Both the position numbers and the translations under genes were made by a program. Below are positions 1 through 64,000 of a stretch of 64,000 nucleotides of DNA, piece by piece (positions within the stretch are counted from its first letter, which is position 1; every line of letters starts with the position of its first letter). The stretch lies in the NCBI GenBank assembly GCA_019636475.1, contig JAHBXN010000001.1, positions 434,001-498,000 on the forward strand, read 5' to 3'. Origin of the DNA: Phycisphaerae bacterium (GTDB taxonomy: Bacteria > Planctomycetota > Phycisphaerae > UBA1845 > UTPLA1). Under the pieces are notes generated by a model. That model did not search any database and was not told the origin of the DNA. It saw nothing but the letters and a program-made list of their open reading frames with translations.

Positions 1-503
1 AACGCGGTCTCCTGATTCATCGTTCCGTCAAGATACGGATCAAACGCATCCGCCTTCATTCGCTGCCACGTCGGAGCCATCACCAGCATCGTCATGATGA
101 TCGACAATCCGGTCAGCACCTGTCCCGGCGGCAACTGCTGAGTGCCGATCGCCTGTCGCAGCAAAGCGAGCACCACCATGATACGGGTGAAGCTCGTCAT
201 CATGATCAGAATCGACGGAGCCAGAGACAGCACCGTCAGCAGAACAAGAATCTTGATCGAGGCGCTGACGCCCTTCGCATCGGTCGCCGTCGGAAAGAAC
301 TGGCTCACATCCGGAATTCCGAGCGGATTGGGCGAACCAGATGCAGCCTCGGCGTCCGACTCGTCGACGATTGCACTCGATACGCCGTTGGCAGAGAGTT
401 GTGCGCGGACCGGTACGGGCGCACTCAGGAGCACGACGCCCGATGCGAAAGCCACCGAGAGGATAAATCGCGATCGCCGCAGTGGACGACGCAGGCACGA
501 CAT
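1..503 (-). CDS. fliP: Flagellar export gate protein FliP (3' end cut by window)
   Basis: FliP is an inner-membrane subunit of the flagellar type III export gate, working with FliQ and FliR. The reading frame starts at ATG 501-503 and stays open to base 1, giving 167 residues of a family that is usually about 250 long. An N-terminal signal-peptide-like stretch ends near an alanine-rich VRAQL site. It is followed by the conserved FliP segments SLAPSILIMMTSFTRI, LLRQAIGTQQLPPGQ and VMAPTW. An AAAGGAG ribosome site sits 6 bases before this ATG and decides the start. The gene is 38 bases after fliO and is the last flagellar gene visible; fliQ, fliR, flhB and flhA would be expected beyond the window edge. 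Confidence 0.95.
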   Translation of the reverse strand, partial: MSCLRRPLRRSRFILSVAFASGVVLLSAPVPVRAQLSANGVSSAIVDESDAEAASGSPNPLGIPDVSQFFPTATDAKGVSASIKILVLLTVLSLAPSILIMMTSFTRIMVVLALLRQAIGTQQLPPGQVLTGLSIIMTMLVMAPTWQRMKADAFDPYLDGTMNQETA

Positions 504-541
504 CGCGCAACTCCTTTGCGCCCCATGTGTGAATCGGGCCG

Positions 542-1270
542 CTACCGCGACGCCGAGTGCTGCGCCGGCTCCGCCGACGCCGTGATTCCGTTTGACAGAC
601 TGCGAACGCGCTCGAGCAGTTGTTTCACTTTCGCCCGCGACCGTGCCAGTTCACCGGACCGAACGATGGAATCGGCCTCCATCGTTGCCGATTCGGTGCC
701 ATCTCCGAAACCCGTCGCTTCGGCCCCCGAAACGGAGTTCGCATCCTCATCCGAAGCCCGCGTGAAGATCGCCGAGAATGATTGAGGGTTGCCGCTCTCC
801 GCAGCCGCGATGATCGCGGACGACTCCTGCAAATCGACCACTTCGCTCAACGCCGTGAAGCGTTCCGGCGTCACGCCCACAAGAACGACGCGCCGCCCAA
901 ACCGCACGACGCAGAAACTCTGCTTCGCGGAAAGCGATTGCCTCGCGATGATTCGCAGTACACCCGAACCCGTGTTACGCAGCGACTGCGGCATCCAGCG
1001 CTTCGCCACCCACGCAAGACCGCCGACGACAACCAACACAACGCACAGCGGCCCGAAGTAGCTGATCAGGCCGGCACCGCCGCTCAATCCGCCCTGAGAG
1101 CCGTAAGCGCGCTCGCTATTCCGCTCAATCACCCCCGGCGCACGCTCGCCGGACACGGGCGGCGCGTCGGCCCTCGCCGGCAGGCAGACAGCTGCAAGGA
1201 TTGCGAAGGCAATCAGGAAGCGTCGGATGTCAAATTCATGGCACAAGGTTATCCGTCCGAACCGGCCCAT
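542..1270 (-). CDS. fliO: Flagellar protein FliO
   Basis: FliO helps assemble the FliP-FliQ-FliR export gate. The protein of 242 residues has a signal-like first segment, then a single membrane helix (ISYFGPLCVVLVVVGGLAWV) followed by the short FliO beta domain with the pattern VLRIIARQSLSAKQSFCVVRFGRRVVLVGV. The C-terminal half is low-complexity with a short charged helix. The start at ATG 1268-1270 was chosen because it lies 13 bases after the fliN stop with a GGAG upstream; longer frames would overlap fliN. FliO is poorly conserved, so the call rests on the membrane-plus-beta pattern and on the fliN-fliO-fliP order. Confidence 0.88.
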   Translation of the reverse strand: MGRFGRITLCHEFDIRRFLIAFAILAAVCLPARADAPPVSGERAPGVIERNSERAYGSQGGLSGGAGLISYFGPLCVVLVVVGGLAWVAKRWMPQSLRNTGSGVLRIIARQSLSAKQSFCVVRFGRRVVLVGVTPERFTALSEVVDLQESSAIIAAAESGNPQSFSAIFTRASDEDANSVSGAEATGFGDGTESATMEADSIVRSGELARSRAKVKQLLERVRSLSNGITASAEPAQHSASR

Positions 1271-1283
1271 CTTGCCCGCTCCG

Positions 1284-2012
1284 TCATGAGGCCGCTTCAA
1301 GGGCTTCGCCGGCGCCCGGCAGGATCTCGCTGATTCGAACACAGAAATTGTCATTCAGCACGAGTACCTCGCCCCGAGCGACCAGTCGATCGTTCACAAG
1401 CACGTCAACCGGATCGCCCGCGAGCTTGTCCAGCTCGACGACAGCGCCCTCACCGAGCTTCAGCACGTCCTCGATATACATGTCTGCCCGGCCCAGTTCG
1501 ATCTTCACGTCGAGGCGAACATCGCCGATCAGCGAAATGCCTTTCTCGTCGGTTTCGCTCAAGCCGCCGCCAAAGTCCGGAAGATCGAGTGCCATTGCGC
1601 CGGCGGTCACCGCCGCCGATCCCGCACCGGATGAAGACGACGACGCATTCATCCGGGCTGCGGCACGCTCCTCCGCGATCGCCGCTTCCATCATGGCCGC
1701 CGCTTCGTCGAACGGCCGACCAGAGGAATCCAGCTTGACCGTTCCATCCGGGTTCGTACCGACGGCCATCGGCGATGGGGAGGAAGATGCGCCGGAACCG
1801 TCATCCTCCTGCGACGCGGCCAGTGCCGCATCAATCTCACTCTGGGAAAACATCGGTATCGAATCGGAGGTCGAACCCCCTTCGTCCGATCCCGAAGAAG
1901 AGGCCGGACTCGTCGACGCATCGCCGCCGGCCGCTGCCAGCGCCGCGTCGATATCCGCCTGGGACAAGCCATCTACGTTGTCAGGATTCTCAGCGGCCAT
2001 CGTCGTCACCAT
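1284..2012 (-). CDS. fliN: Flagellar switch protein FliN with tandem FliM/FliY-type N-terminal motifs
   Basis: FliN forms the lower C-ring of the flagellar motor. The C-terminal 85 residues are a clear SpoA/FliN domain ([41 protein letters not shown]). Unlike ordinary FliN, which is about 100-140 residues, this 242-residue protein has a long acidic, Ser/Ala-rich N-terminus with two near-identical motifs, [12 protein letters not shown] and [12 protein letters not shown]. These match the EIDALL motif by which FliM and Bacillus FliY bind CheY-phosphate. No CheC-like middle domain as in FliY is visible. FliM is absent from its normal place upstream, so this protein may take over the CheY contact; that is inference. 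An alternative start is ATG at 2000. Confidence 0.92.
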
Positions 2013-2103
2013 CCATGGTCAGTGGCCCGGCCGCGCTCCACGCGGCCCTCATCTGCCGGTCTGGAATCAGCACGGCGGTCCCCGTTCTTGCCGACGATCG
2101 CTG

Positions 2104-2655
2104 CTAATAGCCCAGCGGCATCGGCGTGAACTCCGGAATCAGCACCTCTTCAATAATTTTGTCGTCCGCCAGCAGATTGCTCAGCTCAATTCGAATCTTA
2201 CGTTTCAGCGTCTCAAGGCCCGGCTCCGTCAGGTGCTTGCCCTCGGCGCTGCGAATAATGCGACTGATCGCGTCGGTAACCGTGGCTTTGCGGTTCTTCA
2301 GAAAATCCTCCGAGATCATGCCCTCTTTGTCTCTCGGAACTTTGATATCGATGCCCACCGCATACAGCATCGGCCGCACGCCATTCGCGTTCTGGACGCG
2401 AACCTTGGCGACTTCAATTTCCTTGCTGTCGCCAAAAGGCTGTGTCGTCACCTGGAGTTGCGGCATGCCGACGGTCGGATCAGGCTGCGAGCCGAAAAAC
2501 TTCATCGCTGCAAAGATCCCGATACCCTCCAATACCATCAGGCCGCCCACCAGCCCCAGAGTCGCTACCGGCAACTTCTTCTTGCCGGTGGCAGTGGCTT
2601 CGGCCGCCGCCTGCTCAGCGGTCGGTTTATCTGTCGCCTTCGCGGCATCGGCCAT
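2104..2655 (-). CDS. fliL: Flagellar basal body-associated protein FliL
   Basis: FliL is a single-pass inner-membrane protein that surrounds or supports the stator units. The protein has 183 residues: a charged Ala/Lys-rich cytoplasmic N-terminus, one membrane helix near residues 30-52 (TLGLVGGLMVLEGIGIFAAM) and a periplasmic domain ending in the typical FliL pattern LKRKIRIELSNLL, IEEVLIPEF. The start ATG is 2653-2655. A 258-base gap separates it from flbD, and that gap contains a sigma-28-like promoter, so fliL may start a separate late transcription unit (fliL-fliN-fliO-fliP). Bacillus-type operons place fliM directly after fliL; here only 91 bases follow before fliN. Confidence 0.93.
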   Translation of the reverse strand: MADAAKATDKPTAEQAAAEATATGKKKLPVATLGLVGGLMVLEGIGIFAAMKFFGSQPDPTVGMPQLQVTTQPFGDSKEIEVAKVRVQNANGVRPMLYAVGIDIKVPRDKEGMISEDFLKNRKATVTDAISRIIRSAEGKHLTEPGLETLKRKIRIELSNLLADDKIIEEVLIPEFTPMPLGY

Positions 2656-2711
2656 GGTCAGGGCACCCCTTGCGAAACCGGCAGACTCCTCCGGTCATCG
2701 CGTATCCATAC

Positions 2712-2739
2712 TTATCGGTCGATTCCGGCGCATACTTCA
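2712..2739 (-). promoter_or_regulatory. Candidate sigma-28 (FliA) promoter for fliL
   Basis: On the minus strand the site reads TGAAGTAT, a 12-base spacer, then ACCGATAA. The enterobacterial sigma-28 consensus is TAAAGTTT-N11-GCCGATAA, so the -10 matches 7 of 8, the -35 matches 6 of 8, and the spacer is one base long. It sits in the only sizeable gap inside the cluster, and transcription would begin about 50 bases before the fliL start. No FliA gene is in the window. Confidence 0.45.
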
Positions 2740-2913
2740 CCGGATCAACTGCGAATCTTGCGCAACCTGGGCCTCTAAACGCGGAATCGGCCGGTACCTT
2801 CGCGCAAAATTTGCCGGACCGGACCGCGGAACATTGCTGAAAATGCGAAAACCCACGGCGCATCGGCCGCGGGCTTCGCTCAAATGGTTCCATGAAACAC
2901 AACAAAATGAGGA

Positions 2914-3105
2914 TCAAGCGGCGAAGACTCGGACGCTCCTTCCGTACTCAATCGCGCGCCGAACCACCTCCTGAAGCGACTCTTTCACGATGATCCGTTC
3001 CCCCGTGATCAGGGTAATCATTGTGTCCGGAGTCGACTCCAGGTACTTGATCAACTCCGCATTCAAGACGATGGCCTGACCACCAAGCTTCGTAACCGCG
3101 ATCAT
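2914..3105 (-). CDS. flbD: Flagellar FlbD family protein (SwrD-like)
   Basis: A 63-residue protein with the whole FlbD-family signature: MIAVTKLGGQAIVLNAELI at the start, then TPDTMITLITGERIIVKES and VVRRAIEY. The family is small, cytoplasmic and nearly always sits between flgE and motA or fliL. The Bacillus homologue SwrD increases motor power; the biochemical role is not settled. Here it lies 37 bases after the flgE stop, so it is probably cotranscribed with the hook genes. No motA or motB follows, unlike many other clusters. Confidence 0.93.
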   Translation of the reverse strand: MIAVTKLGGQAIVLNAELIKYLESTPDTMITLITGERIIVKESLQEVVRRAIEYGRSVRVFAA

Positions 3106-3142
3106 TTCAAGACTCCAGCACCGATCCTGAACGGCCTCGAGG

Positions 3143-4852
3143 TTACCGTCGAGCCACCAGCAGCAGTTCCTGCAAGAGGGTATCCGATGTCGAAATGACC
3201 CGGCTCGCGGCCGAAAAGGCCGTCGAAGACGTGATTAGATTGATGAACTCCCGCGAAAGGTCAACGTTGCTCAACTCAAGCGTGCCTGCGGAAATCTTGC
3301 CGGCTCCAAGCGTGAGTGGCGGGGTGATTCTTGCATCGCCGCTGTTCGGCCCGACGAAATAAACGTTGTTGGATCGCGCCAGCAGACCCTCCTGGTTCGC
3401 GAACGTGCCGACGGCGATCTGACCCAGCGTCTGATTCAGGCCGTTGCTGAAAGTGCCGGTGATAACGCCGTCCTCGCCGATGCTGTAATCGATCAGCGTT
3501 CCGGTCGAAAAACCGTTCTGAAAGCTCATCACGATCGTGGACTGGCCGGTGACGGACAGGCCGCTCATTCGTGAGAAATCGATCTGAATTGCGAGCGGGT
3601 CGTTCGCGCCCGTGCCGACGCGATTAATAAGGAATCCGGGCTGAGGCGCCGCGATGTACTGACCGTTGCCGTCGAAAGTGATCGTCCCCGTTCCCACGAC
3701 GAAGTCCACGTCAGAATCGTCGGCTGAAGAGGCATAGTATCGCCAGGTTGCGCTGCCCGTGTCGCGCGCTTCGAGCACCATCGTCAGATCGACCGTCAAC
3801 GGCGCCCCCAGACTGTCATACACGACAAATGTCGTATGCGAACTCTCACCATTGGCCGCCTGAGTTTCCGTGAATGTGAACGGCACCTGCGTACCGCCGT
3901 TGCTGATCAGATCCCCGGCCTGGATCGACAGCGCATTCTGGGTTCCGGCATTGCCGCGAATCTCCAATCTGCCATCGGCCGTCACGCCGGTTCCCGGATT
4001 GCCCGCCACGCCCACGCTTGTGTCAATACCGATCACCTCATCGGTCCATGCGAGGAAGTCCGCAATGGTGGTGCCGGTTGTCCCCACAATGAACTGAGCG
4101 GAAGGGACATCACGTCCTCCGCGCGAAACACCATCAATCGTGATGACGTCCCCGTTCGCAAAAAGCGCGCCGCCCGGACCGGGAGACGTGCGAATGTTGG
4201 TCAACGCGGTTCCTGGGCCAGTCACGTTGTTCAACTGCACGCCGGTCGTGGCGTTGTACAGAATCTGTGACTGAAGAATCGATCCCTGCGTCGCAACAAT
4301 CTTGGTCGCGCTGGAATTGAGCACGCCGTCCATCTGAATTTCGTTTGTCGCCTTTGCCGTGGTCAACACACCGATCGGGATACTCACGTCGACCACCGAT
4401 CCCGGAATCAGCTCAAAGTTCGAGTTCACTGCATAGCCTTGAACAAAGAACCCATCCGCCGACAGCAACCGGTTGTCCGCACTCAGGCTGAACGCACCGT
4501 CACGGGTGAATACCCGTTCGTTCTCCGGCGTTCGCAGAACGAAGAAGCCGTCACCTTCGATTGCCAGATCGCTCGGCACTCCCGTCGTCTCAACGGAGCC
4601 CGGCGTGAACGATCGCTGAATCGCACCAATTGCCGCACCCAGTCCGATCTGAACCGGATTGGTCCCGCCCTGCAGCGCGCTCGGTTTCGTGCCGGCCGCA
4701 AGCGTTCGCGAAAACTGCGATTGGAACAGTGTCCGCGAGCCTTTGAAGCCCGTCGTATTTATGTTGGCGATGTTGTCGCCGATGATGTCGAGTCGGAACT
4801 GACTCGCATTCATCCCCGAAAGGCCGGTGTAAAGAGATGATGTCAGACCCAT
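3143..4852 (-). CDS. flgE: Flagellar hook protein FlgE
   Basis: FlgE polymerises into the hook outside the outer membrane. The 569-residue product has the rod/hook N-terminal signature (SSLYTGLSGMNASQFRLDII, then DNIANINTTGFKGSR). The middle domain is large and Gly/Thr-rich, and the C-terminus is the typical NVDLSREFINLITSSTAFSA helix. The start at ATG 4850-4852 was chosen because a GGAG lies about 10 bases upstream and the protein then begins with MGLTSSLYTG, standard for the family; a 16-residue longer frame lacks support. The protein is longer than the roughly 400 residues of E. coli FlgE, the excess being in the exposed middle domain. It lies 125 bases after flgD. Confidence 0.96.
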   Translation of the reverse strand: MGLTSSLYTGLSGMNASQFRLDIIGDNIANINTTGFKGSRTLFQSQFSRTLAAGTKPSALQGGTNPVQIGLGAAIGAIQRSFTPGSVETTGVPSDLAIEGDGFFVLRTPENERVFTRDGAFSLSADNRLLSADGFFVQGYAVNSNFELIPGSVVDVSIPIGVLTTAKATNEIQMDGVLNSSATKIVATQGSILQSQILYNATTGVQLNNVTGPGTALTNIRTSPGPGGALFANGDVITIDGVSRGGRDVPSAQFIVGTTGTTIADFLAWTDEVIGIDTSVGVAGNPGTGVTADGRLEIRGNAGTQNALSIQAGDLISNGGTQVPFTFTETQAANGESSHTTFVVYDSLGAPLTVDLTMVLEARDTGSATWRYYASSADDSDVDFVVGTGTITFDGNGQYIAAPQPGFLINRVGTGANDPLAIQIDFSRMSGLSVTGQSTIVMSFQNGFSTGTLIDYSIGEDGVITGTFSNGLNQTLGQIAVGTFANQEGLLARSNNVYFVGPNSGDARITPPLTLGAGKISAGTLELSNVDLSREFINLITSSTAFSAASRVISTSDTLLQELLLVARR

Positions 4853-4977
4853 ACTTGCTTCACTCCAGTTTCTGTGGCGAGAGTTTTCTGACTCGATCAA
4901 CGACTCGGCGAATAATCAAACTGTTTTCGACAAACCCGGACGCGGCGCATACCGCTGAGCGGACAATCCCGTCTCGT

Positions 4978-5697
4978 TTATACGGCGACGCGCACGCCCA
5001 GGCCCTGCGAGAATAGTGAATCCAGCAGCCCGGCGACCGTGTCCATCTGCTGGGGCCCGTTGACATGCCTTGCGTCCGCAGCAGTGTGCATGCCGGCCTT
5101 AATACGCGCGGCATCGTCATTCGCCGCATCTGAATCGTCGGGATTTCCGTCGTTGTCGATGGGTGTCCCAGCATCATCGCTGCCGCCGGCGCCGTCATCC
5201 GGCACAACAATCTTCACCTTTTCCACCGTGTCCGCGACGATTGACGTACCATTGTGCAACTTCAGGACGGCCCTGCCCGCCGACGTGTAATCCACGCCGA
5301 TGACGATCCCTTCGACCTTCGTCGGCTTTCCGTCACTGCCGATCACCGGATCGCCGGAATCGCCGACGCCCGGTCCTTGCACATACAGGCCGATCAAGCT
5401 CGCCGGATCGTTGAACTTCTGGGAGGTCAGCCCCTGCAGAATCTTGGTCTGCTGCTGAAGCGCCTTCATTTGTGCCTCGAGCGTGTCACCCAGCCGGGTC
5501 GATTGCTCGATCTGCCGAATGTTCGACATCTGCGAAAGCAGTTGCTGGTTGTCCTGCGGTTTGAGCGGATCCTGCTGCTGGAGCTGCGCGATCATCATCG
5601 CAAAGAAATCCTCGGTCTTCATGTCGCCGAAACCGACCGTCGTCGGCTTTGACGAACCGCCCGCGACCGCGACATTTGATGTGGATCCGATTTCCAT
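4978..5697 (-). CDS. flgD: Flagellar hook assembly scaffold FlgD
   Basis: FlgD caps the growing hook and is later replaced by FlgK. The protein of 239 residues carries the conserved FlgD N-terminal block: MKTEDFFAMMIAQLQQQDPL, then QLLSQMSNIRQIEQSTRL. Next come the Ig/tudor-like region (ASLIGLYVQGPG, VIGVDYTSAGRAVLKL) and an acidic DDG/NDG-rich stretch. Start ATG 5695-5697 has an AAGGGTG upstream and gives MEIGSTSN. A GTG at 5775 would extend it by 26 residues and abut the fliK stop, so the longer form cannot be excluded. Confidence 0.93.
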   Translation of the reverse strand: MEIGSTSNVAVAGGSSKPTTVGFGDMKTEDFFAMMIAQLQQQDPLKPQDNQQLLSQMSNIRQIEQSTRLGDTLEAQMKALQQQTKILQGLTSQKFNDPASLIGLYVQGPGVGDSGDPVIGSDGKPTKVEGIVIGVDYTSAGRAVLKLHNGTSIVADTVEKVKIVVPDDGAGGSDDAGTPIDNDGNPDDSDAANDDAARIKAGMHTAADARHVNGPQQMDTVAGLLDSLFSQGLGVRVAV

Positions 5698-5778
5698 GTT
5701 CGCACCCTTCTGCTTCAACAGCGAATTCACATGCCTCGGCATCGGCACATTGCCGCCATCGGCATCATGCCGCACGCT

Positions 5779-7668
5779 CTAAGCCACAAGATCAACCGAT
5801 CCATCTCGAATCGGGCGCCGATTCACTCCTCGCACGACGCCGACGTTCGATGACATCGGTCCGGCCGATTCGTCAGCCTGCCACCCGGCATCCCACGCCG
5901 AATTGTGATCCCCTTCGCCCTCACGTGAGCGGAAAAACGCACCGCCACGGCCATCCTGAGCGCCGTCCCACGTCTCGCTCTCGCGACCGGATCGCTGCCA
6001 GTCGCCGGACGACCTTTGCTGCGACTCGCCATGATTTCGTGCGTCACCGGTCTCTGGAGCGCGAGTCACGACTTCCGACCGCTCTATTCGAATGCCGTGC
6101 GCCGACAAGGCGTCGCGAAGCTCGCTCAGTCGTGATTCGACCAACCGCGAAACCGACGCATCTTCGGTCTGAACCTGAAGCGTCATGGCCTGCTGGTCCA
6201 TTCGCAGTCGCACGGTCACCTGCCCAAGCTCGGGCGGATCAAGCCGCATCGTTGCCTGATAGCGTCCGGCGCCGCCCGAAGTGCTCAGCGTGCGCGACAA
6301 AGCCTCAATAGGATCGCTCTGCACATCGCTCGTACTCAACAATTCAGCGACGCGATGTCCGGCGCCCGACGGGCCGGAGCTTCTCACGGCATCCATGCCG
6401 ACGTTCGCCGGAATCGCGGCCTCGCGATCCGCAATCACCCCGGCAGCCGAGGTATGCGTGCCCACAGAGCCGGGTGTCGTCACCGTTTCACTGGTCGCAT
6501 GGTCGCGTCCGATCTCGCCGCCACCTTCAAGCAACAGCTTCGCCACCGAAGCAGCCGCGCCATCGCCACGACCGGACAGCACGCGAATGCCGTGTCGAAT
6601 CTCCGTCGCCGAAGCGGTCACTTTCGCTGTATTTGCTCCGCTGGTGCGTGTCATGGGCGTCGATATCCCGTTGCCGAGCTTCGATTCATTTCCGGACTCC
6701 GCATCGGAATCCTGCACACTCGACCCCTCACGACGACCGTCAATCCATCGGCGAACTTTTTCTTCGAACACACTTTCAGCGCCGCGCGCCCTATCGGACG
6801 GCCGCTCCTGCGCATCCAGGTGCAAAACTCGGCGCTTGTCGCCAGCCGCCTCACGCGATCTCAGGCCTTCCTCGCCTTCGACCACTGGAGCGTCCGCGCG
6901 TCCACGCTGCGTAGCAGCCGGACTACGCGCGGTCTCGGCTGCCGCGCGGTCAGCTTCATCCGTCACCACACGTTGTGAATCCGCTGATTTGCCGCTGATT
7001 CGGATGCGATCGGCGGGACTTGATTCCGGACTCGGTGAAGCGGTCTGTACCTCCGCCTCAGCCGGCTCGACCGGGCTTACGCCCTGAGCTGCCCCCCCCT
7101 CCGCGGCCCCGCGCGACGAGACCCGCTCATCCAATTTCACGCCAATCGATGTTCGTATTGAATCTTCGGTAGCCACTCGGCCATTGATCGGCCCGGCTCT
7201 TTCGGAATCGCCCTCTGTTTTCGTCTCACCCTCCGCTTCGCCGGGCGAGGCGGATGACACGTTTCGCACGATTTCTGACGAAGTGCCATCGAAGGGCGTC
7301 GAATCGTCGGATCTGGAATTCTGGATGACGAGTTGCGAACCCGCGGCCTGCGGATCGGCTGCAACCACTGTGTCAGGTACAATGCTGGAGACTTCAACCG
7401 AAACCGGGCTATCCGATTCAGTCGACTCCGATCCAATCGGTCGATTGTCTTTCAATGAATCGCGTGACTTGTTCGAGCGCCCGGACGATCGCACATTATC
7501 AGCGCCCGACGGCGTGCCCGTTCGATAGGTCTGCTCGCGGCGCGATGCCGCATCAGCCAATGCGGATTTGAAATCGCCGGATCCACCGGCGCGACCGGAC
7601 TTTGCAACGGCGGGTGCCGGTCCCGGGGCCACCCGAAAAACTCCGATCGGCAGAGAACGCGGTCCCAT
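5779..7668 (-). CDS. fliK: Flagellar hook-length control protein FliK
   Basis: FliK measures hook length and switches export specificity through FlhB. The product has 629 residues. About 450 residues of low-complexity, Ser/Asp/Arg-rich sequence form the ruler part. This is followed by the conserved C-terminal hook domain with the family hallmark LDPPELGQVTVRLRM and the downstream VQTEDASVSRLVESRLSELRD helix. The tail is again low-complexity. The gene begins 22 bases after the motE-like gene and ends just before flgD, as in Bacillus. The domain call is secure; the long N-terminal region evolves fast and shows no other recognisable domain. Confidence 0.92.
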   Translation of the reverse strand: MGPRSLPIGVFRVAPGPAPAVAKSGRAGGSGDFKSALADAASRREQTYRTGTPSGADNVRSSGRSNKSRDSLKDNRPIGSESTESDSPVSVEVSSIVPDTVVAADPQAAGSQLVIQNSRSDDSTPFDGTSSEIVRNVSSASPGEAEGETKTEGDSERAGPINGRVATEDSIRTSIGVKLDERVSSRGAAEGGAAQGVSPVEPAEAEVQTASPSPESSPADRIRISGKSADSQRVVTDEADRAAAETARSPAATQRGRADAPVVEGEEGLRSREAAGDKRRVLHLDAQERPSDRARGAESVFEEKVRRWIDGRREGSSVQDSDAESGNESKLGNGISTPMTRTSGANTAKVTASATEIRHGIRVLSGRGDGAAASVAKLLLEGGGEIGRDHATSETVTTPGSVGTHTSAAGVIADREAAIPANVGMDAVRSSGPSGAGHRVAELLSTSDVQSDPIEALSRTLSTSGGAGRYQATMRLDPPELGQVTVRLRMDQQAMTLQVQTEDASVSRLVESRLSELRDALSAHGIRIERSEVVTRAPETGDARNHGESQQRSSGDWQRSGRESETWDGAQDGRGGAFFRSREGEGDHNSAWDAGWQADESAGPMSSNVGVVRGVNRRPIRDGSVDLVA

Positions 7669-7690
7669 TCGACAGACGCTTTCGCATCAA

Positions 7691-8359
7691 TCAGCCGTCG
7701 TCGAGGGACTCCGCCTTCGCCGTGCTGGCGTTTTGAAACTTATCCAGAATGCGTCCGATCCACTGACGCTCTTCTTCCGTTTTGCACTCCTTGACAATCC
7801 GGTTCAGCTTTCGCTGATCCATTGTCCGGAGAATGCGTGCCGCCTCGGCTTCGTCCTTTGCCATCAGCAGCGATTTCGCTGAATTCGGCGGAATGCCCGA
7901 GAGCGTCTCAAGCTCCTTCTGAACCCCGCTGTCACCGGCCTGTTGCGCCAGCGCCTCACGCTCCGCGGCAAATCGTCGCTTCTCCTCCTCCAGCGCTTCT
8001 TTCTCCCGCAGCAATGCCAGCTGCCGGGCCTCCCACAAGCGGAATCCATCCTGAATCTCGCGCTCGCGACGGGCGAATTCGATTCGCTTGCGCTCGTCGG
8101 CTTCGCGGCCTTCGCGAATCAAATCACCCGTCTGCTGAATCGTCCGGGGAGTGGATTCTGCATTGACCGGACGCGCGGAAGCCCCCGCGCTTTCGGACCT
8201 TTGTATGTTTTCTGCCGATTCCCCGCGCAGAATCGACACGGCTTCAAGCACGCGAGACCGTTCAAGCCAGCCCTTTTGCCATGCCAAAGCGGCCCCGCCA
8301 GCCAGCATGGCCAGATTGAGGATCGAGAAGACCGAGATTGCCACAAAAACCTTCTTCAT
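7691..8359 (-). CDS. MotE-family flagellar protein
   Basis: A 222-residue protein with an N-terminal membrane helix (VAISVFSILNLAMLAGGAAL). A long charged coiled coil follows at about residues 80-145, then a C-terminal MgtE-N-like helical domain (LSGIPPNSAKSLLMA, EAARILRTMD, EERQWIGRILDKF). This layout is that of MotE/YlxF proteins, which sit between fliJ and fliK in Bacillus-type operons and have been linked to stator stability. The position here is exactly that. It lies 74 bases after fliJ. No enzyme motif is seen. Confidence 0.8.
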   Translation of the reverse strand: MKKVFVAISVFSILNLAMLAGGAALAWQKGWLERSRVLEAVSILRGESAENIQRSESAGASARPVNAESTPRTIQQTGDLIREGREADERKRIEFARREREIQDGFRLWEARQLALLREKEALEEEKRRFAAEREALAQQAGDSGVQKELETLSGIPPNSAKSLLMAKDEAEAARILRTMDQRKLNRIVKECKTEEERQWIGRILDKFQNASTAKAESLDDG

Positions 8360-8433
8360 ACAGCACCCATCTCACGCCCGGGCACCGGCCCGCTCTGCGG
8401 ATCTAACGACGTGCAGTTGACGCGCTCGCATCG

Positions 8434-8925
8434 TCACGTCTGTCGCCCCACGTCACCGACCAGCCGCTCGTTGCGATCTTCCGTGCCGACTCTTCCGTGG
8501 CGCAGCACGCTGATCTCATCCAGTTCCAGTTGCTCGCGCCGATTCATCTCCATCTCGTATGCCGCCTGCCGTCGCTCTTTCAGGCGAACGAGCACCTTCA
8601 CCGCTCGAGCCGCTTCCGCCAGCCGCACACGCTCCTCCGCCAACGCCGCTCGCTGTCGCACGATCGTCGCGTCGGCCTCCAGTACGCCGCGCTGCAGCCG
8701 AAGCATCCAATGCCGACCGAACTTCAATTCATCCACATTGACCGTTTCGGCCGACAGTGCCCGCCGCGTCTCCTCTGACTGCTGGCGAATTCGGTCAAGA
8801 ATGGCCTGCCGGTGCGATTCCGTCTCCGCGATTTCCTGCAATCGCGCTGCGACAATTCGCTTCCGCTCGTCTTCGAGCTGACGGCGAATCCGAAGCAATG
8901 TTTCATATCGAAACTTGAAACGCAT
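8434..8925 (-). CDS. fliJ: Flagellar export chaperone FliJ
   Basis: FliJ is the coiled-coil central stalk of the FliH-FliI-FliJ export ATPase and escorts unloaded chaperones. The 163-residue protein is almost entirely a charged two-helix coiled coil beginning with the family start MRFKFRYETLLRIRRQLED. It ends with a short unstructured tail. It lies 48 bases after fliI, in the usual fliI-fliJ order. Identification rests on the start motif, size, coiled-coil pattern and position. Confidence 0.9.
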   Translation of the reverse strand: MRFKFRYETLLRIRRQLEDERKRIVAARLQEIAETESHRQAILDRIRQQSEETRRALSAETVNVDELKFGRHWMLRLQRGVLEADATIVRQRAALAEERVRLAEAARAVKVLVRLKERRQAAYEMEMNRREQLELDEISVLRHGRVGTEDRNERLVGDVGRQT

Positions 8926-8973
8926 CCGACGGCCTCGTCACCCGATCCAGACGCCCGCGCCTCCGCGATACCC

Positions 8974-10431
8974 TCAGGAACCACGACGAGCCGCGGGTTT
9001 CCCATTCGAGTTCGCTCGATTGGCGTTCGCGACGCGTGTCGCCGCGCCGCCCGCCTTCGCTTGTCCGACCACGCCGCGCCCGGGTCCGCCCGGCTCGCTG
9101 GTGACCTTCGCCGGAGATTCATCCATCCTCGCGGATAATTCCAGGAGGTCCGCTGCAGCAGCGGCGGAGTCCACGCCCTGCGAAACATCCTGCCTCATGA
9201 ATTCCTCGAGTGCGGGGCGCATCCGGATCACCATGTCGAACTCAGGGTTCGTCCCGGCCGCATAGGCGCCGATGTTCACGAGGTCCTCAATCTCGTCCCA
9301 CACCGCCATCATCCGCTTCACGCGCTGCGCCGCGCGGACGTGCTCCGCATTGACGACGTCCGTCATGACCCGGCTGATGCTGTCCAGCACGCTGACCGCC
9401 GGATAAAGCCCCCGATTTGCCAACTTCCGACTTAGCACGATGTGACCGTCCAGAATGCCGCGCGCCGCGTCCGAAACCGGATCATTCAAATCGTCCCCTT
9501 CGACAAGTACCGTGTAGAGACCCGTGATCGACCCCTGCTCCGTGCGGCCGCTGCGCTCCAGCAGGCGCGGCATCGCTGCAAACACGCTGGGCGGATATCC
9601 CTTCGTCGCCGGAGGCTCGCCCGCCGCCAGACCGATCTGCCTCGCGGCCATCGCCATGCGTGTGATCGAATCCACCAGCAGGAGAACATTGGCGCCCTGA
9701 TCCCGAAAATACTCCGCGACAGCCGTCGCCGCGAACGTCGCGCGCAATCGCATCGGGGGAGATTCATCCGAAGTGGCCACAACGACCACCGAGCGCCGCA
9801 TGCCTTCGGTCCCAAGGTCTTTTGCTATGAAATCCTGCAACTCGCGGCCGCGCTCGCCGACGAGCGCAATCACGCAAACATCCGCCGACGTGTATCGTGC
9901 CATCATGCCCAGGAGCACACTCTTGCCGACGCCCGTTCCCGCGAACACACCGACACGCTGCCCCAGTCCGATGGTCGTCAGCGCATTGATCGAACGAATG
10001 CCCACTGACAGCGGTGCATCAATCCGAGGGCGCCCCATCGCCTCCGGAGCGGGCCGGTGAAGGGGATAATACGAATCAACCGACAGTGGCCCGCCGCCAT
10101 CCATCGGAACGCCCATCGCATTCACCACGCGCCCCAGGAGAGACGGTCCGACCGGAACTTTCTGCGAGCTGGTGACATGCCGTACGCGCTGGCCACTCGC
10201 CAGACCTTCGATCTCGGACAGCGGCATGAGGAGCGTCGTTTCTTTTTGAAAACCGATCACCTCGGCTCGAATGACGCGGTCCGGCCCCGTGATGATCTCG
10301 CACATCGAGCCGACCGGTGCGGGAATGCCTTTTGCCTGAATCGTCAGGCCCGCCGCCGATGCAACACGGCCCTCGATGGCGAGCGTCGAGACGCGGCGCG
10401 CCGTTTCAATCTGTTCGGCGAGTACGCTCAT
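8974..10431 (-). CDS. fliI: Flagellum-specific ATPase FliI
   Basis: FliI is the cytoplasmic export ATPase, related to F1-beta. The 485-residue protein contains Walker A AGTGVGKS (164-171), the GERGRE loop (192-197) and Walker B VLLLVD (249-254). It also has the family blocks TKGYPPSVFAAMPRLLERSG and YTVLVEGDDLNDP. About 40 residues after the end of the normal C-terminal domain are Gly/Ala/Asn-rich and probably disordered, an extension not typical of FliI. The ATG overlaps the fliH stop by four bases (ATGA), so the two are translationally coupled. Confidence 0.97.
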   Translation of the reverse strand: MSVLAEQIETARRVSTLAIEGRVASAAGLTIQAKGIPAPVGSMCEIITGPDRVIRAEVIGFQKETTLLMPLSEIEGLASGQRVRHVTSSQKVPVGPSLLGRVVNAMGVPMDGGGPLSVDSYYPLHRPAPEAMGRPRIDAPLSVGIRSINALTTIGLGQRVGVFAGTGVGKSVLLGMMARYTSADVCVIALVGERGRELQDFIAKDLGTEGMRRSVVVVATSDESPPMRLRATFAATAVAEYFRDQGANVLLLVDSITRMAMAARQIGLAAGEPPATKGYPPSVFAAMPRLLERSGRTEQGSITGLYTVLVEGDDLNDPVSDAARGILDGHIVLSRKLANRGLYPAVSVLDSISRVMTDVVNAEHVRAAQRVKRMMAVWDEIEDLVNIGAYAAGTNPEFDMVIRMRPALEEFMRQDVSQGVDSAAAAADLLELSARMDESPAKVTSEPGGPGRGVVGQAKAGGAATRVANANRANSNGKPAARRGS

Positions 10432-11174
10432 GGCGAAATGCCCAGCGAGTTCATTCGATCGCGCCAGTGATCGACCAGTTCATCCGCGATGCGCTCAATC
10501 CGGTCTTGAATGGATGCGTCGATGCGCGTGTCCGATGTGCCGACGCGCACGCTCCCGCGGTCAATCCGCTCATCCTCGACGACGCGCAAATGGGTTAACG
10601 ATTTCAGCGTTTGCGAAAGCTCCGTCGCCAGCTCCCGGACCGCTGCAAGATCCGCCGGATGTGTCACGATTGTGACGTCCGTCGCTTCACGCACCAGTTG
10701 CAGCGCCTCCCGGGCTGCATCGGCCGCGATTTCCGGAGCAAGCTCCTCCATTAGGGCGAAGCGTCGTGCAATTCTGGACGCGATCGCAACTGCCAGTATG
10801 ACGACATCCCGCCGAGCCGCGGAGTAAAACTGCTCGCGTCGATGCTCAAATTCTGTCAAAGCCGTGCTCAGGGCGGACAGGAGTCCCGACTGGTCCGCCG
10901 CGAACTTGCGGGCCGCGGACTCGATCGCGCTCTTCTCACCGGCCAGCCGGCCTTCGGCCAGACCACACGCATAACCTTCGGCGCGGGACGCCTGATGGAT
11001 CGAAGCTCGCTCCGCATTCGCCTGCTCGTGGGCAGCCGCGACGATTGCGCTCGCCTGATCACGCGCCGCCGCGAGCATTTCGTCGGCTTTCGCGGCGATG
11101 TCGCGCAGATCAAGACTTCGCGCAGTGTTCATGACGGCACGCGAATCACCCGCCTTGATCACGCGTCCGCTCAT
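10428..11174 (-). CDS. fliH: Flagellar export ATPase regulator FliH
   Basis: FliH forms the peripheral stalk that anchors FliI to the C-ring and restrains its ATPase. The 248 residues show an N-terminal region, an Ala/Glu-rich helical stretch (ARDQASAIVAAAHEQANAER) with small-residue repeats typical of the FliH glycine/alanine-repeat helix, and a FliH/YscL-type C-terminal domain (FYSAARRDVVILAVAIASRIAR). Its ends overlap fliG and fliI by four bases each, giving a tight fliG-fliH-fliI block. Confidence 0.92.
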   Translation of the reverse strand: MSGRVIKAGDSRAVMNTARSLDLRDIAAKADEMLAAARDQASAIVAAAHEQANAERASIHQASRAEGYACGLAEGRLAGEKSAIESAARKFAADQSGLLSALSTALTEFEHRREQFYSAARRDVVILAVAIASRIARRFALMEELAPEIAADAAREALQLVREATDVTIVTHPADLAAVRELATELSQTLKSLTHLRVVEDERIDRGSVRVGTSDTRIDASIQDRIERIADELVDHWRDRMNSLGISP

Positions 11175-12214
11175 ACGATCATGTCCGAATCACCACCGCG
11201 GCCCGCGATGATGATCTCGCCGGACTCCTCAAGCCGCCGGACAACATCGACAATTTTCTGCTGGGCCGACTCCACGTCGTGCAGCCGAACCGGCCCCATG
11301 AATTCCATCTCTTCCTTGATGTTTTGAGCCGCTCGCTCCGACATGTTGGAGAATATCTTCTGTTTAAGATCCTCTGTGGCGGTGCGAAGCGCCAGCACCA
11401 GGTCGGCTGTCTCAATTTCCTTGAGGAATGCCTGTACGCCGCGGTCGTTGATCAGCAGAATGTCCTCGAAGACGAACATCAGGCGGCGGATGCGTTCGAC
11501 CAGCTCCGGATCGTTCGTTTCGAGCGATTCGAGGATCGATTTCTCCGTCGAGCGATCGCACAGATTCAGAATCTCAGCGACGGACTCCACACCCCCCACG
11601 CGCTGAAGGCCGTCGCCCATCAGGCCGGCCAGCCGTTGTTCCAGGCTGTTTTCCACTTCCTTGATCACTTCGGGGCTTGTCTGTTCCATGTGCGAGATGC
11701 GACTGACAACCTCCACCTTCTTTTCATCGGAGAGGCCCCCGAGAATTTCACTCGCCTTCTGGGGCGGCAGGTGTGCGAGAATCAGCGCGATCGTCTGCGG
11801 GTGCTCATCAACAATAAACGTCAGCAGACTCTCCGTTTCCGCCTTTTGAAGGAAGTTGAAGGGCTTGGAGTAGAACTGCCTTTCAATCTGCTCGATGATC
11901 TTCTCGGCCGAATCCGGCGGCAGGCTCTGGGCCAGCAGCGCCTTCGCATAGCTCAACCCGCCCGTTTCCATGAATGATTGCGCCAGCGCCAGCCCGTGAA
12001 ACTCCTCGACCACCTTCTGCCGCTCTTCCGGCGTCACCAGCTTCAGATGTGCGATCTCGCGGGTGACATTTTCCACCACATTGGGATCCAGCTTCGCCAG
12101 GATGCGCGCCGCCGTGTTGCGCTCCAGGCTGACAAGCAGTATGGCCGTCTTCCGCGCGCCGCTCATTTTGGCTTCGCCGTCGGATTTCTGACTGCTTTTC
12201 GTGCTCGCCGCCAT
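11171..12214 (-). CDS. fliG: Flagellar motor switch protein FliG
   Basis: FliG links the MS ring (FliF) to the C-ring and carries the charged torque helix facing the stator. The 347-residue protein shows the FliG N-terminal block (RKTAILLVSLE), the middle EHPQTIALILAHLPPQKASEIL motif region and a full C-terminal domain (MFVFEDILLINDRGVQAFLKEI, LALRTATEDLKQKIFSNMSERA). A 16-residue Lys/Ser-rich leader precedes MSGARK; starting there, at 12166, is possible. The stop overlaps the fliH start. The gene lies 78 bases after fliF. Confidence 0.96.
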   Translation of the reverse strand: MAASTKSSQKSDGEAKMSGARKTAILLVSLERNTAARILAKLDPNVVENVTREIAHLKLVTPEERQKVVEEFHGLALAQSFMETGGLSYAKALLAQSLPPDSAEKIIEQIERQFYSKPFNFLQKAETESLLTFIVDEHPQTIALILAHLPPQKASEILGGLSDEKKVEVVSRISHMEQTSPEVIKEVENSLEQRLAGLMGDGLQRVGGVESVAEILNLCDRSTEKSILESLETNDPELVERIRRLMFVFEDILLINDRGVQAFLKEIETADLVLALRTATEDLKQKIFSNMSERAAQNIKEEMEFMGPVRLHDVESAQQKIVDVVRRLEESGEIIIAGRGGDSDMIV

Positions 12215-12292
12215 TGTTCCCTCTTCCGCCGACCGACTGCCTCGGAACGGGCATCCCGTTCACGCAATCGAGAATCTGATCGCTTTCGCCGG

Positions 12293-13966
12293 CTACTTAT
12301 CTTCCGCCAGCCATGTCTGCAAGATGCCAGCCGCTGATTCCGCGTCCTCCGCCACCAGATCCGAAATTTGCTGCACAATCTGCTGTGTGCGAACCAAACC
12401 GGCGTCCACCTCATGCCCGATCATTGCGCTCTGCATGCCTTCAGCCTGGCCCACCGTCACCGGACCGCCGCCCAGCGGCACTTCCTCGACGCCGCCGACT
12501 CCCATCGCCCCGCCCGCGCCGGCCGCCTTGGCCGCCATCACCGACGCCTGTGCCTTCGACGCGATCCGCATGACGAAGTACAGACTCACCAGAACCAGGA
12601 CACCCAGCCCGATCTGAGGGCCGAAGTCGCGAAGCATCAAGACATAATCCGTCGATCCCGCCAGCGCGACCTGTCCGCCAACCGGCGCCGGCGGCAGACT
12701 GTAATACCAGTCCACCACCACGCGCTTGAACTCACCCGAGTCCGCGTTGTCCACGAGCAGCAGCGTCCGCGCCTGATCCTCAATCCGCTTCAATTCGATG
12801 TCCGCGGTTTTTTGAAGCTCGGAAAACTCCACCGGCTTGTCGTCATCAAGACCCTTCTGGCGTCGATACACCCCCTCAAGCCAGGTATGCGGCACGTTGA
12901 TCGACGCGCTCAGCGTATCCAGGAATCCGGCCGGTTTGTTCGTTCGCGTGACCCGTGTGTTGACGTTTTCGCTGTATTCAATCGTGGATTTGGTGCGCGT
13001 GGTCGTGTTGCCCGGACTGCTGTCATTGATCGATCGATTCTGGTTCGCCAGGACCCCCGGCGCCGCCGACGACGATCCGCTCGACGACTCCTCCGAATCC
13101 TCCATCTCGCGGATGGGCTCCGGCTTGCCGAGCACTTTGTCATCCGTCACTTCGTCAACGTCGCGCAGCTTCACACGCACATGGGCCACCAGTCCCGACA
13201 CATAGGCAAACTGGTTGTAGATCATCTTCGTGTAATGATCTTCCTCCATCCGCTGCTTTTCCAGTAGATCGCTCGCGATGCCCTTGCGCGGATCGCGCGC
13301 ACGGTAGATCTGCGTGCCGTCCGTGATGTTCACATCCGTCGGAGACAAGCCCTCCACCGCGCCCGCCACGAGATTGGCGACCGCGTCGATGCGCTTCTGA
13401 TCCAGCACATCGCCTTCTTCGAGTGTCACATTCACGCTCGCGCTCGCGGCCGACTTCGCACGCGAACCCAGCGGACGTTTTTCCGGAACCTGAATCAGAA
13501 CGTTGGCATCCCTGACACCCTGGAATTTGCGAAGCACCCCGGCAAGCTCCGCCTCAAGACCACGACTCTGACGCCATCGCGCTTCCTGATTGCTGATGAA
13601 AACATTCGAGCCTTTGATGATCGCCTCGTAGCCAAGGCTCGTATCACGAGGGAGCGCCCCGCGCTGAGCCAGAACCGCCATATAACGCTGGCGGTCCGCA
13701 TCGTCGCCACGAATCAGGATTCGATCGCCTTCCACGCGCGTTGCCGCGCCCGCGACGGCCAGTTCGCTTTGCACTCGCTGGATCTGAGTCGACGTGAACG
13801 GCTGATCGAGCAGCGGCCGCCATTCCGGCCGGCCGGCCCAATTCATCAGTTGAACCATGCCTGCGAGCAGCACAACCAGCAGCAGGCCGATCGCAATGCG
13901 TCCGGACACGGAGAGCGTCCGCAACTGATCAAAGATATATCGAAGTTGTGCCCTGAGCGCGTCCAT
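12293..13966 (-). CDS. fliF: Flagellar MS-ring protein FliF
   Basis: FliF builds the inner-membrane MS ring on which the rest of the flagellum assembles. The 557 residues contain an N-terminal membrane helix (about 24-44), ring-building motifs in the periplasm (GSNVFISNQEARWRQSRGLE, VLIQVPEKR), a disordered Ser/Asn-rich part near 290-325, a second membrane helix (LGVLVLVSLYFVMRI) and the FliG-binding C-terminal helix ending in AAGILQTWLAEDK. Start ATG 13964-13966 is the family start. It is the usual partner of the fliE gene just upstream. Confidence 0.96.
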   Translation of the reverse strand: MDALRAQLRYIFDQLRTLSVSGRIAIGLLLVVLLAGMVQLMNWAGRPEWRPLLDQPFTSTQIQRVQSELAVAGAATRVEGDRILIRGDDADRQRYMAVLAQRGALPRDTSLGYEAIIKGSNVFISNQEARWRQSRGLEAELAGVLRKFQGVRDANVLIQVPEKRPLGSRAKSAASASVNVTLEEGDVLDQKRIDAVANLVAGAVEGLSPTDVNITDGTQIYRARDPRKGIASDLLEKQRMEEDHYTKMIYNQFAYVSGLVAHVRVKLRDVDEVTDDKVLGKPEPIREMEDSEESSSGSSSAAPGVLANQNRSINDSSPGNTTTRTKSTIEYSENVNTRVTRTNKPAGFLDTLSASINVPHTWLEGVYRRQKGLDDDKPVEFSELQKTADIELKRIEDQARTLLLVDNADSGEFKRVVVDWYYSLPPAPVGGQVALAGSTDYVLMLRDFGPQIGLGVLVLVSLYFVMRIASKAQASVMAAKAAGAGGAMGVGGVEEVPLGGGPVTVGQAEGMQSAMIGHEVDAGLVRTQQIVQQISDLVAEDAESAAGILQTWLAEDK

Positions 13967-14112
13967 CGTACTCCATCACGATAGATTGCAACGCCAATCG
14001 ATGTGTCCGCGACGGCCTCCATGCCGACGCCATTCTGTCAAGTCAATGCCATGCGTTCAAGCGCCGTCCGAAGCCATCAACCGACGGTTCCGAGAATCGG
14101 CGAACAACGATC

Positions 14113-14439
14113 CTAAACGCGCATCTGTTTCACTTCGCCGTAGGCATCCATCAACTTATTACGGATTTCCATCAACAAATCAAATGCGATGCCCGCCTTT
14201 CGGCTGGCGGTGAACACCTCTGCCACATTGTCTGTCTCGCCGGTCAGCAGTTTTTGAACGCCGGCGTCGGCATCCTGTTGGAGCCGGCTCACCTTCTCAA
14301 GACTCTCCATGAGAAAGGACTTGAAGTCCTTGCCCTCAACCGGCGCGCTGGACCCTGCCGGACTTGTCGACGTTGTGTCCGGAAACGATACGCCGCGAAG
14401 CGCCTCAATCGCACCCAATCCCATCAACGGATCGCTCAT
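14113..14439 (-). CDS. fliE: Flagellar hook-basal body protein FliE
   Basis: FliE is the adaptor between the MS ring and the rod. The 108-residue protein has the FliE pattern FKSFLMESLEKVSRLQQDAD, TGETDNVAEVFTASRKAGIAF and LMEIRNKLMDAYGEVKQMRV. The start ATG 14437-14439 gives MSDPLMG; the longer open frame begins within non-conserved sequence. It lies 104 bases after flgC, the expected flgB-flgC-fliE order. Confidence 0.94.
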   Translation of the reverse strand: MSDPLMGLGAIEALRGVSFPDTTSTSPAGSSAPVEGKDFKSFLMESLEKVSRLQQDADAGVQKLLTGETDNVAEVFTASRKAGIAFDLLMEIRNKLMDAYGEVKQMRV

Positions 14440-14543
14440 CAGATTCACCCAGCAACACTGCAACGACGCCGCAGATCCTCCTGATCCCGACGCCCGCAAG
14501 ATTCAATCCTGTCCAACAAATCCCGACAGCGTTCACATTCCCA

Positions 14544-14945
14544 TCACGCCAGTATCCGCAATGAACCCGCGATGATCGACTTGGTCGCTTCCATCGCCGT
14601 CACATTCGCTTCATACGCTCTGGCCGCAACCATCGCGTTAATCATCTCCGTCGCCGGATCGACGTTCGGGTAATAGACAATCCCATTCTCATCGGCATCT
14701 GGATGCCCCGGATCCTTCACCGGCCGCGGGAGCGTCCGACGATCCTCCACCACGCCCGTCACGCGCACACCCGGACCGCCCGAATCGCTGCCGGCCGCCA
14801 GAAGCGCCACGCGCCGCAGAAAAGGCCCCGGAACGCCGTCCAGCCGCCGGGTCGTCTGCGAATTTGCGACATTACCCGCGATCGTGTCCAGCTGCGCCCG
14901 CTGCGCAACCAACCCTGACGTGCTGATATCGAGCGATCCAAACAT
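14544..14945 (-). CDS. flgC: Flagellar proximal rod protein FlgC
   Basis: FlgC is a proximal rod subunit exported by the flagellar apparatus. The 133 residues show the rod signature LDISTSGLVAQRAQLDTIAGNVAN, followed by the FlgC-specific YYPNVDPATEMINAMVAARAYEANVTA near the C-terminus. Length is typical (about 135). It lies 41 bases after flgB and is cotranscribed with it. Confidence 0.96.
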   Translation of the reverse strand: MFGSLDISTSGLVAQRAQLDTIAGNVANSQTTRRLDGVPGPFLRRVALLAAGSDSGGPGVRVTGVVEDRRTLPRPVKDPGHPDADENGIVYYPNVDPATEMINAMVAARAYEANVTAMEATKSIIAGSLRILA

Positions 14946-14986
14946 TTGCGACCTGCAACGTCATTCAAGATCAGCGTCCGGACGCC

Positions 14987-15421
14987 TTACACCACGCGAC
15001 CGCTGATCGCCTTCTTCAATCCGTCAAAGTAGACCCTTGTCAACTCCGTCGCCGCCTGATGCATCATCGCGTTCTCGGCCAGATTCGCCATCTCTCGCTC
15101 AATCCGCGCATTCGTGCCGTCATGAAACAGCAGATTCTCCGCCGGCTCCTGCGTCGGATTCACCCTCAAACGGCCGCCCGAATCCGTCGAGATCTGCTCT
15201 CCCGACCGGACATCGACCCGTCCGCCCGCGGCCGCTCGCTTGTCAAACGCCTCGCGCAATGCGGACTGAAAGCCATGCACATCGAGTTGCTTCGCGCGAT
15301 ATCCCGGCGTCGTGACATTCGCGATATTCTCCGCCAACATCCTGTTGCGAGCCTCGGTAAAGGCAAGCACCTTTTCAAGCATCGGAATCGCGCCGGCATT
15401 TGAAACATCATCCATGAACAT
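14987..15421 (-). CDS. flgB: Flagellar proximal rod protein FlgB
   Basis: FlgB is the first rod subunit. The 144-residue protein has the rod motif AFTEARNRMLAENIANVTTPGY and the C-terminal MANLAENAMMHQAATELTRV block. Start ATG 15419-15421 (MFMDDVSN) is supported by AGGAAGG six bases upstream; the open frame continues into non-conserved sequence beyond. A sigma-54 promoter ends about 78 bases before this ATG, making flgB the first gene of the long hook-basal-body transcription unit. Confidence 0.95.
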   Translation of the reverse strand: MFMDDVSNAGAIPMLEKVLAFTEARNRMLAENIANVTTPGYRAKQLDVHGFQSALREAFDKRAAAGGRVDVRSGEQISTDSGGRLRVNPTQEPAENLLFHDGTNARIEREMANLAENAMMHQAATELTRVYFDGLKKAISGRVV

Positions 15422-15498
15422 GATGCACCTTCCTGCATTTTGCGACACAAGTCTGCGCGATCTTCGCGCATCACGCCCCACGAAAGGGACGCGACAGC

Positions 15499-15513
15499 GC
15501 AATTCCTGCGCCA
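15499..15513 (-). promoter_or_regulatory. Sigma-54 promoter in front of flgB
   Basis: On the minus strand the site reads TGGCGCA-GGAA-TTGC. It matches the sigma-54 consensus TGGCRC-N5-TTGC at every position, with the required GG-N10-GC spacing. Transcription would start near 15487, leaving a leader of about 66 bases to the flgB ATG. It lies between the stop of a sigma-54-dependent activator gene and flgB, which makes a chance match unlikely. Confidence 0.8.
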
Positions 15514-15610
15514 ACCCGCCAAGCCGGATTCCCACGATTCGCAATCCGTGGACTTCCGACCCGATTCCCGACGCGAACGAGACTGTCCGGGTTCGGCGAT
15601 TGTCCCGCCG

Positions 15611-17092
15611 TCAACCGGCCAGTCGCTGGTTCGAAGCACCCGCCGCCATGCCCGGTTGAACGCCGACCGCCGGACTCGACGCCGCGATCGTCGCCGTGTT
15701 CGCGGCGTTCGCAGCCGCAGCGCTTGCCGCGGCCGCCGCCGCATCCTCGCGCCACTTCTTCAACTTCATCCCAAGCGTCCGAACACCAATGCCCAGCATT
15801 TTCGCCGTCTTCTCACGATGACCACTGAACTTCACCAGCGTCTGTTCAATCAGCGCTCGCTCCATGTCTTCCATCAGGAAGCCCGGACGACCCTGTCGAG
15901 TCAGCGTTTCCGCCTTGACCTCGGGGGTCGCCAGCCACGGCTCAATCAGCGGCGCGTCGATCTGATGTTCCTGACACAGCACCGCCGCGCGTTCGCAGAT
16001 ATTCTGCAACTCGCGAACATTGCCCGGCCAATGATAATTCTGCAGCATCGAGATCACGCGGCCGGTCACCTGCCGCGGTTCACCGCCTTCGCGCCGGGCA
16101 ATCTGGCGCATGAAGTGCTCAACAAGTTCCGGTACGTCTTCCCGCCGATCCTTGAGCGGCGGAATCACGATCGGCAACACGCTGATGCGGAAGAACAGAT
16201 CCTCCCGGAATCGCCGGCGTGCCACCCACTCCGACAGATCGCGATTGGTCGTCGCGATCACGCGGACATCCGCCTTGCGCGTCACGTTGCTTCCCAGCCG
16301 CTCGTACTCGCGCTCCTGCAGTACGCGAAGCAGCTTCGCCTGAACCGGCAACGACACTTCGCTGATTTCATCCAGCACAAGCGTGCCGCCCTGCGCCAGT
16401 TCGAACCGGCCTTTTCTGGCCTTCTCGGCGCCTGGAAAAGCGCCCTGCTCGTGCCCGAACAACTCACTTTCCAGCATCGCGCTCGAAAGTGACGCGCAAT
16501 TGACACAAAGCAGCGGTCCGTTCGCCCGCGGCGACGTCTCATGAATCGCTCGCGCGACGAGTTCCTTGCCCGTTCCGCTCTCACCTTGCAGCAGCACCGT
16601 CGCCTGGCTCTTGGCGACCCGTTCAATCTGCAACCGGACGTTGCGCATCGCCCGGCTCGATCCCATCAATTTCCATTCGCCGGAGATATCACGAATCGTC
16701 TCGCGGAGCGCCTCGTTTTCTCCCTGGAGGCGTCCCATCATGGCCGCCCGCTGCACAACCAGTTCGATCTGGTCGCCGTCAAATGGCTTCTGAATGTAGT
16801 CGAACGCGCCGAGCTTCATCGCCTCGACAGCGGTCGGAACGCTTGCATAGGCGGTCATGAGAACAAACGGCGTCTCCATGCCCCGCGCCCGCCAGGAGCG
16901 AAGCAGCTCGATCCCGTCAATGCCCGGCATCCGAAGATCGCAGATGATCACCTCTGTCTCGGTCGGATTGACTTCGGTCAGCGCCTGATGCGGATCGGAG
17001 AATGACCGAACCTCGTGCCCCCTGCTTCGTAGAATGTCCGTCAACGAGTCTCGCATGACGTCCTTGTCATCGATAATGCAAACGCGCGGCAT
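15611..17092 (-). CDS. Sigma-54-dependent response regulator, FlgR/NtrC family
   Basis: The protein has 493 residues. A receiver domain (1-120) carries Asp52 in VIICDLRMPG as the phosphoacceptor. It is followed by an AAA+ sigma-54 activation domain with Walker A GESGTGKE (170-177) and Walker B TLVLDE (237-242). The sigma-54 contact loop, normally GAFTGA, reads GAFPGA (217-222). A Fis-type helix-turn-helix follows near 430-455 (REKTAKMLGIGVRTLGMKL), and an Ala-rich tail of about 45 residues closes the protein. It sits between the histidine kinase gene and flgB, whose promoter is sigma-54 type, so it very probably activates the hook-basal-body operon. The Thr-to-Pro change in the loop is unusual. 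Confidence 0.93.
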   Translation of the reverse strand: MPRVCIIDDKDVMRDSLTDILRSRGHEVRSFSDPHQALTEVNPTETEVIICDLRMPGIDGIELLRSWRARGMETPFVLMTAYASVPTAVEAMKLGAFDYIQKPFDGDQIELVVQRAAMMGRLQGENEALRETIRDISGEWKLMGSSRAMRNVRLQIERVAKSQATVLLQGESGTGKELVARAIHETSPRANGPLLCVNCASLSSAMLESELFGHEQGAFPGAEKARKGRFELAQGGTLVLDEISEVSLPVQAKLLRVLQEREYERLGSNVTRKADVRVIATTNRDLSEWVARRRFREDLFFRISVLPIVIPPLKDRREDVPELVEHFMRQIARREGGEPRQVTGRVISMLQNYHWPGNVRELQNICERAAVLCQEHQIDAPLIEPWLATPEVKAETLTRQGRPGFLMEDMERALIEQTLVKFSGHREKTAKMLGIGVRTLGMKLKKWREDAAAAAASAAAANAANTATIAASSPAVGVQPGMAAGASNQRLAG

Positions 17093-17232
17093 AATGTCGA
17101 TTCCTCCAATCAGTGGTGCGAGACCCTACGGTCCGCTGGTTCAGTTTCGAATTGACGACCGTTCCCTTTATCAATCTTGCTCACGGCATCCATTCCGAGA
17201 GCCCTTTGAAACAACCTTATTCGCCGGATTCA

Positions 17233-18144
17233 TCAGTCCGGCAGCGTTACGGCAAATTTTGCGCCCCCCTCGGCGACATTCATTGCTCGAATCGTGCCGC
17301 CATGCGCCTCAACGATTCGATGCACGATCGCCAATCCCAGTCCTGTTCCCTCGGACTTCGTCGTGAAGAATGGGTTGAAAATGCGATCGAGCATGGCGGG
17401 CGGTATGCCCGGCCCGCCATCGACAATCTCAAGACAGGTTCCGCTCGCATCCGCGCCATCCGCCTCTGTCCGCGAAGCACTCAGGCGAACCCACCCGCCG
17501 GAGCCCGACGCCTGAAGGCCGTTCAGCATCAGATTCAGGAGCACCTGGCGCATCTTTCCGGCATCACATCTGACCGCGACGTTCCGGGCGGATTCCTCGA
17601 TATGCACCTTTGCTCCAAGCTGGTCGGCCCACGGAGCAAGGCTATCCTCGACCGCTTCCAGGATGTCGCCCACCCGGCACAGTGTCTTCTCAACGTGATC
17701 TTCCTGGGCGAAATCCAGAATGTCAGATACCAGCCGATCCAGAGTGCGCACCCCGCTTGAGATGCGTGTCGCCGCCTGCCTCGCCCGTTCCTGTCCCGCA
17801 AGCTCTCTTTCCAGCATCGATGAATACAGCGCAATGCCGCCCAATGGATTGCGAATCTCGTGCGCCAGACCTGCGGCCATCTCACCCAGTGCCGCCAATC
17901 GGTCACGACGACGCAGTTCCTCGTTCTTTCGCCGGAGTTCCTCGCGAAGCCGAGAGACTTCGTCATTCAGTCGCTCGTGCGCCACCTTCAGCCGTTCGGT
18001 CACGTCGCTGTAGGCCTTCAGGATCGCACCAAGCTCGCGCTCCCGTTCGGGTAGCACATGGGAGGCGTCCGCCAACGATCCGCCGGGCGCGCTCGAGGAC
18101 GACGAGTCTGATCGGAGCATCGGTTCCGTGGTTGCGGACAGCAT
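17233..18144 (-). CDS. Cytoplasmic sensor histidine kinase, FlgS-like
   Basis: The 303-residue protein has no membrane segment. A coiled coil (about 35-82) leads into a HisKA domain with His95 in GLAHEIRNPLGG. The HATPase domain shows an N box (LLNLMLNGLQAS), G1 (DGGPGIP), F (FNPFFTTK) and G2 (GTGLGLAI). Soluble kinases of this build paired with NtrC-type regulators (FlgS/FlgR in Campylobacter and Helicobacter, AtoS-like elsewhere) sense flagellar assembly. The partner regulator follows after 140 bases. The start overlaps the stop of the FlgN-like gene (TGATG). The input signal is not visible in the sequence. Confidence 0.9.
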   Translation of the reverse strand: MLSATTEPMLRSDSSSSSAPGGSLADASHVLPERERELGAILKAYSDVTERLKVAHERLNDEVSRLREELRRKNEELRRRDRLAALGEMAAGLAHEIRNPLGGIALYSSMLERELAGQERARQAATRISSGVRTLDRLVSDILDFAQEDHVEKTLCRVGDILEAVEDSLAPWADQLGAKVHIEESARNVAVRCDAGKMRQVLLNLMLNGLQASGSGGWVRLSASRTEADGADASGTCLEIVDGGPGIPPAMLDRIFNPFFTTKSEGTGLGLAIVHRIVEAHGGTIRAMNVAEGGAKFAVTLPD

Positions 18145-18626
18145 CAGGCCCTTGCCTCCGTCGCACTCGCCATGCCGGTCGACGCGGCCGCGGCATACGC
18201 CGCACTCGCGCGACCGACCGCATGATAACTCTCCAGCTCCGCGGCCATCCCCTGCTTTCGTGCAGTCAACGTGGCACTATCGCGGCTGTCGCTGCTGATC
18301 AGCGCGCCGAAGGACTGGTTCGCCTCTTCCAGCATGGCGGCCACCTCGCGGCGACTCTCCTCCGACAGGCCGGAGTAGATTTCAGACCATTGGGCCCGAA
18401 ACGGCGCAAGCTTTCCGCTCAGGCCGACCAGACCGTCCACCAGCCGCTGCCGCTCCACAAGCAGATCAACCAACGACGACACATCGTCCTGCGTGACCAG
18501 GGCGCGCTGCCGGTCGGCCAATTGCCGCAATCGCCTGAACAGCACCTGCTGATGACGCAACAGTTCCACCAATCGCCCTTCGTTCAACTCTTCCATGTCC
18601 GCATCATCCAATCGACTTTGAAGCAT
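18144..18626 (-). CDS. FlgN-family flagellar chaperone-like protein
   Basis: The product has 160 residues and is almost entirely helical and charged: LVELLRHQQVLFRRLRQLADRQRALV, then DLLVERQRLVDGLVGLSGKLAPF, and a C-terminal helix. The repeated short helices with LxxLLxxQ spacing resemble FlgN, the export chaperone of the hook-filament junction proteins FlgK and FlgL, but the match is by pattern only. The start ATG 18624-18626 lies 11 bases after the TPR gene stop; ATG 18596 is an alternative. The stop shares a base with the kinase start, so it belongs to the same transcript. Confidence 0.6.
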   Translation of the reverse strand: MLQSRLDDADMEELNEGRLVELLRHQQVLFRRLRQLADRQRALVTQDDVSSLVDLLVERQRLVDGLVGLSGKLAPFRAQWSEIYSGLSEESRREVAAMLEEANQSFGALISSDSRDSATLTARKQGMAAELESYHAVGRASAAYAAAASTGMASATEARA

Positions 18627-18637
18627 GAAGCCCACTA

Positions 18638-21031
18638 TCAGCTGATTTCGGAACGCTCCAGGCGCATCACCATGTCTTCCCAGTAGCCCTTTGGTGACAT
18701 GCCGGTGACGCCATCGAATGCTTCCGGCGGAATTTTCTTCAGCAGCCACTTCATCCGCGCCAGCGCCGCTCGTGCCTCTTCACCGCGGCCCATGCGAAAA
18801 TAGCAGTTCACGACCTGCATCATCGCCGCAACGGCAGCCGGCTCGTTCTCATACCGCCACGCCGTCTCGCGATACGCCTCCACCGCCCGCTCGAAGTCGT
18901 TGAGATCAAACAGGCAATCCCCAAGATACAGATAGGCCGCGCGAAGATACGTTGCATCCAGCGCCGTCAATTCGCCGGAGTCCAGTCGCGCCAGACGGCG
19001 CTTCACCTCTGAATAGCGCTGGTGCGCGAATCGAAGCCGCCGATCCACCTCTCGCCGGGCGGCCGCATCGGCCGGCGTGGACCGCGCCGAAAGCAGCGAC
19101 GCGCTGCGTCGATAAGCCTCGGCCAAGAGAAATGTCATGCGCCCGGCAAGCTCATCGTCCGGGTACAGGGAAAGCACGTCCTCGAGACGGGTTATCCCCA
19201 TTGCCAGACGCGCTTCCTCGTCCTGCGTGCCTTCGCTGACCGCGGTGTCCGGCGACATCTCGGGTATCACGTAATGCTCACACAGCAGCACCAGCGCGTC
19301 CCGATACTCTCGCGCAGTCGGCGTGAACAGCACATCGCGGCCGCGGTCGTCTACAATATCAACCAGCAGCGCTTCTCCGCGCGACGCGGCTTCGCCACCC
19401 AGTCGAAGCTGACACTCGGCCAGCGGAACCATTGCGTCGAGCGCCTCCGGCTGACGCGGATACTCCGAAATCACGCTTTGATACTCCGCCGCCGCGTCGT
19501 GATAACGACCCTTCGCTTGATAGGTTCGAGCCAGGCGCATCATGACGCGAGCACGGACTGACCCGACCTGCTCATTTGTGAAGCGCGCCGTGAATGATTC
19601 GAGCACCTTCATCATGCGATCGATCTCGCCACTCCGATCCAGATCGTCGGCGGCAGCCTCCATCGCCTCAGCCGCTCGCCCGTTGTCCAGATTGACCAGC
19701 CGACCCATCGCCAGCGACACTTCGGCCGCCCGCAGATGCAACAGGCGATATCGCTCCCGATCGAATTCGCCGGCGCTGACAAGATCGATTGACCGCGCCG
19801 CCGAACGCAGACCCAGAGCAATCTGCCCCAGATACTGAGACCGCAGCTCGTCCTCACCGGCAGGCACCAACGAAATCGCCAGTTCCAGATACTGGACGCC
19901 GAGTTCGTGTTGGCCGGAGACCGACAGGCTGCGAGCGACCGTCGTCAGCCGCATACGCAGCGCGTCACGGTCAACAAATTCATGCCACCCGGACATTGGC
20001 AGGCCGTCGCGCAGCTCCGCAAAAGCCTCCAACGCGCGTTCAGGCTGGTTCAACGCGACAAACGCTTCGGCACGACCCATGTCGCACCCATCACGCAACG
20101 GACCGAACTCATAGGCCCGCCCGACGTCCTCGAACAGAGCCAGCGCGGAATCAGGCCGACCCCCATCCAGTTCAATCTCGCCCAGAAGCCAGCCCGTGCG
20201 GCCCCACAGTTCGTCAAGTGTCTCCACCGAATCACGCAGTGATCTGGCAATCGCCTCCGCCTCGTCCGTCCGATCGAGACGCTTCAGACACAGTGCTTCG
20301 TAATAGCGAAGCATCGGAAGTTCCGGCGTGCCATTCAGTCGCAGCCGGGCATCATCAACCACGGACAGCGCCGACGCCGATTCGCCTTTTCTCAGATACC
20401 ATCTGACGCGCAATCCGACCGCCCAGAGGTAGTTTCCGGGGCTGGACCTGGCGTCTTCAATGATCGCGTCGATATCATCCAGCGAGTCGTCGAATGCGTC
20501 CGCGTTCGATGCGACCGCATGCTCCACCAGTCGGCGACGCACGGCATCCGATCGCGACGCACCAGCACGCAGGCCCTGTCGCAGCGAACGTATTCCTTCT
20601 TCCGGCTGATTCGACCAGAAGTACGCATCCGCCAGAGCAATCCAGTCGTCGCCGCTCATCGTCGAGCCGAGCGCCGCGGCACGGTCGAAATTCGTGATTA
20701 TGGATTCAATGTTCTGAGGCCGATGGGTCTCGAATCGCGACTCCGCGAGGTGCACGGCGTCCACCATCCGACGGTGAAGCTCCGCACGCTCCGATGCCGG
20801 CCGCTCGACATCCCTCATCAGATAAATGAGGTATGCATTCAGGCGAGTGAGGGCCCCCGCCCGCCGAAGCGTCTCAACACGCTGCAACTCATCTTCGAAA
20901 CTGAGCGTTTGATGGCTCAGCGACATGCGATAGATCGCGGATCCAAAGACGACGACGCCGGCGAGAAAAACCGGTGTTTGCCACCGGCCCGCCAGTGTTC
21001 CTCGAATCGGCTTGAGTCTCACCGCTTCCAT
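18638..21031 (-). CDS. Membrane-anchored TPR-repeat protein
   Basis: A 797-residue protein with an N-terminal membrane helix (TPVFLAGVVVFGSAIY), after which nearly the whole sequence is helical repeats of TPR type: ALADAYFWSNQPEEGIRSLRQGL, RLARTYQAKGRYHDAAAEYQSV, LYLGDCLFDLNDFERAVEAYRE. It would present a large solenoid, probably in the periplasm. It heads the transcript leading to the FlgN-like protein and the kinase. A role in sensing or in flagellar assembly is possible but not shown; it could be an unrelated structural protein. Start ATG 21029-21031 was preferred over a TTG 15 bases upstream. Confidence 0.75.
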   Translation of the reverse strand: MEAVRLKPIRGTLAGRWQTPVFLAGVVVFGSAIYRMSLSHQTLSFEDELQRVETLRRAGALTRLNAYLIYLMRDVERPASERAELHRRMVDAVHLAESRFETHRPQNIESIITNFDRAAALGSTMSGDDWIALADAYFWSNQPEEGIRSLRQGLRAGASRSDAVRRRLVEHAVASNADAFDDSLDDIDAIIEDARSSPGNYLWAVGLRVRWYLRKGESASALSVVDDARLRLNGTPELPMLRYYEALCLKRLDRTDEAEAIARSLRDSVETLDELWGRTGWLLGEIELDGGRPDSALALFEDVGRAYEFGPLRDGCDMGRAEAFVALNQPERALEAFAELRDGLPMSGWHEFVDRDALRMRLTTVARSLSVSGQHELGVQYLELAISLVPAGEDELRSQYLGQIALGLRSAARSIDLVSAGEFDRERYRLLHLRAAEVSLAMGRLVNLDNGRAAEAMEAAADDLDRSGEIDRMMKVLESFTARFTNEQVGSVRARVMMRLARTYQAKGRYHDAAAEYQSVISEYPRQPEALDAMVPLAECQLRLGGEAASRGEALLVDIVDDRGRDVLFTPTAREYRDALVLLCEHYVIPEMSPDTAVSEGTQDEEARLAMGITRLEDVLSLYPDDELAGRMTFLLAEAYRRSASLLSARSTPADAAARREVDRRLRFAHQRYSEVKRRLARLDSGELTALDATYLRAAYLYLGDCLFDLNDFERAVEAYRETAWRYENEPAAVAAMMQVVNCYFRMGRGEEARAALARMKWLLKKIPPEAFDGVTGMSPKGYWEDMVMRLERSEIS

Positions 21032-21395
21032 CAGCTCGCTGCCCAACCTGCCGATTTGGCGCGTCAGCGGTCACACTCGCCGCCGCGCCAGTCTGCCGAC
21101 CACGCCCCAACCGGCGTATTCTGCCGCCACTCGCACCCATTCATGCGTGACTTTGTGAGTATCGGCGAGTTGTGCGCGAAGAACCGAGCGCTTTTTTCTA
21201 GGACGAAGAGGCCGTTTTGGCGGGTGGACTGATTTACAGCCCTGAGAATTCGATCCAATACCGCGAGTTGATCCGCCGAGGAATTTTTCCTGCGCCCGCG
21301 AGTTCTGCCGAACGCTGCACGACGCGCAGAATCAGGCAAATTCAGAGGCGTCGGTCAGAGGTCGCCATCCTGGCAACCTGCTCCGGCGTGTCGCA
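21032..21395. other. Intergenic region upstream of the TPR gene
   Basis: About 360 bases between two minus-strand genes. A minus-strand GCCGATAC near 21160 resembles a sigma-28 -10, but no -35 accompanies it. A weak plus-strand hairpin (GCGC, 10-base loop, GCGC) is followed by six T at about 21189. I see no coding signal in any frame. Confidence 0.5.
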
Positions 21396-23510
21396 TTAGC
21401 GGCCTGCCGTTTGATTCAGCACGTCGCGAGCCCGAATCAGCCCGAGCAGACCCAGTCCGGTATGATCGATGCGCAGCCGGCCATCCCACAACGCCGCACG
21501 GATGCCGCCCAGAACATCGCGTCGACTTCGAACATAGAATGCACCGTCGTCGCGAAACTCAAGCTGCATAACGAAACGGGCCGCTGCCGAAACCGCCGAT
21601 CGATAACCTTCGATGCGAGCGGAATCTCCGACGCGCTCCGCGAGTTCCAGCGCATCGGCCAGGGACGCAAGGTAGATGGACGTATCGGCCCCCACTTCAC
21701 CCGCACGCCGGACGTTGATCGCTCCGTGCAATTCTTCATAGGGGCAGTTCCTGTCGGTCAACTGAAGTGCGGCCAGACGATCCGCCAGATCAAACGCCAT
21801 GTCACTGATACGCGCATCATTCGATCTTGCATAATGTAAGCACAAGGCCTGCAGCAAAGCGGCAGCCGCCGTCGGCTCAAACCTCGCCTGGAATCGATCG
21901 CTGTAATAACGAACTGCCGATTCAATTGATTTCGTGATCCGAACATCCTCGGACATCGCATTGATTCCCGCGAGGGCCGCCAGCGCCGTACAGGAATCCG
22001 CATCATTTAACACTTGTGCGGCATCAGCGGACACCTCGGCCTCATTGTTGACCGCAATCGCGAAATATCCTGCTTCGGTCTGGGCCGCGAGTATGGCATT
22101 CACGAAACGCGCGCAGTCTTCGTCATAGTCACCCGCATTTCGTGACAACTTCATGGCCAATAGAAGCCTGGCGGTGATTTCCAGAACACCGGAATGGCCT
22201 GGCGGCGCGAGCACCACACCCACCTGTTTCTGCTCAACAGAGCCGTCCTGCCGCGATTCGGCGATTACTACCGGCTCGAGGTAGGGGGTGAATGCCGCAA
22301 TGCCGCGCGAAAGCCGCGCGGTGACGTCCGCATCCTTCTCACGAACTGCATACGCGGCCAGCCCATCGAGCGCTCGCAATTGCACGCGGGCGGCATTTCC
22401 GAGGGTGTAAGTTCCGTTGAACGGGATGTAAGCGTGCGAAAACTCGCCATTGGAATTCTGCCGGTAGAGCAGATACTGCCCTACGCGCGCGATCGCCGCG
22501 TCAAGATTTTCGCGCGTCACCGCAGATGCGGGTATCAGCCGATCGCCGCGTCTCAGTTCAACCGGTCTGGCGGCGGAATTCGCCTGCCATACGTGATGAC
22601 ATCGGAATCTAAAGTACCTTATCTCTCTCTCGAATCGAATCTTGTGAATGTTTTTCAGGCCAATGGCATTTTCGCAGGCCGCGAGAGCCAAATCCGGCGT
22701 GTATCCCAGCGTGACCACCTGGCTCGGGCGGGTCAAAGCGCGCTTGCCGCGGAACTCGACGCCAATGCCTTCGACCGCCGGTTCGAATGAATGCAGCAGT
22801 GATTCGGTCCAGACGCCACCCTGATCATACGACGGGACCGTGAGCGTCTCGGGAGCTTCAAGCCATTCCAGCTCAATGCCGAAATCATCACCCTTGTCGG
22901 TCAGCGCAGCGCCTTTTTCAATGGCAGCCGTGGCCAGAAGGGTCCCAGCGGATATGGCGGCATCCACGATGTCCATCGAGGTCGTCTCGGCCTCCGCCTT
23001 TACCGCGCCATCGCTGCGAAGGACGAGATGAATGATGCCCTTTTTGCCCTTGAGCGTTTCTGGATGGAACCGAGCGCGCTGATCCGGCGCGCCCGCGGCC
23101 TTTGCGCGAAACGCGGAACGCGCGCTATTGGCGAGAAATATCAAGTCGAGTTCGTCCACACGACCGGAATCGACCGCGTCGCCAGGGGTCGGGGTCGCGA
23201 CCGCAGGCTGAGTGGTAGAGGCCGCAGGCCGGGTCGTGGTCATCGGCTGGGTCGTGGGTCCGGTGTCTTCGGCAAGTATCCCGGCGATCGGCGGCACCAG
23301 TGGTACCGCTGCGACGATAAGGAGCCATCCGCATGTCCGCAGCGTCCTTGAATCTCGATGTCTCCGCGATGAGCGGCGTCCAGCGGGTCGCGCGGAATCC
23401 TCGGCTTCAATCGGTCTGGTCGGCTTCATCAGCGGGCTCTTTCCATGCAAGTTCCGGATATTGACGCGCGGGCGATTTTCGATCATCTCAATATCGCCCG
23501 TCGCGTTCAT
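21396..23510 (-). CDS. Membrane-anchored protein with AMMECR1-like and alpha/alpha-toroid regions
   Basis: The product has 704 residues. A basic N-terminus precedes a membrane helix (about 60-80) and a Thr/Pro linker (TTQPMTTTRPAASTTQP). Residues of about 120-310 contain GVWTESLLHSFEPAVEGIGV, FRGKRALTRPSQVV and ALAACENAIGL, a pattern resembling AMMECR1 domains. The C-terminal 370 residues are helical hairpins of six-hairpin/terpenoid-cyclase-toroid type (GQYLLYRQNSNGEFSHAY, NAARVQLRALDGLAAYA, LRIDHTGLGLLGLIRA), as in enzymes acting on polysaccharides or lipids. No catalytic residue can be assigned. It lies 12 bases after the lipid kinase gene and is probably cotranscribed with it. The ATG at 23508-23510 has AAAGGA close upstream. 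Confidence 0.6.
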   Translation of the reverse strand: MNATGDIEMIENRPRVNIRNLHGKSPLMKPTRPIEAEDSARPAGRRSSRRHRDSRTLRTCGWLLIVAAVPLVPPIAGILAEDTGPTTQPMTTTRPAASTTQPAVATPTPGDAVDSGRVDELDLIFLANSARSAFRAKAAGAPDQRARFHPETLKGKKGIIHLVLRSDGAVKAEAETTSMDIVDAAISAGTLLATAAIEKGAALTDKGDDFGIELEWLEAPETLTVPSYDQGGVWTESLLHSFEPAVEGIGVEFRGKRALTRPSQVVTLGYTPDLALAACENAIGLKNIHKIRFEREIRYFRFRCHHVWQANSAARPVELRRGDRLIPASAVTRENLDAAIARVGQYLLYRQNSNGEFSHAYIPFNGTYTLGNAARVQLRALDGLAAYAVREKDADVTARLSRGIAAFTPYLEPVVIAESRQDGSVEQKQVGVVLAPPGHSGVLEITARLLLAMKLSRNAGDYDEDCARFVNAILAAQTEAGYFAIAVNNEAEVSADAAQVLNDADSCTALAALAGINAMSEDVRITKSIESAVRYYSDRFQARFEPTAAAALLQALCLHYARSNDARISDMAFDLADRLAALQLTDRNCPYEELHGAINVRRAGEVGADTSIYLASLADALELAERVGDSARIEGYRSAVSAAARFVMQLEFRDDGAFYVRSRRDVLGGIRAALWDGRLRIDHTGLGLLGLIRARDVLNQTAGR

Positions 23511-23522
23511 CGTCCTTTGACA

Positions 23523-24461
23523 TCATTGGCGCGTCAGGAACTGAACGCGTTGGCGAAGGACCGTGATCTCAATCGGGGTCGCACCCGCCAGATCGCCATC
23601 GAGTTGCAGCGGCTCGGTCCGATCCGATTCGACCCGGATCGCCCTGCCCTGACCATAGTATACTCCCGTCGCGCCGACATGTTGATTGGACAGCATGCGC
23701 AGCGCGTGCCAGAGGAGTCCGAATTGTCGTCGATATGCGAGTATCACGACGTCCAGCAGCCCATCGCCCGGATCGGCTCGTTCAAATATCTCAAGCCCGA
23801 GCGCGTAGCGTGAGATGTTTCCGGCGAGGAATAGCCCGCGCCCCTCAAAGACACGGATTCCGTCAATATCAACGCGAATCGTTGCCGGATCGTGGTTCCA
23901 CAGCGTCTGGAGAACCGGCCGCACATAGCTAAAATAGGACGAGTGGCCACGCCGCGCGACTTCAACGCGACGGACAATCTCCGAATCGAATCCGACACCC
24001 GCGACAAAGAGGAAGCGATGCTGATTGCAGAGCGAAACGTTCAGCGCGTGAAGGCGGCCCGATTGCATCGCATCAAGCAGCAGGTCCTCGTCCGGCGCGA
24101 GCCCGAAATACTTCGCGAGCACATTCTCCGTTCCGCATGGGACAATCAGAATCGGTGGTCCGACATCCTTGATTTCCCGATCGTCGATCGGCCGGAAGGA
24201 ACCGGAAATCAGCCCGTCCGCCGCCTCGCGCACGGTTCCATCGCCGCCGACCACCACCAGGACATCCGCCCTCGTCTCCGCCGGCTCGGCCGTGGACCGC
24301 GCCGCGAGGGCGGCCGCATCGCCGCGCCCGCGCGTTTCAAAAAGTCGTACCGACTTGAACGTGCGTTCGAGTCGCTGGACAAATGCAGCGGCGAATCGTC
24401 GCATCCGTCGACGGCCGCTGATGGGATTCAAGATGATGTCCAGCCGACGTATCGCGTGCAT
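23523..24461 (-). CDS. Diacylglycerol kinase-family lipid kinase
   Basis: The 312-residue protein has the DAGK catalytic fold: an N-terminal IILNPISGR motif and the nucleotide-binding GGDGT loop (72-76). It continues with PCGTENVLAKYFG, the C-terminal FVAGVGFDSEIVRRVE block and LQLDGD near the end. Family members phosphorylate diacylglycerol or related lipids (DgkB, YegS, LCB kinases); the substrate here cannot be told. Start ATG 24459-24461 gives MHAIRRLDIILNP; the longer open frame upstream overlaps the divergent signal peptidase gene and has no family similarity. Confidence 0.88.
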   Translation of the reverse strand: MHAIRRLDIILNPISGRRRMRRFAAAFVQRLERTFKSVRLFETRGRGDAAALAARSTAEPAETRADVLVVVGGDGTVREAADGLISGSFRPIDDREIKDVGPPILIVPCGTENVLAKYFGLAPDEDLLLDAMQSGRLHALNVSLCNQHRFLFVAGVGFDSEIVRRVEVARRGHSSYFSYVRPVLQTLWNHDPATIRVDIDGIRVFEGRGLFLAGNISRYALGLEIFERADPGDGLLDVVILAYRRQFGLLWHALRMLSNQHVGATGVYYGQGRAIRVESDRTEPLQLDGDLAGATPIEITVLRQRVQFLTRQ

Positions 24462-24497
24462 AGACAGTGCAGACACTTCTCGCAACGAGCAGCGCTT

Positions 24498-24526
24498 TTG
24501 ACCGAACCTTAAGTGACGATTATCGT
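24498..24526 (+). promoter_or_regulatory. Candidate sigma-70 promoter for the signal peptidase gene
   Basis: TTGACC, a 17-base spacer and TATCGT lie in the divergent gap before the signal peptidase start. The -35 matches 5 of 6 and the -10 matches 4 of 6. Predicted transcription start is near 24533, with a leader of about 35 bases. Confidence 0.4.
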
Positions 24527-24567
24527 CCCGAAAAGCAGGCCATTTGACTGCGTTGGAATAATCAACG

Positions 24568-26337
24568 ATGAATCGACATCCATTGCAACACCCAGATTCG
24601 CCGGCCGCGGGGCCGGGATCAACCCCGGGCGCTCCGGCCATCGTGACCGACAGCATTCGAGACACGATTGATTCAATCGTCGTGGCGTTTATCCTCGCGT
24701 TTGTCTTTCGTGCGTTCATCGTCGAGGCGTTCGTGATCCCGACGGGCTCGATGGCTCCGTCCCTGTTCGGGATGCACGGTCAGCATCGCTGCGCGAACTG
24801 TTCATATTCCTTTGCATACGGCATTCGCGAGCCCATTCCCAGTCCGGAGGTTCGCGACTACGGCACGCTCTTCACGGATCGCGGAGAGATTCGATCGTTT
24901 TCGGTCAGATGCCCCAACTGTTCGTGGGATGGCGAAGGCAATTCCGAGCTGAATGTCCGCAGCAACCAGGTCGTTCCCGACTCAGGCGACCGGATACTGG
25001 TATTGAAATGGCCGTACGACTTGGGCGGCCCCTGGCTCGGCCCCAAGCGGTGGGATGTCGTGGTGTTCAAGAACCCACAGGACGGCGAGGTCAATTTCAT
25101 CAAACGACTGCTGGGACTTCCGGGAGAGGTGCTTCAGATCATCAACGGCGACGTCTTCGCCGCGCCGATCAAGTCGGTCCCCGACGATATCGTCAAAGCG
25201 CTCGACGGCCCTCCCCCAGGCGATCCGCTTGAAGCACGGCTCACCGACGAGCAAATGAAGCGGTTGGCGAGGGTGATGAAGATCCAGCGAAAGCCGCGCG
25301 TCGCGCAGGACAGCCTCTGGATGCTTCACTATGACCACGATTTTGTCCCGCACACGTTTGAGCGGAATCGAATGGCAAGATATTACGACCCACCGCGATG
25401 GATCGAGCGAGACCCCGGATCAGCGCTGGCGTGGAGTACCCGCACGCCACTGGTCACTTTCAAGCCGACCGATACGCAGTTGCACTGGATTGACCTGACC
25501 GGGGCGAGAATCGAGGACGAGTACGGATACAACAACACCAACTACGAACCGAATTCCCGGAATTCGACCCCGGCCCGCGCAGTCGGCGATGTACTCCTGA
25601 GTTTCGTGCTGTTTCCAGACGGCAGTGAAGGAGAGTTGTCCCTCATGCTGGCCAAGGGCAGGGATCGGTTTCAAGCGCACCTCGCGTCGGACGGCACGGT
25701 TCGGCTCGAACGATTCAACGACTCCATTCGTGGCGGTTTCTGGGAAGAGATCAGAAAAACGAAAATCGCCCAACTGGCATCCAGGAAGCCGATCGAAATC
25801 GAGTTCGAGAATCTGGATTACCGAATCGCACTTCGAGTCAATGGCGATGAAGTTCTCGCGACCGACGATGCCCAGTACCACCCGAATCTTGAAGACGTTC
25901 TGAAATCCAAGTACGAAGACGGGCACGGACAGGATGCGCAAATCGCGATCGGCGTGAAACTGATGTCGGTGGAGATCCGCCATCTGAAGGTGCAACGCGA
26001 TGTGTACTATCGTTCGGACCGGTTTGTTGAGCACAGCATCTTCAATGGAGCGCCCGGCTGGGGCACTGCGCTGAATCCGATCCTGCTTCGCGAATCACCG
26101 CAGGATTTTTTCTGCTGCGGCGACAACAGTCCGCAAAGCAAAGACTCGCGATTGTGGACCGACGTTTGTGAGCTGCTTCGCGAACGAAAGCCACCCAATG
26201 AGTACCGATACGGCACCGTCCCCGGCGACCAGTTGATCGGCCAGGCATTTTTTGTTTACTGGCCGAGCGGTCTGCGGTTCTCGAAGAACAGCATGGCGGT
26301 GATTCCGAATGTCGGGCGCATGCGCATGATTCGCTGA
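24568..26337 (+). CDS. lepB: Signal peptidase I with zinc-finger-like and large beta-rich inserts
   Basis: This enzyme cleaves signal peptides from exported proteins at the outer face of the inner membrane. At 589 residues it is far longer than usual (about 180-320). It has a membrane helix (36-56), catalytic Ser61 in PTGSMAPSLFG and general-base Lys179 in FIKRLLGLPGE. The late GDNSPQSKDSR box is at 518-528. Two CxxC pairs (Cys75/78 and Cys115/118) between the Ser and Lys boxes look like a metal-binding knuckle. About 310 residues (near 200-510) are inserted between the Lys and GDN boxes. The insert has beta-sandwich character (VLFPDGSEGELSLML, GTVRLERFND, IEIEFENLDYRIALRVNGDEV). GGAA lies before the ATG. 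Confidence 0.93.
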   Translation: MNRHPLQHPDSPAAGPGSTPGAPAIVTDSIRDTIDSIVVAFILAFVFRAFIVEAFVIPTGSMAPSLFGMHGQHRCANCSYSFAYGIREPIPSPEVRDYGTLFTDRGEIRSFSVRCPNCSWDGEGNSELNVRSNQVVPDSGDRILVLKWPYDLGGPWLGPKRWDVVVFKNPQDGEVNFIKRLLGLPGEVLQIINGDVFAAPIKSVPDDIVKALDGPPPGDPLEARLTDEQMKRLARVMKIQRKPRVAQDSLWMLHYDHDFVPHTFERNRMARYYDPPRWIERDPGSALAWSTRTPLVTFKPTDTQLHWIDLTGARIEDEYGYNNTNYEPNSRNSTPARAVGDVLLSFVLFPDGSEGELSLMLAKGRDRFQAHLASDGTVRLERFNDSIRGGFWEEIRKTKIAQLASRKPIEIEFENLDYRIALRVNGDEVLATDDAQYHPNLEDVLKSKYEDGHGQDAQIAIGVKLMSVEIRHLKVQRDVYYRSDRFVEHSIFNGAPGWGTALNPILLRESPQDFFCCGDNSPQSKDSRLWTDVCELLRERKPPNEYRYGTVPGDQLIGQAFFVYWPSGLRFSKNSMAVIPNVGRMRMIR

Positions 26338-26761
26338 ATGCGGCGGTGAACACTGCCGGCTCCATCAATGCCAACAAGTTTCTGTCAGGCCTAAGGAAAC
26401 GAGCGGCCAACAGGCAGCTCGGGCTGTAAATCACAAACAACTTATGCACAAACCACATGGGTGACACCGAGTAAATCAGAGGCATGGAATGTCTGCGACC
26501 TCCCGAACGTCTTTCGCGCAAGAACTGCGCGAGACCCCTCCGAAGGCCACAAATCACAGCTGAATCTTAATGCCAGCCAAATTCACAAGATACAACACGC
26601 TAGGCGATGCAGAACATCGGGTTTATGATGGATCCATCGTTTCGCCGACAGCCGAACCCGCATGGGTCGCACATGGTCGGCGAGCCCCGAGGAGCCACCC
26701 AATTTGACAGGTTGTTAACATCTGTCCGACCCGACAGAATCGCTCCCCGATAGGAACCGAT
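26338..26761. other. Intergenic region between signal peptidase and LptB-like genes
   Basis: 424 bases without a convincing gene. A hairpin CGGCGGTG/CACTGCCG (26341-26358) directly follows the signal peptidase stop but lacks a T-tract. A second hairpin, TCGCGCA-AGAAC-TGCGCGA, lies at 26514-26532. A 12-base palindrome GATGGATCCATC is at 26627-26638. A perfect TTGACA (26704-26709) lies 52 bases before the next start, without a good -10, beside a GACAG...CTGTC repeat. Confidence 0.5.
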
Positions 26762-27520
26762 GTGACCCGACTCCTCGAAGCAAAGAACCTCCTTAAGGCG
26801 TACAGCGGCCGCACGGTCGTAAAGGACGTTAATTTTCACGTCGACCGGGGCGAGATCGTTGGCTTGCTCGGTCGCAACGGAGCCGGCAAGACGACCAGTT
26901 TCCGAATGACCGTTGGCATTGTGAAGCCGGACGCCGGCACCGTGCTCTTCAACGATCAGGAAATCACCAAGCTCCCGATGTACAAGCGGACTCAGAAGGG
27001 GATCGGCTATCTCTCGCAGGAGAGCAGTGTCTTCGTGCGCCTGACGGTCGAGAAGAATCTGCTCGCAATTCTCGAATTGATGCCGGGACTGAGCCTGGCG
27101 GAACGCCGGAAGCGCGCTCACGACCTGATGGAACAGTTCGGCCTGTTAAGAAATGCCAGGCAGGAAGCGAGAACGCTTTCCGGTGGCGAGCGCCGGAAGC
27201 TCGAAATCGCTCGAGCATTGGTGACCCAACCGGCGATCATCCTGCTGGACGAGCCGTTTAGCGGCGTGGACCCGATCGCCGTTCAGGATTTGCAGCGCGA
27301 GATTCTGCACCTTCGGGGCAAAATGGGTATTTCGTTTTTGATCACGGATCACAACGTTCGGCAGACCCTGGAGGTCACGGACCGCAGCTACATCATTCAC
27401 GAAGGGAAGGTGCTGCGCGAGGGCACGCCCCGGTCGCTGATCAACGACAAGCTCGTTCGGGACACGTATCTAGGCTCAACCTTCCGCGGCGATGAGTTTG
27501 ACCACCACGCCGGCGCCTAG
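26762..27520 (+). CDS. lptB: LPS export ABC transporter ATP-binding protein LptB-like
   Basis: LptB powers extraction of lipopolysaccharide from the inner membrane with LptF and LptG. The 252-residue protein has Walker A GRNGAGKT (37-44), the Q-loop GYLSQESSVF, signature LSGGE (139-143), Walker B IILLDEP (159-164) and the switch His in LITDHNVRQTL. The block VFVRLTVEKNLLAILE and the LITDHNVRETL-type end are typical of LptB rather than amino-acid importers. The start is GTG 26762 with AGGA upstream. No lptA, lptC, lptF or lptG is next to it. LptB implies an LPS-like outer-membrane lipid, consistent with a Gram-negative envelope. Confidence 0.88.
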   Translation: MTRLLEAKNLLKAYSGRTVVKDVNFHVDRGEIVGLLGRNGAGKTTSFRMTVGIVKPDAGTVLFNDQEITKLPMYKRTQKGIGYLSQESSVFVRLTVEKNLLAILELMPGLSLAERRKRAHDLMEQFGLLRNARQEARTLSGGERRKLEIARALVTQPAIILLDEPFSGVDPIAVQDLQREILHLRGKMGISFLITDHNVRQTLEVTDRSYIIHEGKVLREGTPRSLINDKLVRDTYLGSTFRGDEFDHHAGA

Positions 27521-28400
27521 ATCCGCCCCCCACCAAGCCACCTTATTATTCCGCGTCGTAGCAGGAACATGCTGGGGCCTGGTCGTGATGACGGTGCAGG
27601 GCGGCCCAGCAGTTCTTTCCGAACATCCGAAGATTCCTCCAGAATCGATTCATGACACCTGCCCAGCTCTGTGAATCCCGATCAGGATTTGCAATGGCTT
27701 CTCTCATCGTACACCCGCCCAATGGCCGGCCGCAGCCTTGGCTCGATCGCGAGGCGAGAGTCCTGTGGCACTCACAGTGCCATTGACGTAACTCCTTTAA
27801 TGATGCGGTGGTTCGGCAGCGGAGGCTTCGAAGTGGGTAATATCGCCCAGCCAACGGATCGCCAGTGGTTGCAGAATGCCCAACCCCGCATGTGGGCGAA
27901 ATCGAGCGGAGATCAGTAAACGTCCCCAAACCGTTGCGCGTTGCGACTGCCATCCTCATGCCACGGGCCGGGCCTGATCGGGTGGAAAGACAGTTGGGAT
28001 TTGATTATACTCCACTGAACAGGTGGGAAGAGCTTGAATGGAGTGGATGCGGCTCGAGCATTCTGAAAAGCAATATTTCCTAAAGCGGATTTTATTACCC
28101 TCTGACGAGTCGTTCCTCCTCGACCTCCCCCCTTCTTGATACGCGTTATCGTACTTTGCGCAGGGTTCGGGATAGCGCCGCGCGGCCAAAATCGCCTGAA
28201 GTACCGGTATTGAGCCACGGGATGGCGCTGTCTGCCATTCTTGCGGGGCCATTCGTTTGAATCCATCCACCGCTCAGATGGCCGATGTACATTGGCGGAT
28301 GGTTCGGTAATTGCTGTTCAGAGTGAGGCTCCGGGTCTCTTTCGCGCGGAAAGGTCTGTCTAGCGAAACCGGCCTGGGAATTCTGTCAGACGGGGAACTT
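27521..28400. other. Long non-coding stretch upstream of the kinase gene
   Basis: About 880 bases with no recognisable gene. Short open frames on both strands overlap one another and resemble nothing known. A hairpin TGGCACT-CAC-AGTGCCA lies at 27766-27782. A TATACT hexamer at 28005-28010 could be a -10, but no good -35 precedes it. A pyrimidine-rich run follows near 28110-28138. Local composition is more AT-rich around 28060-28110. Confidence 0.5.
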
Positions 28401-29231
28401 GTGTCCAAACGCCTCGAATCGCTAATGTTCGTCAGGGAACTGGGGACCGGAGCCGGTACCAAGGTGTCGCTCATGCGCGATGTCCGGGATAACAAGCTCT
28501 ATTGCAAGAAGTACGTCAGCGCGAATGCCGAGAACTTCAATTCACAGGTTCGGCAGCTCAAAAATGAGTTTGAGGTTGGAGTCCAGAATGAGCATCCGGT
28601 CCTCCGCAAGAGTTTCGAATATGGCATCGTAAAACGGAAGCTTCGGGCGATCGAGGCGTTCAACATTCTCGGGTATGTGGACGGCATCCCGCTCGACAAG
28701 TATGCGGAAGACTGCTCGCCGGATCTTCTGGTCAAGATATTCTGGCACGTCGCGGACGGATTGGCTGACCTCCACAATCGCGGATTTGTCCATGCGGACC
28801 TGAAACCGATCAACATCCTTTGTGCCAAGAACGGCCGGCCGACGATTATTGACTTCGGCCAGGCCTGCCCGATGTACACCCGCAAGGAACGCATCCAAGG
28901 CACGAAGGACTATATCGCCAAGGAGCAGGTTGATCGGAAGGCACTGGATCAGCGGACGGACATCTTCGGATTTGGTGCGACGATGCATCGAATTTTCTTC
29001 GGTCGAACCGTCGAAACCGAGTTGAACTCGTCGGCGGTGACCAAGTCCGGCGTCAGTGTCTACACGTGGCGCAACGAGCGGCATGACGCCACGTCGCAGC
29101 AACTGGACCCGGCGCTGGTCAAATTGATCGAGGACTGCTGCCAGCCAGAGCGCGAGTACCGGCCCAAGACAATGCAACTGGTCAAGGACCGCCTTGAAGT
29201 CACGTTCGAGCGAATTTCCAAGACCGCCTGA
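28401..29231 (+). CDS. Hanks-type serine/threonine protein kinase
   Basis: The 276-residue soluble kinase has a glycine-rich loop (LGTGAGTKVSL), the beta-3 lysine in LYCKKYVS, the catalytic loop HADLKPINIL with Asp and Asn present, the metal-binding DFG (IIDFGQA) and an activation-loop end GTKDYIAKEQ. The catalytic HRD is HAD, so it is a non-RD kinase. No sensor or membrane domain follows. GTG 28401 is preferred because GGGGAA lies just upstream and the kinase fold begins shortly after; a TTG at 28311 would add 30 unremarkable residues. It precedes STAS and RsbW-like genes, suggesting a partner-switching pathway. Confidence 0.85.
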   Translation: MSKRLESLMFVRELGTGAGTKVSLMRDVRDNKLYCKKYVSANAENFNSQVRQLKNEFEVGVQNEHPVLRKSFEYGIVKRKLRAIEAFNILGYVDGIPLDKYAEDCSPDLLVKIFWHVADGLADLHNRGFVHADLKPINILCAKNGRPTIIDFGQACPMYTRKERIQGTKDYIAKEQVDRKALDQRTDIFGFGATMHRIFFGRTVETELNSSAVTKSGVSVYTWRNERHDATSQQLDPALVKLIEDCCQPEREYRPKTMQLVKDRLEVTFERISKTA

Positions 29232-29455
29232 CTTCAATTGCGAACCGGCAGCGGGATTCCGGGGATTCCGCCGGGGTCTCGCCAGCCGTGTGCCTAGGCG
29301 CCTACCGAACCCTACTGGATCCCGGAATCATCCTGATTTCCACCGGTCTGTGCCCTCGGCCCGGGGCGGCGTGTTTGTTTTCGGATTTGGAAGCGGCTAG
29401 ACTCTCGTGTTAGACTCCGAACTTCGTCAGAAGTCGGGAGTTACGGAGAATGCAC

Positions 29456-29812
29456 ATGGCGGATCGTACCTCGCGGTTAAAAGTGCGAGACGTGAGCGGC
29501 GTCTCAATCGTCGAGTTTTCAGATCGTAAGATCCTTGACGAATTGGCCATCCTCGAGATTCAAGAGGAGTTGTCGCGCCTGGTTGAGAATCACTCCGGCG
29601 GTAACCTGCTGCTTTCGTTCCAGAACGTCGAGCATCTGTCCAGTGCGGCGCTCGGCATGCTGATTACGCTGCGAAAAAAGGTTGAGGAAAAGAGCGGCAA
29701 GCTCAAGCTCAGCGACATCAATCCGCAGATCTACGAAGTGTTCAAGATCACCCGATTGAACAAGTTCTTTGACATTCATCCTTCGATCGACAAGGCGCGA
29801 GCGAGTTTCTGA
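29456..29812 (+). CDS. STAS-domain anti-sigma factor antagonist-like protein
   Basis: A single STAS domain of 118 residues: VSGVSIVEFSDRKILDE, LLLSFQNVEHLSSAALGMLITL, and the C-terminal KITRLNKFFDIHPSIDKA. In the SpoIIAA/RsbV family the serine in the LSSAAL position is phosphorylated by the partner kinase and releases it from the anti-sigma factor. Start ATG 29456 was chosen over ATG 29450 because GGAG at 29445-29448 is seven bases from the former. It lies next to an RsbW-like ATPase gene and a second STAS gene, and follows a kinase gene by 224 bases. Confidence 0.88.
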   Translation: MADRTSRLKVRDVSGVSIVEFSDRKILDELAILEIQEELSRLVENHSGGNLLLSFQNVEHLSSAALGMLITLRKKVEEKSGKLKLSDINPQIYEVFKITRLNKFFDIHPSIDKARASF

Positions 29813-29900
29813 GGCAGGGGCGTTGCGGACAGAAATGACGACACGCCTGGACCGCGGTTCGGGCGAGTGACGCGAATCAAGGTTGACGGGGAACAAGCCA

Positions 29901-30296
29901 TTGAAGGAAATCGTCGTAGCCAACGATCTTTCGGCGGCAAAGGAGCCCGAGCAATCGATTCTGGCCGAAGTCAGAAGCCAGGGGTATTGCGAGAACTGCA
30001 CATTCGCCGTGAAGCTCGCCCTGGAGGAGGCGATCACCAACGCATATCGCCACGGCAACAAGGGCGATCCGAACAAGAAAATCTGCATCCGGTATGAAGT
30101 CACGCCGGACAGAATCGAGATTGAGATTCACGACGAAGGCGAGGGATTCTGCCCAGACGAGGTCCCTGACCCCACGCTGCCGGAAAACATTGATCGCCCT
30201 CATGGGCGCGGCATTATGCTGATGCGGGCCTATCTGGATGTGGTCGAATTCGGCCCTGCGGGCAAGTCTGTCAGACTGGTCATGAATCGCAAGTGA
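29901..30296 (+). CDS. RsbW-like ATP-binding anti-sigma factor/serine kinase
   Basis: A 131-residue GHKL ATPase domain with N box LALEEAITNAYRHGN, G1 motif EIHDEGEGFCPDEV and G2 HGRGIMLMRAYLD. This is the RsbW/SpoIIAB type, which binds a sigma factor or another target and phosphorylates a STAS partner. The start is not certain: TTG 29901 (MKEIVVAND) has GGGGAA upstream, and TTG 29883 is also in frame. The two flanking STAS proteins are the obvious partners. The sigma factor or other output is not in the window. Confidence 0.85.
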   Translation: MKEIVVANDLSAAKEPEQSILAEVRSQGYCENCTFAVKLALEEAITNAYRHGNKGDPNKKICIRYEVTPDRIEIEIHDEGEGFCPDEVPDPTLPENIDRPHGRGIMLMRAYLDVVEFGPAGKSVRLVMNRK

Positions 30297-30359
30297 TCCG
30301 TTTCAAGCCGCACTGAAAAGGGCCAGCACGAGGTCGAGCAGCCTGCGAGAAGTCTGTTT

Positions 30360-30734
30360 ATGAGCGGCAATCCCACGACGAACCTTTCCATCCATGAGAC
30401 GCCGTTCTCGATGGAAGTGGAAACACGAGGCGATGCAGCGGTCGCGTACCTGCGCGGCTCCTGCACGATGACGGTGTCGGCGCAGCTCGGTGTCCGGATG
30501 CGGGATCTGGGTAGCGCGGGGCATCGGCTGATCGTTGTGGACGCAAGCCAGCTCGACTTCATCGAATCGAGCGGCCTGGGCGGTTTGATTGCTGGCTATC
30601 TTCGGGCACGCAAGCACAAAGGGGAAATGCGGCTGGTGAATCCGACCGCGGATATCCGCAAGTTACTGGAAACGACGCGGTTGGCGCAACTCTTCGGGAT
30701 CTATCCATCAGTCGATGCGGCGTTGCAGACGTGA
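30360..30734 (+). CDS. Second STAS-domain anti-sigma factor antagonist-like protein
   Basis: The 124-residue protein has the STAS pattern VAYLRGSCTMTVSAQLG, then LIVVDASQLDFIESSGLGGLIAGYL with the canonical ESSGLG phosphoserine site, and the end block TTRLAQLFGIYPSVDAAL. It is closer to the classical RsbV form than the first STAS protein upstream. It lies 63 bases after the RsbW-like gene. Two different antagonists with one ATPase suggest two inputs into a single switch; this is inference from gene order. Confidence 0.87.
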   Translation: MSGNPTTNLSIHETPFSMEVETRGDAAVAYLRGSCTMTVSAQLGVRMRDLGSAGHRLIVVDASQLDFIESSGLGGLIAGYLRARKHKGEMRLVNPTADIRKLLETTRLAQLFGIYPSVDAALQT

Positions 30735-30886
30735 GCGGATCGGGCGCTTTCGCCTCGTAGCAGTTTTGGCTAGAATCGCCCCGCCCGGCAGTTGACGGCG
30801 GTCCTTCGTCGGCGCTTCGCCGGCCAGCGGATTCGACTTACAAACCTGGTATTAGTGCAGCTGTCGTTCGATCGAAAGGACGTTTC

Positions 30887-32029
30887 GTGCCCCGAAAGAA
30901 GATCGAGATCGAAAACAAGATCGAAAGCCTCTCTATCCTCGATGAACACGGGAACGTGGATCAGGCGCTCGAGCCCAAAATCTCCAACGAAGACCTTCGC
31001 AGGCTCTTCCGAGCGATGACCCTCGCCCGCCGATACGACGAGCGCATGCTGAAGCTTCAGCGTCAGGGACGGATCGGCACTTACGGTCCGGCACTTGGGC
31101 AGGAGGCTGCGTCGCTGGGACCGGTTTTCGCCATTACACCGGATGATTGGTTCGTTCCCTCGTTCCGTGAGCCTGCGGCCACGCTCTGGCGCGGCTGGGC
31201 GATCGACAAGCTGATTCTCTGGTGGGGCGGAAACGAGGCCGGCGCGACACCGCCCGATGGTGCGAAAGATGTGCCGATCTGCGTGCCGGTCGCATCGCAG
31301 GTTCAATACGGGGCGGGCGCCGCATGGGGCTGCAAGCTGAAAAAGACAAAGAATGTCGCGCTCACGTTTGTCGGTGACGGCGGCACGAGCGAAGGCGACT
31401 TTCATGAGGGCATGAACTGCGCCGCGATTTTCGGCGCGCCCCTCATTCTCATCATTCAAAACAATCAATGGGCCATTTCGCTACCGAGACAGAAGCAGAC
31501 CGCTTCGAAGACCCTCGCCCAGAAAGCCATTGCATATGGCATTAACGGCATTCAAGCGGACGGCAACGATATCCTTGCGATGATCGCCGCGACACGCGAA
31601 GCCGTCGAGCGGGCGCGTGCCGGCGGCGGCCCGACTTTAATTGAGGCGGTGACGTATCGCATGGGCGTCCATACGACTGCCGACGATCCGAAGAAGTATC
31701 GCACCGAAGAAGAAGTCGAGTGCTGGAAACCAAAGGATCCACTCACTCGGTTCTGGACCTACGTCAAGGCGAAGGGCGTGCTATCGGAAAAGGACCGCGA
31801 GAAAATGGAGGCGGAGATTCAGGAAGAGATTTCCGCGGGCATCGAACGCGCGGAGCGTTATGTTCCGAATATCACCGAGCCGTTTGACCACTGCTTCGCC
31901 GAACGCCCTGCGTTCCTTGACCGGCAGTTGAACGAGTTCAAGGCCTATCTGGCGGTCACGACCGGGGATGCGTCCGCGGTTGACGGTGACCGAGAGGACC
32001 TGGCGGGCTACAGTAAGCATCTGCATTAA
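30887..32029 (+). CDS. pdhA: 2-oxoacid dehydrogenase E1 component, alpha subunit
   Basis: E1-alpha binds thiamine diphosphate and decarboxylates pyruvate or a branched-chain 2-oxoacid. The 380 residues contain the ThDP fingerprint GDGGTSEGDFHEGMN ... IIQNNQW, preceded by FVPSFREPAA and QVQYGAGAAWG. The phosphorylation-loop-like region is YRMGVHTTADDP. Start GTG 30887 has AAAGGA upstream. The E1-beta and E2 genes follow on the same strand. Pyruvate is the likely substrate in this type of heterotetrameric complex, but a branched-chain specificity cannot be excluded from sequence alone. Confidence 0.92.
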   Translation: MPRKKIEIENKIESLSILDEHGNVDQALEPKISNEDLRRLFRAMTLARRYDERMLKLQRQGRIGTYGPALGQEAASLGPVFAITPDDWFVPSFREPAATLWRGWAIDKLILWWGGNEAGATPPDGAKDVPICVPVASQVQYGAGAAWGCKLKKTKNVALTFVGDGGTSEGDFHEGMNCAAIFGAPLILIIQNNQWAISLPRQKQTASKTLAQKAIAYGINGIQADGNDILAMIAATREAVERARAGGGPTLIEAVTYRMGVHTTADDPKKYRTEEEVECWKPKDPLTRFWTYVKAKGVLSEKDREKMEAEIQEEISAGIERAERYVPNITEPFDHCFAERPAFLDRQLNEFKAYLAVTTGDASAVDGDREDLAGYSKHLH

Positions 32030-32120
32030 ACGTGTGATTGGCGTGCAACGAGCAGCGCGGGCAGGCGATTGTTTACGGAACGAGCGTTGAGAAACCAACC
32101 CAAACCAGGAATCTGATGAC

Positions 32121-33101
32121 ATGGCTCAATTGACGATGGCCAAGGCGCTGAACCTCGCATTGCGGGAGGCGCTCCAGGAAGATCCGATGACCCTCATCAT
32201 GGGGCAGGATGTCGGACAGGACGAAGGCGTCTTTCGCATTACCGAAGGGTTGCTCAAGGAATTTGGTGCGGATCGCGTGATCGATTTCCCGGTCGCGGAG
32301 TCCGCCATCGTCGGGCTGGCCGTCGGCCTGTGTTTCACGGGCATCAAGCCGATCTGCGAGATGCAATTCTCCGGCTTCGGTTACCACGGATTTCATCAGG
32401 TTGAGAATCATGTGTCGCGCTTTCGCAACCGGACGCGCGGACGGCTGACATGTCCGATGGTGATTCGGATGCCGTATGGCGCGGGTATCCGAGCGATTGA
32501 GCATCACAGTGAAAGCCGCGAAGCGATCTGGGCTCATCTGCCGGGCCTGAAGGTCGTGATCCCGTCCGGCCCTCGAAATGCGCGAGCGCTGCTGCGGGCC
32601 GCAATTGCCGACCCTGATCCGGTCATGTTCTACGAACCGAAGGCGTGCTACCGAGCATTCAAAGAGGAAGTGCCGGACGCCGCCGAGACGATGGAAATCG
32701 GCAAGGCCAAGGTCGTCCGCGAAGGTAGCGACGTGACGATCATCTCGTACGGCGCCTCGATGCGGCCGGTGATTGAGGCGGCGGACGAATTGCGAGACGA
32801 ACATCAGCTCGATGCCGAATTGATCGACCTTCTCAGCCTCGTGCCGCTCGACACTGACACGATCATGGCATCCGTCCGGAAGACGGGTCGCTGCGTCGTG
32901 GTTCATGAAGCGCCGCGCAATTGCGGGCCGGCGGCCGAGATCATCGCCCGAATCGTCGAGGATGCGATTGAATTCCTCGAAGCGCCGATCGAGCGGGTGA
33001 CCGGCTATGATCTTGTCATGCCGTTCTTCAATCTGGAACGGCCGTATCTGCCGGATTCGACGAAGGTCGTGATGGCTGCACGAAAAGTCGTAAATTACTA
33101 G
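32121..33101 (+). CDS. pdhB: 2-oxoacid dehydrogenase E1 component, beta subunit
   Basis: The 326-residue transketolase-like beta subunit contains MGQDVGQDEGVFRITEGL, FPVAESAIVGLAVGL, EMQFSGFGY, the PYGAGIRAIEHHSES block and VVHEAPRNCGPAAEI. These are all standard for E1-beta of pyruvate or branched-chain complexes. It lies 91 bases after E1-alpha and ends 168 bases before the E2 gene. Length is normal for the family. The AGGA before ATG 32121 supports this start. Confidence 0.93.
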   Translation: MAQLTMAKALNLALREALQEDPMTLIMGQDVGQDEGVFRITEGLLKEFGADRVIDFPVAESAIVGLAVGLCFTGIKPICEMQFSGFGYHGFHQVENHVSRFRNRTRGRLTCPMVIRMPYGAGIRAIEHHSESREAIWAHLPGLKVVIPSGPRNARALLRAAIADPDPVMFYEPKACYRAFKEEVPDAAETMEIGKAKVVREGSDVTIISYGASMRPVIEAADELRDEHQLDAELIDLLSLVPLDTDTIMASVRKTGRCVVVHEAPRNCGPAAEIIARIVEDAIEFLEAPIERVTGYDLVMPFFNLERPYLPDSTKVVMAARKVVNY

Positions 33102-33269
33102 ACAGTCCTTCGCCGCGTGCGGCGAACGGATCGACTGGGCCGCGATGAGCGATGCGCGGCTTGACACCTAAGATGGACGGGTTGGCTCCGCATCGCATGT
33201 GACGCGATTCGTGACACCCGCCGCACCCCTCGCGGGTCGCGGTTCGGAAAGGCGAAATCAGGAACTTCA

Positions 33270-34655
33270 ATGGGCAAAGAATTCAAACTCCCCGATCTTG
33301 GTGAAGGCATCCACGAGGCGCAGGTCGTCAACGTCATGATCAAAGAGGGCGACACCGTCGCCGCCGATCAGATGGTGATGGAGGTCGAAACGGACAAGGC
33401 CGCTGTCGAACTGCCCGTGCCATTCGCCGGCGTGATCAACAAGTTGAACGTCAAGCAAGGCGATACGGTCAAGGTCGGACAGGTGCTGCTCGAAGTGGGC
33501 GGCGCCGGCGAAACCTCAGCCGACAAACCGGCGGCCAAAAGCGCCGAAGCGCCTGCTCCCAAAGCCGCTTCCGCACCAGCCGCGGGCGTTGCAAAGGCGC
33601 TGATGTCGCAGACGGTCGGTGGTGAAGGGCGTTCGGCACCCGTTCATGCCTCGACCACGGCCGCTCCGCCCGCTCATGCGGAAGGACCGATTCCCGCGGC
33701 GCCTGCGGTTCGCAAATTCGCCCGTGAGAACGGGATCGACCTGCGGGCGGTGCACGGGACCGGACCGGCCGGCCGCATCGTTCGGGAAGACGTCGAGCGT
33801 TATATGCTGGCGGGGCCGATGGGCACAGGAGCTCCGCCCGCACCGGCGCGCACGGCGCCGACGGCTCAACCGGTGACACCGGCTCGCGGCGATGCAGTCC
33901 CGTCCGTTGCGGCACCGTCGGTTGGTTTTGAGCCACTTCCTGATTTCTCTCAGTGGGGACCGGTTCGACGCGAGAAGGTTGCCCAGATTCGCAAGACGAT
34001 CGCCCGGCAGATGCAACGGGCGTGGACCCTGCCTCGCGTGACTCATGGCGATGAAGCCGACGTGACCGATCTTGAATCGTTCCGAAAGGAACATGGCAGC
34101 GTGATGGCAGAGCAGGGAGTGAAACTCACGATCACTGCGTTCATGCTCAAAGCGGTGGCCGGCGCGCTGCGGCAGTATCCGAGTTTCAACGCATCGTACG
34201 ATGATGCGGCCGGCGAAATGATCTTCAAGGACTATGTCCACATCGGCATTGCCGTCGATTCGCCGAAGGGACTGATGGTTCCCGTCTTGCGGGACGCGGA
34301 TCGCAAGGGCCTGATGACCATTTCGAAAGAGATGAAGGAGATCGCCGAGAAGGCGCGCGACTTCAAGCTGGCGATTGACGATATGCGCGGCGGAACATTC
34401 ACCGTGACGAATGTCGGTGCCCTGGGCGGCACATTTGCCACGCCGATGATCAATTATCCCGAAGTCGCGATTCTGGGTATGGGCAAGTTGCAGGAGAAGC
34501 CGGTCGTTCGCGACGGGCAAATCGTCATTCGCAAAATGCTGCCTCTCTTTCTCTCGTTTGATCACCGGGTGATCGATGGAGCGGATGCGGCGCGGTTCTG
34601 CCGGACGATCATCAATTTTCTGGAGAATCCGCTGAACCTCCTGCTCGCGTCCTGA
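33270..34655 (+). CDS. pdhC: Dihydrolipoamide acyltransferase E2
   Basis: E2 moves the acyl group from E1 to coenzyme A. The 461-residue protein has one N-terminal lipoyl domain with the lipoyl lysine in VETDKAAVE, an Ala/Pro-rich linker, a peripheral-subunit-binding domain (AVRKFARENGIDLRAVHGTG, GRIVREDVE), another linker and the catalytic domain with the active site FLSFDHRVIDGADAARF. AGGAA lies six bases before ATG 33270. The dihydrolipoamide dehydrogenase (E3) gene, often next in such operons, is missing here and must be supplied from elsewhere. Confidence 0.95.
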   Translation: MGKEFKLPDLGEGIHEAQVVNVMIKEGDTVAADQMVMEVETDKAAVELPVPFAGVINKLNVKQGDTVKVGQVLLEVGGAGETSADKPAAKSAEAPAPKAASAPAAGVAKALMSQTVGGEGRSAPVHASTTAAPPAHAEGPIPAAPAVRKFARENGIDLRAVHGTGPAGRIVREDVERYMLAGPMGTGAPPAPARTAPTAQPVTPARGDAVPSVAAPSVGFEPLPDFSQWGPVRREKVAQIRKTIARQMQRAWTLPRVTHGDEADVTDLESFRKEHGSVMAEQGVKLTITAFMLKAVAGALRQYPSFNASYDDAAGEMIFKDYVHIGIAVDSPKGLMVPVLRDADRKGLMTISKEMKEIAEKARDFKLAIDDMRGGTFTVTNVGALGGTFATPMINYPEVAILGMGKLQEKPVVRDGQIVIRKMLPLFLSFDHRVIDGADAARFCRTIINFLENPLNLLLAS

Positions 34656-34740
34656 GATCGGAAATCTGGACAGCCGGCGACGACCCGAGCGGCGGGAATG
34701 CGGGTTGGCTGTTTTGGGCCTGCCCGCCCGAGTCCGCAAG

Positions 34741-36087
34741 ATGGATGCGATCGCCGGTGGAGAAAATTCTGAATTCGGTCCGTACGATCGTTTTTTTCTG
34801 GCGAGCACGCTCGCCCTTCAAGCAAGGGGCCTGCCGGGGCACCACGTTTTCCTCCGGTTGGAATTGGCCGGCAGTATCAACTTTCAACTGCTTCGTCGCC
34901 GCATCGCCGAGCTGCCATCGCAATATCGCGCGCTCCGCACGACCGTTCGGATCTCGCGCGTGTTCGGCACGCCACGATGGAATTCGGCCGCGAGCGCGTC
35001 TCATACGACATCTGAATTTGCGCCCGCGCTGATCGAATACGACCTTCGCGGAATTGCTGTTGCCGAGGACCGCATCGGCTCGTTGCTTCACGCCGCGGCA
35101 CAGCAGCCTATCGATCCATTTGCCGCATCTCAGGTCAGATTCCATCTCTTTCAACTTGCGGACGAACGACATCACCTGGTTTTGCAGTGGCCTCATCATC
35201 TGATGGACCTGTCGGGCGTAGAGCAGTTGATCCGAACCATGACGGATGGCGGGGGAACAGCCGTTTCGAACTTCGCGGGCAAAGGAATTTCCGATACGGC
35301 CCCGGGTTTTTACGATTGGATGCGGGGAATGTGGCGGCTCAAGCGGCTGAATTTCATCAAAGGCAATCGCCTGAAGATGAGAAACGCCGCTGCCGGAAAG
35401 TCGGTCGAGACCTTGCATTGTTCGTGGACGCGGGAGGAAACCACGGCGATCGATCGGGCCGCGATTGAGCATTGTGCCCCGGGGCCGTTACTGCATACGC
35501 GGTGGCAACTCGCAGCTGTCGTCGCTTCCGCGGATGCGGTATTTTCGAGATCCCATGTTCATCTGCGGGATCGCTACCTCATCTCGCTGCCTCGGCGTGT
35601 GCTTCGCCAAGACGAAAACCCTAATGCGCCCGGCAACCGAATCGGCATCGCGACGCTCGAAGTTCCCCGATCGGCGGTCGGCGATCCACGTTTGATTGAT
35701 GCCAGCCTATCGGCACAACTGGTCGAATACGCGCGCGATCGGCTTGACGATTGTGATTCGGCGACGACGGCGTTCGTGGGACGGTTTCCGATTCGGGTGT
35801 ATGCCTGGCTGCTGAGGAAGTTTCGAATCTTCCCTCGCTATTCGCTGGCGTTCACCAATTACCGCATTCATCCGCTGGACCGACCGCTCTGCGGCAGCAC
35901 CGTGGAAAACATGATTGCATGGGGCGTGCCGGCGGCGCCACCCGGCATCATTGCGGCTTTCTGCAGGTACCATGATCGACTGAATTTCACGTTGACCTAC
36001 TTTTCCAATGCCTGTTCGCGGGAAACCGCGGAGGCCATCCGCATGGAGGTCGATCGGCGGTTACGGGAACGACCGAAGCGACAGTGA
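34741..36087 (+). CDS. Condensation-fold acyltransferase-like protein
   Basis: A 448-residue protein whose fold pattern is that of the chloramphenicol acetyltransferase/condensation superfamily. It has an early FGPYDRFFLAS block, a core motif LQWPHHLMDLSGVEQL corresponding to HHxxxD, and a C-terminal half with YSLAFTNYRIHPLDRP resembling the second CAT-like lobe. Relatives include wax-ester/diacylglycerol acyltransferases, Pap proteins and NRPS condensation domains. The substrate is unknown. The start at ATG 34741 gives MDAIAGGEN; a TTG at 34705 would lengthen it by 12 residues. It follows E2 by 85 bases and converges on the methyltransferase gene after four bases. Confidence 0.6.
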   Translation: MDAIAGGENSEFGPYDRFFLASTLALQARGLPGHHVFLRLELAGSINFQLLRRRIAELPSQYRALRTTVRISRVFGTPRWNSAASASHTTSEFAPALIEYDLRGIAVAEDRIGSLLHAAAQQPIDPFAASQVRFHLFQLADERHHLVLQWPHHLMDLSGVEQLIRTMTDGGGTAVSNFAGKGISDTAPGFYDWMRGMWRLKRLNFIKGNRLKMRNAAAGKSVETLHCSWTREETTAIDRAAIEHCAPGPLLHTRWQLAAVVASADAVFSRSHVHLRDRYLISLPRRVLRQDENPNAPGNRIGIATLEVPRSAVGDPRLIDASLSAQLVEYARDRLDDCDSATTAFVGRFPIRVYAWLLRKFRIFPRYSLAFTNYRIHPLDRPLCGSTVENMIAWGVPAAPPGIIAAFCRYHDRLNFTLTYFSNACSRETAEAIRMEVDRRLRERPKRQ

Positions 36088-36091
36088 TGAT

Positions 36092-36862
36092 CTAATCCGA
36101 GGGTGCGGCCGTTTCGCGGGAATTCAGGATCAATACCTTGCCGCGACTGCCGGCGCTGTACCAATCATCGTATTCCTGTCGCAGGGTAAATCGCGAATGG
36201 GTTCTCAGCAGCGCTTCAGTGTCTTCGCTCGGATGAACGAACGCGATCGTCAACTGTCGCGGGGAACGATCCAACGAATCGACGATCCGCTGGATGACCG
36301 CCGCAAGAATGTCGTCGCGGAACGGATTGAAGAAGAAGGCGACAGTCACGTCGTCGGGCACAACAAAGCGGGTGGCATCCTCGACGACAAATTGAACGTC
36401 TGAACATCGCAGGCGCGGCCTGGCTCGAGCAAGATTCGCCTCGGCAACGTGAGCGAGATCCGGACTCAGTTCGACGCCAATCGCACGTTTGAACTGATAG
36501 GTCGCGGCTACAATGACGGCCCGTCCCATCCCTGATCCGTAATCGATGAAGACATCTTGTCCCGGGCGGATGTAGACGCGACGCAGGATGCGGCGCAGGC
36601 ATGCGAAACTGATGGGGGCGTAATCGCTTCGGGCCTCACCGGACAGTCCCAGCGCGGCCAGACGAACGACACCCGTGGTTTGGATTCCGAGCATGCGATC
36701 ATAGAGAACCCAGGAGATTCGCTGAATAAGATAATCAATGGTACAGCGCAGACCGACAGTTCGCAGACGATCGATGATGTTCTTCAGCTTGTGGATCAAC
36801 CCGGGCCCTGCCACATCGAAACCGACACCGTGCGTCGCACCGGAAGCGACGACAGCCTCCAA
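36092..36862 (-). CDS. Class I SAM-dependent methyltransferase
   Basis: The 256-residue product has a helical N-terminal region, then motif I VFIDYGSGMGRAVI (104-117). Motif II follows as AIGVELSPDL, then VQFVVEDATRFVVPDDV and the motif-IV-like VAFFFNPFRDDIL. The NPF in this position resembles N-methyltransferase-type NPPY/NPPF motifs, but the substrate cannot be named. The start is uncertain: the frame opens with TTG 36862, and GTG 36814 and TTG 36799 are alternatives. It lies about 23 bases after mqnD on the same strand and is probably cotranscribed with it. Confidence 0.72.
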   Translation of the reverse strand: MEAVVASGATHGVGFDVAGPGLIHKLKNIIDRLRTVGLRCTIDYLIQRISWVLYDRMLGIQTTGVVRLAALGLSGEARSDYAPISFACLRRILRRVYIRPGQDVFIDYGSGMGRAVIVAATYQFKRAIGVELSPDLAHVAEANLARARPRLRCSDVQFVVEDATRFVVPDDVTVAFFFNPFRDDILAAVIQRIVDSLDRSPRQLTIAFVHPSEDTEALLRTHSRFTLRQEYDDWYSAGSRGKVLILNSRETAAPSD

Positions 36863-36885
36863 TACGATCCAGCGAATGCCGCCGG

Positions 36886-37734
36886 CTACTCGATAAATTC
36901 GATCTCACCCGGATCGGGGACCATTCCCTCGCGGAAGGCTCGCCCGAGCAACTCCCGCACGGCACGCCGGCCTCGCTCGCCGTAGTCCACCGTCCACTTG
37001 TTGACATACATTTCCACGAACCGGTCTGTCAAACTGGTGTCAAGACCGCGGCCAAATTGCAGCGCATATGCGATGGCATCCTTCCGGTGTTCAAGTCCGT
37101 ATTCGATCGCAGCGCGTAGCTGCTTTGCCACATCTCGCATGGCTTTGTCACCCAGGCTCCGCAGTACGACATTTCCTCCGAGGGGCAGCGGCAAACCGGT
37201 CTGCTCGCCCCACCACTGGGCGACATCAATGACCTTGTGCAGCCCCTGGCGTTCGTAGGTGAGTTGAGCCTCATGGATGATCAGCCCTGCATCCACTTCA
37301 CCACGTTCGACCGCATCGGGGATATCATCGAACATCACAACGCGGTGCTGGAAGGCGCCGCGTCCCATACATAAATTCAGTGCGAGGAAGGCGGTCGTTC
37401 GTTCGCCCGGGACCGCGATCATCCTGCCGCGGAGATCGCCAAGCGTCATCGGTGACCGGGTGATCACCATCGGTCCGTAGCCGTCCCCCATGCTGCAGCC
37501 ACATGCAAGCAGTGCATACTTGTCACAGACATAGGGATAAGAATGAATCGAGATCGCGGAGACCTCCAATTCACCGGCCAGCGCGCGACGATTGAGAGTT
37601 TCGATATCCGCCATTTCGTGGGTGTATCGATAAGGGCCGGTATCGATCAGATCGCGGGCCAGCGCGTAGAACATGAAGGCGTCATCGGGGTCGGGCGAGT
37701 GTCCGACGCGAATTGGGATCGTGGGCTGTGTCAT
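36886..37734 (-). CDS. mqnD: 1,4-dihydroxy-6-naphthoate synthase MqnD
   Basis: MqnD converts cyclic de-hypoxanthine futalosine to 1,4-dihydroxy-6-naphthoate in the futalosine route to menaquinone. The 282-residue protein has the periplasmic-binding-like fold with the family hallmarks GHSPDPDDAFMFYAL, the VSAISIHSYPYV block, VPGERTTAFLAL, GLIIHEAQLTY and LPLPLGGNVV. Other futalosine genes (mqnA, mqnB, mqnC, mqnE) are not in the window. Its leader contains a perfect TATAAT and a 7-bp hairpin. The pathway points to menaquinone as the quinone of this organism. Confidence 0.93.
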   Translation of the reverse strand: MTQPTIPIRVGHSPDPDDAFMFYALARDLIDTGPYRYTHEMADIETLNRRALAGELEVSAISIHSYPYVCDKYALLACGCSMGDGYGPMVITRSPMTLGDLRGRMIAVPGERTTAFLALNLCMGRGAFQHRVVMFDDIPDAVERGEVDAGLIIHEAQLTYERQGLHKVIDVAQWWGEQTGLPLPLGGNVVLRSLGDKAMRDVAKQLRAAIEYGLEHRKDAIAYALQFGRGLDTSLTDRFVEMYVNKWTVDYGERGRRAVRELLGRAFREGMVPDPGEIEFIE

Positions 37735-38076
37735 GCAATTCCCATGTCATTGGTGGGCTCTTTTTCGCTGCGACCGCGCCGACGGGCAACGGCGCGTTGA
37801 TTATAGGGAGAAACAAAAGGCCCGATAGCCTCACGAAAAATGAAAGAAGCAACGGGTCCACTTCGCGGACGCGCGACCCGCCACATCACCCTGTAAATCG
37901 TAGATTGAGAACTCCGATGCAGAGAATTCGCATCGATCGATCGACGTGTTAACTCCCGACCGGTGGACGAATTGCCGATGAAACGCTGGTCGGCCGCAGT
38001 CGACGACGAGGCCGGACCGCTCAGCAGTATCCGATAAAAGTCTGTGCCACGGACCCAGTAGGCAGGGTGACGGGGA
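37735..38076. other. Divergent control region between mqnD and the HD-GYP gene
   Basis: 342 bases. A minus-strand TATAAT (37800-37805) would start transcription about 58 bases before mqnD; no good -35 accompanies it. The hairpin CGCGCCG-8 bases-CGGCGCG (37775-37796) falls in the mqnD leader. A TCGATCGATCGA palindrome is present near 37934. A plus-strand TCCGATAA near 38030 resembles a sigma-28 -10 but lacks a -35. Confidence 0.5.
37775..37796 (-). promoter_or_regulatory. Hairpin in the mqnD leader
   Basis: A perfect 7-bp stem (CGCGCCG paired with CGGCGCG) with an 8-base loop lies between the TATAAT of the presumed mqnD promoter and the mqnD start. It could influence expression of the leader or overlap the transcription start. 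No U-tract follows on the minus strand, so it is not a standard terminator. Confidence 0.35.
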
Positions 38077-39423
38077 ATGCAAGTCCCGCAAAAGACCAGG
38101 ACGACACAGGAAGTTCCACCGACTGACGGGGCAATCGCATCCGTCGGTTCGGATATTGTGCGCGTGGCGTCGCTGCGTGTCGGAATGCGGCTGACCAAAG
38201 GACTGTTTGAAGCGGCGACCGGGGTGTTGCTGCTGGCCGCCGGCACGCAAATCACCCCGGAGTTCCTCAAGCTGCTGCAGGAACGTGAGATCCGGTATCT
38301 CTCGACCAGTCCGGAACCGGCACGCACCAAAGTCGTCGCGCCGCGCGCCAGTGACGAGAAGATCATCGATCGACTTCTCAACGAGATCAATCCGGCGGAC
38401 GCGCAACTGCCGGTCCGACCGCTGACGCCGGGGCAACGGCCGCGCATTTCGCTCGCGGCCCTGGAGCAACGGGCGACTCGGGGCGTAAAGACGCATGATG
38501 CAGCAGGACGCACGCTTGAGCAATTCTGCAAGACATTGAAGCAAAATGAAATTCCGAAGAACGACGGACTGCATAAGATCGTGCACGAGTTCATGGATAT
38601 GGTCTCATCAGACCTCGATCTGATGCCGACCATCCTGAGCCTTCAGACCTCGGCGGATGAATATCTCTTCAAACACAGTGTCAATGTATCGGCATTGAGC
38701 ATGAACATCGCGACGCAACTCGGGATGCGTCGCGAAAAGACGATCGAAATCGGCCTCGCGGGCCTGTTGGCCGACGTGGGCATGCTGAAGGTGCCGGAAT
38801 CGATCCGATTTGCACCGCGCCCGCTTTCCAATGAAGAGATGGCGGAAATCCGACGGCATCCGCTTTACACGGTGGAATACCTTGAGAAGATTGCCGGACT
38901 GCCTCGCGAAGTGAAATACGTCGGCGTCCAGGCTCATGAACGGCTCGACAAGACCGGCTATCCGCGAAGTCGCGGAAGCGGCGGCATTCATGCCTATGCG
39001 AAGATCGTTGCCATCGCCGACGTGTACGCCGCAATGACCTGTCCCCGGCCCTATCGTGAGGCCATGTCGCCACACGATGCCATCAAGCGCATTCTGTTCG
39101 ATTGCGGCGCGGGCAAATACGACGCCGTTTTCGTGCGGGCTCTGATCGACGGGCTCTCCGTTTTTCCGATCGGCAGCCATGTCGAGTTGGATGATGGCCG
39201 GTTCGCCCGCGTCCTTCGCGCCAACAGCGGGAAGCACACGCGCCCGGTCGTACGCATACTTTCCCGCGACGGCCGCGACAACGGGGAAGTGGTCGACCTG
39301 ACGACGGTTGAGACCCGTATCATCCGCGTCGTCCGGGAGTTGGGCACGGTGCTCGCCCCCGCCGAACCCTCAAGCGGAAAATCGAAGCGAGTCGGGCCGT
39401 CGTTCAAATTCAATTCCAAGTAA
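38077..39423 (+). CDS. HD-GYP-type protein with altered HD motif
   Basis: HD-GYP proteins hydrolyse cyclic di-GMP. The 448-residue protein has an N-terminal region (1-120) of the DUF3391-like type, a helical linker and an HD-GYP domain (about 165-350). The GYP motif HERLDKTGYP (287-296), His200 (FKHSVNV) and His261 (RRHP) are present. However, the defining HD pair reads AD (A232 D233 in GLLADVGML, normally LLHDIGK). The metal-ligand histidine is therefore gone, and a c-di-GMP-binding or scaffold role is more likely than hydrolysis. A small beta domain follows (SHVELDDGRFARVLRAN). The ATG directly follows a GGGGA. Confidence 0.85.
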   Translation: MQVPQKTRTTQEVPPTDGAIASVGSDIVRVASLRVGMRLTKGLFEAATGVLLLAAGTQITPEFLKLLQEREIRYLSTSPEPARTKVVAPRASDEKIIDRLLNEINPADAQLPVRPLTPGQRPRISLAALEQRATRGVKTHDAAGRTLEQFCKTLKQNEIPKNDGLHKIVHEFMDMVSSDLDLMPTILSLQTSADEYLFKHSVNVSALSMNIATQLGMRREKTIEIGLAGLLADVGMLKVPESIRFAPRPLSNEEMAEIRRHPLYTVEYLEKIAGLPREVKYVGVQAHERLDKTGYPRSRGSGGIHAYAKIVAIADVYAAMTCPRPYREAMSPHDAIKRILFDCGAGKYDAVFVRALIDGLSVFPIGSHVELDDGRFARVLRANSGKHTRPVVRILSRDGRDNGEVVDLTTVETRIIRVVRELGTVLAPAEPSSGKSKRVGPSFKFNSK

Positions 39424-39494
39424 AAATCGCGGCCAGATCGTCGACGATTCAGCAAGGATTCCCTTTTCGGTTGGGGGCGTGAATCGAATGACAC

Positions 39495-39512
39495 TCCGGA
39501 TTATCATCCGGA
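39495..39512 (+). promoter_or_regulatory. Palindrome/hairpin directly before the carboxyltransferase start
   Basis: TCCGGAT-TATC-ATCCGGA is a perfect 7-bp inverted repeat with a four-base loop that ends one base before ATG 39514. It covers the place where a ribosome site would lie. It could be an RNA hairpin controlling translation or an operator for a dimeric repressor. Confidence 0.45.
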
Positions 39513-39513
39513 C

Positions 39514-41124
<1,611 letters not shown>

Positions 41125-41131
41125 AGGCAAT

Positions 41132-42163
41132 TCAGCGTTCTGCCGGCTGCGCGGCCAGATTTTCGCGAGCTGCCGCAAGCACCGTGTCAATGACTTCATG
41201 AATAGGCTTGTTCTTCATTCTCACCCCGGCGGCATGCGCGTGCCCGCCGCCGCCGAATCGCTGGGCAAGTTCAACGACGGTGGTTTTCCCCTCTCCGCGA
41301 AGGTTAATCCTGACAACTCCCTTCTCACCTTCGGTGAAAAGCAGTGCCATGCGAACGCCGCGCAAAGCCAAGGGGATGGACACCTGATCGTCGATGTCTT
41401 CGGCGCGTGAACCGGACTCGACAAAATCCGCATAGGTCAGATGGCTGTAAGCGATGGAACCGTCTTCGGTGACCACCGTATGGTCGTAGACGCGGCGCAG
41501 CAGTTCAAAATCCGGTCGAGCCTGCGATCGACAAAGCTGCTCCCCGATGTGCGCGACATCGGCTCCGGCGCGAAGCAGCTCACCTGCTGCGAACAGCGCA
41601 TCGGCCGTGGTATTGGGCAAGCTGAATCCGGCGGTGTCACCGTGAATCCCGGCGTAGAGCAACGAAGCCACCCGCGCGGAAAGCTTCCATCCCATGAGGG
41701 GAATCAAACGCGACACGAGCTCGCAGGTGCTCGTGGCGTGCGGGTCCACCCAGTTGAAGCGCCCGAAGTCGGTATTCGTAATGTGATGGTCGATGTTGAA
41801 CACGGCGATATCCCCATCAAGGTCAATCGCGGGTTCAATGTTAATTCGTTTTTCGGCTGCCGTGTCGAGAACGACGACCGCATCGTAGCCGCCATCAGGG
41901 CGCCAGCGTGCTTCTCGCGGCATGTCGGGCGACAGATCGAGCATGAACTGGAGTCGCTTCGAGACGCAGTGTTGCGGCATCCCCCAGGTTGCATCAATGC
42001 CGCACTCACGCATCGCCGCGGCGAGTCCGAGCGAAGAGCCGATTGCATCCGCATCCGGTGTCACGTGTGCGACAATTAACGGCCTTTTGGCCAGTTTCAT
42101 CGCTTCAATAAATGCCGGTGCGGGAACGTCGCTGCCTTGTATCGGAATCATGGACCACTTCAT
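41132..42163 (-). CDS. nrnA: DHH/DHHA1 phosphoesterase, NrnA-like
   Basis: NrnA-type enzymes degrade short oligonucleotides and dephosphorylate 3'-phosphoadenosine 5'-phosphate. The 343-residue protein carries the DHH-family metal motifs HVTPDADAIGSSLG (33-46), VVVLDTA and FNIDHHITN, and ends in the DHHA1 substrate-binding motif RFGGGGHAHAAGVRM. Start ATG 42163 (MKWSMIPIQG) is chosen because a sigma-70-like promoter lies about 70-100 bases upstream. The frame stays open for 107 more codons, but those resemble nothing and contain the intergenic repeats. ATG 42151 is another option. Confidence 0.88.
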   Translation of the reverse strand: MKWSMIPIQGSDVPAPAFIEAMKLAKRPLIVAHVTPDADAIGSSLGLAAAMRECGIDATWGMPQHCVSKRLQFMLDLSPDMPREARWRPDGGYDAVVVLDTAAEKRINIEPAIDLDGDIAVFNIDHHITNTDFGRFNWVDPHATSTCELVSRLIPLMGWKLSARVASLLYAGIHGDTAGFSLPNTTADALFAAGELLRAGADVAHIGEQLCRSQARPDFELLRRVYDHTVVTEDGSIAYSHLTYADFVESGSRAEDIDDQVSIPLALRGVRMALLFTEGEKGVVRINLRGEGKTTVVELAQRFGGGGHAHAAGVRMKNKPIHEVIDTVLAAARENLAAQPAER

Positions 42164-42234
42164 TGAATCGGACCGAAGCGGTCCGGTATTGCCTGTGCGA
42201 TCCGCCGAAGCCACGCCGACAGCTCGCGATTGTG

Positions 42235-42264
42235 AGTATAGAAGCGCGCCAATCGGGCTGCCAA
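42235..42264 (-). promoter_or_regulatory. Candidate sigma-70 promoter for the nrnA-like gene
   Basis: On the minus strand: TTGGCA, an 18-base spacer, TATACT. The -35 and the -10 each match 5 of 6. Transcription would begin near 42228, leaving a leader of about 65 bases to the proposed ATG. Confidence 0.45.
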
Positions 42265-42342
42265 ACGCGACCCCACCCAACGAAGCGCCCGATCTCGGAA
42301 GGAAATAGAGGGGAAGTTGTGATTCAAACAAACCCCCCGCCG

Positions 42343-42362
42343 TCGCACGCACTTGCGTGCGA
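42343..42362. repeat. Perfect 20-base palindromic hairpin
   Basis: TCGCACGC-ACTT-GCGTGCGA forms an 8-bp stem with a four-base loop and reads the same on both strands apart from the centre. On the minus strand it is followed by a G-run and TTTGTTTG, so it could act as a weak terminator for the glycosyltransferase transcript or as a protein-binding site. Confidence 0.55.
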
Positions 42363-42388
42363 TATGAAACAGGATGGAGGAAAATAAT

Positions 42389-42461
42389 GGCTAGGGTCCG
42401 GGTGCGTGCTGGGGGGGAACACGCGGGGCGCCGAAGCCCTAGCCGGGCGACCATACTAGGG
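42389..42461. repeat. Nested inverted-repeat element, possible structured RNA
   Basis: GGCTAGGG (42389-42396) pairs with CCCTAGCC (42437-42444), enclosing an inner hairpin GCGTG/CACGC with a G-rich loop (42404-42423). CCCTAG can also pair with a third arm CTAGGG at 42456-42461, so two mutually exclusive folds are possible. The region lies between the glycosyltransferase stop and the nrnA promoter and is not coding. It matches no riboswitch class I recognise. Confidence 0.4.
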
Positions 42462-42631
42462 CAGACGTAATTCGATTCAAGCAAAAAACTTGCGTTCGCG
42501 GGAGTGCGTCACAGCGCAGAAATTGCGCCTCAACCAAGCTTATGGCAGGCTAACAGTTACAATCGACGTCTCCGTCCACGCAGACCAAAAATTATGTGCG
42601 AGGCCAGGGAACCGAAAGCTACTTTCCGAAA

Positions 42632-43438
42632 TTAGCGCGCCAGGAAGTACAGAGTCGCGAGCAATCCCCCGACCAAGAGGCACACAAGCAAGTAAGGCAC
42701 GACGCCCCACCGGAAGACGTACAACGACCAGAGATGTTTCAGATAGAGCAACTGTTGCCGGAAAGTCAGTTTGCTCTCGCCGTGCAGTCTGTCGGCAAAT
42801 TCAATCGGAACCTCAGCCACATTCTGACAGCCGGCCTTGATCATGAGCTCCAGGCCGATCTTGTATCCGATCGCATTGATGCCGGCCTTTCGCGCGCGTT
42901 CGAACGTCTCGCGGCTTAAACAGAAGAAACCTGCCATCGGGTCCCGGGCCGTGGTCAGGGGTCGTGCCAATGACGTGGCACCGAGCGAATTGATCTTCCG
43001 GAGAAACCCCCAATCCTCGCGGGTGCGACCGCCCTGGACATATCGGGAACCAATGCAGAAGTCGGCGGAGCCGCTCTCTATCCGAAGGATAATTTCCGGA
43101 ATGGCAGCAGGCGGATGCGAGAGATCCGCGTCCATGCAAAGCAACAGATCGTATCGGGCCTCTTCGAATCCACGAACGACCGCCGAAGAGAGCCCCCGCT
43201 CATTCTCGCGCACGATGATCCGAACGGGAAAGCGTTCGCTCAGCGATTGAACGGCCTCGAACGAACCGTCGTTGCTGGAATCGTCAACGATGATCATCTC
43301 GCCGGGCCGGCCGGCGTCGTTGAGCACCGCAAACACCGCCTCCACCAGAATGGGGATGTTCTTCACCTCGCGAAAGGTGGGAACAACGATCGAAACGGGC
43401 GAAAGTTGGCGGTCATTCGCTACCATGCGACCGGGCAT
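42632..43438 (-). CDS. DPM1-like polyprenol-phosphate glycosyltransferase (GT2)
   Basis: A 268-residue GT-A-fold enzyme resembling dolichol-phosphate mannosyltransferase. Its blocks are SIVVPTFREVKNIPILVEAV, IIVDDSSNDGSFEAV, the metal-binding LLCMDADLSHPPAAIPEI, GSRYVQGG, and FADRLHGESKLTFRQ. One or two C-terminal membrane helices follow (VVPYLLVCLLVGGLLATLYFL). Such enzymes load a sugar onto undecaprenyl phosphate for glycan assembly outside the membrane. The sugar is not known. It is transcribed away from the divergent DMT permease gene 49 bases upstream. Confidence 0.88.
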   Translation of the reverse strand: MPGRMVANDRQLSPVSIVVPTFREVKNIPILVEAVFAVLNDAGRPGEMIIVDDSSNDGSFEAVQSLSERFPVRIIVRENERGLSSAVVRGFEEARYDLLLCMDADLSHPPAAIPEIILRIESGSADFCIGSRYVQGGRTREDWGFLRKINSLGATSLARPLTTARDPMAGFFCLSRETFERARKAGINAIGYKIGLELMIKAGCQNVAEVPIEFADRLHGESKLTFRQQLLYLKHLWSLYVFRWGVVPYLLVCLLVGGLLATLYFLAR

Positions 43439-43487
43439 GATAAAGGGGATTGTTTATTTGTGCAGCCTGTGGCCGTAGAGTCTGTCG

Positions 43488-44444
43488 TTGGATGCCGTGA
43501 TACTGCACCCTCCGTCGGAGCGTCACCGCTTGTCGAACGATCACATCGGACAGTTGAACGCTCTTGCCGCCGCAATGACGTGGGCCGTGGCGATGGTATT
43601 CTTCAAGAAGACCGAAGGCCGCGTTCACCCTCTGGCGATGAATCTGTTCAAAAACGTGCTCGGCGTGATTCTCGTGGGCCTTTCCCTGCCGCTCCTTGGG
43701 GAGTCATGGACTGATCTGGCCAACCATCCCCGGGAAGAAATCTTTATCCTGATCGTGAGCGGCTTTCTCGGCATTGCACTGGCGGACACCGTGTTTTTCT
43801 ACAGTCTGAATCTGATCGGCGTGAGTCTATTCGCGATTGTCGATTGCACCTACAGCCCGATTGTGCTGCTGGTCTCCTGGTTGATGATCGGTGAATCGCT
43901 CGCGCTGCCACATTATGTCGGCGGCCTGCTGATCGTCAGTGCCGTGTTCATCTCCACGCGGCATCCGCCACCCATGGGCCGAACGCCTCGACAGATCGTG
44001 ATCGGAGTCGTTTCCGGAGTCGGCGCGATCGCGCTGATGGCCGTCGGCATTGTCGTGGCGAAGCCGGTACTGACGGCTGCCGGATTCCCGCTGCTATGGG
44101 CGGTTGCGATTCGCATGTCGGCGGGTGCAGGCTGTCTTGCATTGATGATTCTGGCGTCGCCGGACCGTCGACGATTGCTGGGCGTATTTCGCCCCACCGA
44201 TGTCTGGAAATACCTTGTGCCCGGCTCCTTTCTTGGCGCTTACTTATCGATGGTATTCTGGGTCGCCGGCTTCAAGTACACCGGCGCTGCTGTTGCGGCC
44301 GTACTGAACCAGACCTCGATGGTCTTCGCGATCATTCTGGCTGCGATTTTTCTGAACGAGCGAATGACGAAACGAAAGCTTGCCTCCGTCGTTCTTGCCG
44401 CGATCGGAGTTTTGATCATTACGTTCGCGCCCGTCGCCGGATAA
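43488..44444 (+). CDS. DMT-superfamily EamA permease
   Basis: The 318-residue protein has about ten membrane helices arranged as two EamA repeats. The first is NALAAAMTWAVAMVFFKKTEG through IVLLVSWLMIGESL. The second is GVGAIALMAVGIVVAKPVLTAAG through LNQTSMVFAIILAAIFLNERMTKRK. The paired GESL and NERM ends are typical of DMT metabolite exporters. The substrate cannot be told. The start is TTG 43488; GTG 43497 is close by and may be used instead. It is divergent from the glycosyltransferase gene. Confidence 0.85.
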   Translation: MDAVILHPPSERHRLSNDHIGQLNALAAAMTWAVAMVFFKKTEGRVHPLAMNLFKNVLGVILVGLSLPLLGESWTDLANHPREEIFILIVSGFLGIALADTVFFYSLNLIGVSLFAIVDCTYSPIVLLVSWLMIGESLALPHYVGGLLIVSAVFISTRHPPPMGRTPRQIVIGVVSGVGAIALMAVGIVVAKPVLTAAGFPLLWAVAIRMSAGAGCLALMILASPDRRRLLGVFRPTDVWKYLVPGSFLGAYLSMVFWVAGFKYTGAAVAAVLNQTSMVFAIILAAIFLNERMTKRKLASVVLAAIGVLIITFAPVAG

Positions 44445-44961
44445 GCCAAAACGACCATGAACGCCGGTTGAGCGAGTTTGTATACGACAACTGACGCTAT
44501 CTCGAAGCACTCCGCATTTTCACTCTCATGGCAGCGGCATTTTCGGACCACTGCATAATTCGTCGCGCAACTAATCGCGGTGTACCCGAAACCGCACCGT
44601 GCCACCGGATTGTTAAGACCGCGCGAACGTGTCGATAAGGTGTGCCCCGGCGCGTCGAGACTAATGCCGCATCGTTGCACTGACTCTCCACGTTGATCGT
44701 AACGAGGATTGGGCGTATACTCGAAGATCATCGGGACTGGTGGACCGTTAATCCACGAAGAGAGCGATGCTTCCACATCTCCCAGTCGCGTCACCTCTTC
44801 AAATGCAAACGGCCGACTGCCGGATCGATGCTAGCGTATCAGCAATTGTGTTGATGCCCGGTGTCGCAATAGCGCGCCACGGTCATGACACTCCCGAAAG
44901 AGCGGGCGGGGAAATAGGCACAGCTTCGTAGACACGAGCGCATTTCGCAAAGGAATTTCAG
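44445..44961. other. Intergenic region upstream of the giant repeat protein gene
   Basis: 517 bases containing the candidate promoter at 44693-44721 and a predicted leader of about 230 bases. A small hairpin GTGGA-CCGTTAA-TCCAC lies near 44740-44757. An AAAGGA ribosome site precedes the start at 44962. No small gene is convincing here. Confidence 0.55.
44693..44721 (+). promoter_or_regulatory. Sigma-70-type promoter for the giant repeat protein gene
   Basis: TTGATC, a 17-base spacer and TATACT, in the right orientation and with optimal spacing; the -35 matches 4 of 6 and the -10 matches 5 of 6. Transcription would start near 44728, giving an untranslated leader of about 230 bases, long enough for regulation. 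Confidence 0.55.
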
Positions 44962-47900
44962 ATGACCCTCGCAAGTGATCGCAGGGACGGCATCACCTCC
45001 AAGGCGGACTCATCAGGCAACGGTTTCAAATCACATCGGGCTAACGCGTCATGGCTGCGGGTGTTCGCGGCAGCTTTTTCCGTAATAATCGCAGGTGGCG
45101 CTTCGACAGCTTATGCCGGTCCCGAGGACAACATTCGTGCAAATGCGCTCGCGGTCGAACAAACCGGAACGGAGCTGCGCGCGACACTCGACTATTCAAT
45201 CATCGATCTGCTCCCGATCATAGGCACGCCCCTCAATCCATTCACGATCGAGATCGGACTGGATTTCGATGGCGACCAGACACCCGAATACGTTCTTTAT
45301 TCCTTTTCGGGCCAGACGGTCGGCACGACTTTCGTAGGTCATGTGTGGTCGCAGAACATTCTGCCCGACCTGAACGCACTTCCCCTGAGTCTGCGAATGC
45401 GCAACGGCGCGCGGCTCATCGCCCGACTTGATACCGCCAATACAAACAACGAGCTTTGGGGCGCGGGCGAGGCTGACAATTTCGCGGCATCGGCACCGTT
45501 CTTCGTGGATTTGCGGGCCAAGTCGCTCGTTCTCGATGGTGCCAATCAGGCCACGCTGACCTACCTGGTTGACAGCCCGGCGGCGATCCACGATTCGACG
45601 ATTCAGTTTTATCTCGACGACAATCCGCAAAACGGTGCGTTGGATCCGACGGATTCGCTAGTGGCCGTCGTCAACATCGACGGCACACCCGGAATTCGAT
45701 CAGCGATGGCGGACTACACCGGCCTGGTTCCTGCCTCGGGCCAAATGATCTTCGCCCGTCTTGATACCGGAGATGCGATAACGGAAGCGGACGAGTCGAA
45801 CAACGAAATCGCAGGCATCAACGCCCAATCGACCGATCTGATCGCGATTTCACTCCAATATGATGAGACCACCCGGGACGCGACGCTGCATTATTTCGTC
45901 AACAGCCCGACCGACGTCGCCGCGTATGACATCGAGTTTTTCCTTGACCGAGACAACAGCGGTTCTCCAACTCCAGGAGACGCGCCTGTTGTCGCAACGG
46001 TTACGGGAGATGTCACGCCGGGACCGCACAGCGCCACGGTCAACTTTACCGGTAATGCGCCGATTTCGAACCAGTTCATTCACGCTTGGATCGATCGGGT
46101 GCCTGCCGGCCTGGGCGGGCAGGTCGCGGAACAGACGGAGGTGGCCAACAACATCATCAGCACCGCCCGAACCTTCACGACTGATCTTTCCGTTACCTCC
46201 TTCAACTATGACGCCAATACCGGCATCGCAACGCTGAGCTATCTCGTCAAGAGTCCGACGCCGGTGGCACCTTACGCCATCGTCTTCTCACTGGATCGAG
46301 ATCGCAACGGCTCGATCGGCGTGGCAGACCTGCCGAATGTCGCGCTTGTCATTGGTGCAACAAGTCCGGGCGCCCACACAGCCACCGCGGCGTTTGTGGG
46401 GATCAATGCCCCGGCTTCGAACCAGCTTGTCTTCGCCACAATCGATCCGGTCATGTTCAATCAGGTCGTTGAATCCGACGAATCGGGGAACAATATTGCT
46501 TCGGCGGTCAACACCACGCCGACGGATCTGATCGCGGTTTCGCTGTCGTACGACGACAATCTGCAAAAGGCGACGTTGAGTTATGTGGTGGACGCACCGA
46601 TTCCGGTTCCCGCCTACTCGATCGAGTTTTATCTTGATTCCGACCACAGCGGCACGCCTTCGCCGGCTGACACGCTCGTCGCACTGGTCCCCGGCAATAC
46701 CCAGCCCGGCGCCCATACCCTGATGCAAAGCTACGCCGCGAGTCCTGCAGACAGCGGCCAACTCGTTTTCGCCGCGATCGACCGCCCCTTTGCGACCGGA
46801 GGCAACGTCCCAGAAACCAAAGAGGCTGAGAACAACTTCGCAGCCACGTCAAATTCCGCCACGACGGACCTGATTGCCGTCGCAATGACGTATGACGCAA
46901 ACACGCAGTTGGCGACGCTGGCCTATACGGTGCAGTCACCGATTCCCGTTGCCCCATTCGACATTGCATTCGCCCTGGATTCGGATACAGACTTTGCGTT
47001 TTCGCCGGCCGATACCACCGTGGCCACCATCGCGGGGCAGGTCACGCCGGGCTCCCATGTTCAGACCATCTCGTTTGGTGCAAATCCGCCGGCGTCGAAC
47101 CAGACGATTTTCGCATTTGTGGACGCGACAAACTCGGTGGCGGAGATCGATGAATCCAACAACCTTGTAACCACCACGAACAGCGCCCAGACGGACATTG
47201 CATTGAACATGGTCGGTTCACTGAATTATGATGAAGTGAACGAAGTCGCCTATCTGACATACCTCGTTGATAGCCCGATCAACACGCCGGCTTATACCAT
47301 CACGTTCATTCGCGACACGGACAACAGCTTCACCATTACACCGGGGGACACGATCGTGGGAGTCCAGGCCGGTGACACCACGCCGGGTCTGCACACGATG
47401 GTTCAGTCATTCGAATTCAATCTGGTCGAGCCGGATCAGTGGATCTGGGCCATTGCGGATTATTCGCCGCCGCCATTCGGCAACGTGAATGAGATCAATG
47501 AGTTCAATAACACGTCCTTCACGACAAACACGGACTACCGCGATCTTCATGTCATTTCGTTCACCTATGACTCCAACACCCAGCGAGCAACATTCGCATA
47601 TCATGTGAATTCGCCTGTCGATGTGCTGCCTTATGAGATCCGCTTCTACCTTGAATCAAACGGCACGCCCGGCCTGCAAGCCGGCTCGGACCAGTTGGTT
47701 CAAGTTGTTGCCGGAGAGATCACACCGGGCGGCCACGCCGCGATCGGCGATTACGCCTCGTCTCCGCCGGCGTCAAATCAGCTCATCTACGTTGTCCTCG
47801 ATGCGGACAATCAGGTCGCGGAGAAGAACGAGACGGACAACTTCGCGAAGACCCGAAACAACACGCCGACCGATCTCGTCGCCATTTCGCTGTTTTATGA

Positions 47901-50900
47901 CTCCAACACCGAAGAAGCGACGCTCAGCTACGCGGTGAACGCCCCCATCCCGGTGCCGGCGTACAACGTCGCCTTTTATCTTGATCGCGATCAGTCCGGC
48001 GCACTCGATGTTGGCGATGCGCCGCCCGTCGCCATCGTCTCCGGCAACACGACGCCCGGCGCCTACACGCTCATTCAGGACTTTTCCGGCGACGTGCCCG
48101 GCTCCAACCAGTTTATTTTCGCGGCCATCGACCTGGATGCGGGGCAAATCGGCGCGGTTGTCGAATCCGATGAATTCTCAAACAACCTGGTGTCTGCGAG
48201 CAATTCACTCGGCACAGACCTTGTGGCCGCACAGATCGCCGTGCATGTCGATACGGTCAGTAGTACGACAACCGCCGACGTGGCGTATGCGATTTACGGT
48301 CCGCTGCCGGTCGCGCCGTTCAGTGTCAAGGTTGGCGTCGATCGGAATGCCGACGGCGTGATTGATAGCGCGGGTGATGTACTCGCGGATGTGACTGTGT
48401 CGGCTCCGGGGGATCTGACTCCCGGCGTGCACTCCATCTTCATTCCGAATTTCCGTGCGGCGATTAACAGCCTTCCGATCGGCCAGCGTATCGCTCATGG
48501 CGATCGGATTGTCGCCACGCTCGATCTGACCGAGGGCGGAACGGACGCGGGGGCCGTTCTCGAAACGGAAGAAATCGCGAATAACACGACGTCGACGACC
48601 GTTACGGTTGATCTCATCGCAAATTCGCTTCTGTTGTTCCTCGACGGGAACGGCAATCAGACGCGGGCCCGCGTCAGCTTCACGGTCAACAGTCCCGGCC
48701 GTGTCGAGCCGTTCAACATCGTCATTGGCGTCGATCGAGACAATAACGGCATAATCGATTCTCCGGCGGACGTGCTGACGACAATGGCCGCAGCCCCGGC
48801 AGATCTCCGGCCCGGCGCGCAGTCGACGAACTCGGCTGACTTCCGCGCCGCCCTCGATGCCGTATCTCCGGCACTCAAGCAGGGCGACCGAATCATCGCC
48901 ATGATCGACTTGAACGGCGACGCCACGCCCTCCAATTCCGTCATCGAGTCGGCCGAGGTTTCGAACAACTCGGTATCGCTGCCGCAGCGGGTCGATCTGG
49001 TTGCCAATGCGGTCGACATTATCACCGACACAAATGCCGGAACGACGCGAGCTCGCGTTTCATACACGATTGACAGCTTCGGCGCCGTTGCCCCGTTTAG
49101 CCTGAAGATCGGCGTCGATCGCAATGGCGACAATCGGATCGACGATCCGGACGGCCTGCTGGCAGACATCGTGATTGGCGGCACCGAATTGACGCCCGGT
49201 GCGCACACGGTAAACGTCCCGGGCCTGCGCGCCGCGCTGAACGGGCTTGCAACACCGATCAAGCATGGCGACGTGATTCTCGCGACACTCGATCTCATGC
49301 TCGACGGCAACGACCAGGGCGCGGTTCGAGAAGACATCGAGCGCAACAACAATCGCGTCGCACAATCTCAGACGGTCGATCTCATCGCCAACTCAATCGC
49401 GATTCAGTCGGACAATACCGACAATCAAACCATCGCAACCATCGCCTATACCGTGAACAGCCCCGCAAATGCCGCCCCATTCAACATCCGCGTGGGCGTG
49501 GATCGGAACGGCGACAACATCATCGATGCGGATTCCAGCGACCTGCTCGCGATCCTCTCACCGAGCGATCGCTCGCCGGGCTCGCACTCGACGACAACCG
49601 GTAATCTTCGGTCGGCGCTCGCGAATCTCGTACAGCGATTGGGCGATGGTGATCGAATCATCGCGACGATCGATATTCTGCCGGACGGTTCGCCCGCCAA
49701 TCTGGTTGTCGAAGCTGTGGAAATTGCGAACAACATCACGAGCCAGTCGCAAAGCGTCGATCTCGTCGCAAGCGCCGTCGAAGTGCTTCAGCACCCGGGC
49801 AACGGCGGGCGAGGCGTCCGTGTTAATTACACGGTAAGCAGTCCCGGCGCCGTGCCACCGTTCACCATTCGCGTCGGCGTCGATTCCGACAACGACAAGA
49901 TCATCGACCCGGGTTCCATCCTTGAACTGTTTGATCTCTCGCTCCTCGCGGACGAAAAAACCCGTCCCGGTGACCGGCAAGTCGTCAGCGGAGATCTGAC
50001 GACCGCACTCGATGCACTCGGCTTGAACAACGGTGATCGCATTATCGCGACCCTTGATATCGCCGATGACGGTGCGGGCACACCGGAGAATCTGGTGGTC
50101 GAAGGCGAAGAGATTCAGAACAACGTGACGCGTTCGCCGCAGACAGTCGACCTGGTGGCGATCTCGCTGGCGTTCGATTCGAACACGAATCAGGCGACAA
50201 TGGCTTATGCAGTCAACAGCGTCGGCGGCGTGCCGAGCTATGAGATATCGTTCTACCTCGACAACAACCCGCAAAATGGGCTGCTCGATATCTCGGATCA
50301 GCTTGTCGGCTTCGTCGCCGGCCAGACAACACCGGGCGAGCACATCGCCTTCATGGATTACAGCGCGCACATTCCGCAGACGTATCAGCACATCTTCGCG
50401 GTCGTTGATGACAAGCTTGACGTCGAAGAACTGTCGGAGACGAACAACATCGCGGTCACGAACAACACCGAGATCACCGATCTCATCGCCAACGCCCTGA
50501 CGGTGATCTCCGATGACGACGCGAACCAGACGACCGCTTCCGTCGCCTATACCATCAACGCACCGGATGCCGTACCGGCGTTTGACATCCGGATCGGAGT
50601 TGATCGCGACGGTGACGATGTCATCGACTCACCAACTGACGTGCTCGCCATTGTCGCTGCACCGGATCTCAGCCCCGGAGCGCACACCGCAATCTTCGGC
50701 AATCTGCGGCCGTCGATGGAAGCGCTTGCCCAGCGACTGAACCACGGCGACCGCCTCATCGCAACGCTCGACCTCGCGGACGACGGCACGCCTGCCAACA
50801 GCGTCATCGAACTTGGTGGCGATGAATCCGCGAACAATATCGCCAGCTACAGCGTCATCGTCGATATTGTCGCGACGGCCGTGGAGGTGTTCTACCGCCC

Positions 50901-52965
50901 GTCGACCGGCGACACCGTGGCCCGCGTGAATTACATCATCAACAGCCCCGGTGCCGTTGCACCATTCTTCATCCGGATCGGCATTGACTCGGACGGCGAT
51001 CGGATCATCGATCCGGGCACGCTGCTTGAGACGATCGACGTTGCGGCCATCGGGCCCGGCAAGCTGCGTCCGAACGGCGACAAGCATGTCGTCAACTCGG
51101 GCGATCTGCTCGTCGCACTGAATGCCTTGCCCACGGCCCTTCAGAATGGCGACCGAATCATCGCGACAATCGACATTCTCGATGACGGAGCCGCAACACC
51201 TGAGAATCTCGTCGTCGAGGAGAACGAAACGCAGAACAACTTCGCCCGCGAACCGGTCACGGTCGATCTGGTGGCCCAGTCGATCTTCCTGACGGCTGAC
51301 AACGAAGCGGGAACCACATCGGCCACGGTCGTCTACTCGATCAACAGCATCGGCAAAGCTCCGCCGTTCACTTTGCGGATCGGTATCGACCGCGATGGCG
51401 ACAACCTCATCGACAATCTCGACGCAGGTGACCAGATTTTCGAACAGACGCTAACCGACGTGGCGGATCTGGCGCCAGGCGAACATGTACATATTGTCCC
51501 GGATCTCCGCGGAGCGATTAACAAACTCAATCCGCGGCTGGTTGACGGTGATCGAATCATCGCAACGCTTGACCTACTGAACGCACCGGTCGGTGGCGAT
51601 GAGGGCGCGGTTGTCGAAATTGTCGAAGTGGGCAATAACGTGACATCAGCAGCAGGCACTGAAGATCAGATCATCGATCTGTCGCCCACATCGCTGATTG
51701 CCCTGCCCGGTTCGTTCCTGGTCAACGGCACCTACCAGGTGACCTCGCCCGGAAACGTGCCTGAGTATCGCATTTACGTCGGTCGTGACACGGACGGCGA
51801 CGACCTGATTGACGACGTCCTGTTCGACCTGCCCGGAGCCATTGAGCCCGGCGTACACGAGTTCAACGTTGATCTCGCGCCAGAGCTGCGGGCCGTCGGA
51901 ATTGCTTCCGGCGAAACCGTAAACGTCATCATGCAGCTCGATCCGACCAATGCCGTCGTCGAGCGATATGAGAACAACAACGTTAAGACAGCCACAGGCG
52001 ACTACCTGGTCGATCTTGTCGGCCGGTATCTGACGCACGCCTGCGCGATTCTTGATACGCCGTTCGATGTGACAGTCCAGTACGACATCGCGAAGAACGA
52101 TCCGACCGAAACGTATCAAATCTGCCTGTTCGCCTCCCACAATGATGATGCATCGATCGGCCCCGACGACGTGCTGCTGGGCTGCGTCAGCGTGAGCGAT
52201 GCGTTGAACCGGACGGTGGGTCAGCACACGGTCATCATTCCAGGCGTAATCGTATCGGCCGCTGACTTCGTGACGAATCATTTCGTGATAAAGGCCGCTC
52301 TCGACCGCGACGGCGTGGTCCTCGAAACCGACGAAACGAACAACGTGCTCGTTCGGTCGAACGGCCCGATGAATGATGTCGAGGACTCAGATGCGGATGG
52401 CACGCCAGACTGCTTCGACGCCTGCCCGGCCGATCCGAACAAAACGGCGTCCGGCATTTGCGGTTGCGGCGTATCGGATACCGATACGGACGGCGACGGC
52501 GTCGCTGACTGCGTCGATCTCTGCCCCAGCGACCCGAACAAAATTGCACCCGGAGTTTGCGGTTGCAGCGAATCAGAGGCGGATTCCGATGGTGATGGTG
52601 TCCCGGACTGCCTCGATCAATGCCCGAATGACGCAGCCAAGCTTGAGCCGGGCATTTGCGGATGTGGCGTTGTCGACAGCAATGCGGATGCCGACGAGGA
52701 CGGTACGCCGGATTGCATCGATCCGGCTCCCAACGATCCAAACGTGCCCGTGGTTCAGGAACCGCCGGCAGGCCAGCCGAACACCAACAACAATAACAAC
52801 GGCAACACCGGAATCAGAATCTCGGTCGTACAACTCATCCCCGGTTTGCCAGTGTGCGGTGTTGAGTTGTGCGGAACGAACCTATTTGCTCCGCTCCTGG
52901 GCTTCCTCATCGGATATGGCGGATTGCGGCGCGCGGCCCGGCGGCAGATGAAGCGCCGCCGCTGA
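44962..52965 (+). CDS. Giant secreted CARDB-repeat protein with TSP3 repeats and C-terminal anchor
   Basis: A 2667-residue protein. A signal peptide (hydrophobic part about 32-52, VFAAAFSVIIAGGASTAYA) is followed by about 20 CARDB-like Ig-fold repeats of 105-135 residues. They fall in two forms: form A (about repeats 2-9 and 15) with ATLSYxVxSP, TPGxHT and SNQxIFAxID; form B (about 10-14 and 16-18) with a calcium-loop-like GVDRNGDxxID and GDRIIATLDL. Residues about 2470-2595 hold Asp/Cys-rich thrombospondin type 3 repeats (DSDGDGVPDCLDQCP). An Asn/Gly linker follows. The tail (2629-2667) has CGVELCG, a membrane helix and an Arg/Lys-rich end, like a sorting signal. It is probably a surface or adhesion protein. 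Start ATG 44962 has AAAGGA upstream. Confidence 0.88.
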   Translation: MTLASDRRDGITSKADSSGNGFKSHRANASWLRVFAAAFSVIIAGGASTAYAGPEDNIRANALAVEQTGTELRATLDYSIIDLLPIIGTPLNPFTIEIGLDFDGDQTPEYVLYSFSGQTVGTTFVGHVWSQNILPDLNALPLSLRMRNGARLIARLDTANTNNELWGAGEADNFAASAPFFVDLRAKSLVLDGANQATLTYLVDSPAAIHDSTIQFYLDDNPQNGALDPTDSLVAVVNIDGTPGIRSAMADYTGLVPASGQMIFARLDTGDAITEADESNNEIAGINAQSTDLIAISLQYDETTRDATLHYFVNSPTDVAAYDIEFFLDRDNSGSPTPGDAPVVATVTGDVTPGPHSATVNFTGNAPISNQFIHAWIDRVPAGLGGQVAEQTEVANNIISTARTFTTDLSVTSFNYDANTGIATLSYLVKSPTPVAPYAIVFSLDRDRNGSIGVADLPNVALVIGATSPGAHTATAAFVGINAPASNQLVFATIDPVMFNQVVESDESGNNIASAVNTTPTDLIAVSLSYDDNLQKATLSYVVDAPIPVPAYSIEFYLDSDHSGTPSPADTLVALVPGNTQPGAHTLMQSYAASPADSGQLVFAAIDRPFATGGNVPETKEAENNFAATSNSATTDLIAVAMTYDANTQLATLAYTVQSPIPVAPFDIAFALDSDTDFAFSPADTTVATIAGQVTPGSHVQTISFGANPPASNQTIFAFVDATNSVAEIDESNNLVTTTNSAQTDIALNMVGSLNYDEVNEVAYLTYLVDSPINTPAYTITFIRDTDNSFTITPGDTIVGVQAGDTTPGLHTMVQSFEFNLVEPDQWIWAIADYSPPPFGNVNEINEFNNTSFTTNTDYRDLHVISFTYDSNTQRATFAYHVNSPVDVLPYEIRFYLESNGTPGLQAGSDQLVQVVAGEITPGGHAAIGDYASSPPASNQLIYVVLDADNQVAEKNETDNFAKTRNNTPTDLVAISLFYDSNTEEATLSYAVNAPIPVPAYNVAFYLDRDQSGALDVGDAPPVAIVSGNTTPGAYTLIQDFSGDVPGSNQFIFAAIDLDAGQIGAVVESDEFSNNLVSASNSLGTDLVAAQIAVHVDTVSSTTTADVAYAIYGPLPVAPFSVKVGVDRNADGVIDSAGDVLADVTVSAPGDLTPGVHSIFIPNFRAAINSLPIGQRIAHGDRIVATLDLTEGGTDAGAVLETEEIANNTTSTTVTVDLIANSLLLFLDGNGNQTRARVSFTVNSPGRVEPFNIVIGVDRDNNGIIDSPADVLTTMAAAPADLRPGAQSTNSADFRAALDAVSPALKQGDRIIAMIDLNGDATPSNSVIESAEVSNNSVSLPQRVDLVANAVDIITDTNAGTTRARVSYTIDSFGAVAPFSLKIGVDRNGDNRIDDPDGLLADIVIGGTELTPGAHTVNVPGLRAALNGLATPIKHGDVILATLDLMLDGNDQGAVREDIERNNNRVAQSQTVDLIANSIAIQSDNTDNQTIATIAYTVNSPANAAPFNIRVGVDRNGDNIIDADSSDLLAILSPSDRSPGSHSTTTGNLRSALANLVQRLGDGDRIIATIDILPDGSPANLVVEAVEIANNITSQSQSVDLVASAVEVLQHPGNGGRGVRVNYTVSSPGAVPPFTIRVGVDSDNDKIIDPGSILELFDLSLLADEKTRPGDRQVVSGDLTTALDALGLNNGDRIIATLDIADDGAGTPENLVVEGEEIQNNVTRSPQTVDLVAISLAFDSNTNQATMAYAVNSVGGVPSYEISFYLDNNPQNGLLDISDQLVGFVAGQTTPGEHIAFMDYSAHIPQTYQHIFAVVDDKLDVEELSETNNIAVTNNTEITDLIANALTVISDDDANQTTASVAYTINAPDAVPAFDIRIGVDRDGDDVIDSPTDVLAIVAAPDLSPGAHTAIFGNLRPSMEALAQRLNHGDRLIATLDLADDGTPANSVIELGGDESANNIASYSVIVDIVATAVEVFYRPSTGDTVARVNYIINSPGAVAPFFIRIGIDSDGDRIIDPGTLLETIDVAAIGPGKLRPNGDKHVVNSGDLLVALNALPTALQNGDRIIATIDILDDGAATPENLVVEENETQNNFAREPVTVDLVAQSIFLTADNEAGTTSATVVYSINSIGKAPPFTLRIGIDRDGDNLIDNLDAGDQIFEQTLTDVADLAPGEHVHIVPDLRGAINKLNPRLVDGDRIIATLDLLNAPVGGDEGAVVEIVEVGNNVTSAAGTEDQIIDLSPTSLIALPGSFLVNGTYQVTSPGNVPEYRIYVGRDTDGDDLIDDVLFDLPGAIEPGVHEFNVDLAPELRAVGIASGETVNVIMQLDPTNAVVERYENNNVKTATGDYLVDLVGRYLTHACAILDTPFDVTVQYDIAKNDPTETYQICLFASHNDDASIGPDDVLLGCVSVSDALNRTVGQHTVIIPGVIVSAADFVTNHFVIKAALDRDGVVLETDETNNVLVRSNGPMNDVEDSDADGTPDCFDACPADPNKTASGICGCGVSDTDTDGDGVADCVDLCPSDPNKIAPGVCGCSESEADSDGDGVPDCLDQCPNDAAKLEPGICGCGVVDSNADADEDGTPDCIDPAPNDPNVPVVQEPPAGQPNTNNNNNGNTGIRISVVQLIPGLPVCGVELCGTNLFAPLLGFLIGYGGLRRAARRQMKRRR

Positions 52966-53004
52966 GTCGGTATCGCATCGGTTAACTGAGCACAGACATC
53001 ACGC

Positions 53005-53041
53005 GCGACCACGGGTAGTCTGATCTGACGCCCGTGGTCGC
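53005..53041. terminator. Terminator hairpin between convergent genes
   Basis: GCGACCACGGG (53005-53015) pairs perfectly with CCCGTGGTCGC (53031-53041) around a 15-base loop. It lies 40 bases after the giant gene stop and 57 bases from the stop of the convergent gene. Both strands form the same stem, so it can serve both transcripts; a T-rich stretch follows only loosely on the plus strand. Confidence 0.7.
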
Positions 53042-53097
53042 CTGGCATTTACATTTGTCCGCCTGATGCGGTCCAGCAACGGCGCGGGCGCAGGTGG

Positions 53098-54729
53098 TCA
53101 CGGGCGATGCCATTCGTCGCAAGCCGCGCACAGCGGCGCGTCACCGATGATCTGATTACGAATCGAATTCAGTATCGGATCGCCTTGCCAAAATTCATTC
53201 GGCATCTGCGGACCGATACGCCCGATCACCTGCCGGGCTCTGTAGTCCTGATCGCAGGTGATCATGGTACCGTCCGCAAGGACGACAGCGCGGGATCGCA
53301 CTCGACGGCAAACACATCGCTCCGGTGGTGCAAGGCTGCTCACGGCGTGGTCAGGCCGTTGGCCTGCACAGTGACTATGCCCGGTCACTGCGTACATGCT
53401 TAACCGGCGCTGCCATGTGTCGACGAACGTCTCAAGGTCTTCGTAGGTTTCTCGCGCCTTGACCATCGAGGGCATCCAGAGTGGTAGCACGCGATTCTCC
53501 CGAACGCGCCGTTCGAGTCTACGCTCCAGCACCGCAATAGCGCGAGAATACTCGTCCACGCCCCAGACGCGCGCATAGGTCTCGGGATTCGATGCGTCGA
53601 GCATCACCTCGACCAGATCCACGGGCGTCTCAAACAATGCCGCCTCAATCGCCTCGCTCTCGATCAGGCCGGTTGTACGTACCGCCAAGGCCGCCGTACC
53701 GGACTCGCGCAGTGCGCGACAGATTTCCAAGAACTCCGGATGCAAGCATGGCTCGCCGAATCCCCCCAAAATCACGCACGCGTCGTCGTACCCACGAATC
53801 CAGTCGGCCACAGATTGAATCACACGCATCGAAATGGGACCGCGCGAGGGCACGTCACCGCCCAGCGGCCGCAAGATGGAGCGAAGGTGATACGGCAGCT
53901 CAGTCGTCAGCTCGATTTCAATCTCGCTGGGTATATCTTCGACTCGGCGTGACTCGACCTCGGCCAGCCAACGAACGATTCTCGCGGCATCCCATGATTC
54001 GACCTCCGCTCCGGCACGGAGCACACGCTCAACCCGCTCCGTCGATCGCCGCGTGTCGCAGAGCAATCGGCCGCGCGCGGCAATGACCTCAACGCCGGGC
54101 CTCCAACAGGTCTCGCGTCCCGTGAGATCAGCGACCGGATGTCCAGGCTGATAGGTGAGAATGGCTCCGGGCGGGACAGTCGAAGGTGCGAGTTGATCCA
54201 CGATGTGATTTCGAATGATGAACGGGCCCAGACCAGGGGGAGCCTGAACGAAGGTTATTCCGGTCGGTTCGTCCACCTTCCGCGCGTGACGGATCATGGC
54301 ATCAAGCATCGCTGAATCGAAAAGCGATGCGGCCGCCGGAATGGTTGCCACCGCATCGGCGCCCGTCTTGCGAAGAAGCGCCTGGAGCACGGGAGCATTG
54401 AAATCCTCGTCGAAGACGCTGAATCCACCAGCACCTCCCCGCCACGAGTCCAGCCCCCAGAACCGGCCTCCGCGTACAAGCGTCTGGTGCGCGGGTGGAC
54501 CGGCAGCATAGGTCTCGATCTCGCAAGGCAGCCCTGAAACGAGTTCCCGTACGCGACCGCCCTGTTGGCTCGGGACGACGAGATGAAGTCGGACACACTC
54601 TTTGCTCCGTAGTGCCCGATCCACTGTTCTGCGGAGAATCGGCTTGCCGAGCAGATCATCCGCTAGGCGGCTCCGCGTTCCCAGCGGCGAGCACTCCAGA
54701 TCGACCATGACGGCGGAAATAACGTTCAT
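53098..54729 (-). CDS. NTP-transferase/radical-SAM-like SPASM fusion lacking the Fe-S cysteines
   Basis: The 543-residue product has two parts. Residues 1-230 resemble nucleotide-sugar cytidylyltransferases of SpsF/KdsB type (SRLADDLLGKPILRRTVDRAL, then FDEDFNAPVLQALL). Residues about 265-543 have the layout of a radical SAM enzyme with SPASM domain: EIEIELTTE, the GGE-like LGGFGEPCLHPEFLEICRAL, and a C-terminal SPASM region (CVCRRVRSRAVVLADGTMITCDQD ... CAACDEW). Where the CxxxCxxC cluster should follow EIELTT, the sequence is ELPYHLRSILRPLG, without cysteine. The classical radical chemistry is therefore unlikely; auxiliary cluster cysteines (472, 474, 492, 534, 537) remain. Function unknown; possibly in surface sugar or peptide modification. 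Confidence 0.65.
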   Translation of the reverse strand: MNVISAVMVDLECSPLGTRSRLADDLLGKPILRRTVDRALRSKECVRLHLVVPSQQGGRVRELVSGLPCEIETYAAGPPAHQTLVRGGRFWGLDSWRGGAGGFSVFDEDFNAPVLQALLRKTGADAVATIPAAASLFDSAMLDAMIRHARKVDEPTGITFVQAPPGLGPFIIRNHIVDQLAPSTVPPGAILTYQPGHPVADLTGRETCWRPGVEVIAARGRLLCDTRRSTERVERVLRAGAEVESWDAARIVRWLAEVESRRVEDIPSEIEIELTTELPYHLRSILRPLGGDVPSRGPISMRVIQSVADWIRGYDDACVILGGFGEPCLHPEFLEICRALRESGTAALAVRTTGLIESEAIEAALFETPVDLVEVMLDASNPETYARVWGVDEYSRAIAVLERRLERRVRENRVLPLWMPSMVKARETYEDLETFVDTWQRRLSMYAVTGHSHCAGQRPDHAVSSLAPPERCVCRRVRSRAVVLADGTMITCDQDYRARQVIGRIGPQMPNEFWQGDPILNSIRNQIIGDAPLCAACDEWHRP

Positions 54730-54886
54730 CGCAGGATGCTACGACCTCGTTCCCTTACGGTCCGCCCACGAAAATCAGTGCGGCGGCCCCAGGTCTCGGC
54801 GGTAATCGCCGGCCCCGATTCGATCCGGTTCCGGCCTCGGGACTGCCCACTTTGACATTTCGACCGTCACGTGTTTTCTTACACGC

Positions 54887-56395
54887 ATGACACTACGAGT
54901 TTACAACACCCTGTCCGGCGAGAAAGAGCTATTCGAGTCAGTTCGACCGGGCGCGGTCGGAATCTATCTGTGCGGCCCGACAGTCTACAAGCCGGCGCAC
55001 ATCGGTCATGCCGTCGGCCCCGTGATTTTCGACGTCATCAAGCGATATCTCACGTTCAAGTCCTACAAAGTAACGTGGGTTGTGAACGTGACCGACGTCG
55101 AGGACAAGTTGATCAATGAAGCTCGTAAGCAAGGTCGCGGGGTGATGGAGCTGGCCCGCGACCTCGAGGAGCAGTATATCGGAGCGATGGGCGCTTTGGG
55201 CGTCAAATCCATCGACTACATGCCCCGAGCCAGCGAACATATCCAGGACATCATCGATCACATAGACAAGCTGATCAAAATTAACGCCGCCTATTCCGTC
55301 GATGGCGATGTGTATTTCGATGTCTCGAAGGATGCCGACTACGGCAAGCTCTCCCATCGCAAACCCGAAGAACAATTCGCCGGCACGCGCGACGGTCTCG
55401 TTCAGGGGAAGAAGAGGAACCCCGGCGATTTTGCACTCTGGAAGGCTGCCAAGCCGGATGAACCGGACGACGTGGTCTATCGGTCACCCTGGGGCCGCGG
55501 TCGGCCGGGCTGGCACATCGAGTGCTCGGCGATGGCATCCAAGTATCTGGGCGAAACGTTCGACATCCACGGCGGCGGAATGGACCTCAAGTTTCCGCAC
55601 CACGAAAACGAAATCGCCCAGTCCGAAACTGCGTACAACAAGCCGTTCGCGAAATACTGGCTTCATAACGGGCTGACACGATTCAATACGAAGAAAGTCT
55701 CGAAGTCCGATCCTGAATTCGAAAAGGTCATGGCGTCGCTTCAGCTATCGAACCTGTTGACCACACACCCGCCGGAACTGCTGCGTTTTCTCATCATCTC
55801 GTCGCATTATCGTTCGCCGATCGATTTCTCTGACGAAGCACTCGCGGCCTGCAAGAGCGGCCTGAGCACGTTTCATCGGCTCATGGAGCGACTTGAACGG
55901 GCGTCGGGAGTCGACCCCTATCGCGCCGAGGTGCAGATCGAGCATGTACGCGAACAGGCCGTGGATACGGCAACACGCGAATTCGTAGAGAAGATCACCA
56001 ATCTGCGTGTGCGTTTTCTCGAAGCGATGGACGACGACTTCAACACGGCCGGTGCGATTGGCGTGCTCTTTGACACCGCCAGCGCCATCAATCGATTTAT
56101 TGATGCATCGCGCATTGAGACACAGACCAGTGAAACGGCCACCATCATCGTTCGGGCGGCCGGTGGCTCGTTTACGTTCATGGCAAATCTGCTCGGCCTG
56201 CTGACGACCAAGCCGACGGCGAAAGTTCAGAACGACAGCCTGACTCCGAAACTTGTCGAACTACTTATTGCGGTTCGAAAAATGGCGCGCGATGCGAAGC
56301 AGTTTGAGATCGGAGACCATATTCGCGCGGAAATGTCCAAACTGGGAATCGCACTCGAAGATCGCAAGGATGGGACTCAGTGGCGAATCGAGTAA
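54887..56395 (+). CDS. cysS: Cysteinyl-tRNA synthetase
   Basis: This class I synthetase charges tRNA-Cys. The 502 residues contain HIGH (38-41), the zinc ligands around Cys29 (YLCGPTVY), Cys213 (WHIECSAM) and His238 (FPHHENE), and the second signature as KVSKS (270-274) in place of the usual KMSKS. The DALR-type C-terminal helical domain is present. The HNG...[10 protein letters not shown] segment differs somewhat from E. coli CysRS. A TTGACA lies 30 bases before the ATG with no clear -10 or ribosome site, so a very short or absent leader is possible. ruvC follows after 122 bases. Confidence 0.95.
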
Positions 56396-56517
56396 CCGAC
56401 AGCGGCTCGACTATTCCGGGACGTGCATCAAAAACACGCCGGCTGATCGCGTCGAACCGAACCACCCCGGCCGAGAGCGGCCCGCTCGATGTCGGACTCA
56501 CCCGGCGGTTGCTGTCA

Positions 56518-57006
56518 ATGACGATTCTGGGCATTGATCCCGGACTGGATCGCACCGGATACGCCGTGCTGGAAGCCGGTACGCGGCGGGTGATCGACGC
56601 GGGGCTGCTGCGATCGTCAAATAAACTGCCTCTCGCGCGCCGGCTACGCGAAATCGAGGCCGGACTCGAAGAACTCCTGTCCGAGTATGCCATCGATCTC
56701 GTCGCGGTAGAGGATCTCTACGCGCACTATAAACACCCGCGCACCGCCATCCTGATGGGTCATGCTCGCGGCGTGGTGCTTGTGTCCGCTGCGCGACGTG
56801 CCATCGACGTCGCCAGCTTGTCCGCGACGATGGTGAAGCGGACATTGACGGGGAATGGTCATGCGGGCAAATTGCAGATGCAGCGGGCGATCCTAGCGAC
56901 GCTCGAACTCAGTGTGATGCCCGAGCCGTCGGATGTGGCGGATGCGCTAGCCATCGCGTGGTGCGCAGGCCAGCAGGCCCGGGAAGCGGAACTGACTCGC
57001 CGATGA
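56518..57006 (+). CDS. ruvC: Holliday junction resolvase RuvC
   Basis: RuvC cuts Holliday junctions bound by RuvAB. The 162-residue protein has all four acidic catalytic residues: Asp7 (LGIDPGLDRTGYA), Glu65 (VAVEDLYAHYKHPR), and Asp139/Asp142 (EPSDVADALAIAWC). Start ATG 56518 gives MTILGIDPG, the family start; the open frame extends upstream into the cysS end without similarity. It forms a ruvC-ruvA-ruvB cluster. Confidence 0.96.
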   Translation: MTILGIDPGLDRTGYAVLEAGTRRVIDAGLLRSSNKLPLARRLREIEAGLEELLSEYAIDLVAVEDLYAHYKHPRTAILMGHARGVVLVSAARRAIDVASLSATMVKRTLTGNGHAGKLQMQRAILATLELSVMPEPSDVADALAIAWCAGQQAREAELTRR

Positions 57007-57042
57007 TGTCCGCCGCCCAGTGATTACCGACTGCGATACAGC

Positions 57043-57672
57043 ATGATCGTCCGAATTCGAGGCAATCTGAGCGAACTGGACAACGAAACCGCTGTCATCG
57101 AGCGCGACGGAATCGCGCGCGAAGTGCTCGTGCCCGCCTACACAAAACTGGAACTCGAATCGAGCGTCGGGACTGAAATCACGGTCTACACGCTCGAATA
57201 TCTCGAATCGAGCACTCCGGGCGGGAACATGACACCGCGCATCGTGGCCTTTCTTCGCCCGGAAGATCGCACGTTCTTTAAGCTATTCACGACGGTCAAG
57301 GGGCTGGGCACGCGTAAAGCGCTTCGGGCGCTGACCGCGCCGACCGCTCATATCGCGAGCTATATCGAGCGTAACGATGTCAACGCGCTGGTAAAGCTGC
57401 CGGGTATTGGCCGACGGACAGCCGAGCAGATAGTCGCGGAGCTCCGTGGCAAGGTGACGGCGCATGCCGTGGCAACAGGTCCGGTGCAATCCGCATCGCC
57501 GCAGTTCACGGATGAGCAACTGATGGCGATTGAGATCATTGCGCAGTGGGGCGATTCCCGAGGCGACGCACAACGATGGGTGGCGAGAGCGGCCCAATTG
57601 CATCAGGATATCGCCGGGCCTGACGAATGGGTTAAGGCGGCCTACCGCGTGAAAGGCGGTGCGGAGCGATAG
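57043..57672 (+). CDS. ruvA: Holliday junction DNA helicase subunit RuvA
   Basis: RuvA binds the four-way junction and directs RuvB. The 209 residues have an N-terminal OB-fold (MIVRIRGNLSEL), two helix-hairpin-helix motifs (FTTVKGLGTRKALRAL and LVKLPGIGRRTAEQIVAEL) and the mobile C-terminal domain III that contacts RuvB. Length is normal. It lies 36 bases after ruvC. Confidence 0.95.
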   Translation: MIVRIRGNLSELDNETAVIERDGIAREVLVPAYTKLELESSVGTEITVYTLEYLESSTPGGNMTPRIVAFLRPEDRTFFKLFTTVKGLGTRKALRALTAPTAHIASYIERNDVNALVKLPGIGRRTAEQIVAELRGKVTAHAVATGPVQSASPQFTDEQLMAIEIIAQWGDSRGDAQRWVARAAQLHQDIAGPDEWVKAAYRVKGGAER

Positions 57673-57846
57673 CGCGACGGACCGGAGCAGACAAACGTGC
57701 CCGGGAAGCGCGTCAAGAACGAGAAGCGAATTCAGAAGACCTCGGCCAATGAACGGCGAGATGACCGGCCACTCAGTACAATAGACCGCGCCCTTTGAAT
57801 TGATGGGCCATGCGTTCAGTAGTGCGAACATGAATTGTGTGATCCG

Positions 57847-58911
57847 ATGTCCCGTGAGCGAGTGATTACATCCGGCAGCCTGTCTGCTCGGGAGGAGCAG
57901 ACCAACTTCGCCTTGCGCCCGCGGCGCTTCGACGAATGGGTCGGGCAGCGCGCGGTTGTTGAGCAATTACATATCGCCATCGATGCGGCACGGGCGCGGC
58001 GTGAGCCACTGGAGCATGTCCTGCTCGACGGGCCGCCCGGCCTCGGTAAGACGACGCTGGCTCACTTGATTGCAGAGGAGATGGGCGTTGCGGATCGGAT
58101 CCGCATGACCAGCGGCCCCACCATCGTCAAACCGGGCGAACTGATGAGCACATTGACCGGTCTAGAAGAAGGCGATGTACTCTTCATCGATGAAATCCAC
58201 CGCCTGGCCCGCACCGTCGAGGAGTTTCTCTACCCGGCCATGGAGGACTTTCGTGTGGATTTCACGCTGGAGTCCGGAGTGGGCGGACGGACGGTCAACT
58301 TCAACCTGAAGCGATTCACATTGATCGGCGCCACGACCCGCGCCGGCATGTTGACTGCAGCGATGCGTGACCGCTTCGGATTGCGATACCATATGGATTT
58401 CTATGATCCGGCGGATCTGCTGGAGATACTCCGGCGATCGGCCACACGACTGGCAATCTCCGCACCTGCCGATGCGCTTCAGCTCATCGCCGAGCGCTCG
58501 CGCGGCACGCCGCGCGTGGCGAATCGGCTCCTTCGGCGAATTCGCGATTATGCGGCGGTGCGCTCGAACGGCAGGATAGACCCTTCCGCGGTTGAGAAGG
58601 CGCTGGCAATCGAGGAGATTGACGGCGCGGGGATGGATCGCCTCGATCGCCTGTTCCTGGGCTGCCTGATCGAAACATACCGTGGCGGACCGGCCGGCAT
58701 CGAAGCAATTGCGGCCACGCTGGGGCAATCGCGTGACACGCTCGAGGACATGGTCGAACCGTTTCTCCTCCAGCGCCGCTTTGTCATTCGGACTCGGCAA
58801 GGCCGCTGCGCGACACGCGCCGCATATGAGCATCTCGGGTTGACGCCGCCTGATTCGACGACCGTCGGTTCGTCCGATGCCGACGTTCCGAGCGGACTGT
58901 TCGACGCCTGA
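57847..58911 (+). CDS. ruvB: Holliday junction branch migration ATPase RuvB
   Basis: RuvB is the hexameric AAA+ motor of branch migration. The 354-residue protein has RPRRFDEWVGQ, Walker A GPPGLGKT (62-69), Walker B VLFIDEIH (111-118), sensor 1 GATTRAGML, the RFGLRYHMDFY arginine-finger region and the winged-helix C-terminal domain (LGQSRDTLEDMVEPFLLQRRFV). Start ATG 57847 (MSRERVI) was preferred to a TTG 12 bases upstream. A 160-base gap separates it from ruvA. It converges on ispF with 35 bases between stops. Confidence 0.96.
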   Translation: MSRERVITSGSLSAREEQTNFALRPRRFDEWVGQRAVVEQLHIAIDAARARREPLEHVLLDGPPGLGKTTLAHLIAEEMGVADRIRMTSGPTIVKPGELMSTLTGLEEGDVLFIDEIHRLARTVEEFLYPAMEDFRVDFTLESGVGGRTVNFNLKRFTLIGATTRAGMLTAAMRDRFGLRYHMDFYDPADLLEILRRSATRLAISAPADALQLIAERSRGTPRVANRLLRRIRDYAAVRSNGRIDPSAVEKALAIEEIDGAGMDRLDRLFLGCLIETYRGGPAGIEAIAATLGQSRDTLEDMVEPFLLQRRFVIRTRQGRCATRAAYEHLGLTPPDSTTVGSSDADVPSGLFDA

Positions 58912-58946
58912 CCATCAACAGTTCAGAACCGCGACACGTCAGGCCG

Positions 58947-59441
58947 CTACGATGCCCGACACAATCCGACTACAGCCGTACACGCCACCGCTTCGCCGCG
59001 CCCGACCGCGTCCACTCCTTCGTTCGTTTTCGCCTTCACGCTCACACATTCCGGCGAAATCTCGCACAGCACTGCAATCACCGCGCGCATATCGCCTTTA
59101 AGCGATGAAAGCTTCGGCCGCTCGACATGGATGGTGATGTCGATATTTGCGACCATCAGACCCAACTGTCGAATCTCATCGACAACCATCGTGAGCAACA
59201 CGCGGCTGTCCGCACCCCTGTAGCGTGGATCGGTATCCGGAAAGTGTTCGCCGATATCCGGCAGACCGGCGGCACCGCAAATGCCGTCGATCAATGCATG
59301 GAGCACGACATCGCCGTCGCTGTGACCCGCGGCGTGTTTATCAAACGGAACGTCGAGTCCGCCAAGTCGCAGCGGCCCGCCAGGCTCCAATCGGTGGAGG
59401 TCTGTTCCGATGCCGACCCGATTTATGGCCTGATCAAACAA
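58947..59441 (-). CDS. ispF: 2-C-methyl-D-erythritol 2,4-cyclodiphosphate synthase IspF
   Basis: IspF makes the cyclic diphosphate in the MEP pathway to isoprenoids. The 164-residue protein has the zinc-binding GIGTDLHRLEPGGPLRLGG start, FDKHAAGHSDGDVVLHALIDGICGAAGLPDIG, and the C-terminal VSVKAKTNEGVDAVGRGEAV. The start is TTG at 59439-59441 with GCGGAG eight bases upstream; the frame is closed by TGA just beyond and there is no in-frame ATG, so a TTG start is well supported. It lies 80 bases after dapF on the same strand. Confidence 0.95.
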   Translation of the reverse strand: MFDQAINRVGIGTDLHRLEPGGPLRLGGLDVPFDKHAAGHSDGDVVLHALIDGICGAAGLPDIGEHFPDTDPRYRGADSRVLLTMVVDEIRQLGLMVANIDITIHVERPKLSSLKGDMRAVIAVLCEISPECVSVKAKTNEGVDAVGRGEAVACTAVVGLCRAS

Positions 59442-59521
59442 GATCCGCTCCGCAATGTCGTACGCTCAAGGATTGGACGCAGCAGGGCGACATGCCGCGC
59501 CACGCTCTCGCCGACGACTTA

Positions 59522-60445
59522 TCAATATGGATACTCGCCGCTGAAGACTTCCTCGGCTGGGCCGGTCATAAGCACGGTGCCGCCGCCCAAACCCTCCGAC
59601 CACTCAATTTCAAGATCGCCGCCGGGCAGGTGAATCAGCGCAGCGCGATCCAGGCGGTCCTCCAGGACGGCGGCTACCAATACCGCACAAGCGCCGGTGC
59701 CGCAGGCCTGTGTGATGCCGCTGCCGCGCTCCCACGTCCGCATGATCGCCTCGGTCCTCGAACGAACCTCGGCGATGTGAAAGTTCACGCGATTCGGAAA
59801 CATCGCATGTCGCTCGACCAATGGGCCGATTCGCTCCAGATCGAATCCGGCGACATCGCTGACAAACGCCACCGCATGCGGATTGCCCATCGAAACGCAC
59901 GTGAGAGTCATTCGTCGACCACCCACCTCCAACGGCGCGCAAACGCAGCGATCGCGAGCACCTGCATAGTTGACTGGAATCTCGCCCGGTACCAGGATCG
60001 GTCGCCCCATATCGACCCGCACGCGCGAAACGACGCTGCCCGATCGATATGCGACGAGCGATAGTACGCCACGATCCGTTTCCACGCGCAGCGCGATGGA
60101 ATCCATGGCCGAAGGATGCTCACTGCTTTGGGGGAGCATCGTGCCCTTGCGTCGTTTCTCGACGGCGAACTTCGCAACGCATCGTATGCCGTTTCCGCAC
60201 ATCTCACCGCGCGAGCCGTCGGCGTTGTACATCTCCATGCGCACGTCGGCGGCGCCGCCCTTCGTCGGCGGCGCGATCAGAATGAGCCCGTCCGACCCGA
60301 TGCCTCGATGCCGATCGCTGATGCGCCGCGAAAGGGCAGGCAGATCAACGTCCTTGAGCATTTGATCAAGACAATCGACATAAATGTAATCGTTGCCGAT
60401 GCCATGCATCTTGGTGAAGCGCATGATGCGTGAATTCTGGTTCAT
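59522..60445 (-). CDS. dapF: Diaminopimelate epimerase DapF
   Basis: DapF interconverts LL- and meso-diaminopimelate for lysine and peptidoglycan. The 307-residue protein has the family start FTKMHGIGNDYIYVD, and the two catalytic cysteines in MCGNGIRCVAKF and QACGTGACAVLVA. SMGNPHAVAFV lies between them. Start ATG 60445 (MNQNSRIMRF) was chosen; ATG 60424 (MRFTKMHG) is equally plausible and matches the family start better. It follows the large synthase gene on the minus strand. Confidence 0.94.
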   Translation of the reverse strand: MNQNSRIMRFTKMHGIGNDYIYVDCLDQMLKDVDLPALSRRISDRHRGIGSDGLILIAPPTKGGAADVRMEMYNADGSRGEMCGNGIRCVAKFAVEKRRKGTMLPQSSEHPSAMDSIALRVETDRGVLSLVAYRSGSVVSRVRVDMGRPILVPGEIPVNYAGARDRCVCAPLEVGGRRMTLTCVSMGNPHAVAFVSDVAGFDLERIGPLVERHAMFPNRVNFHIAEVRSRTEAIMRTWERGSGITQACGTGACAVLVAAVLEDRLDRAALIHLPGGDLEIEWSEGLGGGTVLMTGPAEEVFSGEYPY

Positions 60446-60507
60446 ACGATTCAACCGTGGTTGAAGACCCGTTGTCAGATCGGCATTTCGCCGCTTCTCA
60501 TCGAATT

Positions 60508-63500
60508 CTAGCGTCGTCGGAGGCGCAGGCCAAAATCCGTCATTTCGTAAATCGGCAAGCCATCGACAACGAGAAAGCCGCGAGCGATGACGAGCGGCTC
60601 GTCGCTGTCCTCCACGCGTGTAACCACCGCTTCGACCTCAACGCGGCGGTTTGTCGGCAGGATCTGTCCGCGATAGGCCCACGAATGGGTCAGACCCAAA
60701 GCAATCGACTCGAAGCGGTGCGTCGAAGACAGCGCCCGGCCCCATCGCTCGATGGCGTAAGCTTTCAATAGCTGAAGGAAAGACTCCAATCCGAGCGATC
60801 CCGGCCATACCGGATCCTGATAGAAGTGTGCCTTGAAAAACCACGCGGCGGGGTTCACGTCTGCCGAACCCTGAACAAAACCGCATCCATGCGGCCCACC
60901 AACAAGCGACAGAAGCTCGATCCGATCGATCATGAGAAATGCGCCGGCTGGTTGGCACAAGCCGGGCTCCGCGGAATGGGGGACGCCAGTTCTGCCTGAT
61001 CCCGCCTCGAAAAGCTCATCGGGATCCAACGGTGCGATCCGAGAAATCTCAAATCGCCGGGCCGCAATCCGCTCTTCATCGGTGGCGGTCAGACGACGCT
61101 TTCCGGCGTCTCGAACGCCGATCTGCTGCGCCAGCGCCTGCTTCGAGAAAAAGCCGAACGTCGTCGTGCCCTCGTAAACCACGCGGCCCGCGCGGAGCAG
61201 TTGCATGTCGTAATCCTGAATGATCATGCCGCCTGCTTCATTGACTTTGGTCATACGCACGCGCGCCACGATCGTCCCACAGTCCGGGGACAGTTCCTCG
61301 TGAAGCGTGGCACGGCCGCCAAGATTCCGAAACGACATATCCACGGCACTTCGCAATGCCGACCCGCAAAAAGCAGCCAGCCAACCGCAAGGCTGAAGCG
61401 CCGCCTCCAGCAACACCGCGAACGGCATGGCCCGTTGACGATTGGCGGCACAGTACCATGCGTGAGGCGGCACATCGTACTCGGTCTCCACCCATCCCGT
61501 CGGTTTAAGCAACCACGGCTCCGCATCAACCACTGTCACGCGGTCGATAAACTGGAAAGGCGGTCCGGGCAATCTCGCAATCGTCCGTTCATGATCAAAC
61601 ACCTGATACGGCTTGCCGAATGCCTCCGACGGTTTGCCGTTGGAAAAAGCGAGGATCGATTGTTTGTCATAAATCGGAGGACGAGTTCCCGCATCGGCCC
61701 CGGCCCCAGACAGGCCGCGCTTTCGCGCCCAGATCCGCTCAATCCCTTCACGCGACAGCCCGGTCACTCGAAGCGACATATTCTTCATCTGTACGATGCG
61801 ACGGCCGTCGGCGAACATCAGCGCATCGGCGATGACATAAGGTTCGGGGCGATAACCGATCTCCTTGATTTCGACTTGGTAGATCACTTTCTTCGTGGTT
61901 GGGATGACAGGACCGCGGCACTTCAACTCACTCGGAACACCGTGAATCGGCTGATGGCAAACACCCGTCTGCTCGCCTACCCAACCCATCCGCAACAGGA
62001 AAAACCGAAGCGTGTGAACACAGCATTCGTACATCAACGTGCCTGGCATCGTCTGATCATCGATGAAATGGCAGGTCAGAAACCAATCGTCCGGATGCAC
62101 GTCCGCCTCAGCGCGGATCATGCCCAGACCGAACCGCCCGCCGACCGTATCAAGCTCAAGCACACGATCAAACAATTTCATGCGACCAGTCGGTAACCGA
62201 AGCGGATCGCGCAGACCCAGTCCATCAAACATCGGTCCAAAGCAGCTTGCCAGATCGCCGGCCCGCAGTGCCGCCACCTGATCGGCATCATAGGATTCGA
62301 CGCCTTCAAATGGGACCAGAGGCAGCCAGGTCGGATCACGCCGACCTGTTTCCGGTCGCTTTTCGTCGGCTGTGAGAATGAGGCCGCCGGAATTGGCAAT
62401 TTCCTCATTAGTGAAGAAGCCCGCGCAGCCATTTCGCATTGTGAGCACGCGCTGCCCGCAGATCGTTCCATCGAACTCGAAGAAAAACAGGTACGTCTCG
62501 CCCTGACGGACGAAGCGGAGAATTCGAATATCGTATCGAATTGTCTCTCCCGGCATGGGCAGATCACGATGAAACTCGACAGTCGCATCGAGGAGGCGAT
62601 ACGCCCGCAAGCCCTTTACACGAAGATCGATTCCCAGATAACTCGAGAGAAACAGGTCGGCCTGACCCGCTTCAACCGTAATGCAAACCGGCGCACGACC
62701 GCCATCAAGATACCACGCGCTCGGCGACACATCGTGCTCCGTCACGACGCGACCTCTCGTGAGCGAGCCTTTTTCACCTTCGACGCGCATGATTCGATCA
62801 ACCAGCATCAGCGGCTCAGCCGGAAGGCGAACGCGGACGGGATAGGAATCGACGGCCGCGAAGCTCGGCCCGAGCACCGGCTCCAGGCGTCCGACCGCAA
62901 ATTCCAAGCACATGGTGCGATCAAATAGTGGGGCCTCCAGATTTTGTACGGGTGGCGCATTCGATCGAGTTCCTGTATCGGTCGGATTCAGTGTTCGCCT
63001 GACTGGGTTCGGAATTCCGGCATCGCCGGGATGGTCGGTCACCGTGTTTGCTCGCTCGGGATTGAAGCCGGCAGACAGTGGTGGATCCGATGCACCCTGC
63101 CGATATGCGTCGGCCCAGCGCGGATCACTCAACGCATCGCCACCCGCCTGAATCAACTCCGCCTGCCTCGCGATGATATTGCCCACACCGCGCGCGGCGG
63201 TCTCCGAGAAATTCAGGAACTCCTGATGTGCACACCCCACCGCCAGCTGCGCATCGGTCAGAGCTTGCAGCGCCCCGTTCGTCGGCGCGCTCGGCAAGAC
63301 ACGATCAACATCTGGTAAGGCGCTGCGACTCGTCGCGACCGGCATCGCTGGCCTTGCACCCCGTCCCGATTGATGATTTTCCGGCGTTTTTTTCATGGCC
63401 CATTCCGGCCAATTCGGACTCGGCGACCGACGCCTCAACGGCACTTCAATCGACCGGCGGCTGTCATGCGGAACGACCGGCCGACTCGACACCACCACAC

Positions 63501-64000
63501 CGCGATTCACTGCATCGGCATCGATCGGCACGCCGTGTGCAGCAAGCGAGGCGGCGAGGCGCACAACCACGCGCGCCTCGTCATCGCGTTTTGCACTCGC
63601 AGACATGGCAAAGTGCTCACGCTTGCCCAGCGTCTTGCGGATCATTCGCGTGCAGGATGCCTGCGGACCTGCCTCGACAAAAAGCCGGACGCCGTCGGCA
63701 TAGGCACGCTCAATAACTCGCACGAAATCAAAACCGTGCAGCGCGTGTCCCGTGATCGCATCGGCCGCGCTTTCGGAAGTAACGTCAAATGGGCCGCCAT
63801 GAACGCCGCTGTAAATCCGCAAATCCCTCAGTGGTCGCGTGCGCATGACATGCAGGTCGCGGTACGCCGATTCCACTACACGGACTGCTTCAAAGTGTAC
63901 CGAAGGCACGTCCGCCAATGGCACCCAGCGGCACCCAGCCGCAGCTGCGACCGCATCAATCGAAGCGGGCAAACCTCCCACGACGCACTCGGTCGGTGTA
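60508..64000 (-). CDS. PUFA/heterocyst-glycolipid-type synthase, AT-DH-DH part (5' end cut)
   Basis: The frame is open past base 64000, leaving 1164 residues of a larger multidomain protein. The visible part begins inside an acyltransferase domain (ECVVGGLPASIDAV, GGPFDVTSESAADAITG, LFVEAGPQASCTRMI). After a linker come two FabA-like double-hotdog dehydratase units. The first has LMLVDRIMRVEG and WFLTCHFIDDQTMPGTLMYE. The second has FQFIDRVTVVDA, LMIDRIELLSL and WFFKAHFYQDPVWPGSLGLES, the latter matching the PfaC-type active-site pattern HFxxDPVMPGS. The layout is that of Pfa/Hgl secondary lipid synthases, which make polyunsaturated or long-chain hydroxylated acyl chains. A phosphopantetheinyl transferase, PfaD-type reductase and KS domains would be expected beyond the edge. 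Confidence 0.85.
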   Translation of the reverse strand, partial: TPTECVVGGLPASIDAVAAAAGCRWVPLADVPSVHFEAVRVVESAYRDLHVMRTRPLRDLRIYSGVHGGPFDVTSESAADAITGHALHGFDFVRVIERAYADGVRLFVEAGPQASCTRMIRKTLGKREHFAMSASAKRDDEARVVVRLAASLAAHGVPIDADAVNRGVVVSSRPVVPHDSRRSIEVPLRRRSPSPNWPEWAMKKTPENHQSGRGARPAMPVATSRSALPDVDRVLPSAPTNGALQALTDAQLAVGCAHQEFLNFSETAARGVGNIIARQAELIQAGGDALSDPRWADAYRQGASDPPLSAGFNPERANTVTDHPGDAGIPNPVRRTLNPTDTGTRSNAPPVQNLEAPLFDRTMCLEFAVGRLEPVLGPSFAAVDSYPVRVRLPAEPLMLVDRIMRVEGEKGSLTRGRVVTEHDVSPSAWYLDGGRAPVCITVEAGQADLFLSSYLGIDLRVKGLRAYRLLDATVEFHRDLPMPGETIRYDIRILRFVRQGETYLFFFEFDGTICGQRVLTMRNGCAGFFTNEEIANSGGLILTADEKRPETGRRDPTWLPLVPFEGVESYDADQVAALRAGDLASCFGPMFDGLGLRDPLRLPTGRMKLFDRVLELDTVGGRFGLGMIRAEADVHPDDWFLTCHFIDDQTMPGTLMYECCVHTLRFFLLRMGWVGEQTGVCHQPIHGVPSELKCRGPVIPTTKKVIYQVEIKEIGYRPEPYVIADALMFADGRRIVQMKNMSLRVTGLSREGIERIWARKRGLSGAGADAGTRPPIYDKQSILAFSNGKPSEAFGKPYQVFDHERTIARLPGPPFQFIDRVTVVDAEPWLLKPTGWVETEYDVPPHAWYCAANRQRAMPFAVLLEAALQPCGWLAAFCGSALRSAVDMSFRNLGGRATLHEELSPDCGTIVARVRMTKVNEAGGMIIQDYDMQLLRAGRVVYEGTTTFGFFSKQALAQQIGVRDAGKRRLTATDEERIAARRFEISRIAPLDPDELFEAGSGRTGVPHSAEPGLCQPAGAFLMIDRIELLSLVGGPHGCGFVQGSADVNPAAWFFKAHFYQDPVWPGSLGLESFLQLLKAYAIERWGRALSSTHRFESIALGLTHSWAYRGQILPTNRRVEVEAVVTRVEDSDEPLVIARGFLVVDGLPIYEMTDFGLRLRRR

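Follow-up and report, generated by a model that had tools for sequence, protein, structure and literature searches.

A FliN with two FliM-type motifs in its disordered tail, and a FliM encoded away from the flagellar operon, in a Phycisphaerae bacterium

How is the flagellar switch composed in a bacterium whose fliL is followed by fliN with no fliM between them? The question is raised by a 64,000-nucleotide stretch of the genome of a Phycisphaerae bacterium (the window, which here means the whole of this stretch), in which the gap between a fliL-like gene and fliN is exactly 91 bases and the N-terminus of FliN bears two motifs of the type (EIDALL) found on the CheY-docking peptide of FliM. The initial annotation, which measured this order against a Bacillus-type operon, took it as a hint that fliM had been lost, moved or fused and that FliN binds phosphorylated CheY (CheY-P) in place of FliM. 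The gene order and the gap were confirmed by the coordinates (Table 1).

By model score, the product of the gene is classified as a true FliN (TIGR02480, 101 bits, where the cut-off is 84). The closest FliN proteins with a named source come from Phycisphaerae and Phycisphaerales genomes. PF01052 (80 bits against 23.8; E = 1e-22) is the sole domain found in it, and this SpoA domain resembles the structure of Thermotoga maritima FliN (1o6a; E = 7e-20). No match to the FliM middle domain (PF02154), which belongs to the separate protein FliM, and no CheC/CheX-type phosphatase domain were found in the window FliN. The gene sits among flagellar genes, and its product would be expected to join FliM in the C ring. 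The identity of the fliL-like gene is weak by sequence, and is supported by its position and by its conservation, as almost every relative has it preceding fliN. Past the window edge the cluster continues with fliR, flhB, flhA, flhF (TIGR03499, E = 6e-64), an flhG-like gene that encodes an ATPase, and a gene for a sigma factor resembling fliA. The largest open reading frame of the window (2667 residues) lies at 44962-52965 on the forward strand.

Table 1. Features of the fliN locus, with positions in the window
Feature	Positions	Strand	Remarks
fliP	1-503	-	cut by the window edge; PF00813, E = 7e-28
fliO	542-1354	-	downstream of fliN; PF04347, E = 3e-13
fliN	1284-2012	-	242 residues; disordered tail with two EIDAL-type motifs, C-terminal SpoA domain
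SpoA (FliMN_C) domain of FliN	1320-1529	-	residues 162-231; PF01052
Third predicted helix of the FliN tail	1641-1706	-	residues 103-124; after the conserved LDSxGRPFDE segment
LDSxGRPFDExAAAMxxAI segment	1641-1740		residues about 91-124; separates the motifs from the SpoA domain
EIDAL-type motif 2	1818-1850	-	11 residues, FliN 55-65; 22.3 bits
EIDAL-type motif 1	1935-1967	-	11 residues, FliN 16-26; 20.8 bits
fliL-like gene	2104-2655	-	183 residues; directly upstream of fliN; PF03748, E = 0.0017, below the gathering score
Putative flgE, flgD, fliK, fliJ, fliI, fliH, fliG, fliF, fliE, flgC, flgB	upstream in the window		assigned by position and recognisable sequence

The missing gene is supplied by another part of the genome, whose assembly has 4.4 Mb and is 95% complete. 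It encodes one FliM, on another contig (C3; 336 residues, beginning MADILDQSEVDALLNAV), which matches PF02154 (E = 1.4e-65) and TIGR01397 (313 bits; cut-off 220) and has a middle domain, a SpoA domain and a motif of its own, LDQSEVDALL. Of the three fates proposed for fliM, only the move is therefore borne out, and loss and fusion are refuted by the search of the organism's own genome. The initial annotation had named as refutation a normal fliM with its own motif elsewhere in the genome, expressed with this cluster; such a gene, with its motif, is present. About 16 kb from fliM lies a complete che operon (cheW, mcp, cheR, cheA, cheC-like, cheD, cheY, cheB). Its CheY best resembles CheY structures from archaea and Thermotoga, among them 4iga (E = 8e-36), which we take to be the complex of T. 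maritima CheY with the FliM N-terminus. At the position of E. coli CheY K119 (aligned by eye), the CheY of this genome has Ala, not Lys, as T. maritima CheY presumably also does.

The separation of fliM from fliN is not peculiar to this genome. FliM was found in 56 of 61 genomes of the order (60 relatives and the window genome), and in 45 of the 47 that are of good quality. Among the good-quality genomes, a real loss of FliM comes into question only for the two exceptions (G024 and G058, each about 94% complete), where its absence is likely due to assembly gaps. Among the relatives, adjacency of fliL, fliN and fliO is the rule, and a fliM beside fliN was not found, except in a second flagellar set of one genome (G053, contig C29; L005/L017), where fliM, fliN and fliO are adjacent and FliM is divergent; this set is apparently a separate acquisition. 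Because fliL-fliN-fliO is kept and FliM is present in most relatives, the position of fliM away from these genes is a lineage trait and not a local loss. The comparison of neighbours proposed in the initial annotation thus agrees with the gene order seen in the window, and the Bacillus-type operon proved an unsuitable yardstick, since fliL-fliN-fliO with fliM elsewhere is normal in the order.

The two motifs on FliN were scored with a weight matrix, which replaced a simple regular-expression count that missed degenerate copies (e.g., LDPSEIEKLL). The training set consisted of 20 FliM and FliY motifs from spirochaetes, Paenibacillus and related genera, and E. coli FliM, all of them non-planctomycete, because circularity was to be avoided. 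The best site in 20,000 shuffles of the tail reached 19.0 bits, below both motifs, and the next best site in the FliN tail itself scored -3.5 bits; the presence of two FliM-type motifs at the FliN N-terminus, as first described, is thereby upheld. Both match the profile of the N-terminal CheY-docking peptide of FliM and FliY. In the E. coli complex, the FliM peptide bound to CheY is helical over residues 8-15, and FliM Asp12 forms a salt bridge with CheY Lys119 (PMC7012829). The equivalent Asp is retained in both FliN copies, and AlphaFold2 (ten sequences) places helices at residues 18-29 (motif 1; pLDDT about 65-75) and 57-69 (motif 2; pLDDT about 70-73) in a tail of about 160 residues that, except for a third helix at residues 103-124, is otherwise predicted with low confidence. 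A further segment of the tail, LDSxGRPFDExAAAMxxAI, has counterparts of the LDSxGRPFDE type in 17 of the 60 FliN tails of the order; together with the third predicted helix, it may correspond to the α1 swap helix of FliN.

Between the two motif copies, four of the 11 codons are identical, four differ synonymously and three non-synonymously, and a recent tandem duplication at the DNA level was rejected, as these codon differences speak against it. When the whole genome was scanned with a degenerate DNA pattern, 13 matches were obtained, against one for the reversed pattern. Four of the matches lie in N-terminal tails, namely those of FliN (two), FliM (one) and a third SpoA protein (one), so that the N-terminal motif set of the genome is confined to its three SpoA proteins. 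A wider use of the motif in the genome was rejected: the other in-frame matches are attributable to chance, and lie inside folded proteins such as enolase, an SMC-like protein and GatB.

Applied to 60 FliN tails from the family and order to which the window belongs, the matrix detects 79 sites, where 0.6 are expected from shuffling. At least one motif is present in 43 tails, at least two in 25, and none in 17, and copy number within the order ranges from 0 to 4. FliM of the family and order has one motif in 39 of 45 cases; three of the six zero counts (G014, G032, G044) stem from long untrimmed N-termini, and the others have a degenerate LDPNEVNALL (G002, G013) or a divergent LNPQDVDALL (G047). 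On a quick FliM tree (57 rows), FliN copy number has changed at least 25 times, and the state of two or more FliN motifs at least 10 times. The two sets also differ at motif position 9, which is Ala in 47 of 73 FliN motifs and Leu in all 39 FliM motifs. Outside the order, FliN in the rest of the phylum has none, one or two motifs at the threshold used. At two loci from Planctomycetota outside the order (L182, L247), FliN tails have several degenerate copies of the DPSEIEKLL and ISQNDLDALF types, so that such arrays may be more widespread in the phylum than the threshold indicates. The named spirochaete and Paenibacillus loci are mostly in the textbook state, in which FliM and FliY each bear a single motif.

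SpoA proteins number exactly three in most relatives. In the window genome, the third is an orphan of 171 residues (locus L003, positions 1459-1974; contig C7) with one EIDAL-type motif (MFSQEEIDAVLRDA), in which a profile scan finds SpoA alone and no CheC/CheX-type domain; the short form keeps one motif in 38 of 43 cases. Homologues assigned to the same group by best sequence match have about 300 residues in several lineages from other parts of the phylum. A CheX-like match precedes SpoA in five of the nine long homologues that were scanned (E from 5e-7, in L196, to 0.16), and in three genomes (G064, G077, G092) the long protein is encoded directly after fliM. By their predicted domains, the long proteins have the architecture of FliY, and the short one is probably a remnant of FliY that has lost the phosphatase-like (CheC/CheX) domain.

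Parts of this arrangement resemble known systems. The window FliN is like those of E. coli and T. maritima in its SpoA domain, in scoring above the TIGR02480 cut-off and in its place before fliO and fliP, whereas E. coli FliN has 137 residues in structures and the tail of the window FliN, which bears the two motifs, has about 160 residues by itself. To our knowledge, E. coli FliN has no EIDAL-type motif. The motifs share with the CheY-docking peptide of FliM the SQxEIDAxL pattern, the bridging Asp and a predicted helix in a disordered tail, but they are two in number, stand on FliN and mostly have Ala for the first Leu, while FliM keeps one. With FliY of Bacillus, spirochaetes and Campylobacterota, the window FliN has in common the EIDAL motif and the SpoA domain but not the CheC/CheX domain, which the short third SpoA protein likewise seems to have lost. 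The coexistence of FliM, FliN and a FliY-derived protein recalls Campylobacter and Helicobacter, where fliN lies away from fliM and coexists with FliY, and EIDAL motifs on FliN or FliY have already been noted as sporadic (PMC6946799). A partial literature search yielded no earlier report of tandem, copy-variable motif arrays on FliN, and no relevant literature on planctomycete FliM and FliN or on FliN paralogues.

The explanation that we consider reasonably probable is an ordinary FliG/FliM/FliN switch with fliM outside the operon, in which the disordered tail of FliN provides extra putative docking sites for CheY-P. FliM is present with its own docking peptide, and the FliN motifs are therefore additional; that FliN adds CheY docking sites is plausible as judged from the motif sequences, whereas binding by FliN in place of FliM accords poorly with relatives in which FliN is often motif-free and the FliM motif is nearly always present. 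CheY-P made by the single che operon of the genome would first be captured by short tail helices, one on FliM, two on FliN and one on the short FliY-derived SpoA protein, and would then pass to the FliM middle domain to cause motor switching. The copies on FliN would increase the local concentration of CheY-P and the capacity for its capture, and would not replace FliM. That the FliN motifs bind CheY-P, and that switching is affected by this, is inferred. A two-step model, in which N-terminal peptides capture CheY-P before it acts on the FliM middle domain, has been described (PMC9126983, citing Afanzar 2021), and the C ring of Salmonella contains three FliN per FliM (PMC11528121). In the same structure, bound CheY contacts FliM and FliG and leaves FliN untouched, which counts against extra docking on FliN (PMC11528121). 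The Ala that the CheY of this genome has at the place of Lys119 also speaks against it. As Ala is favoured at position 9, the affinity of the FliN motifs may be lower than that of the FliM motif, or their partner may be different, and, as several relatives have no motif at all, the FliN motif is dispensable. More tentatively, and rather doubtful in our estimation, FliN may serve as a multivalent array for CheY-P capture, in which gain and loss of motifs tune the sensitivity or capacity of the switch while FliM keeps one; each FliN subunit would contribute from none to four motifs, multiplied by the several FliN of each C-ring unit.

The main rival to CheY-P as partner is the MinD-like ATPase FlhG, a serious alternative to which we nevertheless assign a low probability: the FliN motifs would dock FlhG and so take part in C-ring assembly and the control of flagellar number, instead of or besides chemotaxis. 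The presence of flhF and an flhG-like gene in the same cluster fits this proposal, as does the binding of FlhG to the FliM N-terminus in monotrichous bacteria and to FliY in Bacillus, but the review that describes these contacts states that in monotrichous species FliN is not bound by FlhG (PMC12826062). The motif, moreover, fits the CheY-docking consensus itself, and sequence cannot separate the two partners.

Quite unlikely is a third possibility, that the motifs were inherited from a FliY- or FliM-like ancestor and are drifting with little function or with weak contacts inside the C ring. The many changes in copy number on the FliM tree (at least 25) and the 17 of 60 tails without a motif would suit drift, but the motif residues are retained while the spacers cannot be aligned, the two copies differ silently at four of 11 codons, and decay does not predict that copies multiply. 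Least credible by far is a takeover of CheY-P binding in the switch by FliN, with FliM lost, fused or without function. The absence of fliM between fliL and fliN and the two motifs on FliN speak for it, but they are outweighed by the complete FliM of this genome, which has the middle domain, the SpoA domain and a motif of its own, and by the persistence of FliM motifs in nearly all relatives, in which those of FliN come and go.

The idea of a lineage without FliM is thus corrected. Models of the switch assume one CheY-docking peptide per FliM, and the extra putative docking sites proposed here would lie on FliN, beside a FliM whose own motif is constant. The relatives provide a natural series of FliN proteins with 0 to 4 copies beside that constant FliM, with which the relation of docking valency to switch sensitivity is directly testable.
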